Positions 1-64,000 of a stretch of 64,000 nucleotides of DNA are shown here, in pieces. Made by a program: the position numbers and the translations under genes. The stretch covers positions 1 to 64,000 of the forward strand of contig NZ_JALUFF010000027.1 in assembly GCF_027052235.1 (NCBI RefSeq), given 5' to 3'. Every line of letters begins with the position of its first letter. Position 1 is the stretch's first letter. The notes beneath the pieces were generated by a model. It had not been told where the DNA came from, did not search any database, and saw only the letters and a program-made list of their open reading frames with translations. Origin of the DNA: Thermococcus sp. Its GTDB lineage: Archaea; Methanobacteriota_B; Thermococci; Thermococcales; Thermococcaceae.

Positions 1-1
1 G

Positions 2-46
2 CTCATGCCGGACAAAGAAGTAAAGCTGGGAGCGAGGATAAGGTGA
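2..46 (+). CDS. C-terminal end of a gene entering from the left edge
   Basis: A short open frame runs from the window edge to a TGA at 44-46 and ends in the residues KLGARIR. It stops one base before the stop codon of the first minus-strand gene, a normal convergent arrangement. Only 14 codons are visible, so no function can be given, and the frame could be chance. Confidence 0.35.
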   Translation, partial: LMPDKEVKLGARIR

Positions 47-913
47 TCAGAACCTCAGCTCCACCCAGTTTTCCTTCTTCCCTTTAAGAATTCTCACGAG
101 ACCCATCTTCTCCAGCCTCTTGAACATCCTCCATGCGGTCGTCTTCGGAAGTCCTATGGCTTCCCTGACCTCCGCCTGGCTCGCCCTTCCACCCCTGTCG
201 AAGAGGTAGAGCAATGCCCTTTTCTCCTCCTCGCTGAGGTCGAGGTTGTTAAGTCTCTCCTCAAACTCCTCCCTCGTTGGCATTCTGCCGCCGAAGCCCC
301 CTGATTTCTTTTTCATTCCGAGATACGTCGCGCCCCCTGCAAGGGCGATACCCACAAGGACGAGGAGAATGGTAACTGACCTTCCAGCGGTATTTTCTGC
401 TGTTCCACCTGCTCCCGACGTTGTCACTCTCTCGCTCAGGGTGTAAGAGATGCTCTGGTTCCCCGGGGGCATCGTTATCCTGTTGCCCGCTATCTGGAGG
501 GGGATGTCGCTGAGGTCAACGACGACAGCGTTTTCAGGGAGGACGACCGTGAAGGGCTCTGGGGAGGACAGGTTGAGCGTCCACACGATTCCCTGCTTCG
601 AGGTCAGGTCGGGGGTGTAGTAGGTTATGTTTACGACGCTGGCGTTGTCAGTGAAGACCATGAGTTCGTTGCCGTTGAGCTGATAGTCCAGGGGATTTCC
701 GTTCTCGTCCTCAACCATTACGTCCTCAATGTGAGCACCGAGGAGCTGAACCTCCATCTGGGAGACGTATTCATCGGGGAGCAACTCGTAGTTGACCTTC
801 ACGTAGCCGTCTTCATAAACGGTCAGAACGAGGGAAGAGGTGGTATACTGGGCACTAACCAGCCCGTAAAAGATGAGGGATATGAGCAGGACGACGCTTA
901 TTTTCCCCTCCAC
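47..913 (-). CDS. Membrane-anchored winged-helix regulator, copy B
   Basis: Likely a one-component sensor that holds a DNA-binding domain at the membrane. From the GTG start at 913 (a GAGGGGGG ribosome site lies 8 bases upstream) it has 288 residues: a hydrophobic signal or anchor at about 4-20, an extracytoplasmic beta-rich domain of about 150 residues, a membrane segment near 178-200 (TILLVLVGIALAGGATYLG), a charged linker, and a C-terminal winged helix with a recognition helix around LPKTTAWRMFKRL. A TTG at 931 could extend it by six residues. It follows the coiled-coil protein gene by 27 bases, so the two are probably one operon. The gene at 2276-3238 is a clear paralogue in the same arrangement. 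The ligand and target genes are unknown. The topology (sensor outside, DNA-binding domain inside) is inferred from the segment order. Confidence 0.8.
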   Translation of the reverse strand: MEGKISVVLLISLIFYGLVSAQYTTSSLVLTVYEDGYVKVNYELLPDEYVSQMEVQLLGAHIEDVMVEDENGNPLDYQLNGNELMVFTDNASVVNITYYTPDLTSKQGIVWTLNLSSPEPFTVVLPENAVVVDLSDIPLQIAGNRITMPPGNQSISYTLSERVTTSGAGGTAENTAGRSVTILLVLVGIALAGGATYLGMKKKSGGFGGRMPTREEFEERLNNLDLSEEEKRALLYLFDRGGRASQAEVREAIGLPKTTAWRMFKRLEKMGLVRILKGKKENWVELRF

Positions 914-940
914 TCTATCAGCCCCCCTCAAAAAGAAAGG

Positions 941-2149
941 TCAGGAGTGGGTGAGGATGAAGCCCTCGACGCGGTTCAGCAGGTCAAGGGCAATCTCAAA
1001 GTGCGCCTTGGCCTTCGCTGGCTCCCCGTGCCTTGCGAGCTCTACTCCCAGCTTCAGCTCTTCCACCGCAACCTTCAGCTGGAGCTCCGCCCTCCTCGTG
1101 TCGACGCCCTTCTTTTCAAGCCCCTCAAGGGCTCTCCTGTCCTTCTGAATCCTGTCAGCTATCTCTCTGAGGAAAGCCTTCATGTTCCTGGCTCTCTTCT
1201 GGACTTCCCTCTCATGAACCTTCCTCATAACGAAGGTTATTGCCCCGTGGAACTTCGCTATGGTCTCCCCGTTCTCCTGAATAAGAGAGAGTGCCTCGTC
1301 GTACTTCCCTTCAGCCGAGAGGTTCTTGACCTGCTCGTAGAGGGCCTTGAAGGCGTCCAGTCTCTCCTTGAGTTCGGTAACGTTGTAGCCTTTATTCTCT
1401 CCAAACTCTATGGCCTTCTCTGCTATCTCGATTCCCCTCTCGCCCTTTCTGAGGAAGGCGCTGACTATCTTGTCGGCGTTCTTGTAGGCCAGCTCCCGGC
1501 GAACCATTCTGAACTCGTTGTTGAGGAGTATCATCTTCTCTCTGAGAACCTCAAGGTCTTCCCTAGCTCTGGTCAGGTTCTTCTCTCTGAGGTCGTTCAG
1601 AACTGTCTTGTAGGCCTCGACGGTCTCGTTGTAGGCCCTGCTCAGGTTGGTGATGTCAATTCCCTGTTCCTGCGCCAGAGTTATGACCTTTCTCACGAAG
1701 GCGAGGTACTCGTTCATCCTTTCAGCCTGTGCCCTAACGTGGGCTTTCGCCTCTTCAACTCTTTCCCTGCCCTCTCTGAGCCTTGAGAGAGCCCTCTTGT
1801 AGTAGTGCATCGCAGTCAGGGAGTCGAGGATTGAGTTGTGGTAGTCGCTCTCGTTGTACTCCTCAAGGGCCTTCCCTCTGTACTCCTCGGCCAGCTCGTA
1901 ATACTTGATTATGCTTGAGTTCTGAGGGAGCCTGTCCTTAATCGGTTCTATCTTCTTCTCGGCGAAGCTGGCCAACCTCTGGAGCTCCTTGATTAGCTGC
2001 GTTGCTATGACCCCTTCCCTGGTGGTGTTGTCAAGGAGCACAGAGGTGCTTCCGGTCGCGTTGCTCGCGGTTGTGTTGGTGGCGAGGCCCAGTGGTATAA
2101 CACTACCTACCAGCAAGAGGGTCACCGCCAGTGCCAGACCCCTCTTCAT
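941..2149 (-). CDS. Secreted alpha-helical (coiled-coil) protein, copy B
   Basis: Uncharacterised exported protein of 402 residues. The ATG at 2149 is preferred because GGTGATCGGC sits just before it; a GTG at 2158 is an alternative. Residues 1-24 form a signal peptide ending near GLATN. The rest is rich in Glu, Lys, Arg and Leu with heptad-like spacing and several Asn-x-Ser/Thr sequons, as expected of an extracellular helical-bundle glycoprotein. No enzyme motif is seen. The 316-residue protein at 3290-4240 is a diverged relative: both have the pattern of a short helix, an Asn-rich loop and an AMH-YK segment. Each sits directly upstream of a membrane-anchored winged-helix gene, so it may be the extracytoplasmic partner of that regulator (inference). 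Confidence 0.75.
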   Translation of the reverse strand: MKRGLALAVTLLLVGSVIPLGLATNTTASNATGSTSVLLDNTTREGVIATQLIKELQRLASFAEKKIEPIKDRLPQNSSIIKYYELAEEYRGKALEEYNESDYHNSILDSLTAMHYYKRALSRLREGRERVEEAKAHVRAQAERMNEYLAFVRKVITLAQEQGIDITNLSRAYNETVEAYKTVLNDLREKNLTRAREDLEVLREKMILLNNEFRMVRRELAYKNADKIVSAFLRKGERGIEIAEKAIEFGENKGYNVTELKERLDAFKALYEQVKNLSAEGKYDEALSLIQENGETIAKFHGAITFVMRKVHEREVQKRARNMKAFLREIADRIQKDRRALEGLEKKGVDTRRAELQLKVAVEELKLGVELARHGEPAKAKAHFEIALDLLNRVEGFILTHS

Positions 2150-2203
2150 GCCGATCACCGTTACCAGCTTGGCTCAACTCCTATTTGAGGACTCCAGTGG
2201 AAC

Positions 2204-2229
2204 AAACGTTTCAGATGATTCCATTCAAC
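2204..2229. promoter_or_regulatory. Shared upstream element, copy B operon
   Basis: This 26-base stretch matches the one at 4306-4331 at 21 positions, including AAACGTT at one end and TTCCATTC at the other. It lies upstream of the copy B operon, downstream of a possible TATA box (TTTAAA, near 2240 on the minus strand), so it would cover the transcription start. An overlapping inverted repeat, CCATTC-AACC-GAATGG, is at 2221-2236. Probably an operator. Confidence 0.5.
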
Positions 2230-2275
2230 CGAATGGAGGCTTTAAACAAAGATATCTAAAAAACAAGGGAAGATT

Positions 2276-3238
2276 TCAGAGCTTTAGCTCTACCCAGTTC
2301 TCCTTGCCTTTTTTGTATATCCTCACGAGTCCCCTCTCGGCTAGCCTGTTGAACATCCTCCATGCTGTGGTCTTGGGCAGTCCGAGGGCGGTTCTCACAT
2401 CTGCCTGCCTAGCCCTTCCTCCGTGCCTGTGGATATAGAGGAGGGCCTCCATTTCTTCCTCGCTCAGGTCGAGGGCCTTCAGCTTCTCAACGAGTTCATC
2501 CTCACCCTCAGTGTTCCCTTTTCCCGACCTATTCCACAGGAAGAAACCTGCCCCGGCGAGGAGCACCAGAACGACCGCCCCGAGCACCGGCCAGGGGGAG
2601 GAAGTGGGGGCGGGACTTGAGCTGCTGCTCCTGCTCTCGGATGAGGTCTGGGCTGTAGTTGAGGTTTTGGTGGTGCTCGATGATGTGGTTTTGGTGGTTG
2701 ATGTCTCCGTAATGGTTGATGTTGTGCTGGTTTCGGTTGTAGTTTCGGTTATCGGTAGAGGTAGAGTGTAAGATATGCTCTGGTTTCCGGGGGGCATCGT
2801 TATCGAGTTTCCTGAAATCTTCAGGGGGACGTCGCTCAGGTCAACTATGACGGTTCCGGAGGGGAACGTTACCGTCACCGGAATCGGTGAGCTGAAGGTC
2901 AAAGTCCACACGTCTCCCTGTTTGGAAGTCAGCTCGGTGGTAAAGTAGGTAATGTTGAGAAAGCTCACGTTGGCGGTCAGGTAAACTTCGACGGTACTCC
3001 CGTTCTGCTCGAAGGGAACTGGGTTCCCGTTCTCGTCAGCCACACTCAAGGCCTCTACGTCCTTAGTCAGGAGGGGAACTTCAATTACCACTGTAACGTT
3101 TGAGGGGACAAAAATCTCCGTGACTCTGACGTAACCGGTGTTGTAAACCTCTATGCTTATTGAGTTGAAACTTCCCTGTGCATTCGCAGGTGAGAGGATG
3201 ATAAAGGTCAGGAGCACTGTGAGGATGACTTTTCTCAT
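2276..3238 (-). CDS. Membrane-anchored winged-helix regulator, copy A
   Basis: Paralogue of the first gene, 320 residues, starting at an ATG with GGAGGTAG seven bases upstream. In order: a signal peptide (about 1-21, ending SPANAQ), a beta-rich extracytoplasmic domain closely related to copy B (both contain a SKQG-WTL block and a MPPGNQSISYTL block), a Ser/Thr-rich low-complexity spacer of about 50 residues that is likely an O-glycosylated stalk, one membrane helix (WPVLGAVVLVLLAGAGFFLW), an acidic linker, and a C-terminal winged helix whose LPKTTAWRMFNRL helix is nearly identical to copy B. The conserved reading head suggests both copies bind the same or overlapping DNA sites, while the long stalk exists only here. 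It lies 51 bases downstream of its helical partner gene and is probably co-transcribed with it. Confidence 0.8.
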   Translation of the reverse strand: MRKVILTVLLTFIILSPANAQGSFNSISIEVYNTGYVRVTEIFVPSNVTVVIEVPLLTKDVEALSVADENGNPVPFEQNGSTVEVYLTANVSFLNITYFTTELTSKQGDVWTLTFSSPIPVTVTFPSGTVIVDLSDVPLKISGNSITMPPGNQSISYTLPLPITETTTETSTTSTITETSTTKTTSSSTTKTSTTAQTSSESRSSSSSPAPTSSPWPVLGAVVLVLLAGAGFFLWNRSGKGNTEGEDELVEKLKALDLSEEEMEALLYIHRHGGRARQADVRTALGLPKTTAWRMFNRLAERGLVRIYKKGKENWVELKL

Positions 3239-3289
3239 TCCGCACTACCTCCCGAGTATTTTTGAAGGTTCTCAAAGGAAAACTGGAGT

Positions 3290-4240
3290 TCAATGGTTTC
3301 CCCCATGTCCTCTTTTTCTGCTCCCGTTCTGCCCTCGTTTATCGGGTTTTTCCGGGAACTTCCACTGTCCTTCGCCGGCTCTCTTCTCACGCCCAATTAG
3401 CCGTATTGTTCTCATGACCTCCATCCTGAGGCTCTTCAGTATTTCAAGGGCTTTCTGCGGGTTGTTCTCTTTGAGTGCCTCAAGGAGCAGGACCCTCTCG
3501 CTCTTCAGCTCGGCTATGTGTTCCCTCATTTCGGGGTCGCTGGTGTTGAGAGCGGAAAGCCTCGCTATGAGTTTGTCAAGGGCCCTCAGCTGGGCCTCCA
3601 CAAGCAGTGGGGTGTTTCTCTCGACGGCAAACTTCATTGAGACCCTCATCGCTTCCTCAAGGGATTTCCTGGCCTTGACCATCATCTGTAGGTCTGCCCC
3701 GAGCGCGGTGTAGTTCTTCTTTTCAACGTCTTCCTTCACCTTCAGGAATGCCCTCAGGGTCTCGTTGTAGTTCTCCCTAAGGAGGATGCAGTTTCCTCCT
3801 CCGTGGCAGAGCCTTTTCAGAGTTCTGTTGGCGTATTTTAGGGCGTGCTCTGTTATGTGGAGCTCAACGAGTGCTCTTGCCAGTATTTCATTTCCGGGGG
3901 TTTCTCCAACGCGGATCGAGACGAGTATCGCCTTGTAGAGGTGCATGGCCTCGATTGCTACTTTCATCGCCCCGGTGTAGTTCCCCTCGGAGTACAGCTT
4001 CTCCGCAAGTTTTTTCAGCTCGGAGGCGTTTTGATAGAGTTCGGTAACTTTCTCCTGGCTCTCGTTGTCTATCAGCGATGAGACGTAACCAGAGGTTATG
4101 TTGAGTATCCGGAGTAGCTCAAGCGAGGCTTTTGGAAGCCCTTCGGGTGCTTTTGCTCCATCTCCCTGGACAAGGGAGACCGGAAGCAGTGAGGTGATGA
4201 GTATACCAATCAGCAGGAGGGTTGAACATGTCTTTCTCAC
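3290..4240 (-). CDS. Secreted alpha-helical protein, copy A
   Basis: Exported protein of 316 residues, starting at a GTG (4238-4240) preceded by GGTGGGG. The N-terminus (MRKTCSTLLLIGILITSLLPVSLVQG) is a signal peptide. The remainder is helical and charged with several Asn-x-Ser/Thr sites, two cysteines (in LCHGGGNC) that could form a disulphide, and a very basic tail that may bind the cell surface or nucleic acid. It is related to the copy B protein at 941-2149 and has the same position, upstream of a membrane winged-helix gene. Function unknown; pairing with the regulator is inferred from the repeated gene order. Confidence 0.72.
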   Translation of the reverse strand: MRKTCSTLLLIGILITSLLPVSLVQGDGAKAPEGLPKASLELLRILNITSGYVSSLIDNESQEKVTELYQNASELKKLAEKLYSEGNYTGAMKVAIEAMHLYKAILVSIRVGETPGNEILARALVELHITEHALKYANRTLKRLCHGGGNCILLRENYNETLRAFLKVKEDVEKKNYTALGADLQMMVKARKSLEEAMRVSMKFAVERNTPLLVEAQLRALDKLIARLSALNTSDPEMREHIAELKSERVLLLEALKENNPQKALEILKSLRMEVMRTIRLIGREKRAGEGQWKFPEKPDKRGQNGSRKRGHGGNH

Positions 4241-4305
4241 GTGTCCCCACCGTTTTCACTACTGCGTTTGGGGTTATTAAGGATACGGTGAAACGTTGCC
4301 TGTAA

Positions 4306-4331
4306 AAACGTTCCAAATCGTTCCATTCGAC
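4306..4331. promoter_or_regulatory. Shared upstream element, copy A operon
   Basis: Counterpart of 2204-2229 with 21 of 26 positions the same. It lies about 65 bases upstream of the copy A operon start. A further AACGTT occurs at 4292-4297. Its repetition before the duplicated operon argues for a conserved operator, possibly for the encoded winged-helix proteins. Confidence 0.5.
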
Positions 4332-4429
4332 GACATTTTCTTTTCCTTATTCTCAATTGAATTTTGCAAGCCACATTTCTGGGAAACCCCTATATACTTT
4401 ATCGTCCAAATCTGAAATGGTGGTATGGG

Positions 4430-4951
4430 ATGAAAAAAGGACAGGGCACGCTTGAGTATCTTCTCATCATAGCTGTTTCTCTGGTCATAATACTCTTCAC
4501 CATCAGGGCTGTTATGAACGCCGTTGAGTCCGTGCCTGAGGTAGAGGTCTGGACAGCTGAGGGGGCGAAAGTTGTCATATTGAAGGTTCACTATGATGCT
4601 GGTGGACGTTTTATTCCCGACATATTTGATTTGAATGATGAATATGTCGTCCTGAAGAACATCGGTGATGAGCCTGCCAACCTGACGGGCTGGAAGCTTC
4701 TGGGTAACGGCAGGAGAAGCAGGAGACACCCCTTTATCTTTCCCCCCTTCGTTCTGCAGCCGGGGGCAACGGTCACAATTCACACGGGAAGGGGAACCAA
4801 TACGGAGACCGACCTATACTGGGGAATGAGAAGGCCTGTCTGGAGAAATAGGGGTGATACAGCTTATCTTTATGACTCCCATGGAAACCTCGTTGACATG
4901 TGTAGCTGGAGGGGAAGGGGGAGGGGCGAGGTAATCTGCCATACATCGTAA
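4430..4951 (+). CDS. Pilin-like protein with class III signal peptide and lamin-tail domain
   Basis: 173-residue exported protein. The ATG at 4430 is chosen because GGTGGT lies at 4419-4424 and a TATA box (TATATACT) at 4391-4398, which leaves no room for the longer frame. The N-terminus MKKGQGTLEYLLIIAV is a class III signal peptide (Q-x-x-x-E followed by a hydrophobic helix), the type cut by archaeal prepilin peptidases of the EppA/FlaK group. The C-terminal two thirds (VVLKNIGDEPANLTGWKL, then LQPGATVTIHTGRG and WRNRGDTAYLYDSHG) match a lamin-tail domain, an Ig-like fold seen in secreted microbial proteins. It may be a minor pilin or filament tip displaying a binding domain. It diverges from the copy A operon; a regulatory link is possible but unproven. 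Confidence 0.82.
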   Translation: MKKGQGTLEYLLIIAVSLVIILFTIRAVMNAVESVPEVEVWTAEGAKVVILKVHYDAGGRFIPDIFDLNDEYVVLKNIGDEPANLTGWKLLGNGRRSRRHPFIFPPFVLQPGATVTIHTGRGTNTETDLYWGMRRPVWRNRGDTAYLYDSHGNLVDMCSWRGRGRGEVICHTS

Positions 4952-4956
4952 CGGCA

Positions 4957-5032
4957 AACCTTTTAAAGCCGGTTTCGATTCCAAGCCGAAGGGGCGGCTG
5001 GCGGGAGCTGGCCGTCACCGGGAGGTGTTCGT
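4957..5032 (+). promoter_or_regulatory. Promoter and structured leader of rps15
   Basis: A TATA box (CTTTTAAAG, 4960-4968) is followed by a GC-rich leader with a self-complementary stretch (GGCGGCTGGC / GCTGGCCGTC region, about 4993-5016) just before the GGGAGGTG ribosome site. A leader hairpin next to a ribosomal-protein start could allow autoregulation by S15; this is inference. Confidence 0.5.
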
Positions 5033-5488
5033 ATGGCAAGGATACACGCGAGAAAGAGGGGTAAGTCAGGCTCAAAGAAGCCTCCGAGGACCGCTCCGCC
5101 GACCTGGATTGAGTACACGGCGGAGGAGGTCGAGGCTCTCGTTGTAAAGCTCAGGAAGGAAGGCTACAGCACGGCCATGATAGGGACAATCCTCAGGGAT
5201 CAGTACGGCATCCCGAGCGTTAAGCTTGTGACGGGGAAGAAGATAACCAAGATCCTTGAGGAGAATGGCCTTGCCCCGGAGATACCGGAGGACCTCATGG
5301 CCCTTATCAGGAGGGCAGTTAACCTGAGGAAGCACCTTGAGATGCACCCGAAGGACAAGCACTCAAGGAGGGGCCTCCAGCTCATCGAGAGCAAGATAAG
5401 GAGACTCGTCAAGTACTACAGGAGAACCGGAAAGTTGCCCGCAAAGTGGCGCTACGATCCTGAGAAGGCAAAGCTGCTCGTTCGTTAA
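5033..5488 (+). CDS. rps15: 30S ribosomal protein S15 (uS15)
   Basis: Small-subunit protein that binds the central domain of 16S rRNA early in assembly. The 151-residue length, with the N-terminal extension [17 protein letters not shown] typical of archaeal and eukaryotic S15/S13e, and the C-terminal core [35 protein letters not shown] region identify it. The last block is the rRNA-binding helix pair. The start has a GGGAGGTG site. The gene is followed 27 bases later by the GAN nuclease gene, then Pcc1 and S3Ae, an arrangement conserved in euryarchaea that ties replication and tRNA modification genes to ribosome synthesis. Confidence 0.97.
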
Positions 5489-5515
5489 TCCCTTTCTTCT
5501 TCTTGCGGTGATACC

Positions 5516-6940
5516 ATGGACAGGGAGGCCTTTTTGGAGCGGGTCAGGGAGGGTGCGGAGCTAATCAAGATGCACATCGAGTTAGGCCACACCATAAGGC
5601 TCATCTCCCACCGCGACGCCGATGGAATAACCGCTGGCGCGATTCTGGCCAAGGCTGTCGCGAGGGAGGGCGGGAGCTTTCAGCTCAGCATTGTCAAGCA
5701 GGTCAGCGAAGACCTCATCGAGGAGCTCGCCAAGGAGCGAAGGGAAATCTACGTTTTCAGCGACCTAGGGAGTGGTTCAATCGGCCTCATAGAGAAGAAG
5801 CTCGACTTTGCCACCGTTGTCGTGGCTGATCATCATCCCCCTGAAGGGGACTTCTCCAGTGATTCCCACGTCCTCGTGAACCCAGTCCCCTTCGGGGCCA
5901 ACAGCGTTCGCGATTTAAGCGGTTCCGGTGTTGCCTACTTCGTTGCCAGGGAGATGAAGGGGAAGAACATGGACTCTGCCTACATAGCCACGGTCGGCGC
6001 AGTTGGGGACATGCAGGAAATAGACGGAACCTTTCATGGCCTCAACCTCGAAATAATCGAGGACGGGAAAAAACTTGGAATCCTTGAGGTCAGGAAGGAG
6101 CTAAGGCTCTTCGGAAGGGAGAGCAGGCCCCTCTATCAGATGCTTGCCTATGCGACCAACCCGGAGATACCGGAGATAACGGGCGACGAGAGGAAGGCCA
6201 TAGAGTGGCTCAGGAGCAGGGGCTTTGACCCCGAGCTGAAGTACTGGCAGTTGCGGGAGGAAGAGAAGAGAAAGCTCCACGAGGCCCTTCTGGTTCACAT
6301 GATAAAGCACGCCTCGCCTAAGGAGGCCATAGACAGACTCATCGGTGACGTCGTGGTTAGTCCCCTCTACCCTGAGGGCGACCCGAGGCACGAGGCTAGG
6401 GAGTTCGCAACCCTGCTGAACGCGACGGGTCGCCTAAACGCTGGAACCCTCGGCGTTGCCATCTGCCTTGGCGACGAGGACGCTTTCAAGAAGGCAGTCA
6501 AGATGCTTGAGGAGTACAAGAGGGAGCAGATAGAGGCGAGGAAGTTCATAATCCAGAACTGGAGCATGGTTGAGGAGGGAGAGCATGCTTACGTCTTCTA
6601 TGCTGGAAAGAACATCAGGGACACCCTCGTCGGAATAGCGGCTAACATGGCGATAAACGCTGGCCTGGCCAATCCGGAAAAGCCCGTGGTCGTGCTGGCC
6701 GACAGCGAGGAGGACGAGAATCTGGTAAAGGGCTCCGCAAGAACCACAGAGAGGGCCCTGGAGAAGGGCTATCACCTCGGGGAGGCCTTGAGGGAAGTCG
6801 CCGAAAAGCTCGGTGGCGAAGGAGGGGGCCACGCCATAGCGGCCGGCATAAGGTTCCCGAGGGACAGGATAGAGGACTTCATAAAGTTGCTGAACGAGGC
6901 CCTTGCCAGACAGGTGGAGGGGAAGCAGGGTGAAGATTGA
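5516..6940 (+). CDS. gan: GINS-associated nuclease GAN (RecJ-like DHH exonuclease)
   Basis: Archaeal RecJ-family single-strand 5'-to-3' exonuclease. In Thermococcales this protein (GAN) binds the GINS complex and joins the CMG-like replicative helicase, so a role in replication and repair is expected. The 474 residues carry the DHH phosphoesterase metal motifs: SHRDADG (H32, D34, D36), D83 in FSDLG, and VADHHPP (D105-H106-H107), followed by a DHHA1 domain ending with [12 protein letters not shown] (about 433-444). It starts after GGTGATACC. The downstream Pcc1 gene starts inside its last codons, which indicates translational coupling. The position between rps15 and pcc1 is typical of the family. 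Confidence 0.93.
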
Positions 6941-7190
6941 AGCTTCCGTCGAGCTGGTCTGGCACTACCGTGACCGCCGGAAGGCGGAAGCCGTTGCCCG
7001 GGCCGTTCAGGTTGACAACGAGGCGATCCCGGAGGGGCTAAAGAAAAGTTTAAATGTGGTAACCCGATGGGTTGATGGAGACGTTATAACAAAGGTTAAA
7101 TACTCGGGCGAGATTGAGACACTCATCAAAGCGCTCGATGATTTAGTGTTTTCGGTCAAGATCGCGGAGGAAATGACCGAAAAGGTGTGA
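6930..7190 (+). CDS. pcc1: KEOPS complex subunit Pcc1
   Basis: 86-residue small dimerising subunit of KEOPS (Kae1-Bud32-Cgi121-Pcc1), which makes threonylcarbamoyl-adenosine at position 37 of ANN-decoding tRNAs. The sequence has the Pcc1 pattern: beta strand, [13 protein letters not shown] helix, a [26 protein letters not shown] core and a C-terminal helix. The GTG at 6930 is chosen over the upstream ATG at 6903 because AGGTGGAGGG lies at 6912-6921. It overlaps the stop codon of the GAN gene. It sits directly before the S3Ae gene. Confidence 0.88.
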
Positions 7191-7205
7191 AGTGGAGGTG
7201 TTAAG

Positions 7206-7808
7206 ATGGCAAAGGGTAACCCAAGGCGTAGGGCCGCCGCGGCAAAGGACAAGTGGAAGATGAAGGACTGGTACATCGTCTACGCCCCCGAGTTCTTCGG
7301 GAGCAAGGAGATAGGCCTTACCCCGGCTGACGATCCCGAAAAGGTCATAGGTAGGGTTGTTGAGACCACCCTGAGGGACCTCACGGGAGACTTCACCAAG
7401 AGCCACGTCAAGCTCTATTTCCAGGTCTACGACGTGAAGGGGCAGAACGCCTACACCAAGTTCAAGGGCCACACCCTTGCGAGGAGCTACATTCGCTCCC
7501 TCGTCAGGAGGAGGACGACGAGAGTTGACGGCATATTCAACATCACCACCAAGGACGGCTACAAGCTTCGCGTTATGGGCATGGTAATAGCCTACAGGCG
7601 CATACAGACCAGTCAGGAGAGGGCCATAAGGAAAATAATCCAGGACATCATCTACAAGAAGGCCGAGGAGCTTAACTTCGCTGACTTCGTCCTTCAGTCG
7701 GTGAACGGCCAGATAGCCAGCGAGATAGCCAAGGAAGCGAGGAAGATATACCCGATAAAGCGCGCAGAGGTCAGGAAGATAAAGGTTCTCGCCGAGCCGG
7801 GGGCCTGA
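7206..7808 (+). CDS. rps3ae: 30S ribosomal protein S3Ae (eS1)
   Basis: 200-residue archaeal/eukaryotic small-subunit protein found near the platform and mRNA exit. The basic N-terminus [23 protein letters not shown] and the later [24 protein letters not shown] and [15 protein letters not shown] blocks are diagnostic. A GGAGGTG site precedes the ATG by a few bases. It is the last gene of the S15-GAN-Pcc1-S3Ae cluster and is followed by a GC hairpin. Confidence 0.96.
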
Positions 7809-7816
7809 GGCCCCGG
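7797..7816. terminator. Hairpin at the end of the rps3ae operon
   Basis: A near-perfect inverted repeat of CCGGGGGCC and GGCCCCGG surrounds the TGA of rps3ae and runs into a pyrimidine-rich tract (TCTCTTCTACTC). It sits just before the next promoter (TTTTTAAT near 7841), as expected for an operon end. Confidence 0.5.
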
Positions 7817-7877
7817 TCTCTTCTACTCAACCGGCACGCTTTTTAATCCTTCCGTCGATTTTCCCGGAGGTGCCATC

Positions 7878-8927
7878 ATGAAGTTCCTAGTCAAGACCCA
7901 GCGTGACATGGAGGCCGTCGCCGGCAACTACATCAAAGAAATCCTCCCCGATGCCAAGGTATGGATAGCCCCAATGGGCTACACAGGGCTTGTTCTCGTC
8001 GAGACAGATGACAGCAAAGCGGAGGAAAAGCTTCTTGAGGTACCGGAGGTCGAGCGCGTAATTCCGGTTCTGAAGGAAGTTCCGGCCGATCTGGAGGCGA
8101 TAGCAGGCACGGCCGAGGCGATAGCTCCCCTCATAAGTGAGAACGAGACCTTCGCGGTGAAAACCAAGAGGCGCGGAAAGCACAACTTTTCGAGCATCGA
8201 CGTCAACAGGGTTCTCGGGGCAAGGGTGAGGGAGCTTACCGGGGCAGATGTTAACCTGAGCTGGCCCGACAAAGTCGTCCACGTCGAGATAATCGGAGAT
8301 AAAGCCTACGTCTCCGTTCTGCCCGGCGAGGAGTTCAGGAAGTACACCCCGGACAAGATAGACGCGAGGAAGCTCTTCTCCAAGCTCACGGTTGTCCAGA
8401 TGCCCTACTGGGGCGACTACAAGGCCTGCAGGAAGTTTGGGGAGAAAATCGGCAGGGCTGCCCAAGCCTTTGAGGTCAAGGAACTCATAATAGCCCCCAA
8501 GGAGAAGATGGACGCCTTTGAGCTTATGGAGTTCCTCCGCGGTGTCAAGGTCGGCCAGGAGAGCAGGTATAGGGTTCAGAAGGATGCCTATCCCTGGAAG
8601 GTGGAGAAGGTTCCCGTTTCTTTATGGGACCTCTATCAGGTCGTCAGGGACAAGAGGAGGAACAAGAGGCTTTTGATAATAACCGACCCGAAGGGGCCCA
8701 CGCTGGCGGAAGTCAAGGAGAAGCTCGCGAGGGACATGCACTACGCCAGGGAGATAGTGGTTTTCATAGGCTCCCGCGAGGGAATACCCCGCGGTCTCTT
8801 CAGGTTCGCCGATTACGTCGTTGACCTCGCTCCATACATGACCTTCGCCACCGAACATGGAATTCCGGCGACACTCGTTTCCCTCTGGGGGATTTACGAG
8901 GAGTTTTTGAGAAAGGGTGAAGAGTGA
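7878..8927 (+). CDS. THUMP-domain, SPOUT-like RNA methylase
   Basis: 349-residue probable RNA-binding and modifying protein. The N-terminal half resembles a THUMP module: MKFLVKTQRDMEAVAGNYIKEIL, then TFAVKTKRRGKHNFSSIDVNRVLGARV and a DLSWPDKVVHVEII-type strand. The C-terminal part (about 230-345) has the alternating strand and helix pattern and late glycine-rich loops (VVFIGSREGIPRGLFRFADYVVDLAP) expected of a knotted SPOUT methyltransferase. The substrate is probably tRNA or rRNA, but the sequence does not say which. It has its own promoter (TTTTTAAT near 7841) and a strong CGGAGGTG site, separate from the ribosomal operon. Confidence 0.75.
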   Translation: MKFLVKTQRDMEAVAGNYIKEILPDAKVWIAPMGYTGLVLVETDDSKAEEKLLEVPEVERVIPVLKEVPADLEAIAGTAEAIAPLISENETFAVKTKRRGKHNFSSIDVNRVLGARVRELTGADVNLSWPDKVVHVEIIGDKAYVSVLPGEEFRKYTPDKIDARKLFSKLTVVQMPYWGDYKACRKFGEKIGRAAQAFEVKELIIAPKEKMDAFELMEFLRGVKVGQESRYRVQKDAYPWKVEKVPVSLWDLYQVVRDKRRNKRLLIITDPKGPTLAEVKEKLARDMHYAREIVVFIGSREGIPRGLFRFADYVVDLAPYMTFATEHGIPATLVSLWGIYEEFLRKGEE

Positions 8928-8940
8928 CTTTTTCTTTTTT

Positions 8941-8999
8941 GGCGTCAGACCCTAAGGTCGTCCTCACCGCTCGGGAATCCGCCGTAGTCATCATCCGCC
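8941..8999 (-). ncRNA. C/D box guide RNA overlapping the DUF92 stop codon
   Basis: On the minus strand: box C ATGATGA (8994-8988), a 13-base guide (8987-8975), box D' CCGA (8974-8971), a 3-base spacer, box C' GTGAGGA (8967-8961), a 12-base guide (8960-8949) and box D CTGA (8948-8945). The flanks GGCG and CGCC can close a terminal stem. This is the normal size and layout of an archaeal 2'-O-methylation guide. Box C contains the TGA stop codon (8993-8991) of the gene upstream, so the RNA starts inside that gene's 3' end. The rRNA or tRNA targets were not searched. Confidence 0.72.
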
Positions 9000-9707
9000 C
9001 ATTATGAAGAAGGCCAGCGCACCGGTTATTCCGCCCAGAAGGCTTGCCAGAAAGTTCGTTGAGTTATTGTCCGTTATCCCTCTGTTTTCGAGGGTTGCCC
9101 CGATGAGACTATCGATGTTAACCCCTATGAATCCTCCGAGAGTAACCGCGAGCAACATCCTGAGCTTGTCGGCTGTGAGCGGAAGCGCAAAGAGCGCTAT
9201 CGTAATAGCCCCCAGAAAGGCGAAAATTTCCCCCTCCAATGATACAGCACCGTTCGTCCCGGGTTTGGCAGGCTTGAAGTTTGTTATCAGCCGGGGTCTC
9301 TTGCCAAATACCTTTCCAAGCTCGCTCGCGAGGGTGTCCCCGTTGACGGTTGCTATGCTCGCAAAGGTTCCGGCCCAGAGGGCGTCCTGTTTGAGGAGAA
9401 CCTCAAGGAGGACAAATAGAAGGGGTGCGAGGCCGTTTCCAAGGACGTTGCCCCAGCTCCTTATTCCACCGTTGGACTGAGCGAGGCCGAGCTTTGCCTT
9501 CTCCCGGTAGCGGTACTTGGTGGCTACCACTCCTAGTGCAACGAACGTGAACAGGGCGAGAAATGGATAAACACCCCCGAACTCGATGACTATGAGGCCA
9601 AGAATTGCCGCCGCCGTTGCCCCCTTGCCATCAAGGGCCCTCATCTTGTAGGAACCGAGGCCGAGTACTGTTACCACTGCACCGTCAATGAGGAGCCGCT
9701 CCAGCAT
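8991..9707 (-). CDS. DUF92 family membrane protein
   Basis: 238-residue integral membrane protein with about six hydrophobic segments. The blocks GNGLAPLLF, FASIATVNGDTLASELGKVFGKRPRLI, KPGTNGAVSLEG and GGFIGVNIDSLIGATLENRG identify the DUF92 (TIGR00297) family. In plants and cyanobacteria this family includes VTE6, the phytyl-phosphate kinase, so a polyprenyl-phosphate kinase role in archaeal lipid recycling is possible, but this is family-level inference. The ATG at 9707 is preferred (a GGGTG site upstream); a GTG lies one codon earlier. Its stop codon lies inside box C of the C/D RNA at 8941-8999. Confidence 0.85.
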   Translation of the reverse strand: MLERLLIDGAVVTVLGLGSYKMRALDGKGATAAAILGLIVIEFGGVYPFLALFTFVALGVVATKYRYREKAKLGLAQSNGGIRSWGNVLGNGLAPLLFVLLEVLLKQDALWAGTFASIATVNGDTLASELGKVFGKRPRLITNFKPAKPGTNGAVSLEGEIFAFLGAITIALFALPLTADKLRMLLAVTLGGFIGVNIDSLIGATLENRGITDNNSTNFLASLLGGITGALAFFIMGG

Positions 9708-9780
9708 CACTGCACACCCGGGCCTTGTTATGGTGGGGATTTATTACGCTTTTCCATTACCATGAAGAAGAGAAAGGAAA

Positions 9781-10230
9781 TCAGAGGGATTCGAACTTGA
9801 CGGTTTCTGTTATGAAGGTGATGTCGAGATTGTCTATCCCGGGTATCTTCTTCGTAACCCCGGAAATTATTTTCTCAAGCTCCTTCATGTCCTTCGGCCC
9901 TATAATGTGAAGCACGAGGTTGTGGGAGCCGAGGGCACGCTGGATTATCTTCACGTTTTCATCCTTCTCAAGCTCCTTTATGACCTCGTCAAGGTCGATA
10001 CCAGGCTTTACGGTGACGCCGAGGATAACGTGGATGTAGCCGAGGAGGTCATAGTTCGGAATTACTGTGTACCTGAGAACGACACCGTTCTGCTCAAGCC
10101 GGTTCATTCTCCGTGAAATTCTCTGCCTCGTTGTTCCGAGCATTTCGGCAAGCTCCTTGTATGTGAGGCGTGCATTCTTGGACAGCAACTTTAAAATACG
10201 AAGGTCTATGGGGGTTATTTTATCAACCAT
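9781..10230 (-). CDS. Lrp/AsnC family transcriptional regulator
   Basis: 149-residue feast/famine regulator. Residues 1-60 form the winged helix-turn-helix (KITPIDLRILKLLSKNARLTYKELAEMLGTTRQRISRRMNRLE), and residues 65-149 form the ligand-binding RAM domain (GYIHVILGVTVKPGIDLDEVIKELEKDENV and then HNLVLHIIGPKDMKEL). Such proteins assemble as dimers and octamers and respond to amino acids. The start has a perfect GGAGGTGGG site. Upstream, a strong TATA box (CTTTTTATAC, near 10273-10282) and an inverted repeat at 10311-10326 suggest controlled, perhaps self-regulated, expression. The ligand cannot be told from sequence. Confidence 0.92.
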   Translation of the reverse strand: MVDKITPIDLRILKLLSKNARLTYKELAEMLGTTRQRISRRMNRLEQNGVVLRYTVIPNYDLLGYIHVILGVTVKPGIDLDEVIKELEKDENVKIIQRALGSHNLVLHIIGPKDMKELEKIISGVTKKIPGIDNLDITFITETVKFESL

Positions 10231-10310
10231 GTGCCCACCTCCGTTTGTTTCTCATTCTTGGTTTGATATTCTGTATAAAAAGGTTTTGGTTAATACCCTT
10301 CAAATGTCTC

Positions 10311-10326
10311 ATTAGGTCATCCTAAT
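10311..10326. promoter_or_regulatory. Inverted repeat upstream of the Lrp gene
   Basis: ATTAGG-TCAT-CCTAAT is a perfect 6-base inverted repeat about 30 bases upstream of the TATA box of the Lrp-family gene. The size fits one Lrp dimer site. A second perfect palindrome, GAACATGTTC, lies at 10377-10386 next to the end of mazG. No other gene starts between them. Confidence 0.5.
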
Positions 10327-10388
10327 AAGGAAAAGGTTCGGAGATTCCGGGAAAAAATTTTAACGGTGTGTAACATGAACATGTTCGT

Positions 10389-10667
10389 TCATCCGTCCCT
10401 GGCCCTATACTTTGAAACGCTTTTCAGTATTGCTCCCCTGATGTCTATGTCGTAGTAATTGGCTATGCAGATTAGGGCAAACAGTGTATCCCCCAACTCC
10501 TCCTCGACTTTCTCCCTGTCAGCTTTTCCCTTGACGCCCTCAAAGGCCAGCATTGCATCTGCCAGCTCGCCTACCTCCTCAACCAGAGCGGCGAGCATCT
10601 CAAAGGGCTTCCAGTAGCCACCGAGCTCCTTCACGAGCTCATCAACGGCCCTCTGCTCCTCATTCAC
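10389..10667 (-). CDS. MazG-like nucleotide pyrophosphohydrolase
   Basis: Single-domain MazG/all-alpha NTP pyrophosphatase of 92 residues, predicted to hydrolyse (d)NTPs, often damaged ones, to monophosphate and pyrophosphate. The metal-binding pattern ALVEEVGELADAM (E-x-x-E) and VEEELGDTLFALICIANYYDID (E-x-x-D) is complete. The GTG at 10667 is chosen (GGTGGAG site, 8 bases upstream); a TTG lies one codon earlier. The gene begins within the last codons of the ArsR-family gene, so the two are translationally coupled. A regulator fused into an operon with a house-cleaning enzyme suggests stress-linked control. Confidence 0.88.
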   Translation of the reverse strand: MNEEQRAVDELVKELGGYWKPFEMLAALVEEVGELADAMLAFEGVKGKADREKVEEELGDTLFALICIANYYDIDIRGAILKSVSKYRARDG

Positions 10668-11043
10668 CAAGCAACTCCACCCCGACCTTCTTGAGGTAGT
10701 TCTCTATCACGTCCCTCCTTGCGCGGTAGAAGTGCATCCTGCCCTCTCTCCTCTCCTCAACTAGGTTAAGCCTCTTCAGGGTTCTGAGGTGGTGGCTTAT
10801 GAGGGTCTGGTCGGCCTCAAGAACCTGAGCTAAAAGACAGACGCAGAGCCAGTGGTCGCGGGTCATCTTGAGTATCTTGAAGCGGAGGGGGTTGGCTATA
10901 ACCTTCAGGAACTCGATGACGTCCGTTGGAACCTCTGCCTCGACCTCTGCTTCAAGCTCGGGAAGCCCGCAGTTTTCGATGCACTTTCTTACAGTCTTCT
11001 TCTGCCTCTCGTTAAGCTTCTCCACGATTTCCTTAACCTTCAT
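10660..11043 (-). CDS. ArsR-family regulator with a CVC metal-site motif
   Basis: 127-residue winged-helix regulator. The recognition helix ADQTLISHHLRTLKRL (about 77-92) and the following wing (EERREGRMHFYRA) are typical of ArsR/SmtB proteins. Helix 3 carries DHWLCVCLL (C67, C69), the position of the ELCVCDL metal-binding motif of metal-sensing members, and two more cysteines are at 21 and 25, so thiophilic metal or redox sensing is plausible. It has an N-terminal extension of about 40 residues, longer than the minimal family. It starts after GGTGAACGGCA and overlaps the downstream mazG-like gene. Confidence 0.87.
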   Translation of the reverse strand: MKVKEIVEKLNERQKKTVRKCIENCGLPELEAEVEAEVPTDVIEFLKVIANPLRFKILKMTRDHWLCVCLLAQVLEADQTLISHHLRTLKRLNLVEERREGRMHFYRARRDVIENYLKKVGVELLGE

Positions 11044-11098
11044 TGCCGTTCACCAGAGGAATAAAGGAACAATCTCCTAATAAGATTTTTCAATTGAA

Positions 11099-11470
11099 TC
11101 ACTCGACAATCCTTATCCTGACCCCGCTTCCATCGCTCAGGTAGGCCCTCACGCTCTCCTCGGTGAAGGGCCAGGCTATTATTATATGAACCCCTCCGAA
11201 CTTTGAGAAGAACTCAAGATCGGCCTCGGAAGGGTGAGGGTTTGGAGATGGATGAGAGTGTACGGTCCCCTTTACGCTCTCGTCGTAGGGGAGCATCCAC
11301 GTATCGAAGAAAACCGAACGGGGACCCGAGTGGGGGTTTGGGGCTATCAGGACTTCTTCAAAGACCCCGTCCTTTTCCCGCAGGAAGCCTGCAAACTCGT
11401 TTGGATAGGCGTTTCTGGCTAGTTCGAGAAGGTACTCCAGGAGTTCCCTCCTTATTTTCACTTCCCTCAT
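11099..11470 (-). CDS. JAMM/MPN+ metalloprotease (desampylase-like)
   Basis: 123-residue single-domain JAMM protein. The zinc site is complete: E25 in NEFAGFL, then H71-S-H73-P, with S81 and D84 in PHPSEADLEFF. Archaeal stand-alone JAMM proteins, such as those of Pyrococcus and Haloferax, remove ubiquitin-like SAMP proteins from targets and recycle sulfur-carrier proteins, so that role is expected here. A TATA-like box (CTTTTTAACC, about 11492-11502) lies the right distance for a leaderless transcript beginning at or next to the ATG, and no good ribosome site is present. Confidence 0.9.
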   Translation of the reverse strand: MREVKIRRELLEYLLELARNAYPNEFAGFLREKDGVFEEVLIAPNPHSGPRSVFFDTWMLPYDESVKGTVHSHPSPNPHPSEADLEFFSKFGGVHIIIAWPFTEESVRAYLSDGSGVRIRIVE

Positions 11471-11510
11471 GGTGGAAAAAGGGGAGTCCTGGGTTAAAAA
11501 GGCTTCGAAA

Positions 11511-11903
11511 TCACAGCACGGCTATCGCTTCGATTTCGACCTTGACTCCCTTGGGGAGCTTCGAGACCTCAACGACGGCCCTCGCTGGCTTCGAATGGCC
11601 GAAGTACTCCTCGTAAACCCTGTTGAACTCCTCGTAGTCCTTTATGTCGTCGAGGTAAACGGTCACCTTGACGACGTCATCAACCGTCGCCCCCGCTGCC
11701 TCAAGTATTGCTATGAGGTTCTCTATTGCCTGCCTCGCCTGGACTCTGATGTCGCCCTTTACCAGCTCTCCCGTCTCGGGGTTTATTGGTATCTGGCCCG
11801 AAACGAATATTACCTTGTCCGGATTGTGGGCGATTATCCCCTGGCTGTATGGCCCTATCGGCTTGGGAGCGTTTTCGGTGTAAACGGGAACCCTGCTCAC
11901 CAT
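11511..11903 (-). CDS. ridA: RidA family enamine/imine deaminase
   Basis: 130-residue RidA (YjgF/YER057c/UK114) protein, which as a trimer hydrolyses reactive 2-aminoacrylate and related enamines made by PLP enzymes. Family blocks are present: PIGPYSQG near the N-terminus, [16 protein letters not shown], and the C-terminal [26 protein letters not shown], which contains the conserved Arg that binds the substrate carboxylate. The ATG at 11903 is used because the GGGGGTGATG run sits just before it. It lies just upstream of the JAMM gene on the same strand, but that gene seems to have its own promoter. Confidence 0.95.
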
Positions 11904-12025
11904 ACCCATCACCCCCGGGATATTAGTTCACAAATGTTATTAAAAACTTTTCGGGAAGTGTTCCAGTTCATAAGGTAAGAAAAAGCTTCAAAATAGAAAA
12001 TAAATCGGTGTGGGACTCTATCTGG

Positions 12026-12085
12026 CGTCAGCGAAGCGAAGAGTCCTCATTGGCTTCCCTCGGGTGTCCTCGGCGTCATCATACT
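12026..12085 (-). ncRNA. C/D box guide RNA overlapping the DUF2666 stop codon
   Basis: Minus-strand layout: box C ATGATGA (12082-12076), 12-base guide (12075-12064), box D' CCGA (12063-12060), 9-base spacer, box C' ATGAGGA (12050-12044), 12-base guide (12043-12032), box D CTGA (12031-12028). D' and C' each differ by one base from consensus, which is usual for internal boxes. The TGA of the upstream gene (12081-12079) lies inside box C, exactly as in the RNA at 8941-8999. Targets were not searched. Confidence 0.65.
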
Positions 12086-12867
12086 TTCTTCTCAAGGTAC
12101 TTCTCAAGGTTCTTCGAGGGGACGTCCAGGGGGAGGCCTATCTTACCGAGGGCCGTGCGGAGCGCGAAGACGCGGGCGTGTTCGATGAAGGGCTCTTCCG
12201 CGAAGGCCTCAACCTCCAGTGCCTCGTAGGCCTCTATGACCTTTGGTATGTCGCCCTTCTTGACCTTCTTGAATGGGAACTCCTTCTCGATGCCCTCGAT
12301 GTTGATTCCAGCGTAAGCGGGTATCTTCAGCGTCGCGGTCTCGTTTATGCTCGCCAGCAATCTGGCAACGTCAACCATCGGGGTTTTTTCGTCTATTATG
12401 AGCCTCTTGACGACTATCCACCTGCCGTGCTTTGCGGTGAAGTTCACGTGGGGCCCCTCGAAGGGGAACTCAACCTCAACTCCCTTCAAACTACCCCCCG
12501 GGTAGTCAACGGGCGCTATACCGCGCAGGGCTTCCCTGACGAGGAGGGCCCTGGAGGCATCGACGAGGAGCTTCTTCAGCTTCTTATCGGTTTCCTTTAC
12601 GAGGGCCCCAAGCTTTCTGGCAGTGCCCGGGGACTTGAGGAGCATTACGGTTTCGGTGAGGTTTTCTCTCCTCAGCTCTTCAGCGAGGGAAGTAAGCCCT
12701 TCGACGTCGAGAACCTCTCCGAAGTAGAAGGGAATCCTTTCGTTGACGGAGTTCGAAACTGCCGACAGGAAGAGCGCTATCTTTTCATCCTCCATCTCGG
12801 TGAGCTTCTTCGCGACTTCCCAGTCAAGGTGCCTTGCCGTGAACGCGACGTGGTCTTCAACCCTCAT
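12079..12867 (-). CDS. DUF2666-type protein with an internal duplication
   Basis: 262-residue cytoplasmic protein of unknown function, assigned tentatively to the archaeal DUF2666 family. It is made of two related halves: VAFTARHLDWEVAKKLTEM near the start matches VNFTAKHGRWIVVKRLIID near residue 140, and each is followed by a helix (FLSAVSNSVNE / LLASINETATL) and then KIPAYAG-like strands (IPFYFGEVLDVEG / IPAYAGINIEG). No catalytic motif is evident. The ATG at 12867 follows GGTGGGGGTT; a GTG lies three codons upstream. The 3' end overlaps a C/D box RNA. Confidence 0.7.
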   Translation of the reverse strand: MRVEDHVAFTARHLDWEVAKKLTEMEDEKIALFLSAVSNSVNERIPFYFGEVLDVEGLTSLAEELRRENLTETVMLLKSPGTARKLGALVKETDKKLKKLLVDASRALLVREALRGIAPVDYPGGSLKGVEVEFPFEGPHVNFTAKHGRWIVVKRLIIDEKTPMVDVARLLASINETATLKIPAYAGINIEGIEKEFPFKKVKKGDIPKVIEAYEALEVEAFAEEPFIEHARVFALRTALGKIGLPLDVPSKNLEKYLEKKV

Positions 12868-12978
12868 AACCCCCACCGTTCAGACTTCTCGCTCCCTTCT
12901 TTTATCTTTTTCTAGGCTCGATAAAGGTTATAAGTGGGCCCGAGCATTGGGACTTAGTAGGTAGAAGAGGGACTGGAA

Positions 12979-15900
12979 ATGGGTGAGGAGAAGGTTGATG
13001 GGTTCACCCCACGTGAGTACGGGGAGAGTCTTGAGCTAGGGGTTGATTTCAATACGACTGAGGAAATCAGGGTTCCCGAGAAGCTCATAGACCAGGTCAT
13101 CGGCCAGGATCACGCCGTGGAGGTTATAAAGACCGCAGCCACCCAGAAAAGACACGTCCTCCTCATAGGCGAACCCGGAACCGGAAAGTCAATGCTTGGT
13201 CAGGCGATGGCAGAACTCTTACCCACGGAGAACCTTGAGGACATACTGGTCTTCCCCAATCCGGAAGATGAGAACATGCCTAAAATCAAAACTGTCCCGG
13301 CCTGCCAGGGAAGGAGGATAGTTCAGAAGTATCGCGAGAAGGCCAAGAGTCAGGAGAGCATAAAGTCCTACATACTGCTCTTCGTCATGCTGACGGTGAT
13401 GTTCGCCCTCTTCCTCCAGTTCTCAGCGACTACACTCCTGATGGGCCTCTTCGTCATCATACTGACCATGATGGCCCTCTCCAACATGCGCTTCCGCAAC
13501 ACCGTTCTGGTGCCCAAACTACTCGTTGACAACTGCGGAAGGAGCAAAGCTCCCTTCGTTGACGCAACCGGCGCACACGCCGGTGCTCTGCTCGGCGATG
13601 TCAGACACGACCCGTTCCAGTGCTTTAGCGGGAAGGAGAGCATTGTTATCAGGGAAAACGGCAGAATAATGGCTCTTAAGCTCAAAAACTTCGTTGAAGG
13701 GGCCCTAAAGGACCCTTCAGGAGAGGGTATGGACGGGGACATTAAGGTCGTCTACCACGACTTCAGGGACAAAAACGTTGAGGTGCTCACAAAGGATGGC
13801 TTTACAAAGCTTCTCTACGCGAACAAGAGGTTGGGAAAGCAGAAACTGAGACGAGTGGTTAACTTGGAGAAGGACTACTGGTTCACCCTTACGCCCGAGC
13901 ATAAGGTTTACACCCTTACGGGCCTCAAAGAGGCAGGGGAGATAACCTCCGAGGACGAGCTAGTTAGGCATCCACTGGTAATTCTTGATGAGTTCTCCAT
14001 TGCAAGAACCTACGGCGAGGAAGAGAAAATCAGGGAATACTCTCGCTGGAAGGAGTATCGGAAAAAAACCGGTCACGGCTACAAGAGAGCCTCCAAGGAA
14101 CTGGGCATAAAGGTCAGCACGCTCCGCTGGTGGGAAAAAGGAGCAAAGCCAAAGTCCCTGAAAATGGCCGAGGAGCTCAGAAAGCTTGGCCTCCTTCCAC
14201 TCACTAGCGAGGATGAGAGACTCGAAAAAATCGCCCTCCTCATGGGGGCTCTCTTCAGCGACGGTAGCATAGACAAGAACCTCAACACGCTCAGCTTCAT
14301 CTCCAGCGAAAGAGAAGCGGTTGAAAAGTTCGTGGAGATGCTTAGAGAGCTCTTCGGCGAGTTTAACTATGAGATAAAGGAGAACCGCCAAGCTAGGGGG
14401 AGGAGTATCCTCTTCAGAACGTGGGATAGGAGGATAATAAGGTTCTTCGTGGCCCTCGGCGCACCCACGGGCAATAAAACAGAGGTAAAACTTGAAATTC
14501 CGTGGTGGATAAGGCTCAAGCCCTCCCTCTTCCTTGCTTTCTTCGACGGTCTCTACAGCGGAGACGGTAGCGTTCCGAGGTTTGCAGTGTATGGGGAGGG
14601 CATAAAGTTCAACGGAACCCTTGAGATAGCCCAACTCACCGATGAGCTCGAAAAGAAAGTTCCCTTCTTCGAGGAGCTGGCATGGTATCTGGGCCTCTTC
14701 GGAATCGAGGCAAAGCTCAGGATTGACGAGGCAAAGGGCAAGCACAAGGTCAGGTTAATCCTCTCCCAGTCAGTAGACAACGTCCTAACCTTCCTCGAAT
14801 TTGTACCGATAACTCTCTCCCCCGCAAAGAGGACGAAGTTCTTGGAGGAGGTCAGGAAATACCTTGAGGGGGCAAAGGAATCAAGACATGCCAAGAGAGC
14901 CGACGAGCTGAGAAAGAAGTTTGAAAAGATTCTGAAGGGCAAAAGGAGAACGTTCATCGAGACCTGGGAGGAAGTTGAGGTAACCTACAACCTCACCACG
15001 GAGAAGGGCAACCTGCTCGCCAACGGCCTCTTCGTCAAGAACTCAGGCGGACTCGGCACGCCGGCCCACGAGCGCGTTGAGCCCGGAATGATACACCGCG
15101 CCCATAAGGGCGTCCTCTTCATAGACGAGATAGCAACGCTAAGCCTGAAGATGCAGCAGAGCCTCCTCACGGCGATGCAGGAGAAGAAGTTTCCCATAAC
15201 GGGCCAGAGCGAGCTTTCGAGCGGTGCCATGGTGAGAACTGAGCCGGTGCCGTGTGATTTCATCCTCGTCGCTGCCGGAAACCTTGATACAGTGGACAAG
15301 ATGCATCCCGCTCTTCGCTCCCGTATAAGGGGCTACGGTTACGAGGTCTACATGCGCACCACTATGCCAGACACGATAGAGAACAGAAGAAAACTAGTCC
15401 AGTTCGTTGCTCAGGAGGTAAAGCGTGATGGCAAGATTCCCCACTTCACAAGGGATGCCGTTGAGGAGATAGTTAGAGAAGCCCAGAAGAGGGCAGGAAG
15501 GAAGGGCCACCTCACGCTCCGCCTTCGCGATCTGGGTGGAATAGTCAGAGCTGCTGGCGACATAGCGGTCAAGAAGGGCAAGAGGTACGTCGAGAGGGAG
15601 GACGTCCTTGAGGCCCTCAAACTGGCGAAACCACTGGAGAAACAGCTTGCCGACTGGTATATCGAGAGGAAGAAGGAGTACCAGGTCATAAAGACCGAGG
15701 GGAGCGAGATAGGAAGGGTCAACGGTCTGGCCGTCATTGGGGAGGCCAGCGGTATAGTGTTGCCGATAGAGGCCGTAGTCGCTCCAGCGGCAAGCAAGGA
15801 GGAGGGCAAGATAATAGTCACCGGAAAGCTCGGCGAGATAGCGAAGGAGGCCGTCCAGAACGTCTCGGCGATAATCAAGCGCTACAAGGGCGAGGACATA

Positions 15901-16296
15901 AGCCGCTACGACATCCACGTCCAGTTCCTCCAGACCTACGAGGGCGTTGAAGGGGACTCGGCAAGCATAAGCGTTGCAACGGCCGTTATCTCGGCCCTTG
16001 AGAACATCCCCATAAGGCAGGACGTTGCCATGACGGGTTCGCTAAGCGTCCGCGGTGAAGTTCTCCCCATTGGGGGCGCAACACCCAAGATAGAGGCGGC
16101 CATAGAGGCCGGGATAAAGAAGGTCATAATCCCCAAGGCCAACGAGAAGGACGTCTTCCTCAGCCCGGACAAGGCCGAGAGAATAGAGATTTACCCTGTG
16201 GAGAGGATAGACGAGGTGCTTGAGATAGCCCTTGAGGACTCTCCCGCCAAGGACGAGCTCCTGAGGAAGATAAGGGAGAGCCTCCCCCTCTTCTGA
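12979..16296 (+). CDS. lonB: Membrane-bound ATP-dependent protease LonB, with intein
   Basis: Archaeal Lon: a membrane-anchored AAA+ protease that degrades unfolded and regulatory proteins. The precursor has 1105 residues; removing the intein (215-688) leaves 631, the normal LonB length. The AAA+ Walker A GEPGTGKS is at 64-71, two membrane helices lie at about 131-148 and 151-168 inside the ATPase domain as in all LonB, and the Walker [10 protein letters not shown] follows the intein. The C-terminal S16 protease domain has the Ser-Lys dyad: S994 in EGDSAS and K1037 in [10 protein letters not shown] (520 and 563 after splicing). The gene is monocistronic, reading away from the DUF2666 gene, with a weak GAGGG ribosome site. 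Confidence 0.97.
13621..15042 (+). other. Intein with homing endonuclease inside LonB
   Basis: 474-residue in-frame intein inserted between DPFQ and SGGLGTP of LonB, between the Walker A and Walker B motifs. It begins with Cys (CFSGKE), ends in Asn, and the first extein residue is Ser, so splicing chemistry is possible. The residue before the terminal Asn is Lys (LFVKN) where most inteins have His. Two LAGLIDADG-type blocks ([11 protein letters not shown] and [11 protein letters not shown]) each keep an acidic residue, so the endonuclease may be active. Between the splicing domain and the endonuclease lies a helix-turn-helix-like segment (about 348-394) that could help DNA recognition. LonB inteins at this site are known in Pyrococcus. 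Confidence 0.93.
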
Positions 16297-16367
16297 TATT
16301 TGTTTCCCATTTCTGTCCAGAAATTCTTAAAAAACGTCCCATGAACGCTACCCACGGAGGTGAGCTA

Positions 16368-17114
16368 ATGCTCAAAGTTGAGAGCCTTCACGTTTCAGTT
16401 GAGGACAAGGAGATACTGAGGGGCGTTGACCTCTCAGTTGAACCCGGCGAGTTCCACGTGATAATGGGACCGAACGGGAGCGGAAAATCAACGCTGGCAT
16501 TAACGATAGCCGGCCATCCAAAGTACACCATAACCGAGGGCAGAATCCTCTTCGAGGGAGAGGAAATCAACGGGCTCGGTCCTGACGAAAGGGCCAAGAG
16601 GGGAATCTTTTTGGCATTCCAGGTTCCTCCGGAGGTGGAGGGGGTAAAGATAATCGAGTTCCTCCAGCAGGTTCTTGTGGAGCTTAAGAGCATCGACCCC
16701 GTTAAGGCCTACGACATGATAGTTGAGAAGGCAAAGGAACTCTGGTTCACCGAGGAAGACCTCCACCGCTACGTAAACGTAGGCTTCTCCGGTGGGGAGA
16801 GAAAGAGGCTCGAACTCCTTCAGGCACTCCTTATAGAGCCAAAGCTCCTCATCCTCGATGAGCCTGACAGTGGCGTTGATGTTGATTCGCTGAGCGTCAT
16901 AAGCAGGAAGATAGAGGAGCTCCACCGGAAAGGGACGGCGATACTCCTGATCACCCACTACGGAAGAATTCTCGGCCACCTCGACCCAAGCACCTTCCAG
17001 GTTCACGTCATGAGGGATGGGAGGATAGTTATGAACCGCGGTGGTGAGTTCGTGAGAGAGATTGAGGAGAAGGGCTTCCAAGTTATATTCGAGGAGTGTG
17101 GTTGCGATGACTGA
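16368..17114 (+). CDS. sufC: Fe-S assembly ATPase SufC
   Basis: 248-residue ABC-type ATPase that pairs with SufB to build iron-sulfur clusters. It has Walker A GPNGSGKST (34-42), a Q-loop (FLAFQVPPEVEGV), the signature FSGGERKR, Walker B LLILDEPDSGVDVD and the switch His in LLITHYGR. The SGGERKR signature and the DSGVDVD form are typical of SufC rather than transporters, and no permease gene follows. The ATG at 16368 has GGAGGTGAG just upstream; the ATG at 16341 has none. The stop overlaps the start of sufB by eight bases. Confidence 0.95.
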   Translation: MLKVESLHVSVEDKEILRGVDLSVEPGEFHVIMGPNGSGKSTLALTIAGHPKYTITEGRILFEGEEINGLGPDERAKRGIFLAFQVPPEVEGVKIIEFLQQVLVELKSIDPVKAYDMIVEKAKELWFTEEDLHRYVNVGFSGGERKRLELLQALLIEPKLLILDEPDSGVDVDSLSVISRKIEELHRKGTAILLITHYGRILGHLDPSTFQVHVMRDGRIVMNRGGEFVREIEEKGFQVIFEECGCDD

Positions 17115-18447
17115 GACGATAACCATGAGTGATGCGAAGGCCATAATAGAGAACCAGATTGAAGAACTCGCGAGGAGGAACAAAGAGCCCGAGTGGATGA
17201 CGAGGATTCGCTACAAGGCTCTGGAAGCCTTTGAGAGGGCGCCCCACAACGACCCCGTGATAAGCGAGGAGGATTTACTCCACTTCATAGCGAAGCCTGA
17301 AGTTGAAGGGGTTCCAGAGCACATTGAAAGCCTTGAGGATTTGCCGCCCGAGATGAAGGCCCTTTTGGACAGACTCGGCATAAGCGAGGTCGAGCAGAAA
17401 TACATAGCCGGCTTAGCGGTTCAGACCGACACCGGCGTTATCTACAACCAGTTCCTTCAGGAGTGGGCTAAGAAGGGTCTCATCGTCCTCCCGACTGAGG
17501 AGGCCGTCAGGAAATATCCAGATATAGTAAGGGAGCACTTCCTCAGGCTCTTCCGCGTTGATGAAAGCAAGCTGACAGCATATCACACGGCGGTGTGGAA
17601 CGGTGGAATCTTCCTTTACGTCAAAGAAGGATTAAAGGTTCCCTTCCCGCTTCACCTGTTCTTCTTAATCCAGGAGAGTGCATTAGCTCAGGCACCGCAC
17701 ATAATCATAATCGCCGAACCCAACACGGAGTTCCACCTTATTGAGGGCTGTACAGCGCCGATACTCGTCAGACACTCGCTCCACCTCGACATGACCGAGG
17801 CATACTTCGGCGAAAACGCCAAGGGCCAACTCACCGTTTTGCAGAACTGGCCTGAATACGTCCACACGAGACCTATGACGAGAGCTAGGATAGGGAAGAA
17901 CGCGCGCTTCATAAACACCACCGTCGGGCTGGGAACGGGCAAGAGCAACACCGCCAACCCGAAGTACTGGGTGGATGAAAATGGCTACGTCGAGCTTAAC
18001 GGCATCCTCCTCGGCCAGAAGGACTGGTACGTTGATCTCGGCGGAGAGATGTACCTCCAGGGTAAAGGCGCAGCCGGAATAAACGCGAGCAAAGCGGTAA
18101 TAATGGACGAGAGCAGGGTCATAACGCGCGGTATAATAACGGCTGAGGCTCCAAAGACGAAGGGCCACATAAGCTGTGATGCTTTGCTGATGAGCGACAA
18201 AGCGGTTATGGAGACCTATCCCGGACTCATCAGCAAGGTAGATGATGCCGAGCTGAGCCACGAGGCGGCGATAGGAAAGATACGCGAGGAGGAGCTCTTC
18301 TATCTTATGAGCCGTGGACTCGACGAGGAGAAGGCGACCCAGCTAATAGTCAAGGGCTTCCTTGAGCCGATGCTGAAGGACATTCCGATGGAGTTCCTCG
18401 TTGAGATAAGGAGGATAATCGAGTTGGCAGTCAGCGGGGGCATGTGA
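17107..18447 (+). CDS. sufB: Fe-S cluster scaffold SufB/SufD family protein
   Basis: 446-residue partner of SufC, forming the minimal archaeal SUF system on which clusters are assembled. The N-terminal helical part is followed by a long right-handed beta-helix with the family blocks HIIIIAEPNTEFHLIEGC, ENAKGQLTVLQNWP, TTVGLGTGKSN and KTKGHISCDALLMSDKA, and a C-terminal helix region with LSHEAAIGKIREEELFYLMSRGLDEEKATQLIVKGF. That last block is the most conserved of the family. The ATG at 17107 is chosen because GAGGAG lies ten bases upstream within sufC. Archaea usually have one such protein, so it probably acts as SufB; the sequence alone does not exclude SufD. Confidence 0.93.
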   Translation: MTETITMSDAKAIIENQIEELARRNKEPEWMTRIRYKALEAFERAPHNDPVISEEDLLHFIAKPEVEGVPEHIESLEDLPPEMKALLDRLGISEVEQKYIAGLAVQTDTGVIYNQFLQEWAKKGLIVLPTEEAVRKYPDIVREHFLRLFRVDESKLTAYHTAVWNGGIFLYVKEGLKVPFPLHLFFLIQESALAQAPHIIIIAEPNTEFHLIEGCTAPILVRHSLHLDMTEAYFGENAKGQLTVLQNWPEYVHTRPMTRARIGKNARFINTTVGLGTGKSNTANPKYWVDENGYVELNGILLGQKDWYVDLGGEMYLQGKGAAGINASKAVIMDESRVITRGIITAEAPKTKGHISCDALLMSDKAVMETYPGLISKVDDAELSHEAAIGKIREEELFYLMSRGLDEEKATQLIVKGFLEPMLKDIPMEFLVEIRRIIELAVSGGM

Positions 18448-18500
18448 GGCCCAAAACCTTTAAATTTCCTTTTCTCCTAAAACCCTTCGGTGTTTTAACC

Positions 18501-19262
18501 ATGAGAACGCAGGCAGTGGTGCTTGTGTTACTCCTGCTTTTAGCTACGGTCGCCGGTGTCGGGTGCGTCAGGATGGGCTTTTCCAAGGAACCCGTCCCGT
18601 TCTCGCTCCGGGTGAAAGAAACTCCAAACATCTCAGTCATCCAGAACTGGACTGCCCTCAACCTTGAGGTCAACGTGAGCCTCTTTCTCATCGGAACCAA
18701 AAAGACCGTCAGCTCGGGGAGCGAGACCCCTTTAATCCTTCTCAGGGTCTCGGAAGACGTCGTCAACCTCACTCCAGCTTTTCCGCTCGGTGAGGGCGTT
18801 TACGTCATACCCTCTGATAGGTTCTCGCCCCCGCTGGACTCCGGCTGGAGGATGCTCCCCCTCACTGCTATTCTCAAGAACGGCAGTTACGTCTCGGTTG
18901 AGGTCGAGTACAGGGGAAAACCGAAGATGAGCCTCGGCATGAACCTGAACTTTGAGGTTGAGAGGACTGAGAAGGGTTACCTCGTGAGGCTCATCGGTGC
19001 GGGAGTCCCAAGCGTTGAGGCCTTCGGGATGAGTTACCGTCTGGTTCCCCTCCCGGTGAACACAACGCTTTCCATCGTGGGCATCCCTCCCGAGAAGTAT
19101 CTGGGCAACTGGACGTACATCCTTCCCCCAGTGAACACCAGAAAGGAGGACGGGACTGAGGTTAGGATAAACTACCCTATGGCTATGGTCTTCATCGAGG
19201 GCAAGGGAGGCAGGGCCTTCGTTGAGAAGGTTAACTTCCCCTACGATGCCCTTCGTGGCTGA
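18501..19262 (+). CDS. Secreted lipoprotein of unknown function
   Basis: 253-residue exported protein. The N-terminus MRTQAVVLVLLLLLATVAGVGC has a hydrophobic core and a lipobox-like LATVAGVGC, so it is probably lipid-anchored outside the cell. The rest is beta-rich with several Asn-x-Ser/Thr sites; no known domain is recognised. The ATG at 18501 is preferred, since the upstream in-frame ATG at 18444 overlaps the sufB stop and lacks a promoter, while a TTTAAATT box lies near 18459. It is followed by the secreted propeller and the ABC exporter genes. Confidence 0.7.
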   Translation: MRTQAVVLVLLLLLATVAGVGCVRMGFSKEPVPFSLRVKETPNISVIQNWTALNLEVNVSLFLIGTKKTVSSGSETPLILLRVSEDVVNLTPAFPLGEGVYVIPSDRFSPPLDSGWRMLPLTAILKNGSYVSVEVEYRGKPKMSLGMNLNFEVERTEKGYLVRLIGAGVPSVEAFGMSYRLVPLPVNTTLSIVGIPPEKYLGNWTYILPPVNTRKEDGTEVRINYPMAMVFIEGKGGRAFVEKVNFPYDALRG

Positions 19263-19324
19263 CTCTTTCCCCTTTTCAACCAATAGAGATTTAAGGGCTT
19301 CTCCAAACCTTATCCGGTGGTGAA

Positions 19325-20458
19325 ATGAGGTCTCTCTTCGTTCTCATCATGATACTCTTACTTGCCCTTCCCGTTTACGCCGCACCTTCAGAGGTCTGGA
19401 GCTATTCCGATACATGTGCAGTCTTTTCAATGGCCATCAACTCTGAGGGTTACATAGGGCTGGCCTTTGGTTACTACGCCGAACTGCTGAGTCCCGACGG
19501 TAAGCTTATCCTCAAGGCCCCGACGAGGGGAATAGCGTACTCCACAGCCCTCTCGGAAAACAACGTCCTTGTTATAGGCACGGAGGGTAGCTGGGTTCAG
19601 GCCTTCAAGGACTCCAAGAGCCCGATCTGGGAGCACAGGCTGAGAAATGCCGTTGTTACGGTCTCTGTTAGCGACAACGGCTCCGTCGCTGTTGCGGGCG
19701 ATGCCTCGGGATACATCTATCTGTTCAGGGACGGAAAGCTCAACTGGGAGAGGAAGGTCGGCAACTATACATGGAGTGCGGTAATCTCCGGAGGAGCCCT
19801 CTACGCTGGCTCCGATTCCGGGATTTGGGCCTTTTCTCTCGACGGAAAGCCCCTCTGGAGCAGTTCCCCCGGTTCGGCGGTGAGGAAGATTGTGGTTGCC
19901 GGGGAGAGGATTATAGCGCTCGTGGTGCCAAAGTCAGAGGAGTGGAGCGAGCTCGTGGTCTTTACAAACACCGGAAAGGAGCTGTGGAGGAGGCACTTCA
20001 ACGGCTACGCCAGGGCCGTTGATTCGGACGGTAAGGCCGTAGCCGTTGCCGGAAGCTTCGGCAACGTCACCCTGTTTTCGCTAAACGGGAAGTTAATCTA
20101 CTCGGTTCCCCTCATAGGCTACGCCTACGACGTCGCGACCAAGGACAACTACACGGCAGTCTCCTTCGCCAATGAGGCCGAGCTGATAGGCCAGAACGGG
20201 AGCGTGGTGTGGTTCCAGCGCTTCAACGGCACCGCCTACCATGTGGCCTTCTCACCCAGGGGCTACTTCCTGACCGAGTACGGCTCCCACGACGTCCAGA
20301 ACTGCTACAGCGTGATAGTGGCGTGGTCTCTCGGGAACGCTAGAGCCGAAACGTCGAGCACGGTTGAATCCCGGAAAGCCGGCGTAAACCCCTACATCCT
20401 GGCCGGCCTGCTGGTTGGGGTATTCCTCTTGGGGGCACTGCTATGGAGGAAGCGATAG
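19325..20458 (+). CDS. Secreted, membrane-anchored beta-propeller protein
   Basis: 377 residues. A signal peptide (1-20, ending VYAAP) leads into repeated blades with a WD40/PQQ-like rhythm, for example KAPTRGIAYSTALSENNVLVIGTEG, VSDNGSVAVAGDASGYIYLFRDGK, and AVDSDGKAVAVAGSFGNVTLFSLNGK. A Ser/Thr-rich spacer and a C-terminal helix (NPYILAGLLVGVFLLGALLW) then anchor it, with KR at the cytoplasmic end. It likely displays a binding or scaffolding propeller on the cell surface. The ABC ATPase gene begins within its last codons, so the two are translationally coupled and the propeller may be an accessory of that transporter. Confidence 0.8.
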   Translation: MRSLFVLIMILLLALPVYAAPSEVWSYSDTCAVFSMAINSEGYIGLAFGYYAELLSPDGKLILKAPTRGIAYSTALSENNVLVIGTEGSWVQAFKDSKSPIWEHRLRNAVVTVSVSDNGSVAVAGDASGYIYLFRDGKLNWERKVGNYTWSAVISGGALYAGSDSGIWAFSLDGKPLWSSSPGSAVRKIVVAGERIIALVVPKSEEWSELVVFTNTGKELWRRHFNGYARAVDSDGKAVAVAGSFGNVTLFSLNGKLIYSVPLIGYAYDVATKDNYTAVSFANEAELIGQNGSVVWFQRFNGTAYHVAFSPRGYFLTEYGSHDVQNCYSVIVAWSLGNARAETSSTVESRKAGVNPYILAGLLVGVFLLGALLWRKR

Positions 20459-21366
20459 TCGCCGAGAACCTTGTGAAGAGGTACGGAAACGTTGAGGCTG
20501 TAAGGGGGATATCGTTCAGGGTTAAGAGGGGGGAGGCTTACGCCCTCCTCGGGCCGAACGGTGCAGGGAAGACAACAACCGTCAGGATGCTGACGACCCT
20601 AACCTCCATAACCTCCGGCGAGGCCTACGTGAACGGCTACAACGTGAAAACGGAGAGGCTGGCTGTCAGGCGCTCAATAGGTCTCGTTCCGGACATATCG
20701 AACCTCTACGAGGAGCTCACCGTTAGAGAAAATCTGCTCTTTATGGCCAAGCTCTACGACGCCCCCAGGGAGAGGGTCGCCGAGCTGATAAGGGAGTTTG
20801 ACCTTCCAGCCGACACGAAGTTCGGGAAGCTGAGCTCGGGCTTCAAGAGGAGGGTTACCATAGCTTCCGCCCTGATACACGAGCCCGAGGTGCTCTTCCT
20901 CGACGAGCCGACAACGGCATTGGACGTAAACTCTGCGAAGGCCGTGAGAGGTTTAATACGTCTCCTCAACAAGAGGGGCATGACGGTCTTCCTGACAACC
21001 CACAACATGCTTGAGGCAGAGACCATTCCGCAGAGGATAGCCATAATACGCGAAGGAAAGATAATCGCTGAGGGGAAGCGCAACGAGCTGAAAAAGCTTG
21101 TCGGAAGGGGAGTAATTGTTCGTCTCTCCGTTGAGCCCATAACGTCAGCATTGTTAAAGAGACTGGAGCCCTACAAGCCCACGTTTGAAGAGGGCAACCT
21201 CGTCCTCGAAGTTGAGAACCCGGATGAGTTCATAGAGTTCCTCTTTTCCCTCAAGGCCGAGCTGGGATTCAGGATAGAACACATCTGCACCGAGTTGCCG
21301 AGCATTGAGGACGTTTTCGTCGAACTGACTGAAGGTGGCTGTCCCTGCGGGGGGTGTCCCCTGTGA
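20443..21366 (+). CDS. ABC-2 type transporter, ATPase subunit
   Basis: 307-residue ATP-binding subunit of an exporter. Walker A GPNGAGKTT (37-45), a Q-loop region (GLVPDISNLYEELTVREN), a divergent signature (KLSSGFKRR in place of LSGGQ), Walker B VLFLDEPTTALD and switch His in FLTTHNM are visible. A C-terminal regulatory segment of about 90 residues ends with the cysteine cluster CPCGGCPL, unusual for the family and possibly a metal site. It overlaps the propeller gene upstream and the permease gene downstream, so all three are one translational unit. Substrate unknown; such exporters move drugs, lipids or peptides. Confidence 0.93.
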   Translation: MEEAIVAENLVKRYGNVEAVRGISFRVKRGEAYALLGPNGAGKTTTVRMLTTLTSITSGEAYVNGYNVKTERLAVRRSIGLVPDISNLYEELTVRENLLFMAKLYDAPRERVAELIREFDLPADTKFGKLSSGFKRRVTIASALIHEPEVLFLDEPTTALDVNSAKAVRGLIRLLNKRGMTVFLTTHNMLEAETIPQRIAIIREGKIIAEGKRNELKKLVGRGVIVRLSVEPITSALLKRLEPYKPTFEEGNLVLEVENPDEFIEFLFSLKAELGFRIEHICTELPSIEDVFVELTEGGCPCGGCPL

Positions 21367-22073
21367 AAATCCTTGCAATGGCCGAGAAGGAGCTCAGGGA
21401 ATACGTCCTAAAGCCCGGTTCAATAAGCTGGGGGATAGTGTTCCCCCTCGTCTTCACGCTGGCCTTTGCGATACGCTTCGGCGACGTTGACCACCTCGCC
21501 CCCGGTCTGCTCAGCATCTCGGTGCTCTTCGGCACCACTTCCTTTGTCTCCTCTTCGGTTATCTTCGAGAGGAGGTTGAGAACCTTTGAAAGGCTCCTCG
21601 TGGCGCCGGTTGGCTACCTTGAGATAGTCCTCGCCAAGGTTCTCGTCGGTTCGGTCTTTGGTCTCTTCGTTGGCTTCACGAGCCTTATCTTCCTGAGGCC
21701 CTTCATGGTCTACGGAATCTGGAACCCCTGGTTGCTCGTCCTCTTCCTGATCCTCTCGGCCATGTGCTTCTCAGGCATCGGTCTCTACATAGCCCTCGTC
21801 GTCGAGAACCCGATAAACGCAATGACCTGGCTGAACCTCCTGAGGCTCCCGATGATGTTCACCAGCGGGGCAATAGTTTCGCTCCTCCTCTTCCCCCACT
21901 GGTTTCTGGCAGTTGGCCTCGCAACCCCCATGACGTATTCCGTCGAGGGCCTGCGCTTTTCCATGCTCCACTACTACGACGTCGTCAACCCCGTTTATTC
22001 CCTGCTGGTGCTCCTGATGTTAACGCTCCTCTTCCTATACCTCTCGACGTCTAGGCTTGAGGACCTTTACTGA
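21363..22073 (+). CDS. ABC-2 type transporter, permease subunit
   Basis: 236-residue membrane subunit with about six helices (for example SWGIVFPLVFTLAFAIRFG, GSVFGLFVGFTSLIFL, LLVLFLILSAMCFSGIGLYIALVV, LLVLLMLTLLFLYLST). It contains the ABC-2 block LLVAPVGYLEIVLAKVLVG and a central NAMTWLNLLRLPMMFTSGAI stretch. The GTG at 21363 is chosen for its spacing to GGGGGGTG; another GTG is three codons upstream. It overlaps the end of the ATPase gene by four bases and would form the exporter with it. The 3' end overlaps, on the opposite strand, a small membrane-protein gene. Confidence 0.9.
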   Translation: MKILAMAEKELREYVLKPGSISWGIVFPLVFTLAFAIRFGDVDHLAPGLLSISVLFGTTSFVSSSVIFERRLRTFERLLVAPVGYLEIVLAKVLVGSVFGLFVGFTSLIFLRPFMVYGIWNPWLLVLFLILSAMCFSGIGLYIALVVENPINAMTWLNLLRLPMMFTSGAIVSLLLFPHWFLAVGLATPMTYSVEGLRFSMLHYYDVVNPVYSLLVLLMLTLLFLYLSTSRLEDLY

Positions 22074-22221
22074 AGCGGAGGGCGATGAAGAGGAGCACCA
22101 TGAAGATGGTTATGTACTCGCTCCAGCGGAAGGGGACGACCCCTATGACGCCGAACGTGTAAACGACCGCCAGCAACAGGACGATGAGCAGTAGAACCCG
22201 ATAAACTGTTTTCCTCTCCAT
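22051..22221 (-). CDS. Small membrane protein (56 residues)
   Basis: A short minus-strand frame starting at ATG 22221. The protein (MERKTVYRVLLLIVLLLAVV, then a YTFGVIGVVPFRW turn and an EYITIFMVLLFIALRF helix) has two membrane helices with basic ends, as a real small membrane protein would. Support for expression: GGGTG lies eight bases before the ATG and a TATA box (ATTTTTAAG) lies about 35 bases upstream near 22253-22261. Its last 23 bases overlap the permease gene on the other strand. Function unknown. Confidence 0.68.
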   Translation of the reverse strand: MERKTVYRVLLLIVLLLAVVYTFGVIGVVPFRWSEYITIFMVLLFIALRFSKGPQA

Positions 22222-22260
22222 AACGGGCACCCGAAAATAGAAAGGGGGATGGCTTAAAAA

Positions 22261-24114
22261 TCATCCCGTTGCGTTGGCGGTTGAGTTCGTCTGGCAGGCA
22301 AGGGCCGGTGGCGTGAATTTGAAGGCCTCCGGGTGGAGGAGCTTCGCAAGTTCCTCAAGAGCTAGAACAACCCTTGGACTGGGCCTCTGGAAGACGTTGG
22401 GGTCGCTGACGGTGTACACTTTGCCCTCCTTCGAGGCCTTTATCGTTGAGAGCGGGCCCGAGCAGAAGATGTCCGGGCTGACGTAGGCCGATGCTATTAC
22501 CACGACATCCGGGTTTCTGGCCACTATTTCCTCCGCGCTCACCGCCTTCCAGCCGGTCACGTCCTCGAAGGCGTTCTCTCCCCCGGCGAGCTTTATGAGG
22601 TCGTCTGCAAAGGTGTCCTTCCCTGCTATCCAGTAGCCGTTGTAGGTGCTTATCAGGTACATAACCTTGGGCCTGGTAAGGTTTGAGACCGCTCCCTGAA
22701 TGGAGCCTATTCTGGCCTTCATCTCTGCCGTCACGAGTAGTGCTTGCTCCTCCCTGTTGAGAACCTTTCCGAGGAGCTCGACCTGGGTGTATACCTCATC
22801 GATGCCCTTCGGGTTGAGTATTACCACCGGTGCTATCTTTTCGAGGTTTTCGAGGAAGCCCTTCTTGTAGAGAACGGCGTTATCAGCTAAAATCAGGTCG
22901 GGCTTTAAGCTCGCTATGACCTCAAGGTTGGCGTAGGCACCGTAACCACCGACCCTGGTTATGTTCTTCACCGCCGGTGGCCAGTCGGCCCACTTGGTCA
23001 CGCCAACGAGCTTATCTCCCGCTCCAAGGTAAAAGACCGTCTCGGTTATGCTCGGTGCCAGGGAAACAACCCTCTGGGGTTCAGCCTTTATTGTTACAGT
23101 TCTGTTCATCATGTCCCTTATCGTTAGCGGGTACCTGGTTTTGAAGGCCTCAGGATGCAGGAGCTTTGCCATAGCTTCAATTCCCCTCACTATGCGGGGG
23201 CTGGGGTGAATCAGGTCGTTCTCGTTTTCGATGAGGTAAACGTGGCCGGTTTTAACGGCCTTCGTGCCGGCGAAGAGCCTGTAGGCATCCTCAAGCCCGA
23301 GACCGCAGTGCGGGGTCAGAACTATAACGTCGGGGTTTCTGGCTAGGACTTCCTCCCTGCTCACCTGAGGCCAGCCCTTAGTGTCATTGAAAACGTTGAC
23401 TCCTCCGGCGAGGAAGATTACATCGTTTATGAAGGTGTCCCCGCCGGCCGTTGTGAGGGGGTCGTGCCAGACGACGTAGAAGACCTTCGGCCTCTCCTTT
23501 CCGGAGGTGGCCTCGCGGAGTGCATTAACCTTAGCGTTGAACTCTTCAATGACTTCCTTGGCCTTTTCCTCCCTTCCAAAGACCTTCCCGAGAAGTTCTA
23601 TCGCCCTCGGTATCTCATCAATGCCTTTCGGGTCAATGATTACCACCGGTGCTATCTTTTCGAGGTTTTCGAGGAAGCCCTCCTTGTAAAAGACCGCGCT
23701 GTCAGCTAAGATTAGGTCGGGCTTCAGGCTCGCTATGACCTCAAGGTTGGCGTAGGCACCGTAACCACCGACGGACTCTATTTTCTTTGCCTCCTCCGGC
23801 CAGTCTTCATAGCCAGTGATTCCGACGACCCTGTCGAGGAGGCCGAGGTAATAGAGGTCCTCTGTTATGCTGGGTGCCAGAGAGACGACTCTCCGGGGCT
23901 CGGTCTTTATCGTTACAGTCCTGTTGGCGAAGTCCCTGACTTCAAGGGGGTAGTGAGATCTGTAGGTTGCCTGCGACGCTGTCTGGGTCTTTGAGAGACT
24001 TTGCTCCGGGCTCTTCGTGGTGCTCGGGGTGTTTGCGGAGTTCGAGCCCATACATCCGGAGGCCACAACGGCCCCTATCAGGAGTACCAGAAGCAGGAAT
24101 GCCCGGGACTTCAC
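22261..24114 (-). CDS. Lipoprotein with two tandem BtuF-like substrate-binding domains
   Basis: 617-residue extracytoplasmic binding protein. After a signal peptide with lipobox VVASGC and a Ser/Thr-rich linker come two complete cluster A-3 (cobalamin/ferric siderophore type) binding domains, about 50-325 and 330-600. Each has the RVVSLAPSITE entry, GGYGAYANLEVIASLKPDLILAD, a PVVI-PKGIDE strand and an ARNPDV-V block. Most such proteins have one domain. GTG 24114 is chosen over GTG 24123 because AGGTGG lies six bases before it. No permease or ATPase gene is adjacent, so the transporter partners must be elsewhere. Likely ligands are corrinoid or ferric chelates, by family only. Two stretches are identical in DNA between the halves, suggesting gene conversion. 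Confidence 0.9.
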   Translation of the reverse strand: MKSRAFLLLVLLIGAVVASGCMGSNSANTPSTTKSPEQSLSKTQTASQATYRSHYPLEVRDFANRTVTIKTEPRRVVSLAPSITEDLYYLGLLDRVVGITGYEDWPEEAKKIESVGGYGAYANLEVIASLKPDLILADSAVFYKEGFLENLEKIAPVVIIDPKGIDEIPRAIELLGKVFGREEKAKEVIEEFNAKVNALREATSGKERPKVFYVVWHDPLTTAGGDTFINDVIFLAGGVNVFNDTKGWPQVSREEVLARNPDVIVLTPHCGLGLEDAYRLFAGTKAVKTGHVYLIENENDLIHPSPRIVRGIEAMAKLLHPEAFKTRYPLTIRDMMNRTVTIKAEPQRVVSLAPSITETVFYLGAGDKLVGVTKWADWPPAVKNITRVGGYGAYANLEVIASLKPDLILADNAVLYKKGFLENLEKIAPVVILNPKGIDEVYTQVELLGKVLNREEQALLVTAEMKARIGSIQGAVSNLTRPKVMYLISTYNGYWIAGKDTFADDLIKLAGGENAFEDVTGWKAVSAEEIVARNPDVVVIASAYVSPDIFCSGPLSTIKASKEGKVYTVSDPNVFQRPSPRVVLALEELAKLLHPEAFKFTPPALACQTNSTANATG

Positions 24115-24120
24115 TTCAAC

Positions 24121-24143
24121 CACCTGGATGTTTTGTCCAGGTG
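24121..24143. promoter_or_regulatory. Inverted repeat at the start of the binding-protein gene
   Basis: CACCTGGA and TCCAGGTG, separated by seven bases, form a perfect 8-base inverted repeat. A TATA box (TTTATATA, around 24163-24171 on the minus strand) places the transcription start at about the repeat's distal arm. The proximal arm contains the AGGTGG ribosome site. It could be a repressor operator or an RNA hairpin that hides the ribosome site; both fit a nutrient-controlled uptake gene. Confidence 0.6.
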
Positions 24144-24186
24144 GGGTTCGGGTGGGAGTATATAAAGTTGATGGATAATTTCTCCA

Positions 24187-24750
24187 TCAGCCCTTTGTCC
24201 TGAAGATGTCAACGCGAGTTATTATGCCAACGATTTTGCCCTCTCTGTTCTGAACGAGAACCGCGGGATGCTCTTCAAGAAGATATTTGACGACCTCAAG
24301 GTCCTCTTCCTCATTGACTATCGGGAAGGGCTCCTCCATAATTTCCATTACCTTCCTGCCGTAGATGTCCTCGTATTCGAGGCTCTTCCTGACGAGGGTT
24401 CTTTCCGTTACGGAGCCGACGACCTTGTTGCCAGAAATCACCGGTATCTGGGAGATGTTGTGGGTGTTCATCAGCTTTATTACCTTCTCCACGCTCTCGT
24501 AGGGCTTGACCGAGATTACCGGTGAGGACATCACGTCCTTTGCCCTGGGCCTCGCGCGCTTGCATTCGAGGAGGGCCTGCAGGATTCTGTTGAGGGTGGA
24601 GAGCCTCGGGTCAACCTTCCCGGCCTCAAGCTTTGCTATGTAAGCCTGGGTCACCCCAGCTTTCCTGGCTAGCTCCTCCTGGGTTATGCCGAGTTCCTTT
24701 CTAATCCTGCGTATCTCCCTGGGATCAATGGGCCGGGGAATTACGACCAT
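24187..24750 (-). CDS. XRE-type regulator with paired CBS domains
   Basis: 187-residue predicted transcription factor. Residues 8-60 are a Cro/C1-type helix-turn-helix (REIRRIRKELGITQEELARKAGVTQAYIAKLEAGKVDPRLSTL), and residues 70-187 are two CBS motifs (DVMSSPVISVKPYESVEKVIKLM-NISQIPVI and KVMEIMEEPFPIVNEEEDLEVVKYLL), which bind adenine nucleotides or S-adenosyl compounds. It could couple energy or cofactor status to transcription. The start has GGTGGTTATTT and a TATA box (CTTATAATA) lies 35-43 bases upstream. Widespread in Methanogens and Thermococcales; targets unknown. Its downstream neighbour is the doubled binding protein. Confidence 0.9.
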   Translation of the reverse strand: MVVIPRPIDPREIRRIRKELGITQEELARKAGVTQAYIAKLEAGKVDPRLSTLNRILQALLECKRARPRAKDVMSSPVISVKPYESVEKVIKLMNTHNISQIPVISGNKVVGSVTERTLVRKSLEYEDIYGRKVMEIMEEPFPIVNEEEDLEVVKYLLEEHPAVLVQNREGKIVGIITRVDIFRTKG

Positions 24751-24810
24751 AAATAACCACCAGTTATTGGTCAGTTCCGGGTATTATAAGCTTTCCTCAG
24801 AAGGGCGTCG

Positions 24811-24967
24811 AAGTGTGGGCCGGGCACAGAGGCCCGCGTTCATCGCTCGCGCGGGTGGATGCTCCCGGCCCTGTGGGCTCGGCGTGAGCACGCTCCGCTC
24901 ACGGAACCCGATACCTCGCGGAGGCGGGTTGACCGAGCCCGTGCGAGGAGACGATTGTCCCCCCGCT
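24811..24967 (-). ncRNA. Tandem two-motif H/ACA guide RNA
   Basis: GC-rich minus-strand RNA in an otherwise empty gap. Motif 1 (24940-24872): closing stem GGGCTCGG/CCGAGCCC, left pocket of about nine bases, upper stem CTCCGC/GCGGAG, GA and TGA elements of a kink-turn above it, right pocket, then ACA directly after the closing stem. Motif 2 (24871-24814): stem GGGCCGGG/CCCGGCCC, pockets AGCATCCA and CCTCTGTG, upper stem CCCGCG/CGCGGG, a GA/TGA loop, then ACA. This is the standard archaeal pseudouridylation guide design, twice. A TATA-like TTTTTAAG at about 24990-24997 fits a start near 24967. The 5' and 3' ends are estimates, and the target uridines were not searched. Confidence 0.78.
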
Positions 24968-25003
24968 GTCGGCATTCTGTTCTGAGGTCTCTTCCTTAAA
25001 AAC

Positions 25004-25867
25004 TTAAGCCGTCGATATAAGTATTACACCAACGACCGCGAGGATAAGGCCCTCGAAGATGCGCCTGTTAGGCTTCTCCCTGAGGAGCAGAACAGCTAGA
25101 AGGGAGGCTATTATCGGGTTTATCGCCGAGACGGGTGCCGCTATGGGCGCCCCAACCAGTGCAACGGAGTAAACGAAGAGGTACTGTCCCACGACGAGAC
25201 CGAGAATGGAGGCACCCGTCAGCGATAGGACTTCCTTAAACCGCATGCTGATGACCTCCCGCCCATACCTCGGAAGGAAGAGGGAGATGCCAACAGCCCC
25301 GAATATCATCCTTAACCCCGCCAGCTGGAGGTTGGGGATGTAGGCCGTGAGGTACTGCATCAGGACTATAGCCACGCTCCAAGAGATTGGTGCAAGGAAC
25401 GCAAATATAAAACCCTTCCTGTCGGTGTTCTCTTCTTCCTCGGCGCGCTTGACGATGATTATGGCGAGCACAACTAGGATTGCCCCGATAACCACCTGGG
25501 GCTTGACCTGCTTTCCGAGAAAGAGCACCGCCCAGAGTATCGTCCACAGAGGGTATGTGGAGGTTATGGGGACGGTTCTTGAAACCCCCATCCTCTTGAG
25601 GGCATGGAAGTAGAAGTAGTCACCGATTACGAAGCCAAAAACCCCTGAGGTGAAGGCAAGGAGCAGCAATCGCGGGGGAAGCTTAAACGCCGACAGGTTA
25701 CCGGTTACATAAAACGTCAGGAGAAATATGCTTCCAGCAATGTATAGCCTGAAGATGTTGGCCCCTACAGGCGAAAGGTTTCGTAGGCCTATCCTGACGA
25801 GTATGGTTGCGGAGGCCCAGGAAAAGGCCGATATGAGGGCCAGAGTTACACCGAGTAGAGTGTTCAT
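25004..25867 (-). CDS. EamA/DMT family transporter
   Basis: 287-residue membrane protein with ten predicted helices arranged as two EamA repeats: one starting LLGVTLALISAFSWASATILVRIGLRNLSP, the other starting GFIFAFLAPISWSVAIVLMQYLTAYI. DMT-superfamily members export metabolites such as amino acids or take up small solutes; the substrate cannot be told. The central basic/acidic loop (VKRAEEEENTDRKG) separates the halves. A TTTTTTAAG box at about 25890-25898 lies 26 bases from the ATG and no ribosome site is seen, so the mRNA is probably leaderless. Confidence 0.9.
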   Translation of the reverse strand: MNTLLGVTLALISAFSWASATILVRIGLRNLSPVGANIFRLYIAGSIFLLTFYVTGNLSAFKLPPRLLLLAFTSGVFGFVIGDYFYFHALKRMGVSRTVPITSTYPLWTILWAVLFLGKQVKPQVVIGAILVVLAIIIVKRAEEEENTDRKGFIFAFLAPISWSVAIVLMQYLTAYIPNLQLAGLRMIFGAVGISLFLPRYGREVISMRFKEVLSLTGASILGLVVGQYLFVYSVALVGAPIAAPVSAINPIIASLLAVLLLREKPNRRIFEGLILAVVGVILISTA

Positions 25868-25957
25868 GGCTGTCCACTGGTGGAGAAGCTTAAAAAATTA
25901 GCGATTTAGCGTTTCGATGAGGATATGAAAAAAACTTAAACCGCGGAGTTTTTTCTT

Positions 25958-26021
25958 CCTTTGATGATGATCTCGGCAGTGCTGACGCAGGGATGATGAC
26001 GATCTTGAGTGCTGAAATTGA
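25958..26021 (+). ncRNA. C/D box guide RNA
   Basis: Plus-strand layout with all four boxes perfect: box C ATGATGA (25964-25970), 11-base guide, box D' CTGA (25982-25985), 7-base spacer, box C' ATGATGA (25993-25999), 12-base guide (26000-26011), box D CTGA (26012-26015). An AACTTAAAC box near 25932-25940 is at promoter distance. The RNA lies between two genes on the opposite strand, so it has its own promoter. It probably directs two 2'-O-methylations in rRNA or tRNA. Confidence 0.85.
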
Positions 26022-26031
26022 AAAAGAAGAG

Positions 26032-27693
26032 TCAGCGAAGGATTACGTTGAGTCTGCGGAGACTTATCGGAACGCCGTACTCCCTGGAAACCTCTCTGAT
26101 GATTCTGAGCACGGTCTCCCTGATGTCCTGCTTTATTTTTTCATCTGAGACGGCCGAGTACGCCCCGAACAGTCCTCCCACGTTCTCCTTCGCGAAGCTC
26201 GCTTCCATATCCACGTAAACGGTTCCACCCTGAACCTCATGGTTGAGTTTGAGCCACTTGAACGTTGCCCTCGGAATCAGTTTGAGCTCCGCGTGAACCC
26301 TGCTTTTGAGGGTCTCTATTGCGGGTTCTATCCTGCTCTTGAGGAGGGTCTGCTCGGCCTCCCTCTTCTTGGTTTCGGTCAGGTGGCTTAGCTCTTCAAT
26401 TCCAGCCTCTTTGAGGAGCTTTTCAACCTCCTTCTCAAGGAGTTCCTTCTTGGCAAGTATCTCAGCCGCTTTGGTGGATGTCACTGTCGGAGCTGTTGGT
26501 TTGATCTCTGGTTGAATCTCTATGAGCTCAACATCAATTCTATGGACGGAGATGTAACGGGCGATCGTCCGGCCGAGCTCTCTGGCATGTCTGGTTAGAA
26601 TAGTCCTTATCATCTTCTCTACGGAGGGTCTGTCAAGGGAACTTTCAACCGCAACCGCTAGATTGACTTCGAACTCCCTCCTGCCCCTCACGTCAAAGTA
26701 TGCCCTCGTTACCTTTATCCCCGCTTCCTCTATCTCCTGAACGACTGTTTTTGCAAAGTTGCTGAAGTAGGGCCATACATCCTCAAGGACGGAGAGCCTT
26801 ATTCTGCCATCGGCCGTGACGTTACCCTCTTTTTTCTTCTCCGTTTCCACTATCTCCTGAGGTTTGACCTCCCGACCGTTTATGACCACGCTGATGTCCC
26901 TGAGGATTGGCTTGACCTCCGCTTCTCTGAGGAGAACCGGGGCGTGCTTGCTGACTATGTGGAACACCCTCTTTTCGGCTATCTCAATCTCCCTCTTGTT
27001 CCCGCTCTCGGAGGTTCCGTAGACCCTGACGTTGAGGTAAACGACGCCCTCGCCAACGTTAGCGTCGAACTCTATTTTCCATATTCTAAGGCCCTTTATC
27101 CTCTGGGACTCTTTGATTATGTTCTCGGCGTATTTCTGGAAAGCGCTCTCGGGAAGCGTTCCGCCGGTAAAGTTGACGATGACCTCCGGCTTTTTGGGGA
27201 CTGGCTGGGCCGGTTGAGGGGCCGGTTTGGGTGCAGGCGCGACGGGCTTTGGTTTCACCTCGGGGGGCTTCACTTCAGGTTTTGGAGGAGCTACTTTTGA
27301 GACCTCTAGATTTTCCCCGAAGAGCTCTGAGAGCTGAACCTTTGGTGTCTCGGAATATGCTTCGAGGTTCTCGGCCACTGACATCTTGAGTTCTATCTCA
27401 TCCAGGGCGTAGACATCAACGACCATCGGGTTTGAAAGAATGGATTTGAAGAGTTCAACGGCATCGGCCCCGATGAGCGTCTGCCCGCTGTCTAGGAGAA
27501 GGCATTCGGCCGCCAGAACCTTTGTCCTATCGAAGAGCACGGTTAGGTAGTACTTTCCTCTGCTGTCCTTTGCGAAGGCCTTAAGAAAAGCCCCACTGCC
27601 CTTTGAAAGGGCCTCGCTTACGAGCTTCGCCAGTTCCTCCCTTGAGGTTATGACCACATTTTCTGAGAGGGGGGCCTTGTCCGGTAGCTGCAT
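26032..27693 (-). CDS. Large conserved protein of unknown function (possibly DUF2226)
   Basis: 553 residues, no signal peptide or membrane helix. The N-terminal 130 residues (VVITSREELAKLVSEALSKGSGAFLKAFAKDSRGKYYLTVLFD) form a compact domain resembling DUF2226; this assignment is tentative. Then comes a Pro/Lys-rich linker (PKPEVKPPEVKPKPVAPAPKP region) and a long C-terminal part with repeated alpha/beta units (FDANVGEGVVYLNVRV, FDVRGRREFEVNLAV, HEVQGGTVYVDMEA) that look like three related modules. ATG 27693 follows GGTGATGGCG; ATG 27705 is an alternative. It diverges from the RCK-DHH gene. Possibly a scaffold; no catalytic residues recognised. Confidence 0.65.
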   Translation of the reverse strand: MQLPDKAPLSENVVITSREELAKLVSEALSKGSGAFLKAFAKDSRGKYYLTVLFDRTKVLAAECLLLDSGQTLIGADAVELFKSILSNPMVVDVYALDEIELKMSVAENLEAYSETPKVQLSELFGENLEVSKVAPPKPEVKPPEVKPKPVAPAPKPAPQPAQPVPKKPEVIVNFTGGTLPESAFQKYAENIIKESQRIKGLRIWKIEFDANVGEGVVYLNVRVYGTSESGNKREIEIAEKRVFHIVSKHAPVLLREAEVKPILRDISVVINGREVKPQEIVETEKKKEGNVTADGRIRLSVLEDVWPYFSNFAKTVVQEIEEAGIKVTRAYFDVRGRREFEVNLAVAVESSLDRPSVEKMIRTILTRHARELGRTIARYISVHRIDVELIEIQPEIKPTAPTVTSTKAAEILAKKELLEKEVEKLLKEAGIEELSHLTETKKREAEQTLLKSRIEPAIETLKSRVHAELKLIPRATFKWLKLNHEVQGGTVYVDMEASFAKENVGGLFGAYSAVSDEKIKQDIRETVLRIIREVSREYGVPISLRRLNVILR

Positions 27694-27814
27694 CGCCATC
27701 ACCATTAGCTATATATATCCCTGTCGAAATAGAGAAATCTGCAACTAAAGATTCCGCATATTGGTATATCAGAGCCTATATTTAAACATTGTTGTGCAAA
27801 TCAAGGTGGTGCTC

Positions 27815-29278
27815 ATGAGGGTGCTCATCCTCGGTGGCGGTATCATAGGTCGCTCAATAGCTGAGGCCCTTAAGGGGGAGTTCGATGTTACCATCGTTGA
27901 AAGGGATGAACTCAGGGCCAAATCCCTCGAAGAAGGTGGTTTTCGTGTTGTCCACGGTGACTTCTCCTACACTGCCACACTTCTCAAAGCGGGCATAGAG
28001 AACGTGGATCTTGTGATAATAACGACTGCTGACCTCAACACAATAAAAAAGACCATCTACGTTATACGGACTAACAACAAGGACGTCCCAATACTCACTG
28101 TTCTTCCGGATGGTGTTACGCTCGATGAGCTGAGAAGACAGCTTTTGGAGGAGTTCGAGTCAGATGTGAGGGTTGATTATGGAATATCCCCCAGAATGGC
28201 CCTCAGGGAGGCTATGATAAGGACTGTCGAGATGATTGGAGAACGGAAGAACGTCAACCTACTCATAAAGCACCTCAAAGCCCTCCGCGAAAAGGGGGAC
28301 TCCCTCCTCATAGTGATGCACGACAATCCTGATCCAGACTCAATAGCGAGCGCCGCCGGGCTTGGCCTCATAGCCCAGACCCTCGGCTTCAAGACGAAGA
28401 TAGTCTACGGCGGTGAGATAACCCACCACGAAAACAGGGCCTTTGTGAACCTTCTCGGTATCGAGCTCATGAAGGTCTCGCGGGGTTCATACGAGCTCAA
28501 GCGCTACCCATTCATAGCCCTTGTGGACTGCCAGCCAAACGGCAACATAACAATCCTTGAGAAGTCCGACTACGAGAAGATACAGGTGGTTATAGATCAT
28601 CATCAAATTCTTCAGAATCTTTCGGATTACATACCGAGGGGTGCCTTCCTCGACATACGCCCTGACGTTAACTCCTCCTCCGCAATAATAGTTGAGTACC
28701 TTAGGGGGCTTAACCTCGAAGTTACCCCTCTGCTTGCAACTGCCCTTTTCTACGGCATCTACGTTGACACCAAGAAGTTCTCCAAGCTCAGCCACGTTGA
28801 CCTTAAGGCCATCGAGTACCTTGCGGGTAAGGTTGATTACGAGCTACTCGATAAGATTGAACACCCGGATATAAGCACCGAAACCGCCGAGGTGCTGGCC
28901 AAGGCGATACTCCACAGAAGGATTTACAAAAACATAGTGATAAGCAACGTTGGTTTTATAACAAACAGAGACGCATTAGCGGAGGCCGCTGATTTTCTCC
29001 TCAGGCTTGAGGGAATAAATACCGTCCTTGTCTTCGGTATAGTTGACGACAGCATTGAGATATCCGCGAGAACCCGGGACGTAAGGGTGAACATAGGGGC
29101 GGTGATGAGGGAGGCCTTCGGTGAAATGGGCAGCGGCGGAGGCCATGCCCGCGCTGGGGGAGCGAGGATAAGACTTGGAATATTCACCCTTGCGAAGGAC
29201 AAAAACTCCCTTCTCCGGCTTGTGGAGGAGGCGATAACGGAGAAGTTCCTTGAGGCACTAAAGGTAAAGGAGGGCTAA
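27815..29278 (+). CDS. RCK (TrkA-N) domain fused to DHH-DHHA1 phosphodiesterase
   Basis: 487 residues. Residues 1-135 are an NAD(H)-binding RCK/TrkA-N domain (LILGGGIIGRSIAEAL, then FDVTIVERDE and VDLVIITTAD). The rest is a DHH phosphoesterase with HDNPDPDS (169-176), VDCQPNG, VIDHHQIL and a DHHA1 domain ending GSGGGHARAGGARIRLG. The family includes nanoRNases and c-di-AMP phosphodiesterases; the link to a K+-channel-type domain makes a cyclic-dinucleotide or osmotic role attractive, but this is inference. ATG 27815 follows AAGGTGGTG with a TATA box (TATATTTAAA) at about 27777-27786, so the longer frame from 27761 is unlikely. Confidence 0.88.
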   Translation: MRVLILGGGIIGRSIAEALKGEFDVTIVERDELRAKSLEEGGFRVVHGDFSYTATLLKAGIENVDLVIITTADLNTIKKTIYVIRTNNKDVPILTVLPDGVTLDELRRQLLEEFESDVRVDYGISPRMALREAMIRTVEMIGERKNVNLLIKHLKALREKGDSLLIVMHDNPDPDSIASAAGLGLIAQTLGFKTKIVYGGEITHHENRAFVNLLGIELMKVSRGSYELKRYPFIALVDCQPNGNITILEKSDYEKIQVVIDHHQILQNLSDYIPRGAFLDIRPDVNSSSAIIVEYLRGLNLEVTPLLATALFYGIYVDTKKFSKLSHVDLKAIEYLAGKVDYELLDKIEHPDISTETAEVLAKAILHRRIYKNIVISNVGFITNRDALAEAADFLLRLEGINTVLVFGIVDDSIEISARTRDVRVNIGAVMREAFGEMGSGGGHARAGGARIRLGIFTLAKDKNSLLRLVEEAITEKFLEALKVKEG

Positions 29279-29286
29279 TCCTCCTT
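29267..29286. terminator. Hairpin spanning two convergent stop codons
   Basis: AAGGAGG and CCTCCTT, six bases apart, form a perfect inverted repeat across the overlapping stops of the RCK-DHH gene (TAA 29276-29278) and the PRC-barrel gene (TAG 29277-29275). It probably ends transcription from both sides. Confidence 0.45.
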
Positions 29287-29484
29287 GGCCCTCACGAGGA
29301 CGATGTCGCCTATGGCAGTCACCCTGTCATAGGGTATGCCCACCTTTTCTCCGGGCAGGACGAGGGCCAGTACCTTTCCCTCTCCCCTGTCGATCTGAAT
29401 TAAGACCTCGTCAACGTAGCCAACGTAGTAGCCCTTGGTGTTGTAAATCTGCTTGCCGTAGAGCTTCGAAAGGCGCATCACCAT
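29275..29484 (-). CDS. PRC-barrel domain protein
   Basis: 69-residue protein that is almost entirely one PRC-barrel (RLSKLYGKQIYNTKGYYVGYVDEVLIQIDRGEGKVLALVLPGEKVGIPYDRVTAIGDIVLV region). These small beta-barrels occur in photosynthetic reaction centres, RimM and archaeal CdvA, and usually act as protein-protein modules. The ATG at 29484 follows GGTGATTGAA; a GTG (29493) and an ATG (29478) are alternatives. Its stop overlaps the stop of the convergent RCK-DHH gene. The gene downstream of its promoter side is a membrane protein on the same strand, but a 25-base gap separates them. Confidence 0.88.
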   Translation of the reverse strand: MVMRLSKLYGKQIYNTKGYYVGYVDEVLIQIDRGEGKVLALVLPGEKVGIPYDRVTAIGDIVLVRAKED

Positions 29485-29518
29485 TTCAATCACCGGATTT
29501 GGTTATCGGTGGACGTAT

Positions 29519-30037
29519 TTAAGCGTTGTCTTTCCCGATGGAGCGAAACTTCTCAAAGCCCCACCTGCCCAGCGAGGCGAAGAAGGACAGCGTTAGGGCC
29601 ATCCCCGAAAAGACCACGATGGCGTGGATTCCGCCCTCAACGGCCTGTATCGGTCCGTAGAACTTCAGGATGAGAAGGGAGAGCGCGAAACCCCCCGTGT
29701 AGTCGGCCGGAACGAGTGCAACGTCCTTCAGGCTGGATGGTTTTATTAACAGCATCAAAACCGTAACGAAGGCCAAGAAGAACCTCGCATTCCCGATTCC
29801 CCACCTTCCCCAGAGGAGGCCCAGGGTAAGTGTAACGGCCAGACCGAGGAGAAACGCGAGGGATGATGCGGTAAACTTCTCCTCAACCCTACTTCCCGCG
29901 AAGGCTCCGGCTACGGCACCGAGGGGGATGGCGTAAAGGAAGAGCTCGTTCTCGAAGGAGTCGTAGGAGAAAACCACGAGAAGGAAGCCCAGAAAGGCGC
30001 CGAGGCCGGCTACTGCAACGACTCCCCTCCAGTTCAT
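29519..30037 (-). CDS. Membrane protein of unknown function
   Basis: 172-residue integral membrane protein with about five helices ([83 protein letters not shown]). No family was recognised. Its ATG overlaps the stop of the riboflavin kinase gene (ATGA), so the two are translationally coupled and it is the last gene of the translin-EndoV-RibK operon. A link with flavin transport is conceivable only from position. Confidence 0.75.
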
Positions 30038-30672
30038 TCCCTAACGACCTCCAGTCTAACCCTGTCCCCGTCCTTAAGGCCGAGCCTCTCCCTGAGGTTT
30101 ATCGGGGCTATTACCTCAGCTATCTTGGGGGGATGGACAGTCCTTGAAGGTATAACTATCGCCCCTTCAACGCCATCTATTCTGACCCTATAGGCCTTGA
30201 CGTCCCCGAAGGTTCTCCCGTCTTTGACAAATCCTGGGAGTATCACCGGCCTGACGTTGCAGAGGGCGTCGAACACGGTCTTTGGGAAGAGAACCCTGAC
30301 GTTTAGCGTCCCCGGGTAGGGATCAAAGCCGAGGTATTCCCTTATGAGCGGGGCGTAGAGCTTAACGTAGTAGGCCCCCTCTCCGAGACCCGAGACGACC
30401 TCCCCTATTATCACACCCCCGGATATTGCCTCGGTTATCTCCTCGCACAGCTCCTCAAGGAAGCGGGCGCCCTCGGCTGTTACCTCGACGAGCGTCCTCT
30501 TTCCCCGGCTTTCCCTCCTCAAGAGGCCTTCCTTTTCCATCTCCCTGAGGAGCCTCAGAACCGTCTGTGGGGATGTTCCAAGCTCCCCCGCGAGCTCCCT
30601 CACGGTTACCGGTGTCATCTTTCCGAGTGCGCCCCTCTTTGCAAGGCTGATAAGTAGGAGTATCTTTCTCAT
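30034..30672 (-). CDS. ribK: CTP-dependent riboflavin kinase with N-terminal HTH
   Basis: 212-residue archaeal RibK, which phosphorylates riboflavin to FMN using CTP in place of ATP. Residues 1-75 are a winged helix ([32 protein letters not shown]), and residues 87-212 the kinase beta-barrel with [36 protein letters not shown] and [30 protein letters not shown]. Fusion to a DNA-binding domain is common in the family and suggests autoregulation by flavin. Start overlaps the stop of the endonuclease V gene (ATGA) with GGTGAGAAG upstream; the end overlaps the next membrane gene in the same manner. Confidence 0.95.
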
Positions 30673-31232
30673 CTTCTCACCCTCGAAAGTCTGTCTGCGA
30701 GCCTCAGCGGTCTCGGGTAGCCCCTCACCTCCAAAGACTCGACGATTTTTACTGCTGACTCCAAGTCAACGAGATGCCCAGCGCTTACATAAGCTTTTCC
30801 CACCCTCACGTACAGCTCCCGGGAAACCCCTCGGAGGGGCCTCTTTGCGACGCCTATCGTGGGCTTTTTGAGAACCAGCCCAACATGGCTGGCTAAGCCG
30901 TATCCCCTGGGATGGGCCTTCCCGTGTCCCTCAACAAGGAGGACGTCGAACTTCTCCCTGAGGACTACCCTGAGAATTGGGCCGGTCTCGCGGATGAAGA
31001 AGAAGGTGGGAACGTAGGGGTAGCCAACTTTAACCTTTGCAGTCCTTGTCTTCAGCGGTTCGCATTCGGGGAATGAGCAGAGAACGAAGGCTGGAAAGGC
31101 CATGTCCCCTCTGTAGGAGACGTCAACTGCACCGACTCTCTTCACTTTCCCTACCGGGAGCGGTCTTTCCACAACTCTCCCGGCGAGCTTTCTCTGTATC
31201 TCGGCTATTAGTCTCAGCTTCTCCTCTGTCAT
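30669..31232 (-). CDS. nfi: Endonuclease V
   Basis: 187-residue deoxyinosine-specific endonuclease that nicks DNA one base 3' of hypoxanthine, repairing deaminated adenine, which is important at high temperature. Metal-site regions are visible: D37 in VGAVDVSY, E82 in FIRETGP, and the EGHGKAHPR block (101-109). [12 protein letters not shown] is the protein wedge region. ATG 31232 is chosen (GGAG immediately before it), since the longer frame from 31274 would run into the translin gene. It lies between the translin-like and RibK genes in one operon. Confidence 0.93.
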
Positions 31233-31245
31233 CTCCAGAAGTCCC

Positions 31246-31869
31246 CTAGCTGAGTCTCTCCATGAGGCCCTCAAGCATTTCCTCCAGCTCGTTTCCCAGC
31301 TTAGCCCTCGTCAAGTCCTCCAGGGTTCTCTCAAGGACGTATCTTGCCTGGTCCTGCTTCTGCCGGATGTTCACGAGCCCCTTGGGGTATTCGAGGGTCA
31401 TCAGGGCGTTGTAGGTTCTCTCCATCTCGCGGTATGCCCTCTCGGCCCCATCTAAATCGCTCTCAAGGAGGCGGAGGAGGAAGTGGCGCCTCAGCTCTCC
31501 GATGAAGTCCCCTATCCCGAGGGCGTAGTCGGCCTTTGGAACGCCCAGTTCATCCGGAGTCGGATACGGCCTGCCTGTGACGTAGCTCAAGAAGAGCGCC
31601 GACTCGACGTACTCCTGGTGTGCACTTTGCACGTAGCCGGTGTAGTAGAGGTCCGGGTGCTCCTTCAGCTTCTCCCTGAGTTCCTTCACCCTCTCCCCGG
31701 CGTTCCTAAACCTTTCTTCAGCTTTCTCAACTTCTCCTCTGTGGAGGGCCTTTATCGTGTCCCCGCTGAGCCTTATGATTTCCCGCGTCAGCTTGAGGGC
31801 CTCCTCCCTGAGAGAATCCTTTTCATCGAGCTCGGCTCTTATGGCCTCGACTATCTCCTCTATCTCCAA
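31246..31869 (-). CDS. Translin family protein
   Basis: 207-residue all-helical protein of the translin/TRAX superfamily (archaeal COG2178). Diagnostic blocks are [22 protein letters not shown] near the N-terminus, the [22 protein letters not shown] helix, [24 protein letters not shown] and the final [24 protein letters not shown]. Archaeal relatives bind and can cut small RNAs or single strands as octamers. The acidic triad of TRAX catalysis cannot be confirmed by eye. It starts with TTG, following GGTGATAGGTC, and is the first gene of the EndoV-RibK operon, directly downstream of a structured RNA. Confidence 0.88.
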
Positions 31870-31906
31870 GACCTATCACCGCTTGAGGGTTGGAGGAGAA
31901 CCTTAA

Positions 31907-32057
31907 AAGTGTGGGCCCGGCCGATCCCCGGCCTTCATAGCCTGCCACCCGGCAGTCTCAGGCAGTCCGGAGGGCGGGCCCTGTCCGCCCGGCATCGTCG
32001 CACCCGCTCATCGACGGCTCAGCCCCCTCCCGGGCCCGGGCCACCGGGCGGGACCGT
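31907..32057 (-). ncRNA. GC-rich structured RNA, probable H/ACA guide
   Basis: Minus-strand GC-rich RNA between translin and SAM synthetase genes. The 3' half (31981-31910) has closing stem GGGCCCG/CGGGCCC, pockets, an upper stem GCCT/AGGC with GA and TGA kink-turn elements topped by CTGCC/GGCAG, then ACA right after the stem. The 5' half (32051-31982) closes with CCGCCCGG/CCGGGCGG and also ends in ACA, but its interior (CGTCG/CGACG hairpin) fits a guide pocket less well. A CCCTTAAAGG box at about 32078-32087 is a candidate promoter, and CTTTT follows the last ACA. It could instead be one of the uncharacterised high-GC RNAs known in Pyrococcus. Confidence 0.65.
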
Positions 32058-32197
32058 CATTGAAAATTTTTTGGCGGTGCCTTTAAGGGTTTCGATGTTA
32101 ATAACTCTCAGGAATGAGAGTGGGCTTTTCCTATGCCGAAAATTATATAAGATGACCGACTGAGCTGGTTCTGCTGAAAGGAAAGGTGGTGACGCTC

Positions 32198-33415
32198 ATG
32201 GCTGAAAAGGTAAGGAACATCGTCGTTGAGGAAATGGTAAGAACCCCGGTCGAGATGCAGAAGGTCGAGCTCGTTGAAAGGAAGGGAATAGGCCACCCCG
32301 ACAGCATAGCAGATGGCATCGCCGAGGCGGTAAGCAGGGCCCTCAGCAGGGAGTACATAAAGCGCTATGGAATCATCCTCCACCACAACACCGACCAGGT
32401 CGAGGTCGTTGGCGGAAGGGCCTACCCGAGGTTCGGCGGTGGGGAGGTCATAAAGCCCATCTACATCCTCCTCTCCGGAAGGGCCGTTGAGCTCGTTGAC
32501 AGGGAGCTCTTCCCGGTTCACGAGGTCGCCATAAAGGCCGCGAAGGAGTACCTCAAGAAGGCCGTCAGGCACCTCGACATCGAGAACCACGTCGTCATAG
32601 ACTCCCGCATAGGCCAGGGAAGCGTTGACCTCGTTGGGGTCTTTAACAAGGCCAGAGAGAACCCGATTCCGCTCGCGAACGACACGAGCTTCGGCGTCGG
32701 CTACGCACCGCTCAGCGAGACCGAGCGGATAGTCCTTGAGACGGAAAAGCTTCTCAACAGCGAGAAGTTCAAGAAGGAGTGGCCGGCAGTTGGTGAGGAC
32801 ATAAAGGTCATGGGCCTCAGGAAGGGCGACGAGATAGACCTCACTATCGCTGCCGCCATAGTTGACAGCGAGGTGGACAACCCCGATGACTACATGGCGG
32901 TTAAAGAGGCCATTCACGACGCAGCCTGGGAAATCGTGGAGGCACACACCGAGAGGCCGACGAAGGTTTACGTAAACACCGCCGACGACCCGAAGAACGG
33001 CATATACTACATCACAGTAACAGGAACCAGCGCGGAGGCTGGAGACGACGGTAGCGTTGGCAGAGGCAACCGCGTCAATGGGCTCATAACCCCGAACAGG
33101 CACATGAGTATGGAGGCAGCAGCCGGAAAGAACCCGGTTTCCCACGTCGGAAAGATATACAACATCCTCTCGATGCTAATAGCCAACGACATAGCCGAGC
33201 AGGTCGAGGGGGTTAAGGAGGTCTACGTCAGGATACTCAGCCAGATAGGCAAGCCCATTGACGAGCCTCTCGTTGCGAGCATCCAGATAATCCCCGAGAA
33301 GGACTACTCAATAGACGTCCTCGAAAAGCCAGCCTACGAGATAGCCGACGAGTGGCTGGCCAACATAACAAAGATACAGAAAATGATACTTGAGGACAAG
33401 ATAAGCGTCTTCTGA
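32198..33415 (+). CDS. mat: Archaeal S-adenosylmethionine synthetase
   Basis: 405-residue archaeal-type methionine adenosyltransferase, which makes SAM from ATP and methionine. It differs strongly from bacterial MetK; recognition rests on [72 protein letters not shown], and [49 protein letters not shown], all conserved in the COG1812 family. ATG 32198 follows GGTGGTGACGCTC; the frame from 32186 lacks support. It is a single-gene unit. Confidence 0.97.
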
Positions 33416-33430
33416 CGCTTTTTTATTCCT

Positions 33431-33649
33431 TCACGAGGTTGCGCTGTGGTGCTGTTTTATTATCCTTATGAGCCTCGCTTCCTCGGCCATTACTGCAAAC
33501 CTCTCCTTCTTGACCTTTGAGAGCTTGTGGGCGACCTCCTTCCTCTGCTTCGCCATCCTCACAAGCCTTGCCTCCTCAAGGGTGAGGAGCTCCTTCCTCT
33601 TCTTCACGACCTCAAGGCGCCTCTTCAGTATTGACTTAACCCTCTCCAT
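33431..33649 (-). CDS. Small basic coiled-coil protein with internal repeat
   Basis: 72-residue, highly charged, lysine/arginine-rich helical protein. The segment EEARLVRMAKQRKE near residue 28 recurs as EEARLIRIIKQHHS near the C-terminus, so the protein is a short helical duplication. ATG 33649 has AGGTGGAG just upstream, and a palindromic TATA box (33678-33693) lies at promoter distance, which supports a real gene. Its basic charge suggests nucleic-acid or ribosome binding; nothing more can be said. Confidence 0.6.
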   Translation of the reverse strand: MERVKSILKRRLEVVKKRKELLTLEEARLVRMAKQRKEVAHKLSKVKKERFAVMAEEARLIRIIKQHHSATS

Positions 33650-33677
33650 GGGCTCCACCTAACTATTAGGTGCTCCT

Positions 33678-33693
33678 AAACCTTATAAGGTTT
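33678..33693. promoter_or_regulatory. Fully palindromic TATA element
   Basis: AAACCTTATAAGGTTT is a perfect 16-base palindrome centred on TTATAA. It sits about 35 bases upstream of the small coiled-coil gene. Its symmetry gives the same sequence in both directions, so it could also fire towards the phosphoesterase gene, although that gene has a nearer CTTAAACT box (33739-33746). Confidence 0.5.
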
Positions 33694-33776
33694 ACGGTGA
33701 ACGCTTAAACAGATTTAGCCAATCGTCGAAGAAAGGCCCTTAAACTGGCCCTCCCTCTCAGAGTGGGGTGATGAGA

Positions 33777-34433
33777 ATGAGGATAGTGGCCATCACGGAC
33801 ATCCACGGAAGGGCCGGGCCTGTTCGCAGGCTCGTCGAGAAGCTCGGGGAGCAATCCTTTGACGTTCTCCTAATCGCCGGCGATATAACGAACTTCTCTG
33901 GGGCAGAGACAGCAAGAAAAGTCCTTGAACAGCTTCTCTCCCTTGGAAAGCCCCTTCTGGCCGTCCACGGCAACTGCGACGGCAGGGACGTCCCGGCCTT
34001 CCTAGAGGGGCTCGGGGTGGGGATACACGACAGGAGGGTCGAGGTCGGTGGGGTTGGCTTCGTCGGCATCGGTGGCTCGAACGTTACGCCCTTCAGCACA
34101 GTCTGGGAGCTGAGCGAGGAGGAGATAGCGAGAATCCTTGAGAGCAACTACAGGGAGGGGGATATAATACTCTCCCACGTTCCCCCAAAAGACACGAAGG
34201 CTGACAGGGTTCACTCCGGCCTTCACGTCGGCAGTTCGGCACTCAGGGAGTTCATCGAGAGGGAAGAGCCACCGCTCGTCGTCACCGGGCACATCCACGA
34301 GGCGAGAAGCGTTGACAGGCTTGGCCCGACGGTAATCGTAAACCCCGGCCCGCTCTTCAGGAACTACTACGCGGTCATAGACTTCGACGAAAAGAAAAGG
34401 GTCGTGAGGGAGGTTGAGCTTGAGAGACTTTAA
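33777..34433 (+). CDS. Calcineurin-like metallophosphoesterase
   Basis: 218-residue single-domain phosphoesterase. Metal ligands are visible in order: D and H of ITDIHG (near residue 7), D of LIAGDITNF, N and H-type residues in VHGNCDGRD, H of ILSHVPPKD, and H-x-H in VVTGHIHEAR. The fold matches YfcE/MJ0936-like phosphodiesterases. The substrate is unknown (cyclic nucleotides, phosphodiesters or nucleotide diphosphates are typical). ATG 33777 follows GGGGTGATG; a GTG and an ATG lie just upstream. It converges with the aminotransferase gene. Confidence 0.9.
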   Translation: MRIVAITDIHGRAGPVRRLVEKLGEQSFDVLLIAGDITNFSGAETARKVLEQLLSLGKPLLAVHGNCDGRDVPAFLEGLGVGIHDRRVEVGGVGFVGIGGSNVTPFSTVWELSEEEIARILESNYREGDIILSHVPPKDTKADRVHSGLHVGSSALREFIEREEPPLVVTGHIHEARSVDRLGPTVIVNPGPLFRNYYAVIDFDEKKRVVREVELERL

Positions 34434-34446
34434 TCAGACTAGTCTC
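34424..34446. terminator. Inverted repeat between convergent genes
   Basis: GAGACT (34424-34429) and AGTCTC (34441-34446) flank the abutting stop codons of the phosphoesterase and aminotransferase genes; the minus-strand gene ends at 34434 immediately after the plus-strand stop. T-rich sequence follows on the plus strand. Probably a shared terminator. Confidence 0.4.
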
Positions 34447-35603
34447 TTTTCCCTCAAAACCTTCTCCATCCTGTCCATTGCCTCTTCAAGCTTTTCGTAG
34501 GCCGTGGCGTAGCTTATCCTTATGTAGCCCTCGCCAGCCTTACCGAAGGCCGAACCGGGAACAACGGCAACCCTGGCCTCGTTGAGCATCAGCTCGCTGA
34601 ACTGGTGGTCTGTCAAACCTGTGTCCCTGATGCGCGGGAAGATGTAGAAGGCCCCCTTTGGCTTAACAGTTGGCAGGCCCATCTCGTTCAAGCGCTTCCA
34701 GACGAGCTTCCTCCTCCTGTCGTACTCTCTGCGCATCTCTTCCACTGCCTCCCAGCTTCTCGGGTCTCTGAGGGCTTTCGCAGCAGCGTACTGGACGAAG
34801 GTCACCGGGCAGGTGGCGTTGTACATCTGGAAGCGGGTCATCTTCTCTATGATCCATGCTGGAGCAGCGACGAAGCCGAGGCGCCAGCCCGTCATCGCGA
34901 AGGTCTTGGAGAAACCGTTTATCGTTATGGTTCTCTCAAACATCCCGTCGAGGGAGGCTATGCTGTGGTTCTTAGCGCCATCGTAGACGAAGTGCTCGTA
35001 GACCTCATCGCTGAGCACTATCAGGTCGTGCTCGACCGCGAAGTCCGCTATCTCCTCAAGGTCTTTCTTCGTGAGAACCGCTCCAGTCGGGTTGTTGGGC
35101 GTGTTTATGATGAGCGCGCGGGTCTTCCCGGTGACGTGCTTCTCCAAATCATCAACGCTCAGCCTGAAGTCGTTCTCCTCGTAGGTTGGAACCTCAACAG
35201 GCTTTCCTCCCGCTAGAACAACGGCCGGGGCGTAGCTGACGAACATCGGGGACGGGATGAGAACCTCCTCTCCGTCCTTAAGGAACGTTGCCATGCCCAT
35301 AAGGAAGGCCTGGTTGGCCCCGACGAGTATCATGACCTCGCTCATCGGGTCAACTTCGATGCCGTTCTGCTCCCTCAGCTTCTCCGCCACGGCTCTCCTG
35401 AGCATGGGCAGGCCAGCGTTCGGGCCGTAGTGGGTCATCCCTTTGTCGAGGGCCTCCTTCGCGTACTCCCTTATGTGAGCGGGCGTGACGAAGTCCGGCT
35501 CGCCTATTCCGAGTGAGATGACGTTCTCCATACCCGCGGCGAGGTCGAAAAGCCTCCTTATCTCCGAAGGATTGACCAGTTCAAGTCTGTCGCTCAGCGC
35601 CAT
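34434..35603 (-). CDS. Aromatic aminotransferase (PH1371-type)
   Basis: 389-residue fold-type I PLP enzyme that transfers amino groups between aromatic amino acids and 2-oxoglutarate. The sequence matches closely, throughout its length, the P. horikoshii aromatic aminotransferase as I recall it, including the MALSDRLEL start, GIGEPDF, the PLP lysine K233 in NGFSKTFAMTGWRLG, D199-E200 in VLSDEVYEHF, and the final AFGKAGEGYIRISYA that binds the carboxylate. ATG 35603 follows GGTGGTGTTG; the frame from 35612 begins inside that ribosome site. A TATA box (TTATAAAC) lies near 35632-35639. Confidence 0.95.
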   Translation of the reverse strand: MALSDRLELVNPSEIRRLFDLAAGMENVISLGIGEPDFVTPAHIREYAKEALDKGMTHYGPNAGLPMLRRAVAEKLREQNGIEVDPMSEVMILVGANQAFLMGMATFLKDGEEVLIPSPMFVSYAPAVVLAGGKPVEVPTYEENDFRLSVDDLEKHVTGKTRALIINTPNNPTGAVLTKKDLEEIADFAVEHDLIVLSDEVYEHFVYDGAKNHSIASLDGMFERTITINGFSKTFAMTGWRLGFVAAPAWIIEKMTRFQMYNATCPVTFVQYAAAKALRDPRSWEAVEEMRREYDRRRKLVWKRLNEMGLPTVKPKGAFYIFPRIRDTGLTDHQFSELMLNEARVAVVPGSAFGKAGEGYIRISYATAYEKLEEAMDRMEKVLREKRLV

Positions 35604-35716
35604 CAACACCACCGAGGGGGCTTCTCCCCAATGTTTATAACGTTACCTCACCGAAAAAATGGACTTTGAAGCGCAGAAACAGACATCAAAGCCTGAAAGA
35701 GCGGACTGGATTCTTT

Positions 35717-35746
35717 TAGAATCTTGTTGCAGGGTCTTATTGCAAC
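35717..35746. repeat. Degenerate terminal CRISPR repeat
   Basis: The last 13 bases (GTCTTATTGCAAC) equal the end of the array repeat, while the other half is mutated. It is followed by a 37-base spacer-sized interval before the first intact repeat. Degeneration at this side marks the old, leader-distal end of the array. Confidence 0.85.
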
Positions 35747-35783
35747 TTTACTACAAGGTCAGCAAGAGGAAGAACAGCAAGTA

Positions 35784-38639
35784 GTTTCAATTCTCCAAGA
35801 GTCTTATTGCAACAGGGTAGTAGCTTTAAACTCCCAAAAAACCTTGACGAAGTTTCAATTCTCCAAGAGTCTTATTGCAACATAGCCGTCCCAGATTGCC
35901 CAGATGAAGTCATATATTGTTTCAATTCTCCAAGAGTCTTATTGCAACCATGTCCCTCTGTGCTTGCTCCCTGAGGGTCTTGGCGTCGTTTCAATTCTCC
36001 AAGAGTCTTATTGCAACGTCAATGAGCATAAAGGATTACAATGAAGCCATAAAAGTTTCAATTCTCCAAGAGTCTTATTGCAACTCGCCACCCTTCTCGA
36101 CCAGGCGAGGGTACAAGTGTTGTTTCAATTCTCCAAGAGTCTTATTGCAACAAATGGCCTTCCTGAGCCGTATCGCTGACTGGGCAGGTTTCAATTCTCC
36201 AAGAGTCTTATTGCAACACGTTGCTGTCAATTGCACCCATGTCCGTCTCCTCAATCTTCGTTTCAATTCTCCAAGAGTCTTATTGCAACGTCTATAAGAC
36301 GGAGAAGGAGCTTCAGAATGACTTGAGTTTCAATTCTCCAAGAGTCTTATTGCAACGCTTTCTCACGAAAAGCTCACAAGCGAATACATCACGGTTTCAA
36401 TTCTCCAAGAGTCTTATTGCAACGACAAGCTATGTAGAGCGTTTCATTTCTTCACTTATTCGTTTCAATTCTCCAAGAGTCTTATTGCAACAGTTTCGTT
36501 AGCAAACAGCTGAACCGTGCCGTTCTCGTTTCAATTCTCCAAGAGTCTTATTGCAACCAGCATACCATACATTATATTCTGAGGGGGATTGAGATAGTTT
36601 CAATTCTCCAAGAGTCTTATTGCAACATACGCTACCGGACAGAGTGGGGCGAGGATGGGATGGGTTTCAATTCTCCAAGAGTCTTATTGCAACTCGTAAA
36701 GAGATACAACGAAATGGTCGCAGACAGCAACGGTTTCAATTCTCCAAGAGTCTTATTGCAACTTTCAGCGTTTATTTCAACAGCTCAGATGCTGAGCAGC
36801 GTTTCAATTCTCCAAGAGTCTTATTGCAACGCTGTACTGCCTAAGTTCAAGGTAACTTTCTCGATTAGTTTCAATTCTCCAAGAGTCTTATTGCAACGGC
36901 TGGAGTTGTGAACAGCTTTGCAAGCTCTGCAAGTTTCAATTCTCCAAGAGTCTTATTGCAACCTAACGCCCGAGACGATAACCCGTCGTAGGGAGCTCAG
37001 TTTCAATTCTCCAAGAGTCTTATTGCAACACCGCAAGCCTTCCAGGGCGCTATGGCGGAAGCCTCACGTTTCAATTCTCCAAGAGTCTTATTGCAACGCC
37101 CCTCACCCTCTATTTCCCCTATTCGGGTAGGCCTTGTTTCAATTCTCCAAGAGTCTTATTGCAACTCCTGTTAAGCGTGTTCCTCATAGTAGATGCAGTC
37201 TAGTTTCAATTCTCCAAGAGTCTTATTGCAACCCGATTAGAACGTCCCTTATGAAGCCCTCATAAGCGTAGTTTCAATTCTCCAAGAGTCTTATTGCAAC
37301 TTGCCAATGGCTTCACCCGCCACATCTATGAGTTCAGTTTCAATTCTCCAAGAGTCTTATTGCAACGACGCTTATGATGTCGAGCCAACGTATAGGGGTT
37401 ATGTTTCAATTCTCCAAGAGTCTTATTGCAACAGGAGGTAGCAAGCTCTACCTTCTCTGCGACAGGTGGCGTTTCAATTCTCCAAGAGTCTTATTGCAAC
37501 TAACCAAGGCTTCTTAATTTTCTGTTCTTCATTTTCGAGTTTCAATTCTCCAAGAGTCTTATTGCAACGGGCATGGAATGTTGGTAGGGCCGCCGGGAAA
37601 GTTGCGTTTCAATTCTCCAAGAGTCTTATTGCAACCGCAATGAGTGAGGAAAGCGAGGAAATCCTCTCGCCTGTTTCAATTCTCCAAGAGTCTTATTGCA
37701 ACTCGTCTCAGCGAGCTTCTTCCCCGAGAAGTCCCGCCAGTTTCAATTCTCCAAGAGTCTTATTGCAACACACGTTCGCGGAGGTGGAGTGATTGGAAGA
37801 AACAAGTTTCAATTCTCCAAGAGTCTTATTGCAACACGAGGACGTGGCCCGTGAGGTCTTCGGGCTAAGCAAGTTTCAATTCTCCAAGAGTCTTATTGCA
37901 ACCGAGGAGTTGAAGGAGGTAATTATCATCAAGCCCACAAGTTTCAATTCTCCAAGAGTCTTATTGCAACAAGGCGGGCGGTGGATTGGCGGGCAAAAAA
38001 AGGGAGGGTTTCAATTCTCCAAGAGTCTTATTGCAACGCTCCTGCCTCAGTAATCTCTATGAAGTCCCTGATGAGTTTCAATTCTCCAAGAGTCTTATTG
38101 CAACGTGGGAGCGTGGAGCGCCAGCCGCCCATGAAGATATCAGTTTCAATTCTCCAAGAGTCTTATTGCAACAAACTGCGGAGGGGAGAAGGTATGAAAG
38201 TCCTCGTAGGTTTCAATTCTCCAAGAGTCTTATTGCAACTCAGAACGACGAGCCGGTTCAGTGGATAATCATCACGGTTTCAATTCTCCAAGAGTCTTAT
38301 TGCAACTGTCCTCACGAACAGAGATCAATTTCCAACCACCTTTGTTTCAATTCTCCAAGAGTCTTATTGCAACGTGTTTTATTGGCTCGTGGGTGCGGTC
38401 ATGGCCGGTTTCAATTCTCCAAGAGTCTTATTGCAACGAACATGACGGGAATGGGTGAAACCTTGAAGGAGCGTCGTTTCAATTCTCCAAGAGTCTTATT
38501 GCAACCAGAATTGAAAAGGAGGGGATGAAGATGAAGGAAATTCGTTTCAATTCTCCAAGAGTCTTATTGCAACCGATAACGGCCTCTGGGTCTGCTACCC
38601 CCCTGAACTGTTTCAATTCTCCAAGAGTCTTATTGCAAC
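35784..38639 (-). CRISPR. CRISPR array, 43 intact repeats
   Basis: 43 copies of a 30-base repeat, from GTTTCAATTC to TTATTGCAAC on the plus strand, at 64-72 base intervals, with 42 unique spacers mostly 36-39 bases long (longest about 42). Repeats look identical to each other. Read on the minus strand, the repeat ends in ATTGAAAC, which corresponds to the AUUGAAAG handle of mature Pyrococcus crRNAs, so the transcript runs from high to low coordinates. This agrees with a degenerate repeat at the low end and a TATA box (TTATAAG, 38692-38698) 50-60 bases outside the high end. No cas gene is within the window, so Cas6 and effectors act in trans. Individual spacer targets were not searched; none obviously matches this window. 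Confidence 0.99.
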
Positions 38640-39096
38640 AGGGCGGTTTTTTCGAGTATTCGCCCAACAAAAGAATGAGAGGGCTTGAATCTTATAAGCC
38701 TTTCTCCGGAGGTTACTTCAAAAAGCCCTCAAAAGCCCCCAATTCGCGGGCCATAGGCATCTTTTTCACAGGAAGCTCCCGTTTTATCACCCAATACACT
38801 GGCATGGATAAGGATGGGCATGAGACTTCCGGGGCAAGCTATGGGATGCAAATATGGATTTGGCTATTTAAACTCGTTTTTAAGCCAAAAAGTCCAATTT
38901 GAATAGGGGTCCGGCCTTGAGAAAGGCTGAGAGGCCATTCTTCAAAATCCTGAAAAAATTTCGTTACGATTTTTGCCATCAATATATCATCCTGTTAAAC
39001 AGTTACGGGAGGTTACTAAAGACTTCCAGAACTCTGATATGGGCTTATTTTCTGAAAAGGGAAATAAGAAAGTCCGAAATCCCGTAACAGGGGCTC
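38640..39096 (-). promoter_or_regulatory. CRISPR leader region
   Basis: 457 bases without a convincing gene between the array and the carbamoyltransferase stop. A minus-strand TATA box at 38692-38698 predicts a transcription start near 38669, about 30 bases before the first repeat. Another TATA-like TTTAAATAG lies at about 38867-38875. The remainder is AT-rich with A and T tracts, as expected of the long Thermococcales leaders. Short open frames here (for example a basic one at 38899-39087) lack ribosome sites and are probably not genes. Confidence 0.75.
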
Positions 39097-40704
39097 TCAG
39101 CGAGATACGACGTAGTTGCCGAAGAGCAGGACGTCAAGCCCAGCTTTCCTGAAGGTTCTCAGCGCGTCCTCAGGGGAGCAGACTATCGGCTCGCCGTGCA
39201 TGTTAAAGCTGGTGTTCAGAACAGCTCCAAGTCCTGTCTTTTTATGGAATTCTTTAATTACAGAATAGTATGATTCGTTAACCTCTTTCCTAACTGCCTG
39301 AGGCCTCGTCGTTCCATCGACGTGAACCACCGCAGGGGCGAGCTCCCTGAACTCCTCGTCTGCCTTATAGCTCATCGTCATGAACTCGTTGGGCGTCCCG
39401 TTTAAGTCCGCAAGGTATTCATCGGCCTTCTCCCAGAGGAGTGAGGGTGCGAAGGGCTGGAAGACGTCCCTCTTCAGGGCAACGTTAAGCCTTTTCTTAA
39501 CGCTCTCATCTCTCGGGTCGGCTAAAATCGAGCGGTTTCCTAAGGCTCTCGGCCCGAACTCCATCCCCCCCTGGAAGAGGCCAACCAGCTTTCCCTCAAC
39601 GAGGACATCGGCGACGAAGGACGAAACGTCAACCTCCTCGTACTCAAGGCCCTCCTTTCTCAGAAAGTCCTCCACGTAATCCTGCCCGTATTCTGGCCCA
39701 AGGTAGACGTGCTCAAGCTTGAAGGGCCCCCACCTACCGTCGAGCCTCTCCATCTGGGCCTTAACGAAGATTCCGGCCCCGAAGGCTAACCCGCCGTCGT
39801 CCATGGCCGGAAATACCCAGAGGTTGTCGTCCCCGAAAACGTGCCTTAAGATTGCGTTTGCCTTGACGTTCTGAGCCACTCCACCAGCGTAGGCCAGTCT
39901 CGGACCCTTCTCCCTAAGTTTCAGGCCCAGCTCTTCAACCAGCTTCTCAAGGTGGGCCTGCGCACTGGAGGCTATCTCTATCGCCTTCCTCTGGAGCTTT
40001 CCGTCGAGTTCGCCCTTCTTCAGCCTAAGTGCGATTTCCTTCGAGTGCCTCAGCGGAAACCTGAAGAACTCCGCCAGCTTTTTCGTCGCCTCAACTCCTA
40101 TGACCCCGAGGTGGTTCTCAAAGCTCAGCCCGTTCAGCTCGATTACCGAGCTCAAATCATAGGCTGGTTTTCCGTAGGCGGCCAAGCTCATGACCTTGCC
40201 CTCGTGCCTCATCGGTCTGAATCCTAAAAGCTCGGTAACGGAGGCGTAGAAGTCGCCGAGGGAGTCAACGTAGGTGCTCTGGGCTATCCTTATCATCTCC
40301 CCGTCTCTGGCCACGTAGATGGAGGAGCTCAGGCCGTCGCCGGCGGCGTCAATGCTCACAGCGAGGGCATCCCTCCAGCCACTCGTATAGTAGGCAGAGG
40401 CGGAGTGAGCTAAATGGTGCTCCACGAAGAGAACCTTCCTCTTAAACTCCGGCCCGAAGAGGCTCTTAAGGTTGGCCTCAAGCTCCCTCAGGCGGGAGAG
40501 CTTCCTGAAAATCCCGGCAACGGCTATGACTTCAACGTCTTCCGGCTTCACTTTGGCCATCTCAAGAACTTTCCTTACGCTGAGCTCTGGAAAACCACGG
40601 TACTTCTTGATTCTGTTTAGGCGCTCCTCGTTAACTGCAAAAATATTCTCTTCGCTTATGAGAACGGCTCCTGCATCATGGCCGTCGTGGATTCCGAGTA
40701 TCAT
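39097..40704 (-). CDS. NodU/CmcH family carbamoyltransferase
   Basis: 535-residue enzyme that transfers a carbamoyl group from carbamoyl phosphate, through a carbamoyl-adenylate, to a hydroxyl of a small molecule. The N-terminal Kae1-like domain (ILGIHDGHDAGAVLI, VEHHLAHSASAYYTSG, VSIDAAGDGLSSSIY, YAGGVAQNVKAN) binds iron and ATP, and the C-terminal domain has GLFQGGMEFGPRALGNRSILADPR and LNTSFNMHGEPIVCSPEDA. HypF of hydrogenase maturation and TobZ share this plan, but the acylphosphatase and zinc-finger parts of HypF are missing. The acceptor is unknown; surface sugars are possible. A 10-base palindrome lies upstream. Confidence 0.92.
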   Translation of the reverse strand: MILGIHDGHDAGAVLISEENIFAVNEERLNRIKKYRGFPELSVRKVLEMAKVKPEDVEVIAVAGIFRKLSRLRELEANLKSLFGPEFKRKVLFVEHHLAHSASAYYTSGWRDALAVSIDAAGDGLSSSIYVARDGEMIRIAQSTYVDSLGDFYASVTELLGFRPMRHEGKVMSLAAYGKPAYDLSSVIELNGLSFENHLGVIGVEATKKLAEFFRFPLRHSKEIALRLKKGELDGKLQRKAIEIASSAQAHLEKLVEELGLKLREKGPRLAYAGGVAQNVKANAILRHVFGDDNLWVFPAMDDGGLAFGAGIFVKAQMERLDGRWGPFKLEHVYLGPEYGQDYVEDFLRKEGLEYEEVDVSSFVADVLVEGKLVGLFQGGMEFGPRALGNRSILADPRDESVKKRLNVALKRDVFQPFAPSLLWEKADEYLADLNGTPNEFMTMSYKADEEFRELAPAVVHVDGTTRPQAVRKEVNESYYSVIKEFHKKTGLGAVLNTSFNMHGEPIVCSPEDALRTFRKAGLDVLLFGNYVVSR

Positions 40705-40737
40705 GGGAGGGCCTCCCGGGCTGTAGTTTACCCGTAA

Positions 40738-40761
40738 GTAATTTACTCTGGAGTAAATTAC
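40738..40761. promoter_or_regulatory. Perfect inverted repeat upstream of the carbamoyltransferase
   Basis: GTAATTTACT and AGTAAATTAC, separated by four bases, form a perfect 10-base inverted repeat 34-57 bases upstream of the carbamoyltransferase ATG. An imperfect extra half (GTTTACCCGTAA) lies next to it at 40726-40737. The AT-rich arms overlap the position where a TATA box is expected, so a bound protein would block transcription. Confidence 0.6.
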
Positions 40762-40779
40762 CCAAAAGGGAAAGAGAAA

Positions 40780-42228
40780 TCAGTAAGTCCTCGCGAACCT
40801 CGCTATGAACTTCGCCTCCCTTCCACAAACGGGGCACTTCTTCCCTTCCGGTGCCTTGGCGGTCTCAAGCGGGTAGGGAACACCGAGCATCTTGGCGTCG
40901 AGCTCTTCCTCCATCTTCAGACCACATTCTTCCTCTCCACACCAGGGAATCTCCACTACCCCACGCCTGTCCTCGAAGACCTCTTTTGCCTCCTCTATCG
41001 TATCAACGCGCTTGATGTGCCTTTCGAGGAACTCCTTCGCCCTGTTATAGAGGTTTTCCATTATCTCGTCGAAGGTTTTCCTGACTGCCTCGACGAGCTC
41101 ATCCCTCTCAACGACCTCCTTTGTGAGGGTATCGCGCCTCGCTATGACGGCCTTTCCGCCCTCAACGTCCCTCGGGCCGACCTCTATTCTCACCGGAACT
41201 CCCTTCAGCTCCCAGTCGTAGTACTTCCTGCCCGGTCTTATGTCCCTCTCGTCGACGTGGACGCGGATTCCGGCGTTTCTGAGTTCTTCCGCTATCTCCC
41301 TCGCGTAGGCGAAGACGTCGACTTTTGCATCCTTCTTCGGGATGGGGACGATTACCACCTGTATCGGTGCTATCGTCGGGGGCAGGACGAGACCGTTGTC
41401 ATCGCCGTGTATGGCTATGACCGCCGCCAAAAGCCTCTCGCTCATTCCGAAGGTCGTCTGGTGGACGTATTCATGGTCTCCCGTCTCTGTCTCGTACTGG
41501 ATGTTGTAGGCTTTGGCAAAGTTCTGGCGGTAGTTGTGCATCGTCCCTATCTGGAGCGTCCTTCCGTCGGGCATCATGACCTCTGCTCCGAGAGAGTAGT
41601 AAGCCCCCGGGAACTTGTCCCACTCGGGTCTCTTTGAGACTATGTAGGGCAGGGCTAGGAACTTTGCGAGCCTGTCGAATATCTCAAGGTCTTCCCTTAT
41701 CTGCCTCTCAGCGTCCTCATAGCTGTCGTGGGCAGTGTGGGCCTCGAAAAACCTGCTTATCTCCCTGACGCGGATGAGCGGTCTCGTGTGCTTGGTCTCG
41801 TACCTGTAAACGTTGACTATCTGGTATATCTTGAAGGGCAAATCCGCGTGCGACCGTATCCAGAGGGAGAACATGGAGTACATAGCGGTCTCGCTCGTCG
41901 GCCTGAGGATGAGCCTTATATCGAGCGGGTCTAAACCGGCATGGGTAACCCAGTAAACCTCGTCCTCGAAGCCCTTTATGTGCTCGGCCTCCTTCTGGAA
42001 CTCGGTTTCTGGGATTAAAGCCGGGAAGAGAACCTCGTCGTGGCCGGTTCTCTCCATCTCCTCGTGGATGAACTTCTCTATGTTTCGCATGATTTTAAGG
42101 CCGTAGGGGAGCCATATGTTCATTCCCTTAACCGGGTAGCGCTTATCTTGTATCCCGGCCGTCTCTATAATCTCGTTGTACCACTCGCTGAACTCCTTGC
42201 TCCACCGTTCTCTCTTAACCCTGCCCAT
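40780..42228 (-). CDS. proS: Prolyl-tRNA synthetase (archaeal type)
   Basis: 482-residue class II synthetase that charges tRNA-Pro. Motif 2 ([25 protein letters not shown]) and motif 3 ([22 protein letters not shown]) are clear, as is [18 protein letters not shown]. The C-terminal zinc-binding domain ([14 protein letters not shown] and [10 protein letters not shown]) and terminal RTY are the marks of the eukaryote/archaeon-type enzyme without the bacterial editing insert. ATG 42228 follows AGGTGGTG; the GTG at 42237 lies inside that site. Short gap to the carbamoyltransferase, which has its own control region. Confidence 0.96.
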
Positions 42229-42328
42229 TGACACCACCTAAAGGGAAACCCCCGAGGTGCTTTTTAAGTTTTCCCGGTTTCCAAAAAACTTATTAGCTCC
42301 GTTTCGATATTCATCTTAAGGTGATAAC

Positions 42329-43330
42329 ATGAGGCCGAAGGTGGCTGTTCTATTCAAGATGAAGAGCAAACCCCTTGAGGAACTCAAGAAGTACGCTGAC
42401 GTCGAGTTCATTCTGTACCCGAGCGTTGAAGAGCTCAAGGAGAGGATTGGTGAATTTGATGGCGTGATAGTTTCTCCCTTAAACCCCTTTCCAAAGGAGG
42501 TCATCGAGAGGGCGAAAAAGCTAAAGGTGATAAGCTGTCACTCAGCTGGCTACGACCACGTTGACGTTGAAGAGGCCACGAGGCGCGGGATTTACGTTAC
42601 CAAGGTCTCCGGCTGGCTCAGCGAGGCCGTTGCCGAGTTCGCCGTTGGCTTAACTATAGCGCTCCTCAGGAAGATAGCCTACACGGACAGGTTCATCCGT
42701 TCGGGAAAGTGGGACTCACACAAGACCGTGTGGGGCGGGTTTAAAGAAATTGAGACTGTCTACGGCAAGAAAGTTGGTATCCTCGGCATGGGGGCAATAG
42801 GGAAGGCAATAGCGAGGAGAATGAAGACGATGGGGACGGAGATACTCTACTGGTCGCGCTCACGGAAAGAGGATATCGAGAGGGAAGTTGGTGCAGTTTA
42901 CAAACCGTTGGAGGACGTCCTGAGGGAGAGTGATATAGTTATTTTAGCGCTTCCCGCAACGCCCGAGACCTACCACATAATCAACGAGGAGAGGATAAAG
43001 CTCCTTGAGGGCAAGTACCTGGTGAACATAGGGCGCGGAACGCTGGTTGATGAGAAAGCGGTCGTTAAGGCCCTTGAAGAGGGCAAGCTTAAGGGCTACG
43101 CCACCGATGTCTTCGAGAAGGAGCCAGTTCAGGAGCACGAGCTCTTTAAATACGAATGGGAAACGGTCTTAACGCCTCACTACGCCGGTCTTTCGAGGGA
43201 AGCAATGGAGGACATGGGATTCCAGGCAGTGAAGAACCTCCTCGCGGTTCTGCGTGGTGAAGTTCCAAAAGACCTCGTGAACCGCGAGGTTCTCAAAATC
43301 CGCCCGCCGGAAGAGGTTAAGATGCTGTGA
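42329..43330 (+). CDS. D-isomer-specific 2-hydroxyacid dehydrogenase
   Basis: 333-residue NAD(P)-dependent oxidoreductase. The Rossmann loop GILGMGAIGKAIARRM (about 149-164) and later VNIGRGTLVDEKAVVKAL with the catalytic Arg, the GYATDVFEKEP Glu region and HYAGLSREAMEDM with the catalytic His are all present. HYAG replaces the more usual HIA(W/G) block, so it belongs to a less-studied branch; glyoxylate/hydroxypyruvate, lactate or phosphite dehydrogenase activity cannot be told apart by eye. Good AAGGTGATAAC ribosome site. The M42 peptidase gene starts 11 bases after its stop, so they are an operon. Confidence 0.88.
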   Translation: MRPKVAVLFKMKSKPLEELKKYADVEFILYPSVEELKERIGEFDGVIVSPLNPFPKEVIERAKKLKVISCHSAGYDHVDVEEATRRGIYVTKVSGWLSEAVAEFAVGLTIALLRKIAYTDRFIRSGKWDSHKTVWGGFKEIETVYGKKVGILGMGAIGKAIARRMKTMGTEILYWSRSRKEDIEREVGAVYKPLEDVLRESDIVILALPATPETYHIINEERIKLLEGKYLVNIGRGTLVDEKAVVKALEEGKLKGYATDVFEKEPVQEHELFKYEWETVLTPHYAGLSREAMEDMGFQAVKNLLAVLRGEVPKDLVNREVLKIRPPEEVKML

Positions 43331-43341
43331 GGTGCGTTGAG

Positions 43342-44337
43342 ATGCTTATCGGAGAACTCAGGGAGATGACCTCCGTCCCCGGAATTTCCGGCTACGAGGA
43401 GAAGGTCAGGGAAAAGATAGCCGAGTGGGTGGAACCCTACGCGGATTACACAATTGACGCCATCGGAAACCTCCTCGTCGAGCTCGGCGAGGGCGAACTT
43501 AAGGGAATCTTCATGGCCCACATGGATGAGATCGGGCTTTTGATTACCGGAATCCGGCAGGATGGGAAGCTGACCTTCAGGAAAATCGGAGGAATAGACG
43601 ACAGGCTTCTGTACGGGAGGCATTTAGACGTTGTCACCGAGAACGGGAAGCTCGACGGTGTTATCGGCGTCCTGCCCGTTCACCTTAACCTTGAGCGGAA
43701 GTTCGACACGGTTCCGTGGAGCAAGCTTGTCATTGATATAGGCGCGGAGAGCAGGGAAGAGGCGGAAAAGCTCGGCGTTAAGGTTCTCGACTACGCGGTC
43801 TTCAAGAAGCACTTCGCGGTTCTGAACGGCCGTTACGTCTCGACCCGCTCGCTGGATGACCGCTTTGGCGTTGTGGCGCTCGTTGAGGCAATCAAAGATC
43901 TCGTCGACCACGACCTCGATGGGAGGTGGATGTTTGCCTTCACCGTTCAGGAGGAGATAGGCCTCAAGGGCGCGCGCTTTTTGGCGGAGAGGTACTCGCC
44001 CAAGTACGCGTTCGCAATAGACTCCTTCGCCTGCTGTGGAGATTTGACCGGCGACGTTAAGCTTGGCGGGGGAGCGGTCATAAGGGCCGTCGACAGCTCC
44101 GCCATCTACACCAGAGCTCTCGCAAGGAAGGTCGCTGAAATCGCTCAAAGGAACGAAATCCCTCTTCAGGTTGGCGTTACAGGCGGTGGAACCGACGCAT
44201 CGGTCTTCCAGCACAAGAGCGAGGTTCTCGCTTTGAGCGTGCCCATTAAATACCTCCACAGCGAGGTCGAGATGCTTCATCTCGGCGACCTTAAGACGCT
44301 GATAAAGCTCATCGAGGCTATCGCCTTTGAGCTTTAG
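43342..44337 (+). CDS. M42 family (TET-type) aminopeptidase
   Basis: 331-residue zinc/cobalt aminopeptidase of the kind that assembles into dodecameric TET particles and trims peptides released by the proteasome or Lon. Metal ligands are in MAHMDEIG (H60, D62), STRSLDDRFG (Asp bridging), TVQEEIGLKGA (Glu-Glu), IDSFACCGD and KYLHSEVE (His). The FACCGD sequence, with two cysteines beside the metal Asp, is less common. ATG 43342 follows GAGGTGCGTTGAG; the frame from 43327 is inside that site. Confidence 0.93.
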   Translation: MLIGELREMTSVPGISGYEEKVREKIAEWVEPYADYTIDAIGNLLVELGEGELKGIFMAHMDEIGLLITGIRQDGKLTFRKIGGIDDRLLYGRHLDVVTENGKLDGVIGVLPVHLNLERKFDTVPWSKLVIDIGAESREEAEKLGVKVLDYAVFKKHFAVLNGRYVSTRSLDDRFGVVALVEAIKDLVDHDLDGRWMFAFTVQEEIGLKGARFLAERYSPKYAFAIDSFACCGDLTGDVKLGGGAVIRAVDSSAIYTRALARKVAEIAQRNEIPLQVGVTGGGTDASVFQHKSEVLALSVPIKYLHSEVEMLHLGDLKTLIKLIEAIAFEL

Positions 44338-44378
44338 CCTCTCGGTTCATTCAATTTGGGGAAAGCGGAGGTGGTCGT

Positions 44379-45155
44379 TTGCTCAAATACCTGCTCAAAT
44401 ACGCCGGCTACTTTGCGATTGGGGTCTTCATAGGGCTCCTCGCTGCAATGTTCGGGCTCGGAGGGGGTTTTCTTATAGTGCCTACCCTCAACTTCCTCGG
44501 AGTTGAGATACATCATGCCGTTGGAACTTCGAGTGCAGCTGTGGTTTTCACGTCGCTAAGCTCGGCCATAGCGTATCACAGGCAGCGCAGAATCCACTAC
44601 AAAGCCGGTCTTCTGTTGGCCTCAACGGCCGTTCCGGGTGCATACATAGGAGCATGGTCAACGAGCTACATAAGCTCCGCCCAGCTCAAGGTCATCTTCG
44701 GTGTTGTGCTCTTCCTCGTCTCGATAAAGATTTACAGGAAGAAAAGCGCCGAGCCGCACGAGGTCAGGCTTGAAGATGTGAAGCTCGACTACAGGCTCAT
44801 CCCGGTTGGCGGCTTCATAGCCGGAATCGCCAGCGGTCTGCTCGGCATAGGCGGTGGTGCCATAAACGTGCCCTTCCTTACAGCCATCGGTTTTCCGATA
44901 CACTACGCGGTGGCAACTTCAAGCTTTGCCATCGTTTTCACGGCAACGAGCGGGGCTTTGAAGCACTACATGATGGGCAACGTCGAAGTTGAGTGGCTTC
45001 TCCTCCTCGTTCCCGGGTTGATAATCGGCGCCCAGCTCGGTGCTAAGATAGCGAAGAGGACTAAGGCTTCTTCCCTCGGCAAGGCCTTCGCCATAGTTCT
45101 GGCCTTTTTAGCTGTGAGAATGGTTCTCAAGGGGCTGGGCTACCCGGTTCCGTAG
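44379..45155 (+). CDS. TSUP family (TauE/SafE) anion exporter, copy 1
   Basis: 258-residue membrane protein with about eight helices in two repeats, each beginning with a glycine-rich motif: LAAMFGLGGGFLIVPTL and ASGLLGIGGGAINVPFL. TSUP proteins carry sulfite, sulfoacetate, thiosulfate or related anions. The start is TTG, with GGAGGTG five bases upstream. A paralogue lies 580 bases downstream on the same strand, with a membrane-protein gene on the other strand between them. Sulfur metabolism is central to Thermococcales, so sulfur oxyanion export is plausible. Confidence 0.9.
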   Translation: MLKYLLKYAGYFAIGVFIGLLAAMFGLGGGFLIVPTLNFLGVEIHHAVGTSSAAVVFTSLSSAIAYHRQRRIHYKAGLLLASTAVPGAYIGAWSTSYISSAQLKVIFGVVLFLVSIKIYRKKSAEPHEVRLEDVKLDYRLIPVGGFIAGIASGLLGIGGGAINVPFLTAIGFPIHYAVATSSFAIVFTATSGALKHYMMGNVEVEWLLLLVPGLIIGAQLGAKIAKRTKASSLGKAFAIVLAFLAVRMVLKGLGYPVP

Positions 45156-45663
45156 CCCCTTTTCTTCTGATTTTGATGTATATACCTAGGAGTATCGCCG
45201 AAACCGCCAGCGAGATAAGCCACGCAACGATAAGGGGCTTGTCGTAGGGGTAGTAGAGCCCGCCCAGTCCATCCACGAGGAAAGAGGGTATCATTATGGG
45301 GAGCAACATCAAGGCCAGCAAAAGCCCGATAAAGCCCCCTGCAATGAAAACCAGAATGTTTGGACTTCCATAGCCCATCTGACCCCTGATTGGGCCTTCC
45401 GCCCAGTAGCCGAGGAGAATTGTGAGTGTTGTTACAATCCCCGCGCCAAGGGGATGAAGGGGACTCAGCTTTCCTCTTCTCCACTCGATTAGCCCGTAGG
45501 CGGTTGCGATGATAAGAAATGCTCCAGCACAGGACATCCAGGCGGAGAGGTCTTTGTAAAAACCGTAGGGAGCGTCCCAGTTGGCGAAGGCTATTGCCCC
45601 CGGCTGGGTGAGGGTGAACGCCAGACTGACGAGGAACCAGTAGAGGATGACCTTTGGTCTCAT
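45127..45663 (-). CDS. Membrane protein between the two TSUP genes
   Basis: 178-residue integral membrane protein, about five helices, no recognised family. The ATG at 45663 is chosen because a TATA-like box (CTTTTTTAG, about 45685-45693) lies 25 bases away and no ribosome site exists, so the mRNA would be leaderless. The last 29 bases overlap the end of the upstream TSUP gene on the other strand. Its neighbours suggest a link with the TSUP exporters, but nothing in the protein confirms it. Confidence 0.7.
   Translation of the reverse strand: MRPKVILYWFLVSLAFTLTQPGAIAFANWDAPYGFYKDLSAWMSCAGAFLIIATAYGLIEWRRGKLSPLHPLGAGIVTTLTILLGYWAEGPIRGQMGYGSPNILVFIAGGFIGLLLALMLLPIMIPSFLVDGLGGLYYPYDKPLIVAWLISLAVSAILLGIYIKIRRKGATEPGSPAP
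45137..45158. terminator. Hairpin at the convergent end of TSUP copy 1
   Basis: GGGCTAC and GTAGCCC with an eight-base loop form a perfect inverted repeat over the TSUP stop codon, followed by CCTTTTCTTCT on the plus strand. It also lies in the last codons of the opposite gene. Confidence 0.5.
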
Positions 45664-45733
45664 ATTTTCAGTTTTCACAAACACTAAAAAAGGCTTTCGT
45701 CAGTTTTTTAAGAGGCCCTTCCAATCTTTTCCC

Positions 45734-46465
45734 ATGCTCTCCTACCTCCTCGACTTCCTCATCGGGCTCGTCATCGGGCTCATTGCAGGGCTTTTCGGCA
45801 TAGGCGGTGGTTTTTTAATAGTCCCGACCCTGACGATGCTCGGTGAGCCAATTCATCTCGCCATAGGAACCAGCCTTGCCTGCATAGCAATAAGTGCTTT
45901 CGCCTCGGCCTACACCCACCTCCGGAAGGGGACGGTTCTATTTCGGGTGGTTCTCATAAAGGAGGCATTTTCCATACCAACCGCCGTGCTGGGCGCTTAC
46001 CTTTCGACGTTTTTTCCTGACAGGCTACTTAAGGTGATTTTCGCCCTTCTGCTAATCTATCTCGCCTACGTCATGGCGAAGGAAAAGAGGGAGTGCGTCC
46101 CCGAGGTGGGGGAGGTGAACTACCGGCGTGTTCCCGTCGTGGGGGTTCTGGCGGGCCTGACTTCTGGCCTTCTCGGTATAAGCGGTGGCGTCCTCAACGT
46201 CCCCCTGTTCCACACCTACATAGGTCTTCCGATGAGATACGCCGTAGGCACGTCGAGCCTCTCGCTCTTCTTTACGGCCCTTGCAGGGGCACTCGCCCAC
46301 TACAGGCTCGGGCAGGTTGACGTTTATTCGGCGATCATCCTCGCACCTGGCCTCATCGTCGGAGCGAGAGCTGGTGCGATGGCCGTTCACAGGCTCAATC
46401 CGGTAATTTTGAGGAAGGCCTTTGCCGTTATACTCGTCCTCGTTGCCCTGAAAATGATGCTGTGA
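45734..46465 (+). CDS. TSUP family (TauE/SafE) anion exporter, copy 2
   Basis: 243-residue paralogue of the protein at 44379-45155 with the same two glycine-rich repeat motifs (IAGLFGIGGGFLIVPTL and TSGLLGISGGVLNVPLF). The second differs by GISGG in place of GIGGG. ATG 45734 is chosen: a TATA box (TTTTTTAAG, about 45697-45705) is at the right distance for a leaderless or very short-leader transcript, and the longer frame from 45647 would start inside the divergent gene. The short gene at 46476 follows and is probably co-transcribed. Confidence 0.88.
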   Translation: MLSYLLDFLIGLVIGLIAGLFGIGGGFLIVPTLTMLGEPIHLAIGTSLACIAISAFASAYTHLRKGTVLFRVVLIKEAFSIPTAVLGAYLSTFFPDRLLKVIFALLLIYLAYVMAKEKRECVPEVGEVNYRRVPVVGVLAGLTSGLLGISGGVLNVPLFHTYIGLPMRYAVGTSSLSLFFTALAGALAHYRLGQVDVYSAIILAPGLIVGARAGAMAVHRLNPVILRKAFAVILVLVALKMML

Positions 46466-46475
46466 GGTGTTTCCA

Positions 46476-46754
46476 ATGGAGGAACTGCTGGAAAAGGTTA
46501 GGGAAAAGTTCGGGATTGAAGTTGCCGAGAACGACATGGGCTCCGCTTGGAAGCTCGTGGAGCGCCTTGAGGAAAAGGGCTGGGTCGTCTACATCATAAC
46601 AGGAAGGGGGAGGAAGCAGGTCGACGCGTGGCACGAGAACTTCGGGACGCTCTTTGCCCAGTTTGGAGAAAATCCAAACTTCAGAAGCGTCTTTGAGGGC
46701 ATATTAACGGTCGCACTCCTCGCGAAGGAACTCGAAGAGAAGGGCGTGTTATAA
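46476..46754 (+). CDS. Conserved small protein of unknown function
   Basis: 92-residue soluble protein with alternating helices and strands (EELLEKVREKFGIEVAEND, WKLVERLEEKGWVVYIITGRGRKQVDAWHENFGTLFAQFG). No family recognised. ATG 46476 follows GAGGTG by seven bases, and that site overlaps the end of the TSUP gene, so the two are co-translated. It might be a cytoplasmic partner of the exporter. It converges with the tRNA gene. Confidence 0.72.
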   Translation: MEELLEKVREKFGIEVAENDMGSAWKLVERLEEKGWVVYIITGRGRKQVDAWHENFGTLFAQFGENPNFRSVFEGILTVALLAKELEEKGVL

Positions 46755-46768
46755 GGCTCAAAAACAGC

Positions 46769-46846
46769 TGGTAGCGGGGGGAGGATTTGAACCTCCGACC
46801 TCCGGGTTATGAGCCCGGCGGGCACTCCTAGCTGCCCCACCCCGCT
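46769..46846 (-). tRNA. Initiator tRNA-Met (CAU)
   Basis: Complete 78-base cloverleaf on the minus strand with encoded CCA. Acceptor arm AGCGGGG/CCCCGCT gives the A1-U72 pair, the anticodon stem has three consecutive G-C pairs (GGG-CTCATAA-CCC), and the anticodon is CAT; together these are the marks of an initiator tRNA. The T arm is GGAGG-TTCAAAT-CCTCC. A TATA box (TTTATAAAC, 46878-46886) lies about 35 bases upstream, and a second box for the next gene lies back to back with it. Confidence 0.96.
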
Positions 46847-46937
46847 GCTCAACCCGTTTTTTAGTGTCCGGGGGAGGTTTATAAATCTTTCGGGGTGGCC
46901 TTTATATTCTCCCGGACGAACTTGGGATGGTGGTTGT

Positions 46938-48098
46938 ATGTACCTGACGAAGGAAGAGGAGCTGGTTCTGGCCGGGGAGTACGGCTACGCTCTCCAGAAG
47001 GCGATGGAGATACTCGTCGCCCTCGGGGATATCTACGGCGCCGACAGGCTCATCCCGATAAAGAGCGCCCAAGTAGCGGGAGTCTCTTACAAGAACATAG
47101 GCGAGGCCGGAATCGAGTTCCTGCGCGACTTTGTGAACGCCGGGGCGAAGGTCTCTGTTTACACCACCCTGAACCCGGCTGGAATAGGCGACGACGAGTT
47201 CATGGAGAAGCAGGCCGAGGTTCTCAATCTCTACCGCGAGATGGGGATAGAAGTCACATCAACCTGCACCCCCTACTACGGCGCGAACCTGCCAAAGTTC
47301 GGCGACCACATAGCATGGAGCGAGAGTTCAGCGGTTATTTTCGCGAACTCCGTAATTGGTGCTAGAACGAACAGGGAGGGCGGACCATCGAGCCTCGCCT
47401 CCGCCATAGTTGGAAAAACTCCAAACTACGGACTGCATCTTGAGGAGAACAGAAAGGCGACTGTAATCGTCGATGTCCAAGCGAAGGTGAAAACCTTCGT
47501 CGACTACGCGACTCTGGGCTACCACCTCGGCAGGGCCCTTGGGAACGACGTTCCCTACTTCAGGGGCATAAGGCCCGAAAAAACCGAGTTCCTGAAAGAG
47601 ATGGGCGCGTCGATGGCAGCTAGCGGTTCTATAGCGCTCTACCACGTCGAGGGCGAGACACCGGAGTATAAGGGGGCAATAGTAGATAAACTCGAAACGA
47701 TAACAGTTGAAGATGGCGACATCAAAGCCGTTAGGGAGCAGTTCAGCGACGACTGGAGCGAGATAGATATGATACTCATCGGCTGTCCGCACGCTTCCAT
47801 CATAGAGGTGAAGGAAATAGCGGAACTTCTGGCGATGCGCGGAAGGCCCCTGAAGATACCGCTCTTCATAACGGCTAGCAGAGCTGTGAAAGCACTGGCT
47901 GACAGCTTGGGCTATACCGATGTGATAGAGCGCTACAACGGGAGGATTATAGCCGATTCCTGCTTCGTTGTTTCGCCGATAAAGGGCTGGTATAATGGCA
48001 TAGCGACCAACAGCGGGAAGTCAGCTTTCTACTTCCGCTCCTTCGGGTTTAACGTCAGACTTGACGACGCCGAGAACCTCATAAAGGAGGCCCCGTGA
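46938..48098 (+). CDS. Phosphomevalonate dehydratase large subunit (AcnX)
   Basis: 386-residue aconitase-X catalytic subunit. In archaea this protein, with the small subunit that follows, dehydrates 5-phosphomevalonate to trans-anhydromevalonate 5-phosphate in the modified mevalonate route to isoprenoid lipids. It carries the AcnX blocks LTKEEELVLAGEYGYALQKAMEILVALGDIYGADRLIPI, TTLNPAGIGDD, STCTPYYGANLPKFGDHIAWSESSAVIFANSVIGARTNREGGPSSLASAI, and an iron-sulfur type Cys in LIGCPHAS and IADSCFVVSPI. ATG 46938 follows GGTGGTTGT with CTTTATATTC as TATA box near 46902; the longer frame from 46809 would run through the tRNA. Confidence 0.93.
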   Translation: MYLTKEEELVLAGEYGYALQKAMEILVALGDIYGADRLIPIKSAQVAGVSYKNIGEAGIEFLRDFVNAGAKVSVYTTLNPAGIGDDEFMEKQAEVLNLYREMGIEVTSTCTPYYGANLPKFGDHIAWSESSAVIFANSVIGARTNREGGPSSLASAIVGKTPNYGLHLEENRKATVIVDVQAKVKTFVDYATLGYHLGRALGNDVPYFRGIRPEKTEFLKEMGASMAASGSIALYHVEGETPEYKGAIVDKLETITVEDGDIKAVREQFSDDWSEIDMILIGCPHASIIEVKEIAELLAMRGRPLKIPLFITASRAVKALADSLGYTDVIERYNGRIIADSCFVVSPIKGWYNGIATNSGKSAFYFRSFGFNVRLDDAENLIKEAP

Positions 48099-48107
48099 GG
48101 TGGGAGA

Positions 48108-48500
48108 ATGAAGCTTAAGGGAAGGAAAATCGTTGGTGGAAAGGTGGAGGGAGAGCTCATAGTTTCTCAAAAGCCCCTCTCCTTTTTGGGTGGGGTTGAC
48201 CCCGAGACCGGAGTCGTCACCGACGCTGAGAGCGACATACGCGGGGAGAGCATAGCCGGGAAGATACTCGCCTTCCCGCGTGGAAAGGGCTCGACAGTCG
48301 GTTCCTACGTCATCTACGCCCTCAAGAAGAACGGAAAGGCACCAAAGGCCATTATAGTCGGCGAGGCAGAGACTATAGTCGCGACCGGAGCAATAATAGC
48401 GGGCATTCCGATGGTGGACGGCATAGACGTCTCGAAGCTGAAGAGCGGGGTTAAGGTTAAGGTCGACGCTGACAGGGGTGAGGTTGAGGTCGAAGAATAA
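48108..48500 (+). CDS. Phosphomevalonate dehydratase small subunit (DUF126)
   Basis: 130-residue swivelling-domain partner of the AcnX large subunit encoded 9 bases upstream. The LSFLGGVDPETGVVTDAESDIRGESIAGKILAFPRGKGSTVGSYVIYAL stretch is the hallmark of the DUF126/aconitase-X swivel family; the PRGKGSTVGSY part shapes the active site. GAGGTGGGAG precedes the ATG. The two genes are one operon. Confidence 0.94.
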   Translation: MKLKGRKIVGGKVEGELIVSQKPLSFLGGVDPETGVVTDAESDIRGESIAGKILAFPRGKGSTVGSYVIYALKKNGKAPKAIIVGEAETIVATGAIIAGIPMVDGIDVSKLKSGVKVKVDADRGEVEVEE

Positions 48501-48533
48501 GCTTTTAACGTCATCACCATTAGGAGGAGTGCC

Positions 48534-49784
48534 ATGAGAAAGGGAATCTACGAGTGCGTTAGATGCGGTTACAGGGAAGTTAGGGACTCGACGGAGCCCA
48601 TGCTTGAAGGCTCGTGCCCCAAGTGCGGGGGAGACATGATACTCGTTGGCTACACAGATGAGACTTCTGAGGCTCCCCAGGAGACCCCTACAGTTCAGAC
48701 TTCGCCACCTCCAGAGCTTGAGGCTCTTCTCAGCCAGTTCTACGTTCTCTCATTCGTCGAGTCGGACGGCAACGTTCACGTCTTCGAGGTGAAGGAGATA
48801 CTTGAGAACAACTTTGAGCGGGTTTTAGTGGGGTTGGAAAGGTTCGGCTACTGGGGGGCACTAAAGAAGCGTCAGGGGAAGGTTCTCCTCTTTGTGTTCC
48901 CAGCCGGAGAGGTCAAGCCTGACAACCCTTGGTTGCCCTGGCTTTTCCTCCTGACCACGATACTCACGACGTTTTTCTCCGGTTACGTCTTGGCTCAGAC
49001 CTACATAGCAACCCTTGACCACTATTCTCTACCCGGTCTCAGAAATCCCTATCTTATAGCCCTCTCCTTCTCGGTCAGCGTTATGGCAATAATTGGCACC
49101 CACGAGCTCGGCCACAAGATAGCAGCTGCTTACCACGGCGTCAAGGCAACGATGCCCTACTTCATTCCCTTCCCCTTCAGCCTCATAGGAACCTTGGGGG
49201 CGGTTATACGCATAAAGTCTCCCCTTCCCACGAGGAACGCCGCTATAGACCTCGGCGTCAGCGGGCCGATAGCTGGCTTTCTGGTTGCGGTTCCGGTGAC
49301 TCTGATCGGACTGAAGATGTCGATAGTTGTTCCTCCAAGCTTAGTTCCCCAGCAGAGCGGTGGTGTCTACTTCGGCACGAACCTTCTTTTTGAGCTCCTG
49401 ATGAGGAGCGTCTTAAGGACTCCCAGTGACTACGTGGTTTTCCTTCACCCCGTCGCGGTCGCGGGATGGGTTGGAATTCTTGTAACGTTCCTGAACCTCA
49501 TCCCGGTTGCCCAGCTCGACGGAGGTCATGTGTTGAGGGCCTTCATAAGCGAGAGGGCTCACCGCTACATAACCCTCTTCGTGGCATTTCTTCTCTTCGG
49601 ACTCGGCTACCTCTGGTCCGGCTGGTTCATCTGGGGGCTCCTCGTTCTCTTCATAGGCATGGCCGGTAACCCGGGAGCCCTCGACGAGGTGAGCCCGATT
49701 TCAAAATCCCGCATCTTACTGGCTCTGGTTGCACTTCTGATATTCCTCCTAACGGCCACTCCGAGGCCCCTCTGGAGTACCTAA
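48534..49784 (+). CDS. Site-2 protease family membrane metalloprotease (M50)
   Basis: 416-residue intramembrane zinc protease. The N-terminus is a zinc ribbon (C8, C11, C28, C31), followed by a soluble domain, then about seven membrane helices with HELGH at 190-194 (catalytic Glu191) and the third zinc ligand in NLIPVAQLDGGHV. Site-2 proteases cut membrane-bound regulators such as anti-sigma factors and anchored transcription factors. Next to it, reading towards it, is an HTH regulator gene and then pilin-like genes. The two membrane-anchored winged-helix proteins at 47-3238 are the kind of substrate it could release, but this is inference. AGGAGG ribosome site. Confidence 0.93.
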   Translation: MRKGIYECVRCGYREVRDSTEPMLEGSCPKCGGDMILVGYTDETSEAPQETPTVQTSPPPELEALLSQFYVLSFVESDGNVHVFEVKEILENNFERVLVGLERFGYWGALKKRQGKVLLFVFPAGEVKPDNPWLPWLFLLTTILTTFFSGYVLAQTYIATLDHYSLPGLRNPYLIALSFSVSVMAIIGTHELGHKIAAAYHGVKATMPYFIPFPFSLIGTLGAVIRIKSPLPTRNAAIDLGVSGPIAGFLVAVPVTLIGLKMSIVVPPSLVPQQSGGVYFGTNLLFELLMRSVLRTPSDYVVFLHPVAVAGWVGILVTFLNLIPVAQLDGGHVLRAFISERAHRYITLFVAFLLFGLGYLWSGWFIWGLLVLFIGMAGNPGALDEVSPISKSRILLALVALLIFLLTATPRPLWST

Positions 49785-50338
49785 CCCCTTCTCCTCTCCT
49801 TGAGTATCTGCTCTATGTCATAGTATATCGAATCCCTGGAAACTCCGAAGACCCTCGCGAGTTCTGATATGTTGAGAATCTTTGGATTGTATTCAAAGGC
49901 CTTTAGGACACCCGCCAGAAGCTGTCTTCTCTCTTGGACGGTGAACTCGCGCAGAGGTTTTTTCCCCATTGGGATGTTGTATACTACAATACCAACCGCA
50001 TAGGTTCTCCTGGTTACGGGAGTCGTGTACGTCTTCACTTCAAAATCAACCACCGTTGCATCCTCGGGTATCTTGGTGTTAATTTTTCTGAGAACTTCAG
50101 AAATTGCATCCTCCTTTCCCCTTCCCGATGAGTAGTCCACTAGGATAACCTTTTTTGCCGGCAAATCTGGGGATACGTTAACTACCACCATGAGGTTCAT
50201 AAAGGCACCAAAGCTCAGTGAGATTTTTGAGGATTCTATTATCCCGGGGACACCACTTAGTATCTTTTCTGATCTTTGATTGAGTTCGGTGATACATTCT
50301 TCAATACTTGCAGACTCACATTGGAATGCAAACAACAA
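49781..50338 (-). CDS. HTH protein divergent from pilin-like genes
   Basis: 185-residue protein of unknown family. The first 130 residues are alpha/beta with no membrane helix; the C-terminal 50 (LREFTVQERRQLLAGVLKAFEYNPKILNISELARVFGVSRDSIYYDIEQILKERRR) form a helix-turn-helix (SELARVFGVSRDSIYYDIEQIL) with a basic tail. The start is a TTG after AAGGAGGGC. It shares a symmetrical TATA element with the divergent pilin-like gene and so probably controls it. Its stop overlaps the end of the site-2 protease gene by four bases on the other strand. Confidence 0.72.
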   Translation of the reverse strand: MLFAFQCESASIEECITELNQRSEKILSGVPGIIESSKISLSFGAFMNLMVVVNVSPDLPAKKVILVDYSSGRGKEDAISEVLRKINTKIPEDATVVDFEVKTYTTPVTRRTYAVGIVVYNIPMGKKPLREFTVQERRQLLAGVLKAFEYNPKILNISELARVFGVSRDSIYYDIEQILKERRRG

Positions 50339-50399
50339 TTTGTCGCCCTCCTTGCGACTTTTTCAATTATGAGTATTCTTCCCTCAATTTTGAGCAGAA

Positions 50400-50432
50400 A
50401 CTTATATAAATTTTTTTGAAAAGTATATAATT
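50400..50432. promoter_or_regulatory. Overlapping divergent promoters, HTH gene and pilin-like gene
   Basis: CTTATATAA at 50401-50409 reads as a TATA box on both strands: about 63 bases before the HTH gene on the minus strand and 50 bases before the pilin-like gene on the plus strand. A second box, AGTATATAATT (50422-50432), is too close to the AAGGAGG ribosome site (50444-50450) to be the main plus-strand promoter. Confidence 0.55.
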
Positions 50433-50458
50433 GAAAAAACCCTAAGGAGGTGATGTCC

Positions 50459-50635
50459 ATGAAGAGGAAGGCCCAGGGTGCGATTGAGTACCTGTTCATG
50501 ATTGCCGCCGCTCTGGTCATAATCCTGATAGTCGTTAGGCAGCTCAGGAACAAGGGAAGCAGCGCCAAGCAGACCGCTAGTGAAGCGGAGCAGCAGATAA
50601 ACAGCACGCTCCAGAGCCTGCTTAGCAGCGGGTGA
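50459..50635 (+). CDS. Small class III signal-peptide (pilin-like) protein
   Basis: 58-residue protein MKRKAQGAIEYLFMIAAALV followed by a hydrophobic stretch and a polar tail rich in Gln, Ser and Ala. KAQGAIEYL is the class III signal peptide; a prepilin peptidase would cut before Gln6, and the helix would pack into a filament core. So short a protein could be a minor pilin or a filament of the type found in Thermococcales. ATG 50459 follows AAGGAGGTGATGTCC. A second protein of the same class is encoded 107 bases downstream. Confidence 0.85.
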   Translation: MKRKAQGAIEYLFMIAAALVIILIVVRQLRNKGSSAKQTASEAEQQINSTLQSLLSSG

Positions 50636-50741
50636 AGGCTGAAGTTGGAAAGTTTCCAATTTTTCTTCTCAAGTTTTGAATTTTCTATTACTCAAAAAAG
50701 TTTTTAAGGAGTTGGTTATTATACAACATTCGGGATGAAGA

Positions 50742-50930
50742 ATGAAGCGTAGGGCCCAGACCTCGCTTGAGTTCGTGTTCATGATGGCTGGTGGTAGTCT
50801 TGTTGCCCTCTTTGTGATAAGAAGGTTCATTACTGCCAGGGCTTCCGCTATACACGTTGAGGGACATCAGATTAACACCACCGTCAACAGAACAACGGAT
50901 GTCCTTGAGTCAATGATTTCCACACCCTGA
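50742..50930 (+). CDS. Second small class III signal-peptide protein
   Basis: 62-residue protein with MKRRAQTSLEFVFMMAGGSL, again a class III signal peptide (QTSLEF), followed by a short hydrophobic helix and a polar C-terminus with one sequon (NRT). It has its own TATA box (GTTTTTAAGG, 50699-50708) and a GGGATGAAG site. It resembles the previous gene in size and plan but not in tail sequence. The last 21 bases overlap the end of the convergent glycosyltransferase gene. Confidence 0.82.
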   Translation: MKRRAQTSLEFVFMMAGGSLVALFVIRRFITARASAIHVEGHQINTTVNRTTDVLESMISTP

Positions 50931-53105
50931 AGCTATCTTTAGATTATTTCCCTCGGCCACTATGTCGTTATCTTTTTTGTAGAGTGTACCCGTTAACCTC
51001 AAACATCCCTTGGGAGTGTAAACTCTCGAATCTTTTACAGGTGTGTTGTTAACGGGCCTGAATCCATGATAAACCGGCCCCTTTGATTTGATTTCTAAAA
51101 GCGTTCCCGGAAGGATTATGGAAATGCTTTCTCCAATAACAATTCTCCCTTCTCTTTCTCCCTCCTGCGAAATCACCGTTATGTTATAGGTCCCGTTGGA
51201 AACGAGCTTTAACTTCACCCCGACTACCGGTGACGAGCCTATAAGGGGGAGTATTCCTATACTCCCGCAGGAGCCTTCAAAGTATATCGTGGAACCGTTG
51301 AGCTCAATGCCCCATGTAGATTTTTCTTTCATGTTATACATTTCCATCCTCTCGCCGTTTGAAAAGCCCTCGGCAAACAGCAGCGTGCCATTCTGAACCG
51401 AATACCTGAGCAGTTTCCCGTATATCCTCCTCATGGACTCGTCTTTTTCCATGATTGCAAACATCCATGTGCTGAAGATTATATAGTCCGGTTTGTATTC
51501 CCTCACAAGGGATAGCAGGGAATCTCCCTTGAGGTAACCCAATCCAAAGGTATCAACCAAATACGGGATAACCTTTAGGTGGAGGTAATAGCCATCCATC
51601 GGGTTTATTGGAAGGTATGTGCCCTTTAGCTCGGCCCATTCCAAGTACTCACCTAAGTCATCCCTCATTTCTCTATCGTGGAGTGCGTGGGGAATTTTCA
51701 GCTGGCCCTTGGGGTAATTCACCACAATGCCCGCATCCGCTGTCCCCAGTACTACAAGCATGGCAATGGAAATGCCCACAACTCTTCTGAGGGTGAATCC
51801 CTCCAAGATACTCTCCACAGTGTAGATGAGGGCTAGATATGAGGTGAGAATAAGGGGATATATGAACCTCGGGTTCGGGATGATTGGGATTAGGAGCAGG
51901 TAAAAGACCCCGCTCAGAAAGAGAAGGGCACTCAGTTCAGGGGATACCTTAAACCTAATCCCGAGGAGTCTGGCCATGAGAACAATGAGGAGGAGTGCTG
52001 TAACTCCCAACCAAGGAGTTAGAAGCTCCAGCGAGCTCGACTCGATTTGGGAAAGCGACCTGTGAACCAGCCAGAAGAGGCTCATGAACATAAAACCCCT
52101 GTTGCTCTGTAAAAGGTATGTCTGGTGGATGTAATTTGGAGACACCATCAGACCGAGGGGGACTTCCACAATGGCCTTTGAGGCTATAACGACTGCAGTG
52201 AGAATGAGAACGAGCCTGTACTCTCCAATGAGGGCTCTAATGAAGGGCCAGAGCTTTCCGGCGTATCGTATGCGGAAGAGGTAAACCGTCATAATTGCCC
52301 AGACCGTCAGAAAGAGAACCGCCGTGTAGAGGTTGCCCATCTTGTTCATTGGATGAATCCCTGGAACTGCCAGCACTATCCTTGAAAGGTCTGTGGGGTA
52401 AAGGGTAACCACCGCGACCGCCACTAGCGTCCAGAGCAGGTAAGTTGCGAGTATAACCCCACCCTGCCTGAAAGTTAGGAAGTAGCCCGGGATTTTTCTC
52501 AGGTATTCCCTGGTTTCTTTCGAGTTGTAGAGAAGGATGAACGTGAAGAGCGCCAGCAACTGGGGGATTATTGTAAATTTTGCAGAACTTCCAATACTCA
52601 CAATGGCAAGTGAGAGGTAAGCACAACTCATTCTCTCAGTCTTTAGATACCTTACAAAATAAAAGAGCGAGGCAACCGTGAATAGCTCTATCAAGGTCTC
52701 ATGATAGACTGCCGTGTTCATCCTGAGCATTAGGGGGTCCGTGGCAAGCAGGAGGGAGAACAGTAGCCCGGCTCTCTCGTTCTTTACCTCTTTCCCCACA
52801 AAATAGGCCATGACAACCGAGATAAGCCCCAAAATCAGGGAGAGAGCTCTGCCAACTACGTGGCTGTCCCCGAAAATTCTCAGCCATAATGCTAGGAGGT
52901 AGTAGAAAAGGGGAGGGTGCACGGCAAACACATCTCGATATGGGAGGTGGCCTTGGTTTATCAGGCGGGCAATTAGGAGGTAAGTGCCCTCATCATAGTC
53001 ATAGTAAGAGTTCATGGGTAACATGAGTTTGTATCTCAAGGTGAGGAACAGTATTAGGATTGCCCCCAATGTTATCAGGCCATTTCTTCTCTTCCTCACT
53101 CCCAT
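50910..53105 (-). CDS. GT-C superfamily glycosyltransferase (ArnT/PMT-like)
   Basis: 731-residue membrane enzyme expected to transfer a sugar from a polyprenyl-phosphate donor to an acceptor outside the membrane. The N-terminal part has the catalytic-loop form YYDYDEGTYLLIARLINQG and DVFAVHPPLFYYLLAL, followed by about ten to twelve helices, then a soluble extracytoplasmic domain of roughly 230 residues from about 500. It is in one operon with the DUF2079 protein whose stop it overlaps (10 bases). Codon use and base composition look more AT-rich than the surrounding genes. Confidence 0.85.
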   Translation of the reverse strand: MGVRKRRNGLITLGAILILFLTLRYKLMLPMNSYYDYDEGTYLLIARLINQGHLPYRDVFAVHPPLFYYLLALWLRIFGDSHVVGRALSLILGLISVVMAYFVGKEVKNERAGLLFSLLLATDPLMLRMNTAVYHETLIELFTVASLFYFVRYLKTERMSCAYLSLAIVSIGSSAKFTIIPQLLALFTFILLYNSKETREYLRKIPGYFLTFRQGGVILATYLLWTLVAVAVVTLYPTDLSRIVLAVPGIHPMNKMGNLYTAVLFLTVWAIMTVYLFRIRYAGKLWPFIRALIGEYRLVLILTAVVIASKAIVEVPLGLMVSPNYIHQTYLLQSNRGFMFMSLFWLVHRSLSQIESSSLELLTPWLGVTALLLIVLMARLLGIRFKVSPELSALLFLSGVFYLLLIPIIPNPRFIYPLILTSYLALIYTVESILEGFTLRRVVGISIAMLVVLGTADAGIVVNYPKGQLKIPHALHDREMRDDLGEYLEWAELKGTYLPINPMDGYYLHLKVIPYLVDTFGLGYLKGDSLLSLVREYKPDYIIFSTWMFAIMEKDESMRRIYGKLLRYSVQNGTLLFAEGFSNGERMEMYNMKEKSTWGIELNGSTIYFEGSCGSIGILPLIGSSPVVGVKLKLVSNGTYNITVISQEGEREGRIVIGESISIILPGTLLEIKSKGPVYHGFRPVNNTPVKDSRVYTPKGCLRLTGTLYKKDNDIVAEGNNLKIASGCGNH

Positions 53106-54649
53106 TGATTCCTGGCCCCCAATTTCTCACATTTTTTGATGTCTCTCTCAACGGCAGTATAGATGCACTGTCTAAACTGTTTGTAGTCATCCCCCGTTCT
53201 GTTGTAACAGGAGAGAATTAAGTCGTTCACATTTATCAAAATGTACTTTGTGTCTTTAAATCTACTGCTGTTCAGGTACCTAATCGAAAATTTATAGTCG
53301 GAGAGTGAAGTTGCCATAAGCACTATAGAGTTATTTTCGAGATATGTATTCTTAAAAGGTGTAACGATATGATAGGTATTAATTCTGTTGGCTAGGTGGG
53401 GAAACAGGGTGTCCTGGGTTTCTATAGTACAGTTGCTTTCGTCGAGTTTCTTCGTAACCATGTCCAGTATTTGAAGATATGGCTTCCACTTGATGTAACT
53501 GATAACCAATCCCTGAAAGTTTGGGTTAGCAACATAGTCGGGAGCATCTATCAAGTGAAACTCTGGGGAGAAAAGTAGCATTGAGACAAGTGAAACCGTC
53601 ACTAGTGCCTTTAAATTAAATCGAAATCTTGGCTTTTCTTCGTTTAAATATCTGAGATTGTACACTGAGATTATGAAAAGCATTGGGGCCAACATGTAGG
53701 GATACTGCGTTCCAATGATCAACATTGTTGGGCAGTTTGAGAGAAATAATTCTAACCACAGGAACAGAGAAGCACTGAAGAGCTTGGGATTGAGGAGTGG
53801 TAGGAAGGCTGTACTGAGCAGGGCTGCGAGGGAGTATACAGCAATTTTATCAGGGTATACCTTTCCCCCATACCTCCTTAGAGTGTCATCTGAAAAGTAG
53901 GGATACCTCCCGCCGTTAAAGTGGGGAATTACGAGAAAGATGCTGATTGCTATCCAAAGTACTCCCATCACAAGAAGCAGGAGTATGAACTTCTCTTCTC
54001 CGACAGTGTTTCTCCATCTTCTTGGGTTCACTAGGAGTTTCAAGCCATACTCTCGAAACACATACATCAAAGCAATGCTGATTAGAATTAACCCCGAGTC
54101 TTCTTTAACTGAGAGTACGAGGAAGGCTACAAGAATGGCACGCAGGTAAAGCTTTCGTTCAATGTAGTATGGCAGGAGAAATATGAAAGGAACCGCTATA
54201 GTGACTGGATGGAAGTCAAAGAAGTTGAGGCCTTGAACTAATGGGTTGAGAAGATACATCAGGGATATATAAAACGCCCTTTTCTCATCAAGCATTAGCC
54301 TAGCAAGGCGAAATAGAGTTAATGCCCCTGCCGCAACTGCAATCGATTGGAGTACAAGGAGAACCTCCGCTCGGGGAAGTAGCCGGTATATGGGCAGGAG
54401 AATAAAAAGGATTGGACTATTGTGGACCCCAAAATGAGAGTACGTCCCCACGTCCTGCCACTCAGCTGTGTTAAAGAAAAAGCCTTCTCCGTGAACGGTT
54501 GTCCATAGCGACTGCATAAATATTCCGAGATCATAACCGGCCGTAAGGTACATGTAGTGTCTTAGCACTGAGTAAATTGAAATGAGAATCGTATAGATGC
54601 CAGCAAAAATAGAAAGTAACAACCCATACCTGTTTCCCAATGGGAACAC
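53096..54649 (-). CDS. DUF2079 membrane protein (GT-C-like)
   Basis: 517-residue polytopic membrane protein. The blocks HYMYLTAGYDLGIFMQSLWTTVHGEG and GVHNSPILFILLPIYRLLP, and FFDFHPVTIAVPFIFLLPYY with VLSVKEDSGL, identify the DUF2079 family, distantly related to GT-C glycosyltransferases; the DLGIF and HFGVHNSP blocks probably form the active-site loops. It would act with the next gene in building a surface glycan or glycolipid. The start is GTG at 54649 (a TTG three codons later is an alternative), with a TTTTTATAC box near 54675-54683. AT-rich, like its partner. Confidence 0.82.
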   Translation of the reverse strand: MFPLGNRYGLLLSIFAGIYTILISIYSVLRHYMYLTAGYDLGIFMQSLWTTVHGEGFFFNTAEWQDVGTYSHFGVHNSPILFILLPIYRLLPRAEVLLVLQSIAVAAGALTLFRLARLMLDEKRAFYISLMYLLNPLVQGLNFFDFHPVTIAVPFIFLLPYYIERKLYLRAILVAFLVLSVKEDSGLILISIALMYVFREYGLKLLVNPRRWRNTVGEEKFILLLLVMGVLWIAISIFLVIPHFNGGRYPYFSDDTLRRYGGKVYPDKIAVYSLAALLSTAFLPLLNPKLFSASLFLWLELFLSNCPTMLIIGTQYPYMLAPMLFIISVYNLRYLNEEKPRFRFNLKALVTVSLVSMLLFSPEFHLIDAPDYVANPNFQGLVISYIKWKPYLQILDMVTKKLDESNCTIETQDTLFPHLANRINTYHIVTPFKNTYLENNSIVLMATSLSDYKFSIRYLNSSRFKDTKYILINVNDLILSCYNRTGDDYKQFRQCIYTAVERDIKKCEKLGARNQWE

Positions 54650-54776
54650 CTACCCTCACTGGAGTGGATGTACCGTATAAAAATTTAATCCCTAGCGGTG
54701 ATTATTAGGCGGCAAACATTTTTTAACTTGAAACTGTTGAGTATGTTCTAGACTAATCTATATTTGGGTGATGGGG

Positions 54777-55343
54777 ATGCCGCTCTTTGGCTTTGGCTCC
54801 AAGAAGAAAAAGGTTAAGGAGTTGCTAGAAAAAGGGCAGTTCGATTTGCTCGTTCAGGAGGCAATAAAGGACAGGAAGATTATGGAAGCCCTGGTTCAAC
54901 TACTTGAGGATAACAACCCCGGAATAGTTGGGGATGCACTATTGGCACTTACCCAAGTGCTCGAAGCCAAGAGGGATGTAATCAAAAAGCACATCTCGGG
55001 AGAGCACTTCAGGAAGATAATGGGCCTGGTTAACAGCAGGAACCCCTACGTCAAGGAGAACGCCATGATACTCACCTACAGCCTCGTTAAGGCGTTCCCT
55101 GAGCTAATAAGAGATTACCGCAAATGGATGGTCCAAGAAATCAGGAAAGGCCTTCTCGAAGGCAACAAAGAGGAAAAGGGATTCCTTCTAGTCCTGATCG
55201 GCGAGCTTGGTCTGGGGGAGCTGAGGCCTCTCGTGGAGGAACTCACCGGTGTTCAGGACAAGGTTGTACTGCCCTTCGAGGGCAAGAAGTGGGTTCCTCT
55301 CGGTGACATCGCGAAGGAGACCCTTGAGAAGCTCTCTGCGTGA
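54777..55343 (+). CDS. HEAT-like helical repeat protein
   Basis: 188-residue soluble protein. After a short basic N-terminus ([14 protein letters not shown]) it is made of paired helices resembling HEAT/armadillo repeats: [32 protein letters not shown], then [34 protein letters not shown], then [19 protein letters not shown]. Such proteins are scaffolds for protein partners; the partner is unknown. ATG 54777 follows GGGTGATGGGG; a GTG and ATG lie just upstream. It reads away from the DUF2079 gene. Confidence 0.75.
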
Positions 55344-55479
55344 GTTCCTCTCGTCCTTTTTGGTTTACAGCCAAAATCCCGGACTCTTCGTCTTCAGTTC
55401 TTTTCCACATTGGGGCCTCCAAACCTTTATAAATTCCCCTTCGTGCCCTCTTTCAGGCGAGAGAATAGAGGTGATGCTC

Positions 55480-56727
55480 ATGTCTCACAAGTCAGCCGAA
55501 ATGTACGAGCTCAAAAAGAAGGTTGAGGAGCTGAAGAGCTATCGAGGTCGTGCAACCGAGCTTGTCAGCCTCTACATCCCAGCGGGATACGACATAAACA
55601 AGGTCATGCAACAGTTGCGAGAGGAGTACGGAACGGCCCAGAACATCAAGAGCAAATCAACTCGAAAGAACGTCCTCGGTGCCCTTGAGCGGGCAATGCA
55701 GCACCTAAAGCTCTACCGAAAAACTCCTGAGAACGGACTGGCTCTCTTCGTCGGAAACGTGAGCGAGCAGGAGGGAGTGAGTGACATAAGGCTGTGGGCT
55801 ATAGTTCCGCCGGAACCCCTAAAGGTTCGCCTCTACCGATGCGACCAGACCTTCGTTACGGAACCCCTCGAAGAGATGCTCCGCGTTAAGGATGCCTACG
55901 GCCTTATAACCGTCGAGAAGAACGAGGCGACCATCGGTTTACTCCGCGGAAAGAGGATAGAAGTCATCGACGAGCTCACCTCCAACGTTCCTGGCAAGAC
56001 GAGGGCCGGTGGTCAGTCGGCGAGGCGTTACGAGCGCATCCGCGAGCAGGAAACCCACGAGTTCATGAAGCGCATCGGAGAGCACGCCAACAAGGCCTTC
56101 CTCCCGCTCCTTGAGAAGGGTGAGCTGAAGGGCATAATCATAGGCGGCCCCGGGCCGACCAAGGAGGAGTTCGTGGAGGGCGACTACCTCCACCACGAAC
56201 TGAGGAAGAGAATCATCGGTGTTGTTGACATAAGCTACAGCGGTGAGTACGGCCTCAGGGAGCTCGTTGAGAAGGCCAGCGACATCTTAAAGGACCACGA
56301 GGCTGTGAAGGAGAAAAAGCTCATCCAGGAGTTCTTCAGGCACCTTGTCAAGGACACGGGAATGATAACCTACGGCGAGAAAGAAGTGAGGAAGGCCCTT
56401 GAGCTCGGAGCGGTGGATACGCTCCTCATCAGCGAGGGCTACGATAAGGTTCGCGTGAGGGTGAAGTGCAATAACTGTGGCTGGAGCGAGGAGAAGACCA
56501 TGAGCGAGGGGGAGTTCCACGTTTACAGGAAAAGGCTGACTCACTGCCCCAAGTGTGGCAGTCAGAACCTCACCTTCGAGAAATGGGACGTTGCCGAGGA
56601 GCTAATAAAGATGGCGGAGGAAGCGGGTTCAAACGTTGAGATAATCTCCCTCGACACCGAGGAGGGCCAGCAGTTCTACAAGGCCTTCGGTGGCCTCGGG
56701 GCAATACTGAGGTACAGGATTCAGTGA
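55480..56727 (+). CDS. prf1: Peptide chain release factor aRF1
   Basis: 415-residue archaeal/eukaryotic class I release factor that reads all three stop codons and triggers peptide release. NIKS (55-58) and YRCDQTF (119-125) in the N domain contact the stop codon, and GGQ (177-179, in [12 protein letters not shown]) enters the peptidyl transferase centre. The C domain carries a zinc-ribbon minidomain (CNNCGW and CPKCGSQN). ATG 55480 follows GAGGTGATG with a CTTTATAAATT box at about 55425-55435, which rules out the longer frame from 55249. Confidence 0.97.
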
Positions 56728-57611
56728 CGCTGGACCAAAACTTCCTCCAGCAACTTCTTTATCTCTTCTCTCTTCTCCTTCCCGTCAATCACATACGGTG
56801 GCCTCAGAACGGGCTTTATCGAGAAGCCCATGATGGACATTGCCAGCTTTATCGCCGAGGCGAAGGACAAAGCGAAGTTGTAGATCTTCGAGAGCTTCGC
56901 CAGCTTTCTTGCCCCATCAAAGGCCTCCTCAAAGCGCTTCTCCTGAAAGGCCTTCCACACCGCGAGGTGAAGCTCTGGGGCAAAGTTGGCGCAGGCCATT
57001 ATCCCTCCGTCACCTCCGAGGATGAGCGTGTTGAGGAAGTGCCCGTCGAGGCCGGTAAAGACCTTAAAGTCCTTCCTCTCGCCTTTGACTTCGAGGATGA
57101 CGTCTCTGATGTGGTTTATACTATCTATCGTCTCCTTAACGCCAGCGATGTTCGGGTACTCAAGGGCGAGGCGCTTGATAAGGGGAACGCTCAGGGGGTT
57201 GGCACAGGAGGGGATGTTGTAGAGTATAATGGGAATATCCACTTTCTCGGCCACCATTGCGTAGTGTTTAAAGAGCGCCTCCTCGCTCAGGGGGCAGTAG
57301 TATGGCGGTGCTATGACGACGTAATCTGCCCCGATGTCTTGGGCATGCATGGTGAGTTCGATAACCTCGAAGGTGTTCGAAGATGCTGTTCCCATGAGGT
57401 AGAAAGCCGAAGTTATCAGTTCACGGCCCTTCTCGGCCAGAAACTTCCTCTCTTCCCTGCTAAGGCTCGTGAACTCGCCGGTTGTCGCGTTGACGAATAT
57501 TCCATGCACGCCGGCCTTCTGAAGGTACTCGACGTGCTCCTCAAGGGCCGGGACGTCTATGGAGTAGTCCCCGTTGAACGGAGTAACAAGGGGCACTATA
57601 ACGCCTTGCAT
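56721..57611 (-). CDS. DapA/NAL family aldolase
   Basis: 296-residue class I pyruvate-dependent aldolase or lyase. The Schiff-base lysine K159 ([10 protein letters not shown]), the Tyr131 of ILYNIPS and NATTGE (41-46) are all present, so the enzyme should be active. The family covers dihydrodipicolinate synthase, N-acetylneuraminate lyase and 2-keto-3-deoxy sugar-acid aldolases; Thermococcales lack an obvious DapA lysine route and make lysine another way, so a sugar-acid or hydroxyproline-type substrate seems more likely (inference). ATG 57611 follows CCGGTGATTTC. Its 3' end overlaps that of prf1 by seven bases. Confidence 0.88.
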
Positions 57612-57673
57612 GAAATCACCGGATGGTTTAGGTGGAGGGGGTATTTTAGGGTTGTTCATAGAAAGTCTTAAGT

Positions 57674-57718
57674 ATCGGTACCGATCGTTGGTGGCCCTCG
57701 CTAAGCCCCCGAGGGCAC
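57674..57718. promoter_or_regulatory. Palindrome and hairpin between dapA-like and ATPase genes
   Basis: ATCGGTACCGAT (57674-57685) is a perfect 12-base palindrome. It is followed by GGTGGCCCTCG ... CGAGGGCACC (57690-57718), an inverted repeat with one mismatch. AGTATCGG and GGTACC both recur just before the ATPase start (57727-57744). The gap holds the promoters of two divergent genes, so this is probably a control region. Confidence 0.45.
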
Positions 57719-57745
57719 CGCTACTTAGTATCGGGGGCGGTACCT

Positions 57746-58815
57746 ATGCTGTTCGATCCGCGACCGAAGGAGCGAAGGGGAGAGATATTCGATAGGGATG
57801 AGGAGATAGGGGCTCTACTTGGGGGTATGAGGGAGTATCCAATAACGCTCCTAATCGGAATAAGGAGGATTGGTAAGAGCTCACTCCTCAGAGTGGCTTT
57901 AAACGAGTGTGATGAGATTGGGGTGTATATCGACGCGAGAAAGCTCTATTCCACAGGGGGAAGCGTGAGTCAGGTCGCACTGGTCAGAGAGATAAGAAAC
58001 GTTCTCACTGGAAAGGGAAGAGTTGGTTTTCTGCGTGGAATATCGGTGGAGGGAGTAAGCATCGCGGGAGTACAACTCAAACCGAGGGAAGCTACCTTTG
58101 TTGACCTCCTGGACTTTTTGAACTCACTGGGGAGAAAGCCGGCAAAAAAGTCATCATAGCCTTTGATGAGGCCCAGTACCTGAGGTTTTACGGTTCAAGG
58201 GGAGGAAAGGAACTTTTAGCGGGTGTAGCGTATGCGTACGACTCTCTTGAGAACTTGGGCTTCGTTTTCACAGGCTCTGAGGTAGGCCTTCTCCACAACT
58301 TCCTTGGCCTCGACGACTACTCAAGTCCGCTCTACGGGAGGATATACGAGGAGGTTGAGGTCAAACCCTTCACCAGAGAACTCTCCCAAGAGTTCCTCAG
58401 GAGGGGCTTTGAGGAAGTTGACATGAGCGTCCCAGAGGGAGAAATAGAAACCGCCGTTGGAGAACTCGACGGAATTCCCGGCTGGCTGGTCGAGTTCGGT
58501 TTCCACTACTGGAAGAGGGGGGACTTCGAGAGGGCCCTCGACATGACGATGAGAAAGGCCCGGGCCCTCATCAGGGAGGAACTGAAAGAGCTGGAAAAGA
58601 GGAGCGGGAGGTATTCACTCATTCTCAGGGCGATAGCTATAGGGCTGACCAGCTGGAGTGCCATTAAGGACTACGTGGAGGTCAAAGCGGGCCCAGTAAC
58701 AAACGCAAGACTGAGCGAACTCCTGAGAAACTTGGAAAAGATGGGGTGGATAACTAGGGAAAACGGGAAGTACAGGATTATAGATCCCGTCGTGGAAAAT
58801 GTGTTGAAGGAGTAG
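57746..58815 (+). pseudogene. Archaeal AAA ATPase (PF01637 type), frameshifted
   Basis: The reading frame is split into 57746-58159 and a second frame ending at 58815. The two join to one protein of about 356 residues if one G is added to the GGGG run at 58129-58132: the frame then continues SLGEKAGKKVIIAFDEAQYLRFYG and on to the end. The first part has FDRDEEIGALL and Walker A LIGIRRIGKSSLL, the second the Walker B IIAFDEAQ, sensor FVFTGSEVG, and a C-terminal winged helix (RLSELLRNLEKMGWITREN). This is the normal plan and length of the archaeal ATPase family often encoded by mobile or accessory regions. Cause: recent frameshift or a sequencing error in the G run; a programmed shift is less likely. 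Confidence 0.85.
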
Positions 58816-58816
58816 C

Positions 58817-61096
<2,280 letters not shown>

Positions 61097-61097
61097 A

Positions 61098-61649
61098 GTG
61101 AAGCGGGTCTGGAGGTATCTGCTTTACCTCTCGTTTGTCTTTCTTCTGGGCCTGTTGGCTGGTATTGCCTACGCCTACTCGAACCCGCAAAACGCGGGCG
61201 CCTTCGTGGGCAGGCTAGCCCGGGAGATAGGGCCCCTATCTCCGGACCCCTTTAAGAACTTCCTCAGGATATTCGTCCACAACTCAATGGTTGCCCTGAT
61301 GGTTCTCCTATCGGGCCTGTTCTTCGGCATCGGCCCATGGCTCATGGTGGGCTTCAACGGTGTGGTCGTTGGCATCGTCTCAGGATTCCTGTCCATTGAG
61401 GGCTTTCCGGCGGAGAAGCTGTTCCTCGGACTCGTCCCCCATGGCATCTTTGAGATTCCCGGCTTTCTCCTCGCGGGCGCTGCCGGGCTTGAGTGGTACA
61501 GGAGGATAAGGGAAGCCGAAGAAGCCAGCGAAGGCTTCAAAAAGGGTGTAAAGATCGCATTGAAGCTTTACCTGCTGACCCTTCTGCTCCTCCTAATTGC
61601 GGCGTTCGTAGAGGCTTACGTAACCCCCAAGGTTGCCGGTCTCGGGTGA
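61098..61649 (+). CDS. Stage II sporulation protein M-like (SpoIIM) membrane protein
   Basis: 183-residue membrane protein with five helices. The LSGLFFGIGPWLMVGFNGVVVGIVSGFL and LVPHGIFEIPGFLLAGAAGLE blocks are characteristic of the SpoIIM/DUF95 family, found widely in archaea outside any sporulation pathway. The PHG-FEIP motif between helices is conserved and may bind a partner. GTG 61098 is used with GGGTGA upstream; another GTG lies three codons earlier, inside the previous gene. Its 3' end overlaps the convergent DUF354 gene by 57 bases. Confidence 0.88.
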   Translation: MKRVWRYLLYLSFVFLLGLLAGIAYAYSNPQNAGAFVGRLAREIGPLSPDPFKNFLRIFVHNSMVALMVLLSGLFFGIGPWLMVGFNGVVVGIVSGFLSIEGFPAEKLFLGLVPHGIFEIPGFLLAGAAGLEWYRRIREAEEASEGFKKGVKIALKLYLLTLLLLLIAAFVEAYVTPKVAGLG

Positions 61650-62696
61650 GACCTCAAACGTTCCTTCAGTCTCGTAGGTCTCTATCTCCTTGAGTATTGT
61701 TTCCATCGGGTTTTCAAGGCCGGAAATGACTCCCCTGATGTAGGCGCGGAAGCCCTTCTGGTTCTCAATAAGCCTCTCCGCGATTTGGGCGACCTCGTAG
61801 GGATCAGTGGAATGGAACTCAACGCCCATCTCGACGAGCCACTTGGTAACCGCGAGCAACCTTCCGGGGTACGTTGATATCGTCGGCGTCCCGAGGGCTA
61901 TCGCCTCCCTGTTCATCGTCCCACCCGCCCCGATCATGAGCCTCGCGTAGTAGAGCAGGCTGAGGCTGTCAACGGGCTTCTCGGGCATTATCACGTTGTC
62001 AAAACGCTCAAAGCGCTCCCTCTGCTCCTCCGTCCTTGGGAAGAGCACGATGGGAATCTCTGGTAAGAGGGGTATTACGTCCTCAAGGACGCTTTTCTCG
62101 GGCCCGTTGAAGTAGTTGGCCTTTATCGGCTCGGTGCGCATAACTACGTAGCCGTTCCTCTTCAACCCGAGTTCCCTCAGGACTTTCCGCTCGGGTTTGA
62201 AGCCGTGGAGGTGGGCCAGCTCGGAGAAGCCGTTGACGGCTTTCATGCCGTTTGGGTCTGCCCCGCACCTAATCAGGTCGTAGGCGTCTATCGCTTTTGG
62301 ATAGAGAACAAGCCTGGTGAGCGGTAGGAAGAGCTTGTTCTGGGCAACGGCCGTCTCGTTGTCGACGAAGCCTATGCTCGGTATTCCGAGGCCGAAGGCC
62401 ACCCTCGGGGCCTCGACGGAGTGTTTGTAGATGGCCATGTCGGGCTTTTCCTCGATTATAAGCCGGGAGAGCTTGTAGACCCTCTCAGCGCTCGCCAGGA
62501 GTTTGCCCTCAAGGGTTGAACCGCCGTGTTTACCAACGACGTAGTAGTCAAAGCCGAACATGTCGAGGATGCCCGTCAGGCCGTCGAACTCTCTCGTGGT
62601 TATGAGAACCTCGTGACCGGCCTTTTCGAGTTCCCTTATTACACCCTTGAAGAAGTGAACGTGAGGAGCGTTCGTTATGTCAACCCATACCTTCAT
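61593..62696 (-). CDS. DUF354 glycosyltransferase-like protein
   Basis: 367-residue protein with a GT-B fold pattern. The start MKVWVDITNAPHVHFFKGVIRELEKAGHEVLITTRE is the DUF354 signature, a family found beside polysaccharide genes. Later blocks include GLGIPSIGFVDNE, VVMRTEPIKANYF, and LLYYARLMIGAGGTMNREAIALGTPTISTYPG, which resembles the nucleotide-sugar site of UDP-GlcNAc epimerase and GT-B enzymes. It probably takes part in surface glycan synthesis; the next divergent gene is a UDP-sugar dehydrogenase. ATG 62696 follows GGGTGGGTAGA and lies 32 bases from a CTTATATTGG box. Confidence 0.83.
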   Translation of the reverse strand: MKVWVDITNAPHVHFFKGVIRELEKAGHEVLITTREFDGLTGILDMFGFDYYVVGKHGGSTLEGKLLASAERVYKLSRLIIEEKPDMAIYKHSVEAPRVAFGLGIPSIGFVDNETAVAQNKLFLPLTRLVLYPKAIDAYDLIRCGADPNGMKAVNGFSELAHLHGFKPERKVLRELGLKRNGYVVMRTEPIKANYFNGPEKSVLEDVIPLLPEIPIVLFPRTEEQRERFERFDNVIMPEKPVDSLSLLYYARLMIGAGGTMNREAIALGTPTISTYPGRLLAVTKWLVEMGVEFHSTDPYEVAQIAERLIENQKGFRAYIRGVISGLENPMETILKEIETYETEGTFEVSPETGNLGGYVSLYERRN

Positions 62697-62741
62697 TCTA
62701 CCCACCCTTTCAATGGACGACTTTGTCCAATATAAGCGTTT

Positions 62742-62938
62742 CCAAAAAACGGTTGTAAAAGGGTTTTTTCCGGGGTTTCTAAGGAGTTTTCTGGGCCAAA
62801 AACCGTTTCTAACGCTTTCTCTTGGTGAACTGACACCCATACTGTCCCTGAAAAACTTTCGGACTTCTTACGGCCTTCTAAGAGCGTTTTTCATTTGGGA
62901 GCCTTTGAAACTGGATTTCAAGCTTTCAAAAACCGTTT
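62742..62938. promoter_or_regulatory. Three copies of a short motif before the sugar dehydrogenase
   Basis: The sequence (C/T)CAAAAAMCGKTT occurs at 62742-62754, 62796-62808 and 62926-62938 in the 290-base gap between the DUF354 and dehydrogenase starts. A related GCGTTTTTCATTTGG at 62884-62898 may be an inverted copy. A TATA box (CTTTTATTG) for the dehydrogenase is at about 62950-62958. The gap has no open frame worth calling; it looks like a multi-site control region. Confidence 0.5.
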
Positions 62939-62986
62939 TCTGGAAAAGACTTTTATTGCCCCTTTCCAAGGATGCTCGGTGAGAGC

Positions 62987-64000
62987 ATGGAGTTCAGGGA
63001 AATAGCGGTGATAGGCCTTGGATACATCGGCCTCCCAACGGCGATAATGTTCGCAAACTCCGGCCTTAAGGTCATAGGCTATGAAATCAGGGAGGAGGTC
63101 GTTGAGAAGATAAACGCCGGAAGGGCCCACATCTCCGAGCCCGAGATAAACACCCTCCTAAAGAGGGCCGTAGAGTCCGGAAACCTGAGGGCCACCTCAA
63201 ATCCAGAGGATATAAAGGGCAAGGACGCCTACATAATATGCGTTCAGACGCCACTGAAAAGTGATGGCTCACCGGACCTGAGCTATCTGGAGAGCGCCGT
63301 GGATACGGTTGCCGGGGCCATGGAAAAGGGGGCCCTCATAGTCATAGAGAGCACCGTGCCCCCGATGACCACCCTCAGGATGGCCGAGAGAATTAAGAGG
63401 GCCACAGGTATGAAGGCCGGAAGGGACTTCTACATGGTTCACGCGCCGGAAAGGGTCATGCCGGGAAGAATCTTCAAAGAGCTGGTCTACAACTCCCGCA
63501 TATTCGGTGGCATAACCCCTGATGGTGCAGAGCTCGCGGAAAAGCTCTATCGGGCCTTTGTGAAGGGAAGAACCTTCAAGACCAGCTCGACCGTCAGCGA
63601 GGTGGTCAAGCTCATGGAGAACACATTCCGCGACGTTAACATAGCCCTTGCAAACGAGTTCGCCTTTCTGGCCCATCAGTATGGCATAAACGTCTTCGAG
63701 GCGATTGAACTTGCCAACACCCATCCGAGGGTCAGGATACACACGCCTGGCATAGGCGTTGGTGGCCACTGCCTTCCGAAGGATCCACACCTGCTTCTCT
63801 GGCCCGCCAGGGAGGATTTTGGATTGATAAGGCTCGCGAGGGAGATAAACGACTCAATGCCCCTCTTCACCAAGGATTTGCTCTTTTCCGCCCTCAGGGA
63901 GCTGAATATCCCGCCGGGGGAGGCCGTTATAGCGGTTCTCGGCCTTGCCTACAAGGGCGACAGCGACGACACCAGAAACTCCCCCGCACTGGCCTTTGTG
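62987..64000 (+). CDS. wecC: UDP-N-acetyl-D-mannosamine dehydrogenase-like (runs off the end)
   Basis: At least 338 codons, no stop before the window edge. NAD-dependent two-step oxidation of a nucleotide sugar to the uronic acid. The Rossmann loop VIGLGYIGLPTA (9-20), the VQTPLKSDGSPDLSYL and IESTVPPMTT blocks, APERVMPGR, KLMENTFRDVNIALANEFA and the catalytic Cys262 in GVGGHCLPKDPHLL are present, followed by the C-terminal domain starting VLGLAYKGDSDDTRNSPA. The closest known activity is UDP-ManNAc to UDP-ManNAcA, used in S-layer glycans and exopolysaccharide. ATG 62987 follows CGGTGAGAGC. Confidence 0.92.
   Translation, partial: MEFREIAVIGLGYIGLPTAIMFANSGLKVIGYEIREEVVEKINAGRAHISEPEINTLLKRAVESGNLRATSNPEDIKGKDAYIICVQTPLKSDGSPDLSYLESAVDTVAGAMEKGALIVIESTVPPMTTLRMAERIKRATGMKAGRDFYMVHAPERVMPGRIFKELVYNSRIFGGITPDGAELAEKLYRAFVKGRTFKTSSTVSEVVKLMENTFRDVNIALANEFAFLAHQYGINVFEAIELANTHPRVRIHTPGIGVGGHCLPKDPHLLLWPAREDFGLIRLAREINDSMPLFTKDLLFSALRELNIPPGEAVIAVLGLAYKGDSDDTRNSPALAFV

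Follow-up and report, generated by a model that had tools for sequence, protein, structure and literature searches.

We suggest that each of the two tandem hel-wh modules described here is a self-regulated extracytoplasmic sensing cassette, that is, an autoregulated, archaeal, co-component-like envelope circuit, and we give this reading a probability of roughly 0.6. The two-gene cassette is old, widely kept in Thermococcus archaea and nearly family-wide in Thermococcaceae, and the conserved DNA switch found at nearly every copy suggests that the two proteins together detect an external signal and regulate their own expression. The argument is built from features as read in the sequences: the pairing of the two genes, the topology pattern, a conserved operator nearly restricted to hel promoters, a clade-linked operator spacing and deep conservation. 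To our knowledge, little is understood of how archaea perceive their surroundings across the membrane, and an operator has been defined for only a few of their membrane-bound regulators. Besides the cassette itself, the analysis yields a precisely defined putative binding site, a short list of candidate regulon members and a prediction on phasing. Provided that their copies of the cassette are confirmed, Thermococcus kodakarensis or Pyrococcus furiosus would allow all of these to be tested.

The tandem locus and its proteins

The window (the whole 64,000-nucleotide stretch of Thermococcus sp. DNA that was analysed) begins inside the 3' end of the gene for methionyl-tRNA synthetase (MetRS), which flanks the module in relatives. 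Four minus-strand genes at 47-4240, transcribed from 4240 towards 47 in the order helA, whA, helB and whB, form two tandem modules, each with a secreted all-helical protein (Hel) followed by a membrane protein (Wh) (Table 1), and so bear out the head-to-tail double copy of a secreted helical protein and a membrane-anchored winged helix that had been proposed in a sequence-only reading. The start of helB is likely the ATG at 2149, behind a GGTGAT ribosome-binding site. The neighbouring genes for MetRS, a TauE-like protein, glyoxylate reductase and an M42 peptidase were considered as a functional link and look like synteny instead.

Table 1. Features of the hel-wh locus, in window coordinates
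Feature	Position	Strand	Remarks
MetRS gene end	2-46	+	reads LMPDKEVKLGARIR*, matches the C-terminus of methionyl-tRNA synthetase
whB, copy B membrane-anchored winged-helix protein	47..931	-	signal-like N-terminus, beta-sandwich, one TM helix, C-terminal wHTH
helB, copy B secreted all-helical partner	941..2158	-	helical model, signal-like N-terminus
B-type operator/promoter (predicted)	2180..2225	-	GGAATC 2222-2217, GAAACG 2212-2207, TGTTCC 2204-2199
B-type TATA-like box CCTCAAATA	2190-2182	-	operator-to-TATA 32 bp
whA, copy A membrane-anchored winged-helix protein	2276..3238	-	Ser/Thr-rich stalk before TM helix, DUF7343
helA, copy A secreted helical partner	3290..4240	-	basic Gly/His tail
A-type operator/promoter (predicted)	4274..4324	-	GGAACG 4324-4319, GGAACG 4314-4309, CGTTTC 4295-4290
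A-type TATA-like box CCTTAATAA	4282-4274	-	operator-to-TATA 42 bp

HelA, WhA, HelB and WhB all begin with a signal-like N-terminus, and the Wh proteins have a single further hydrophobic segment (residues 180-207 in WhB and 213-237 in WhA). The Ser/Thr stalk noticed earlier in copy A was found at residues 159-216 of WhA, 66% of which are Ser or Thr. In the AlphaFold single-chain model of WhB (mean pLDDT 85), for which, as for HelB, the input alignment consisted of the locus sequences, an all-beta outer domain is predicted as a beta-sandwich at 29-165, followed by a helix at 186-203 and a winged helix-turn-helix (wHTH) at 220-292. The wHTH domains of both Wh proteins are supported by Pfam (TrmB, HTH_24, MarR_2 and DUF7343); the TrmB match is above its cutoff in both, and DUF7343 (PF24034) scores 37.2 bits in WhA and 26.1 bits in WhB against a curated cutoff of 27.6. 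Wh is thus predicted to carry a DNA-binding domain and a transmembrane segment in one protein. The similarity to TrmB is limited to the wHTH part; in TrmB sugar regulators the wHTH is followed by a soluble sugar-binding domain, whereas the rest of Wh is the membrane segment and the outer domain. A fold search related the outer domain to the N-terminal beta domain of M1 aminopeptidases, although this similarity is weak (E 3e-5, TM about 0.3), and a sequence search of the PDB returned only weak wHTH or low-complexity matches. A link to defence was rejected, as the PADLOC matches of Wh reflect only the wHTH similarity to Csa3/CasR regulators.

The model of HelB is a chain of long helices (13 helices, mean pLDDT 84, mostly above 90 after residue 43). 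No confident match was obtained for the Hel fold in the PDB, and no curated Pfam family was above its cutoff. In CpxP/CpxA envelope feedback a helical extracytoplasmic protein is one of the main outputs under control and may act back on the membrane sensor. Hel is likewise helical, probably extracytoplasmic and a putative regulated output. In Pfam, neither P0002 nor P0004 had the LTXXQ (CpxP) family among its matches at E values of up to 1; in contrast to CpxP/CpxA-type systems, hel-wh has neither a kinase nor a response regulator.

Pairing and age of the two copies

In 94 Thermococcaceae genomes, wh was found in 90 and hel in 84, and with the A4 profile wh was found also in family f4 but not in family f3. 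When the paired genes were searched in relatives, pairing was near-universal: across the 41 loci surveyed, a Wh gene comes next on the same strand after 47 of 51 Hel genes, and 47 of 51 Wh genes have Hel directly before them, so that paralogues standing singly are the exception. Contig edges, a frame split, and overlaps or artefacts of the simple ORF caller account for about half of the exceptions, and the true orphans are three hel genes (L094, L100 and L101) and one wh gene (L095). Pyrococcus-like and other genomes carry a further operon, in which the partner of Hel consists of the outer domain and the TM helix alone, with no wHTH. Hel lies directly upstream in at least 12 of these operons, nearly all of them with the strict operator, which indicates that the pair of Hel and the outer domain persists without the DNA-binding head. 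The divergence of Hel is also more closely correlated with that of the outer domain (partial r 0.75) than with that of the wHTH (0.31), although the wHTH is shorter and noisier, which biases this comparison.

These data bear on whether Hel might be an envelope or structural protein merely co-expressed with an independent membrane regulator, with no sensing complex between the two. The three orphan hel genes have the operator and Hel tails vary widely, both of which favour such a reading, but the two genes stay paired in two families, also where the wHTH is no longer there, and Hel divergence follows the outer domain; we therefore consider simple co-expression doubtful, and infer that Hel contacts the outer domain of Wh.

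Within the window, the outer domains of the two copies are 53% and their Hel partners 24% identical, in line with the divergence of these parts noted before. The winged-helix heads had been called almost identical; in fact they are 65-66% identical over about 75 amino acids, and it is only the recognition helix, PKTTAWRMF, that is identical in WhA and WhB. This helix is common to nearly all of the 46 Wh proteins compared. In the tree of these proteins, rooted for drawing only, the A proteins form a clade (support 100/100), and members of A as well as of B are present in several genera. Identity between A and B is the same within and between genomes (outer domain 47.9 versus 47.7, wHTH 59.5 versus 59.5), on which ground gene conversion between the copies was rejected. 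The separation of A and B across genera, together with this equal identity, indicates that the duplication is ancient and has been kept in tandem. A recent, redundant duplication could be read from the head-to-tail arrangement and the 65% identity of the heads, but it is refuted by the tree unless the clades are artefacts, and neither the equal identities nor the gene order (A-B in the window and G028, but B-A in ten of the other loci surveyed) agree with it; we regard it as extremely improbable.

The operator and its promoters

A conserved predicted operator was found in almost every hel promoter, directly upstream of the TATA-like box. It consists of a core, TGAAACG-TT-CGTTTCA, and an upstream GRAACG repeat, and when the upstream regions of all hel genes are compared they share the layout GRAACG-N4-GRAACGTTYKTTYCACCG-N5-CCTMAAATA. 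The strict pattern GRAACGNNNNGRAACGTTY gave 70 sites in the 94 Thermococcaceae genomes, compared to about four for the same pattern backwards, and 64 of the 70 are within 300 bp upstream of hel; the A promoter is the sole match in the whole genome to which the window belongs. Strict sites outside hel in G025 (inside a gene) and G040 (weak) were treated as chance, and a 19-mer with three mismatches proved useless genome-wide (166 sites versus 257 for the control).

We also used a sequence-only model (R1) made from 18 B-type Thermococcaceae promoters, among them that of helB of the window but not that of helA. R1 finds sites in 81 of the 94 genomes at E <= 0.05, a threshold at which about five chance matches are expected over the 94 genomes, so that the weakest sites are not to be trusted. 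In the genome of the window, the best match is the helB promoter (47.0 bits, E 3.3e-12), a training sequence, followed by the helA promoter from outside the training set (24.2 bits, E 4.5e-5); the next match has an E of 0.29, and only the two tandem promoters are convincing. In family f2, which belongs to the same class and was outside the training, the best whole-genome match was directly upstream of hel in 4 of 4 genomes. The two f2 genomes that were read have hel and then wh with PKTTAWR, and their core is GAAACGTTCGTTYCA before CCCTTAAAAA. The f2 sites suggest that the core is the inverted repeat, and that the upstream half-site was added in Thermococcaceae.

In a few lineages, the candidate targets also include LamG, GH39, PMT or ABC-exporter genes. 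Outside hel promoters, sites with the full layout occur at an N-terminally anchored Laminin_G_3 protein in at least six genomes (and, decayed, in a further one), in twelve loci at a protein of about 110 amino acids, which in many loci lies upstream of rpoH, three times at an ABC-2 exporter, twice each at a PMT_2 membrane protein and a DUF257 protein, and once at a GH39 secreted protein. Many of the non-hel targets are envelope, glycan or export genes.

From these sequence comparisons Wh, with its nearly constant recognition helix, would be the protein that binds the predicted operator. Convincing sites are absent from G073 and G076, both without wh, and from G004, G006 and G008, which have only diverged wh and no clear hel. 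In G009, hel is missing and all Wh proteins are diverged, although one of them retains TTAWRM, and yet a good site is present at a LamG gene. The operator might instead belong to another, soluble regulator that has the hel-wh operons as its main targets, with Wh controlling something else. The LamG site of G009 would fit such a regulator, as would the sites at LamG, rpoH-adjacent or ABC-exporter genes in some lineages. However, the sites are concentrated on hel-wh operons over two families, genomes without A- or B-type wh are mostly without a site, the spacing class follows the Wh clade, and G009 itself retains a Wh with TTAWRM, which makes a soluble regulator quite unlikely.

All 23 B-type promoters that were scored have their first half-site 32 bp from the TATA-like box, and the distance is 42-46 bp in 16 of the 20 other promoters (34 in the remaining four). 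The longer-spacing class is that of the A-clade operons, to which two orphan hel genes add a spacing of 44, and the shift between A and B is approximately one helical turn. Autorepression is common among small autoregulatory wHTH proteins, and Wh could be an autorepressor that is released when the outer domain or Hel senses a signal, as the element nearest to the TATA-like box could hinder the access of TFB. On the other hand, the whole operator precedes the TATA-like box, at a distance that shifts by about one helical turn, and no BRE as defined in PMC10746257 is recognisable beside the TATA-like box of the hel promoters, as at promoters that need an activator such as those of EarA (PMC13286277). 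At EarA-dependent archaellum promoters, mutations in the BRE can remove the need for EarA, and these promoters provide a precedent for a weak BRE combined with an upstream wHTH activator (PMC13286277). The weak or missing BRE and this precedent lead us to infer activation of the hel-wh operon by Wh in preference to repression, which we consider unlikely; the upstream placement of the operator fits activation but does not prove it.

The proposed circuit and known systems

In the proposed circuit, Wh would sit in the membrane with the beta-sandwich outside and the winged helix inside. Probably as a dimer, it would bind the inverted repeat GRAACG-TT-CGTTYC and the extra half-site 10 bp upstream, most likely help to recruit basal factors at a TATA-like box that has no recognisable BRE, and so switch on its own hel-wh operon. 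Exported Hel would be the main output and probably also the partner read by the outer domain of Wh, and the contact between the two could either close a feedback loop like that of CpxP-type circuits or have a stabilising effect like that in ToxR/ToxS. As A and B would recognise the same half-sites, the copies could cross-regulate, their promoters being two phased geometries one helical turn apart. Separate inputs for the two copies are plausible, given the diverged outer domains, the different Hel tails and the stalk in A. The shared DNA output that had been put forward with them gains support from the half-sites and the recognition helix, which are the same in both modules, but it is not a simple one, as each copy has its own promoter and the spacing differs between A and B. 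The label of a one-component system is probably too simple, because with its partner gene the cassette resembles the co-component systems ToxR/ToxS and VtrA/VtrC.

Co-component systems (ToxR/ToxS, VtrA/VtrC and TcpP/TcpH) are similarly operons in which a transcription factor that spans the membrane once is encoded next to an extracytoplasmic partner, and in them as in hel-wh the outside parts evolve fast and the DNA-binding head is kept (PMC9214523). The bacterial regulators have an N-terminal CadC-type HTH, a TM segment and a C-terminal alpha-beta periplasmic domain, their partner is lipocalin-like and encoded downstream, and the outer domains form an obligate heterodimer (PMC9214523). In contrast, the Wh head is C-terminal and TrmB/MarR-like and the outer domain is predicted to be all-beta, while Hel is all-helical in the model and encoded upstream, the host is archaeal and there is a conserved self-operator. 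Hel-wh is thus co-component-like by its layout, and differs from these systems in their defining features of fold and topology. We tentatively see here, with somewhat less than even confidence, an archaeal co-component family that is unrelated in fold and reversed in topology compared to ToxR/ToxS, with Hel as output and feedback and with one operator in two phased geometries.

ArnR and ArnR1 of Sulfolobus are also archaeal paralogous membrane-bound HTH regulators of surface genes, with archaellum and pilus promoters as known targets, and the accessible part of their description mentions no Hel-like partner (PMC6396743). The HTH of ArnR is N-terminal (PMC13286277), whereas the wHTH of Wh is C-terminal. 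Transmembrane transcription regulators similarly have one DNA-binding domain and one membrane segment per protein, and a partner gene, operator or regulon like those of hel-wh are not described in the accessible part of their census (PMC10269533). A literature search in an open library, which most subscription papers lie outside, gave no description of the cassette or of the operator motif.

The tails of HelA-type proteins are Gly/His-rich, acidic or Met-rich, with 46 Met in 561 amino acids in L089 and 43 in 565 in L090, and the Met-rich Hel genes adjoin a heavy-metal P-type ATPase and an ArsR-type regulator. These tails and metal-gene neighbours make metal ions or the state of the envelope candidates, and only candidates, for the sensed input. 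One of the Met-rich Hel loci is on a plasmid of Thermococcus peptonophilus.

Operators outside complete Hel-Wh modules
In the Hel operons of three loci from other genomes, the partner of the secreted helical protein consists of the outer domain and the membrane helix only, and the predicted operator is retained there despite the lack of the winged helix (wHTH). The operator also lies in the promoter of a family of ~110-aa proteins with the motif GYLFKNGxLVGIYV (L252 and eleven other loci), which gave no match above cutoff in Pfam and in many of the twelve loci is encoded near rpoH. Downstream of four intact-looking operator promoters the reading frame is decayed or missing, and therefore the operator can outlast its gene.

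Coordinates of the features discussed
Feature	Locus	Position	Strand
wHTH-less Hel operon	L084	4460-5047	
wHTH-less Hel operon	L086	3532-4125	
wHTH-less Hel operon	L097	6046-6612	
~110-aa family gene, operator promoter	L252	691-1113	
Operator promoter, frame decayed/missing	L251	3514-3555	
Operator promoter, frame decayed/missing	L253	3216-3257	
Operator promoter, frame decayed/missing	L261	3529-3560	
Operator promoter, LamG remnant behind	L268	3479-3518	
Hel-Wh module near metal genes	L333, T. peptonophilus plasmid NZ_CP014751.1	30000-44000	
Divergent neighbour of helA	window	4430-4951	+

Neighbouring genes and distant relatives
A heavy-metal P-type ATPase and an ArsR-type regulator adjoin the Hel-Wh modules in L333, L089 and L104. 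The Hel proteins of L089 and L090 carry Met-rich tails, the composition of which is suggestive of metal binding. Full-length Wh relatives (33% identity) are encoded on two Bathyarchaeota MAG contigs. The gene divergent from helA encodes a lamin tail domain (LTD, E 1.9e-22) fused to a signal peptide of class III, the type found in archaeal pilins.
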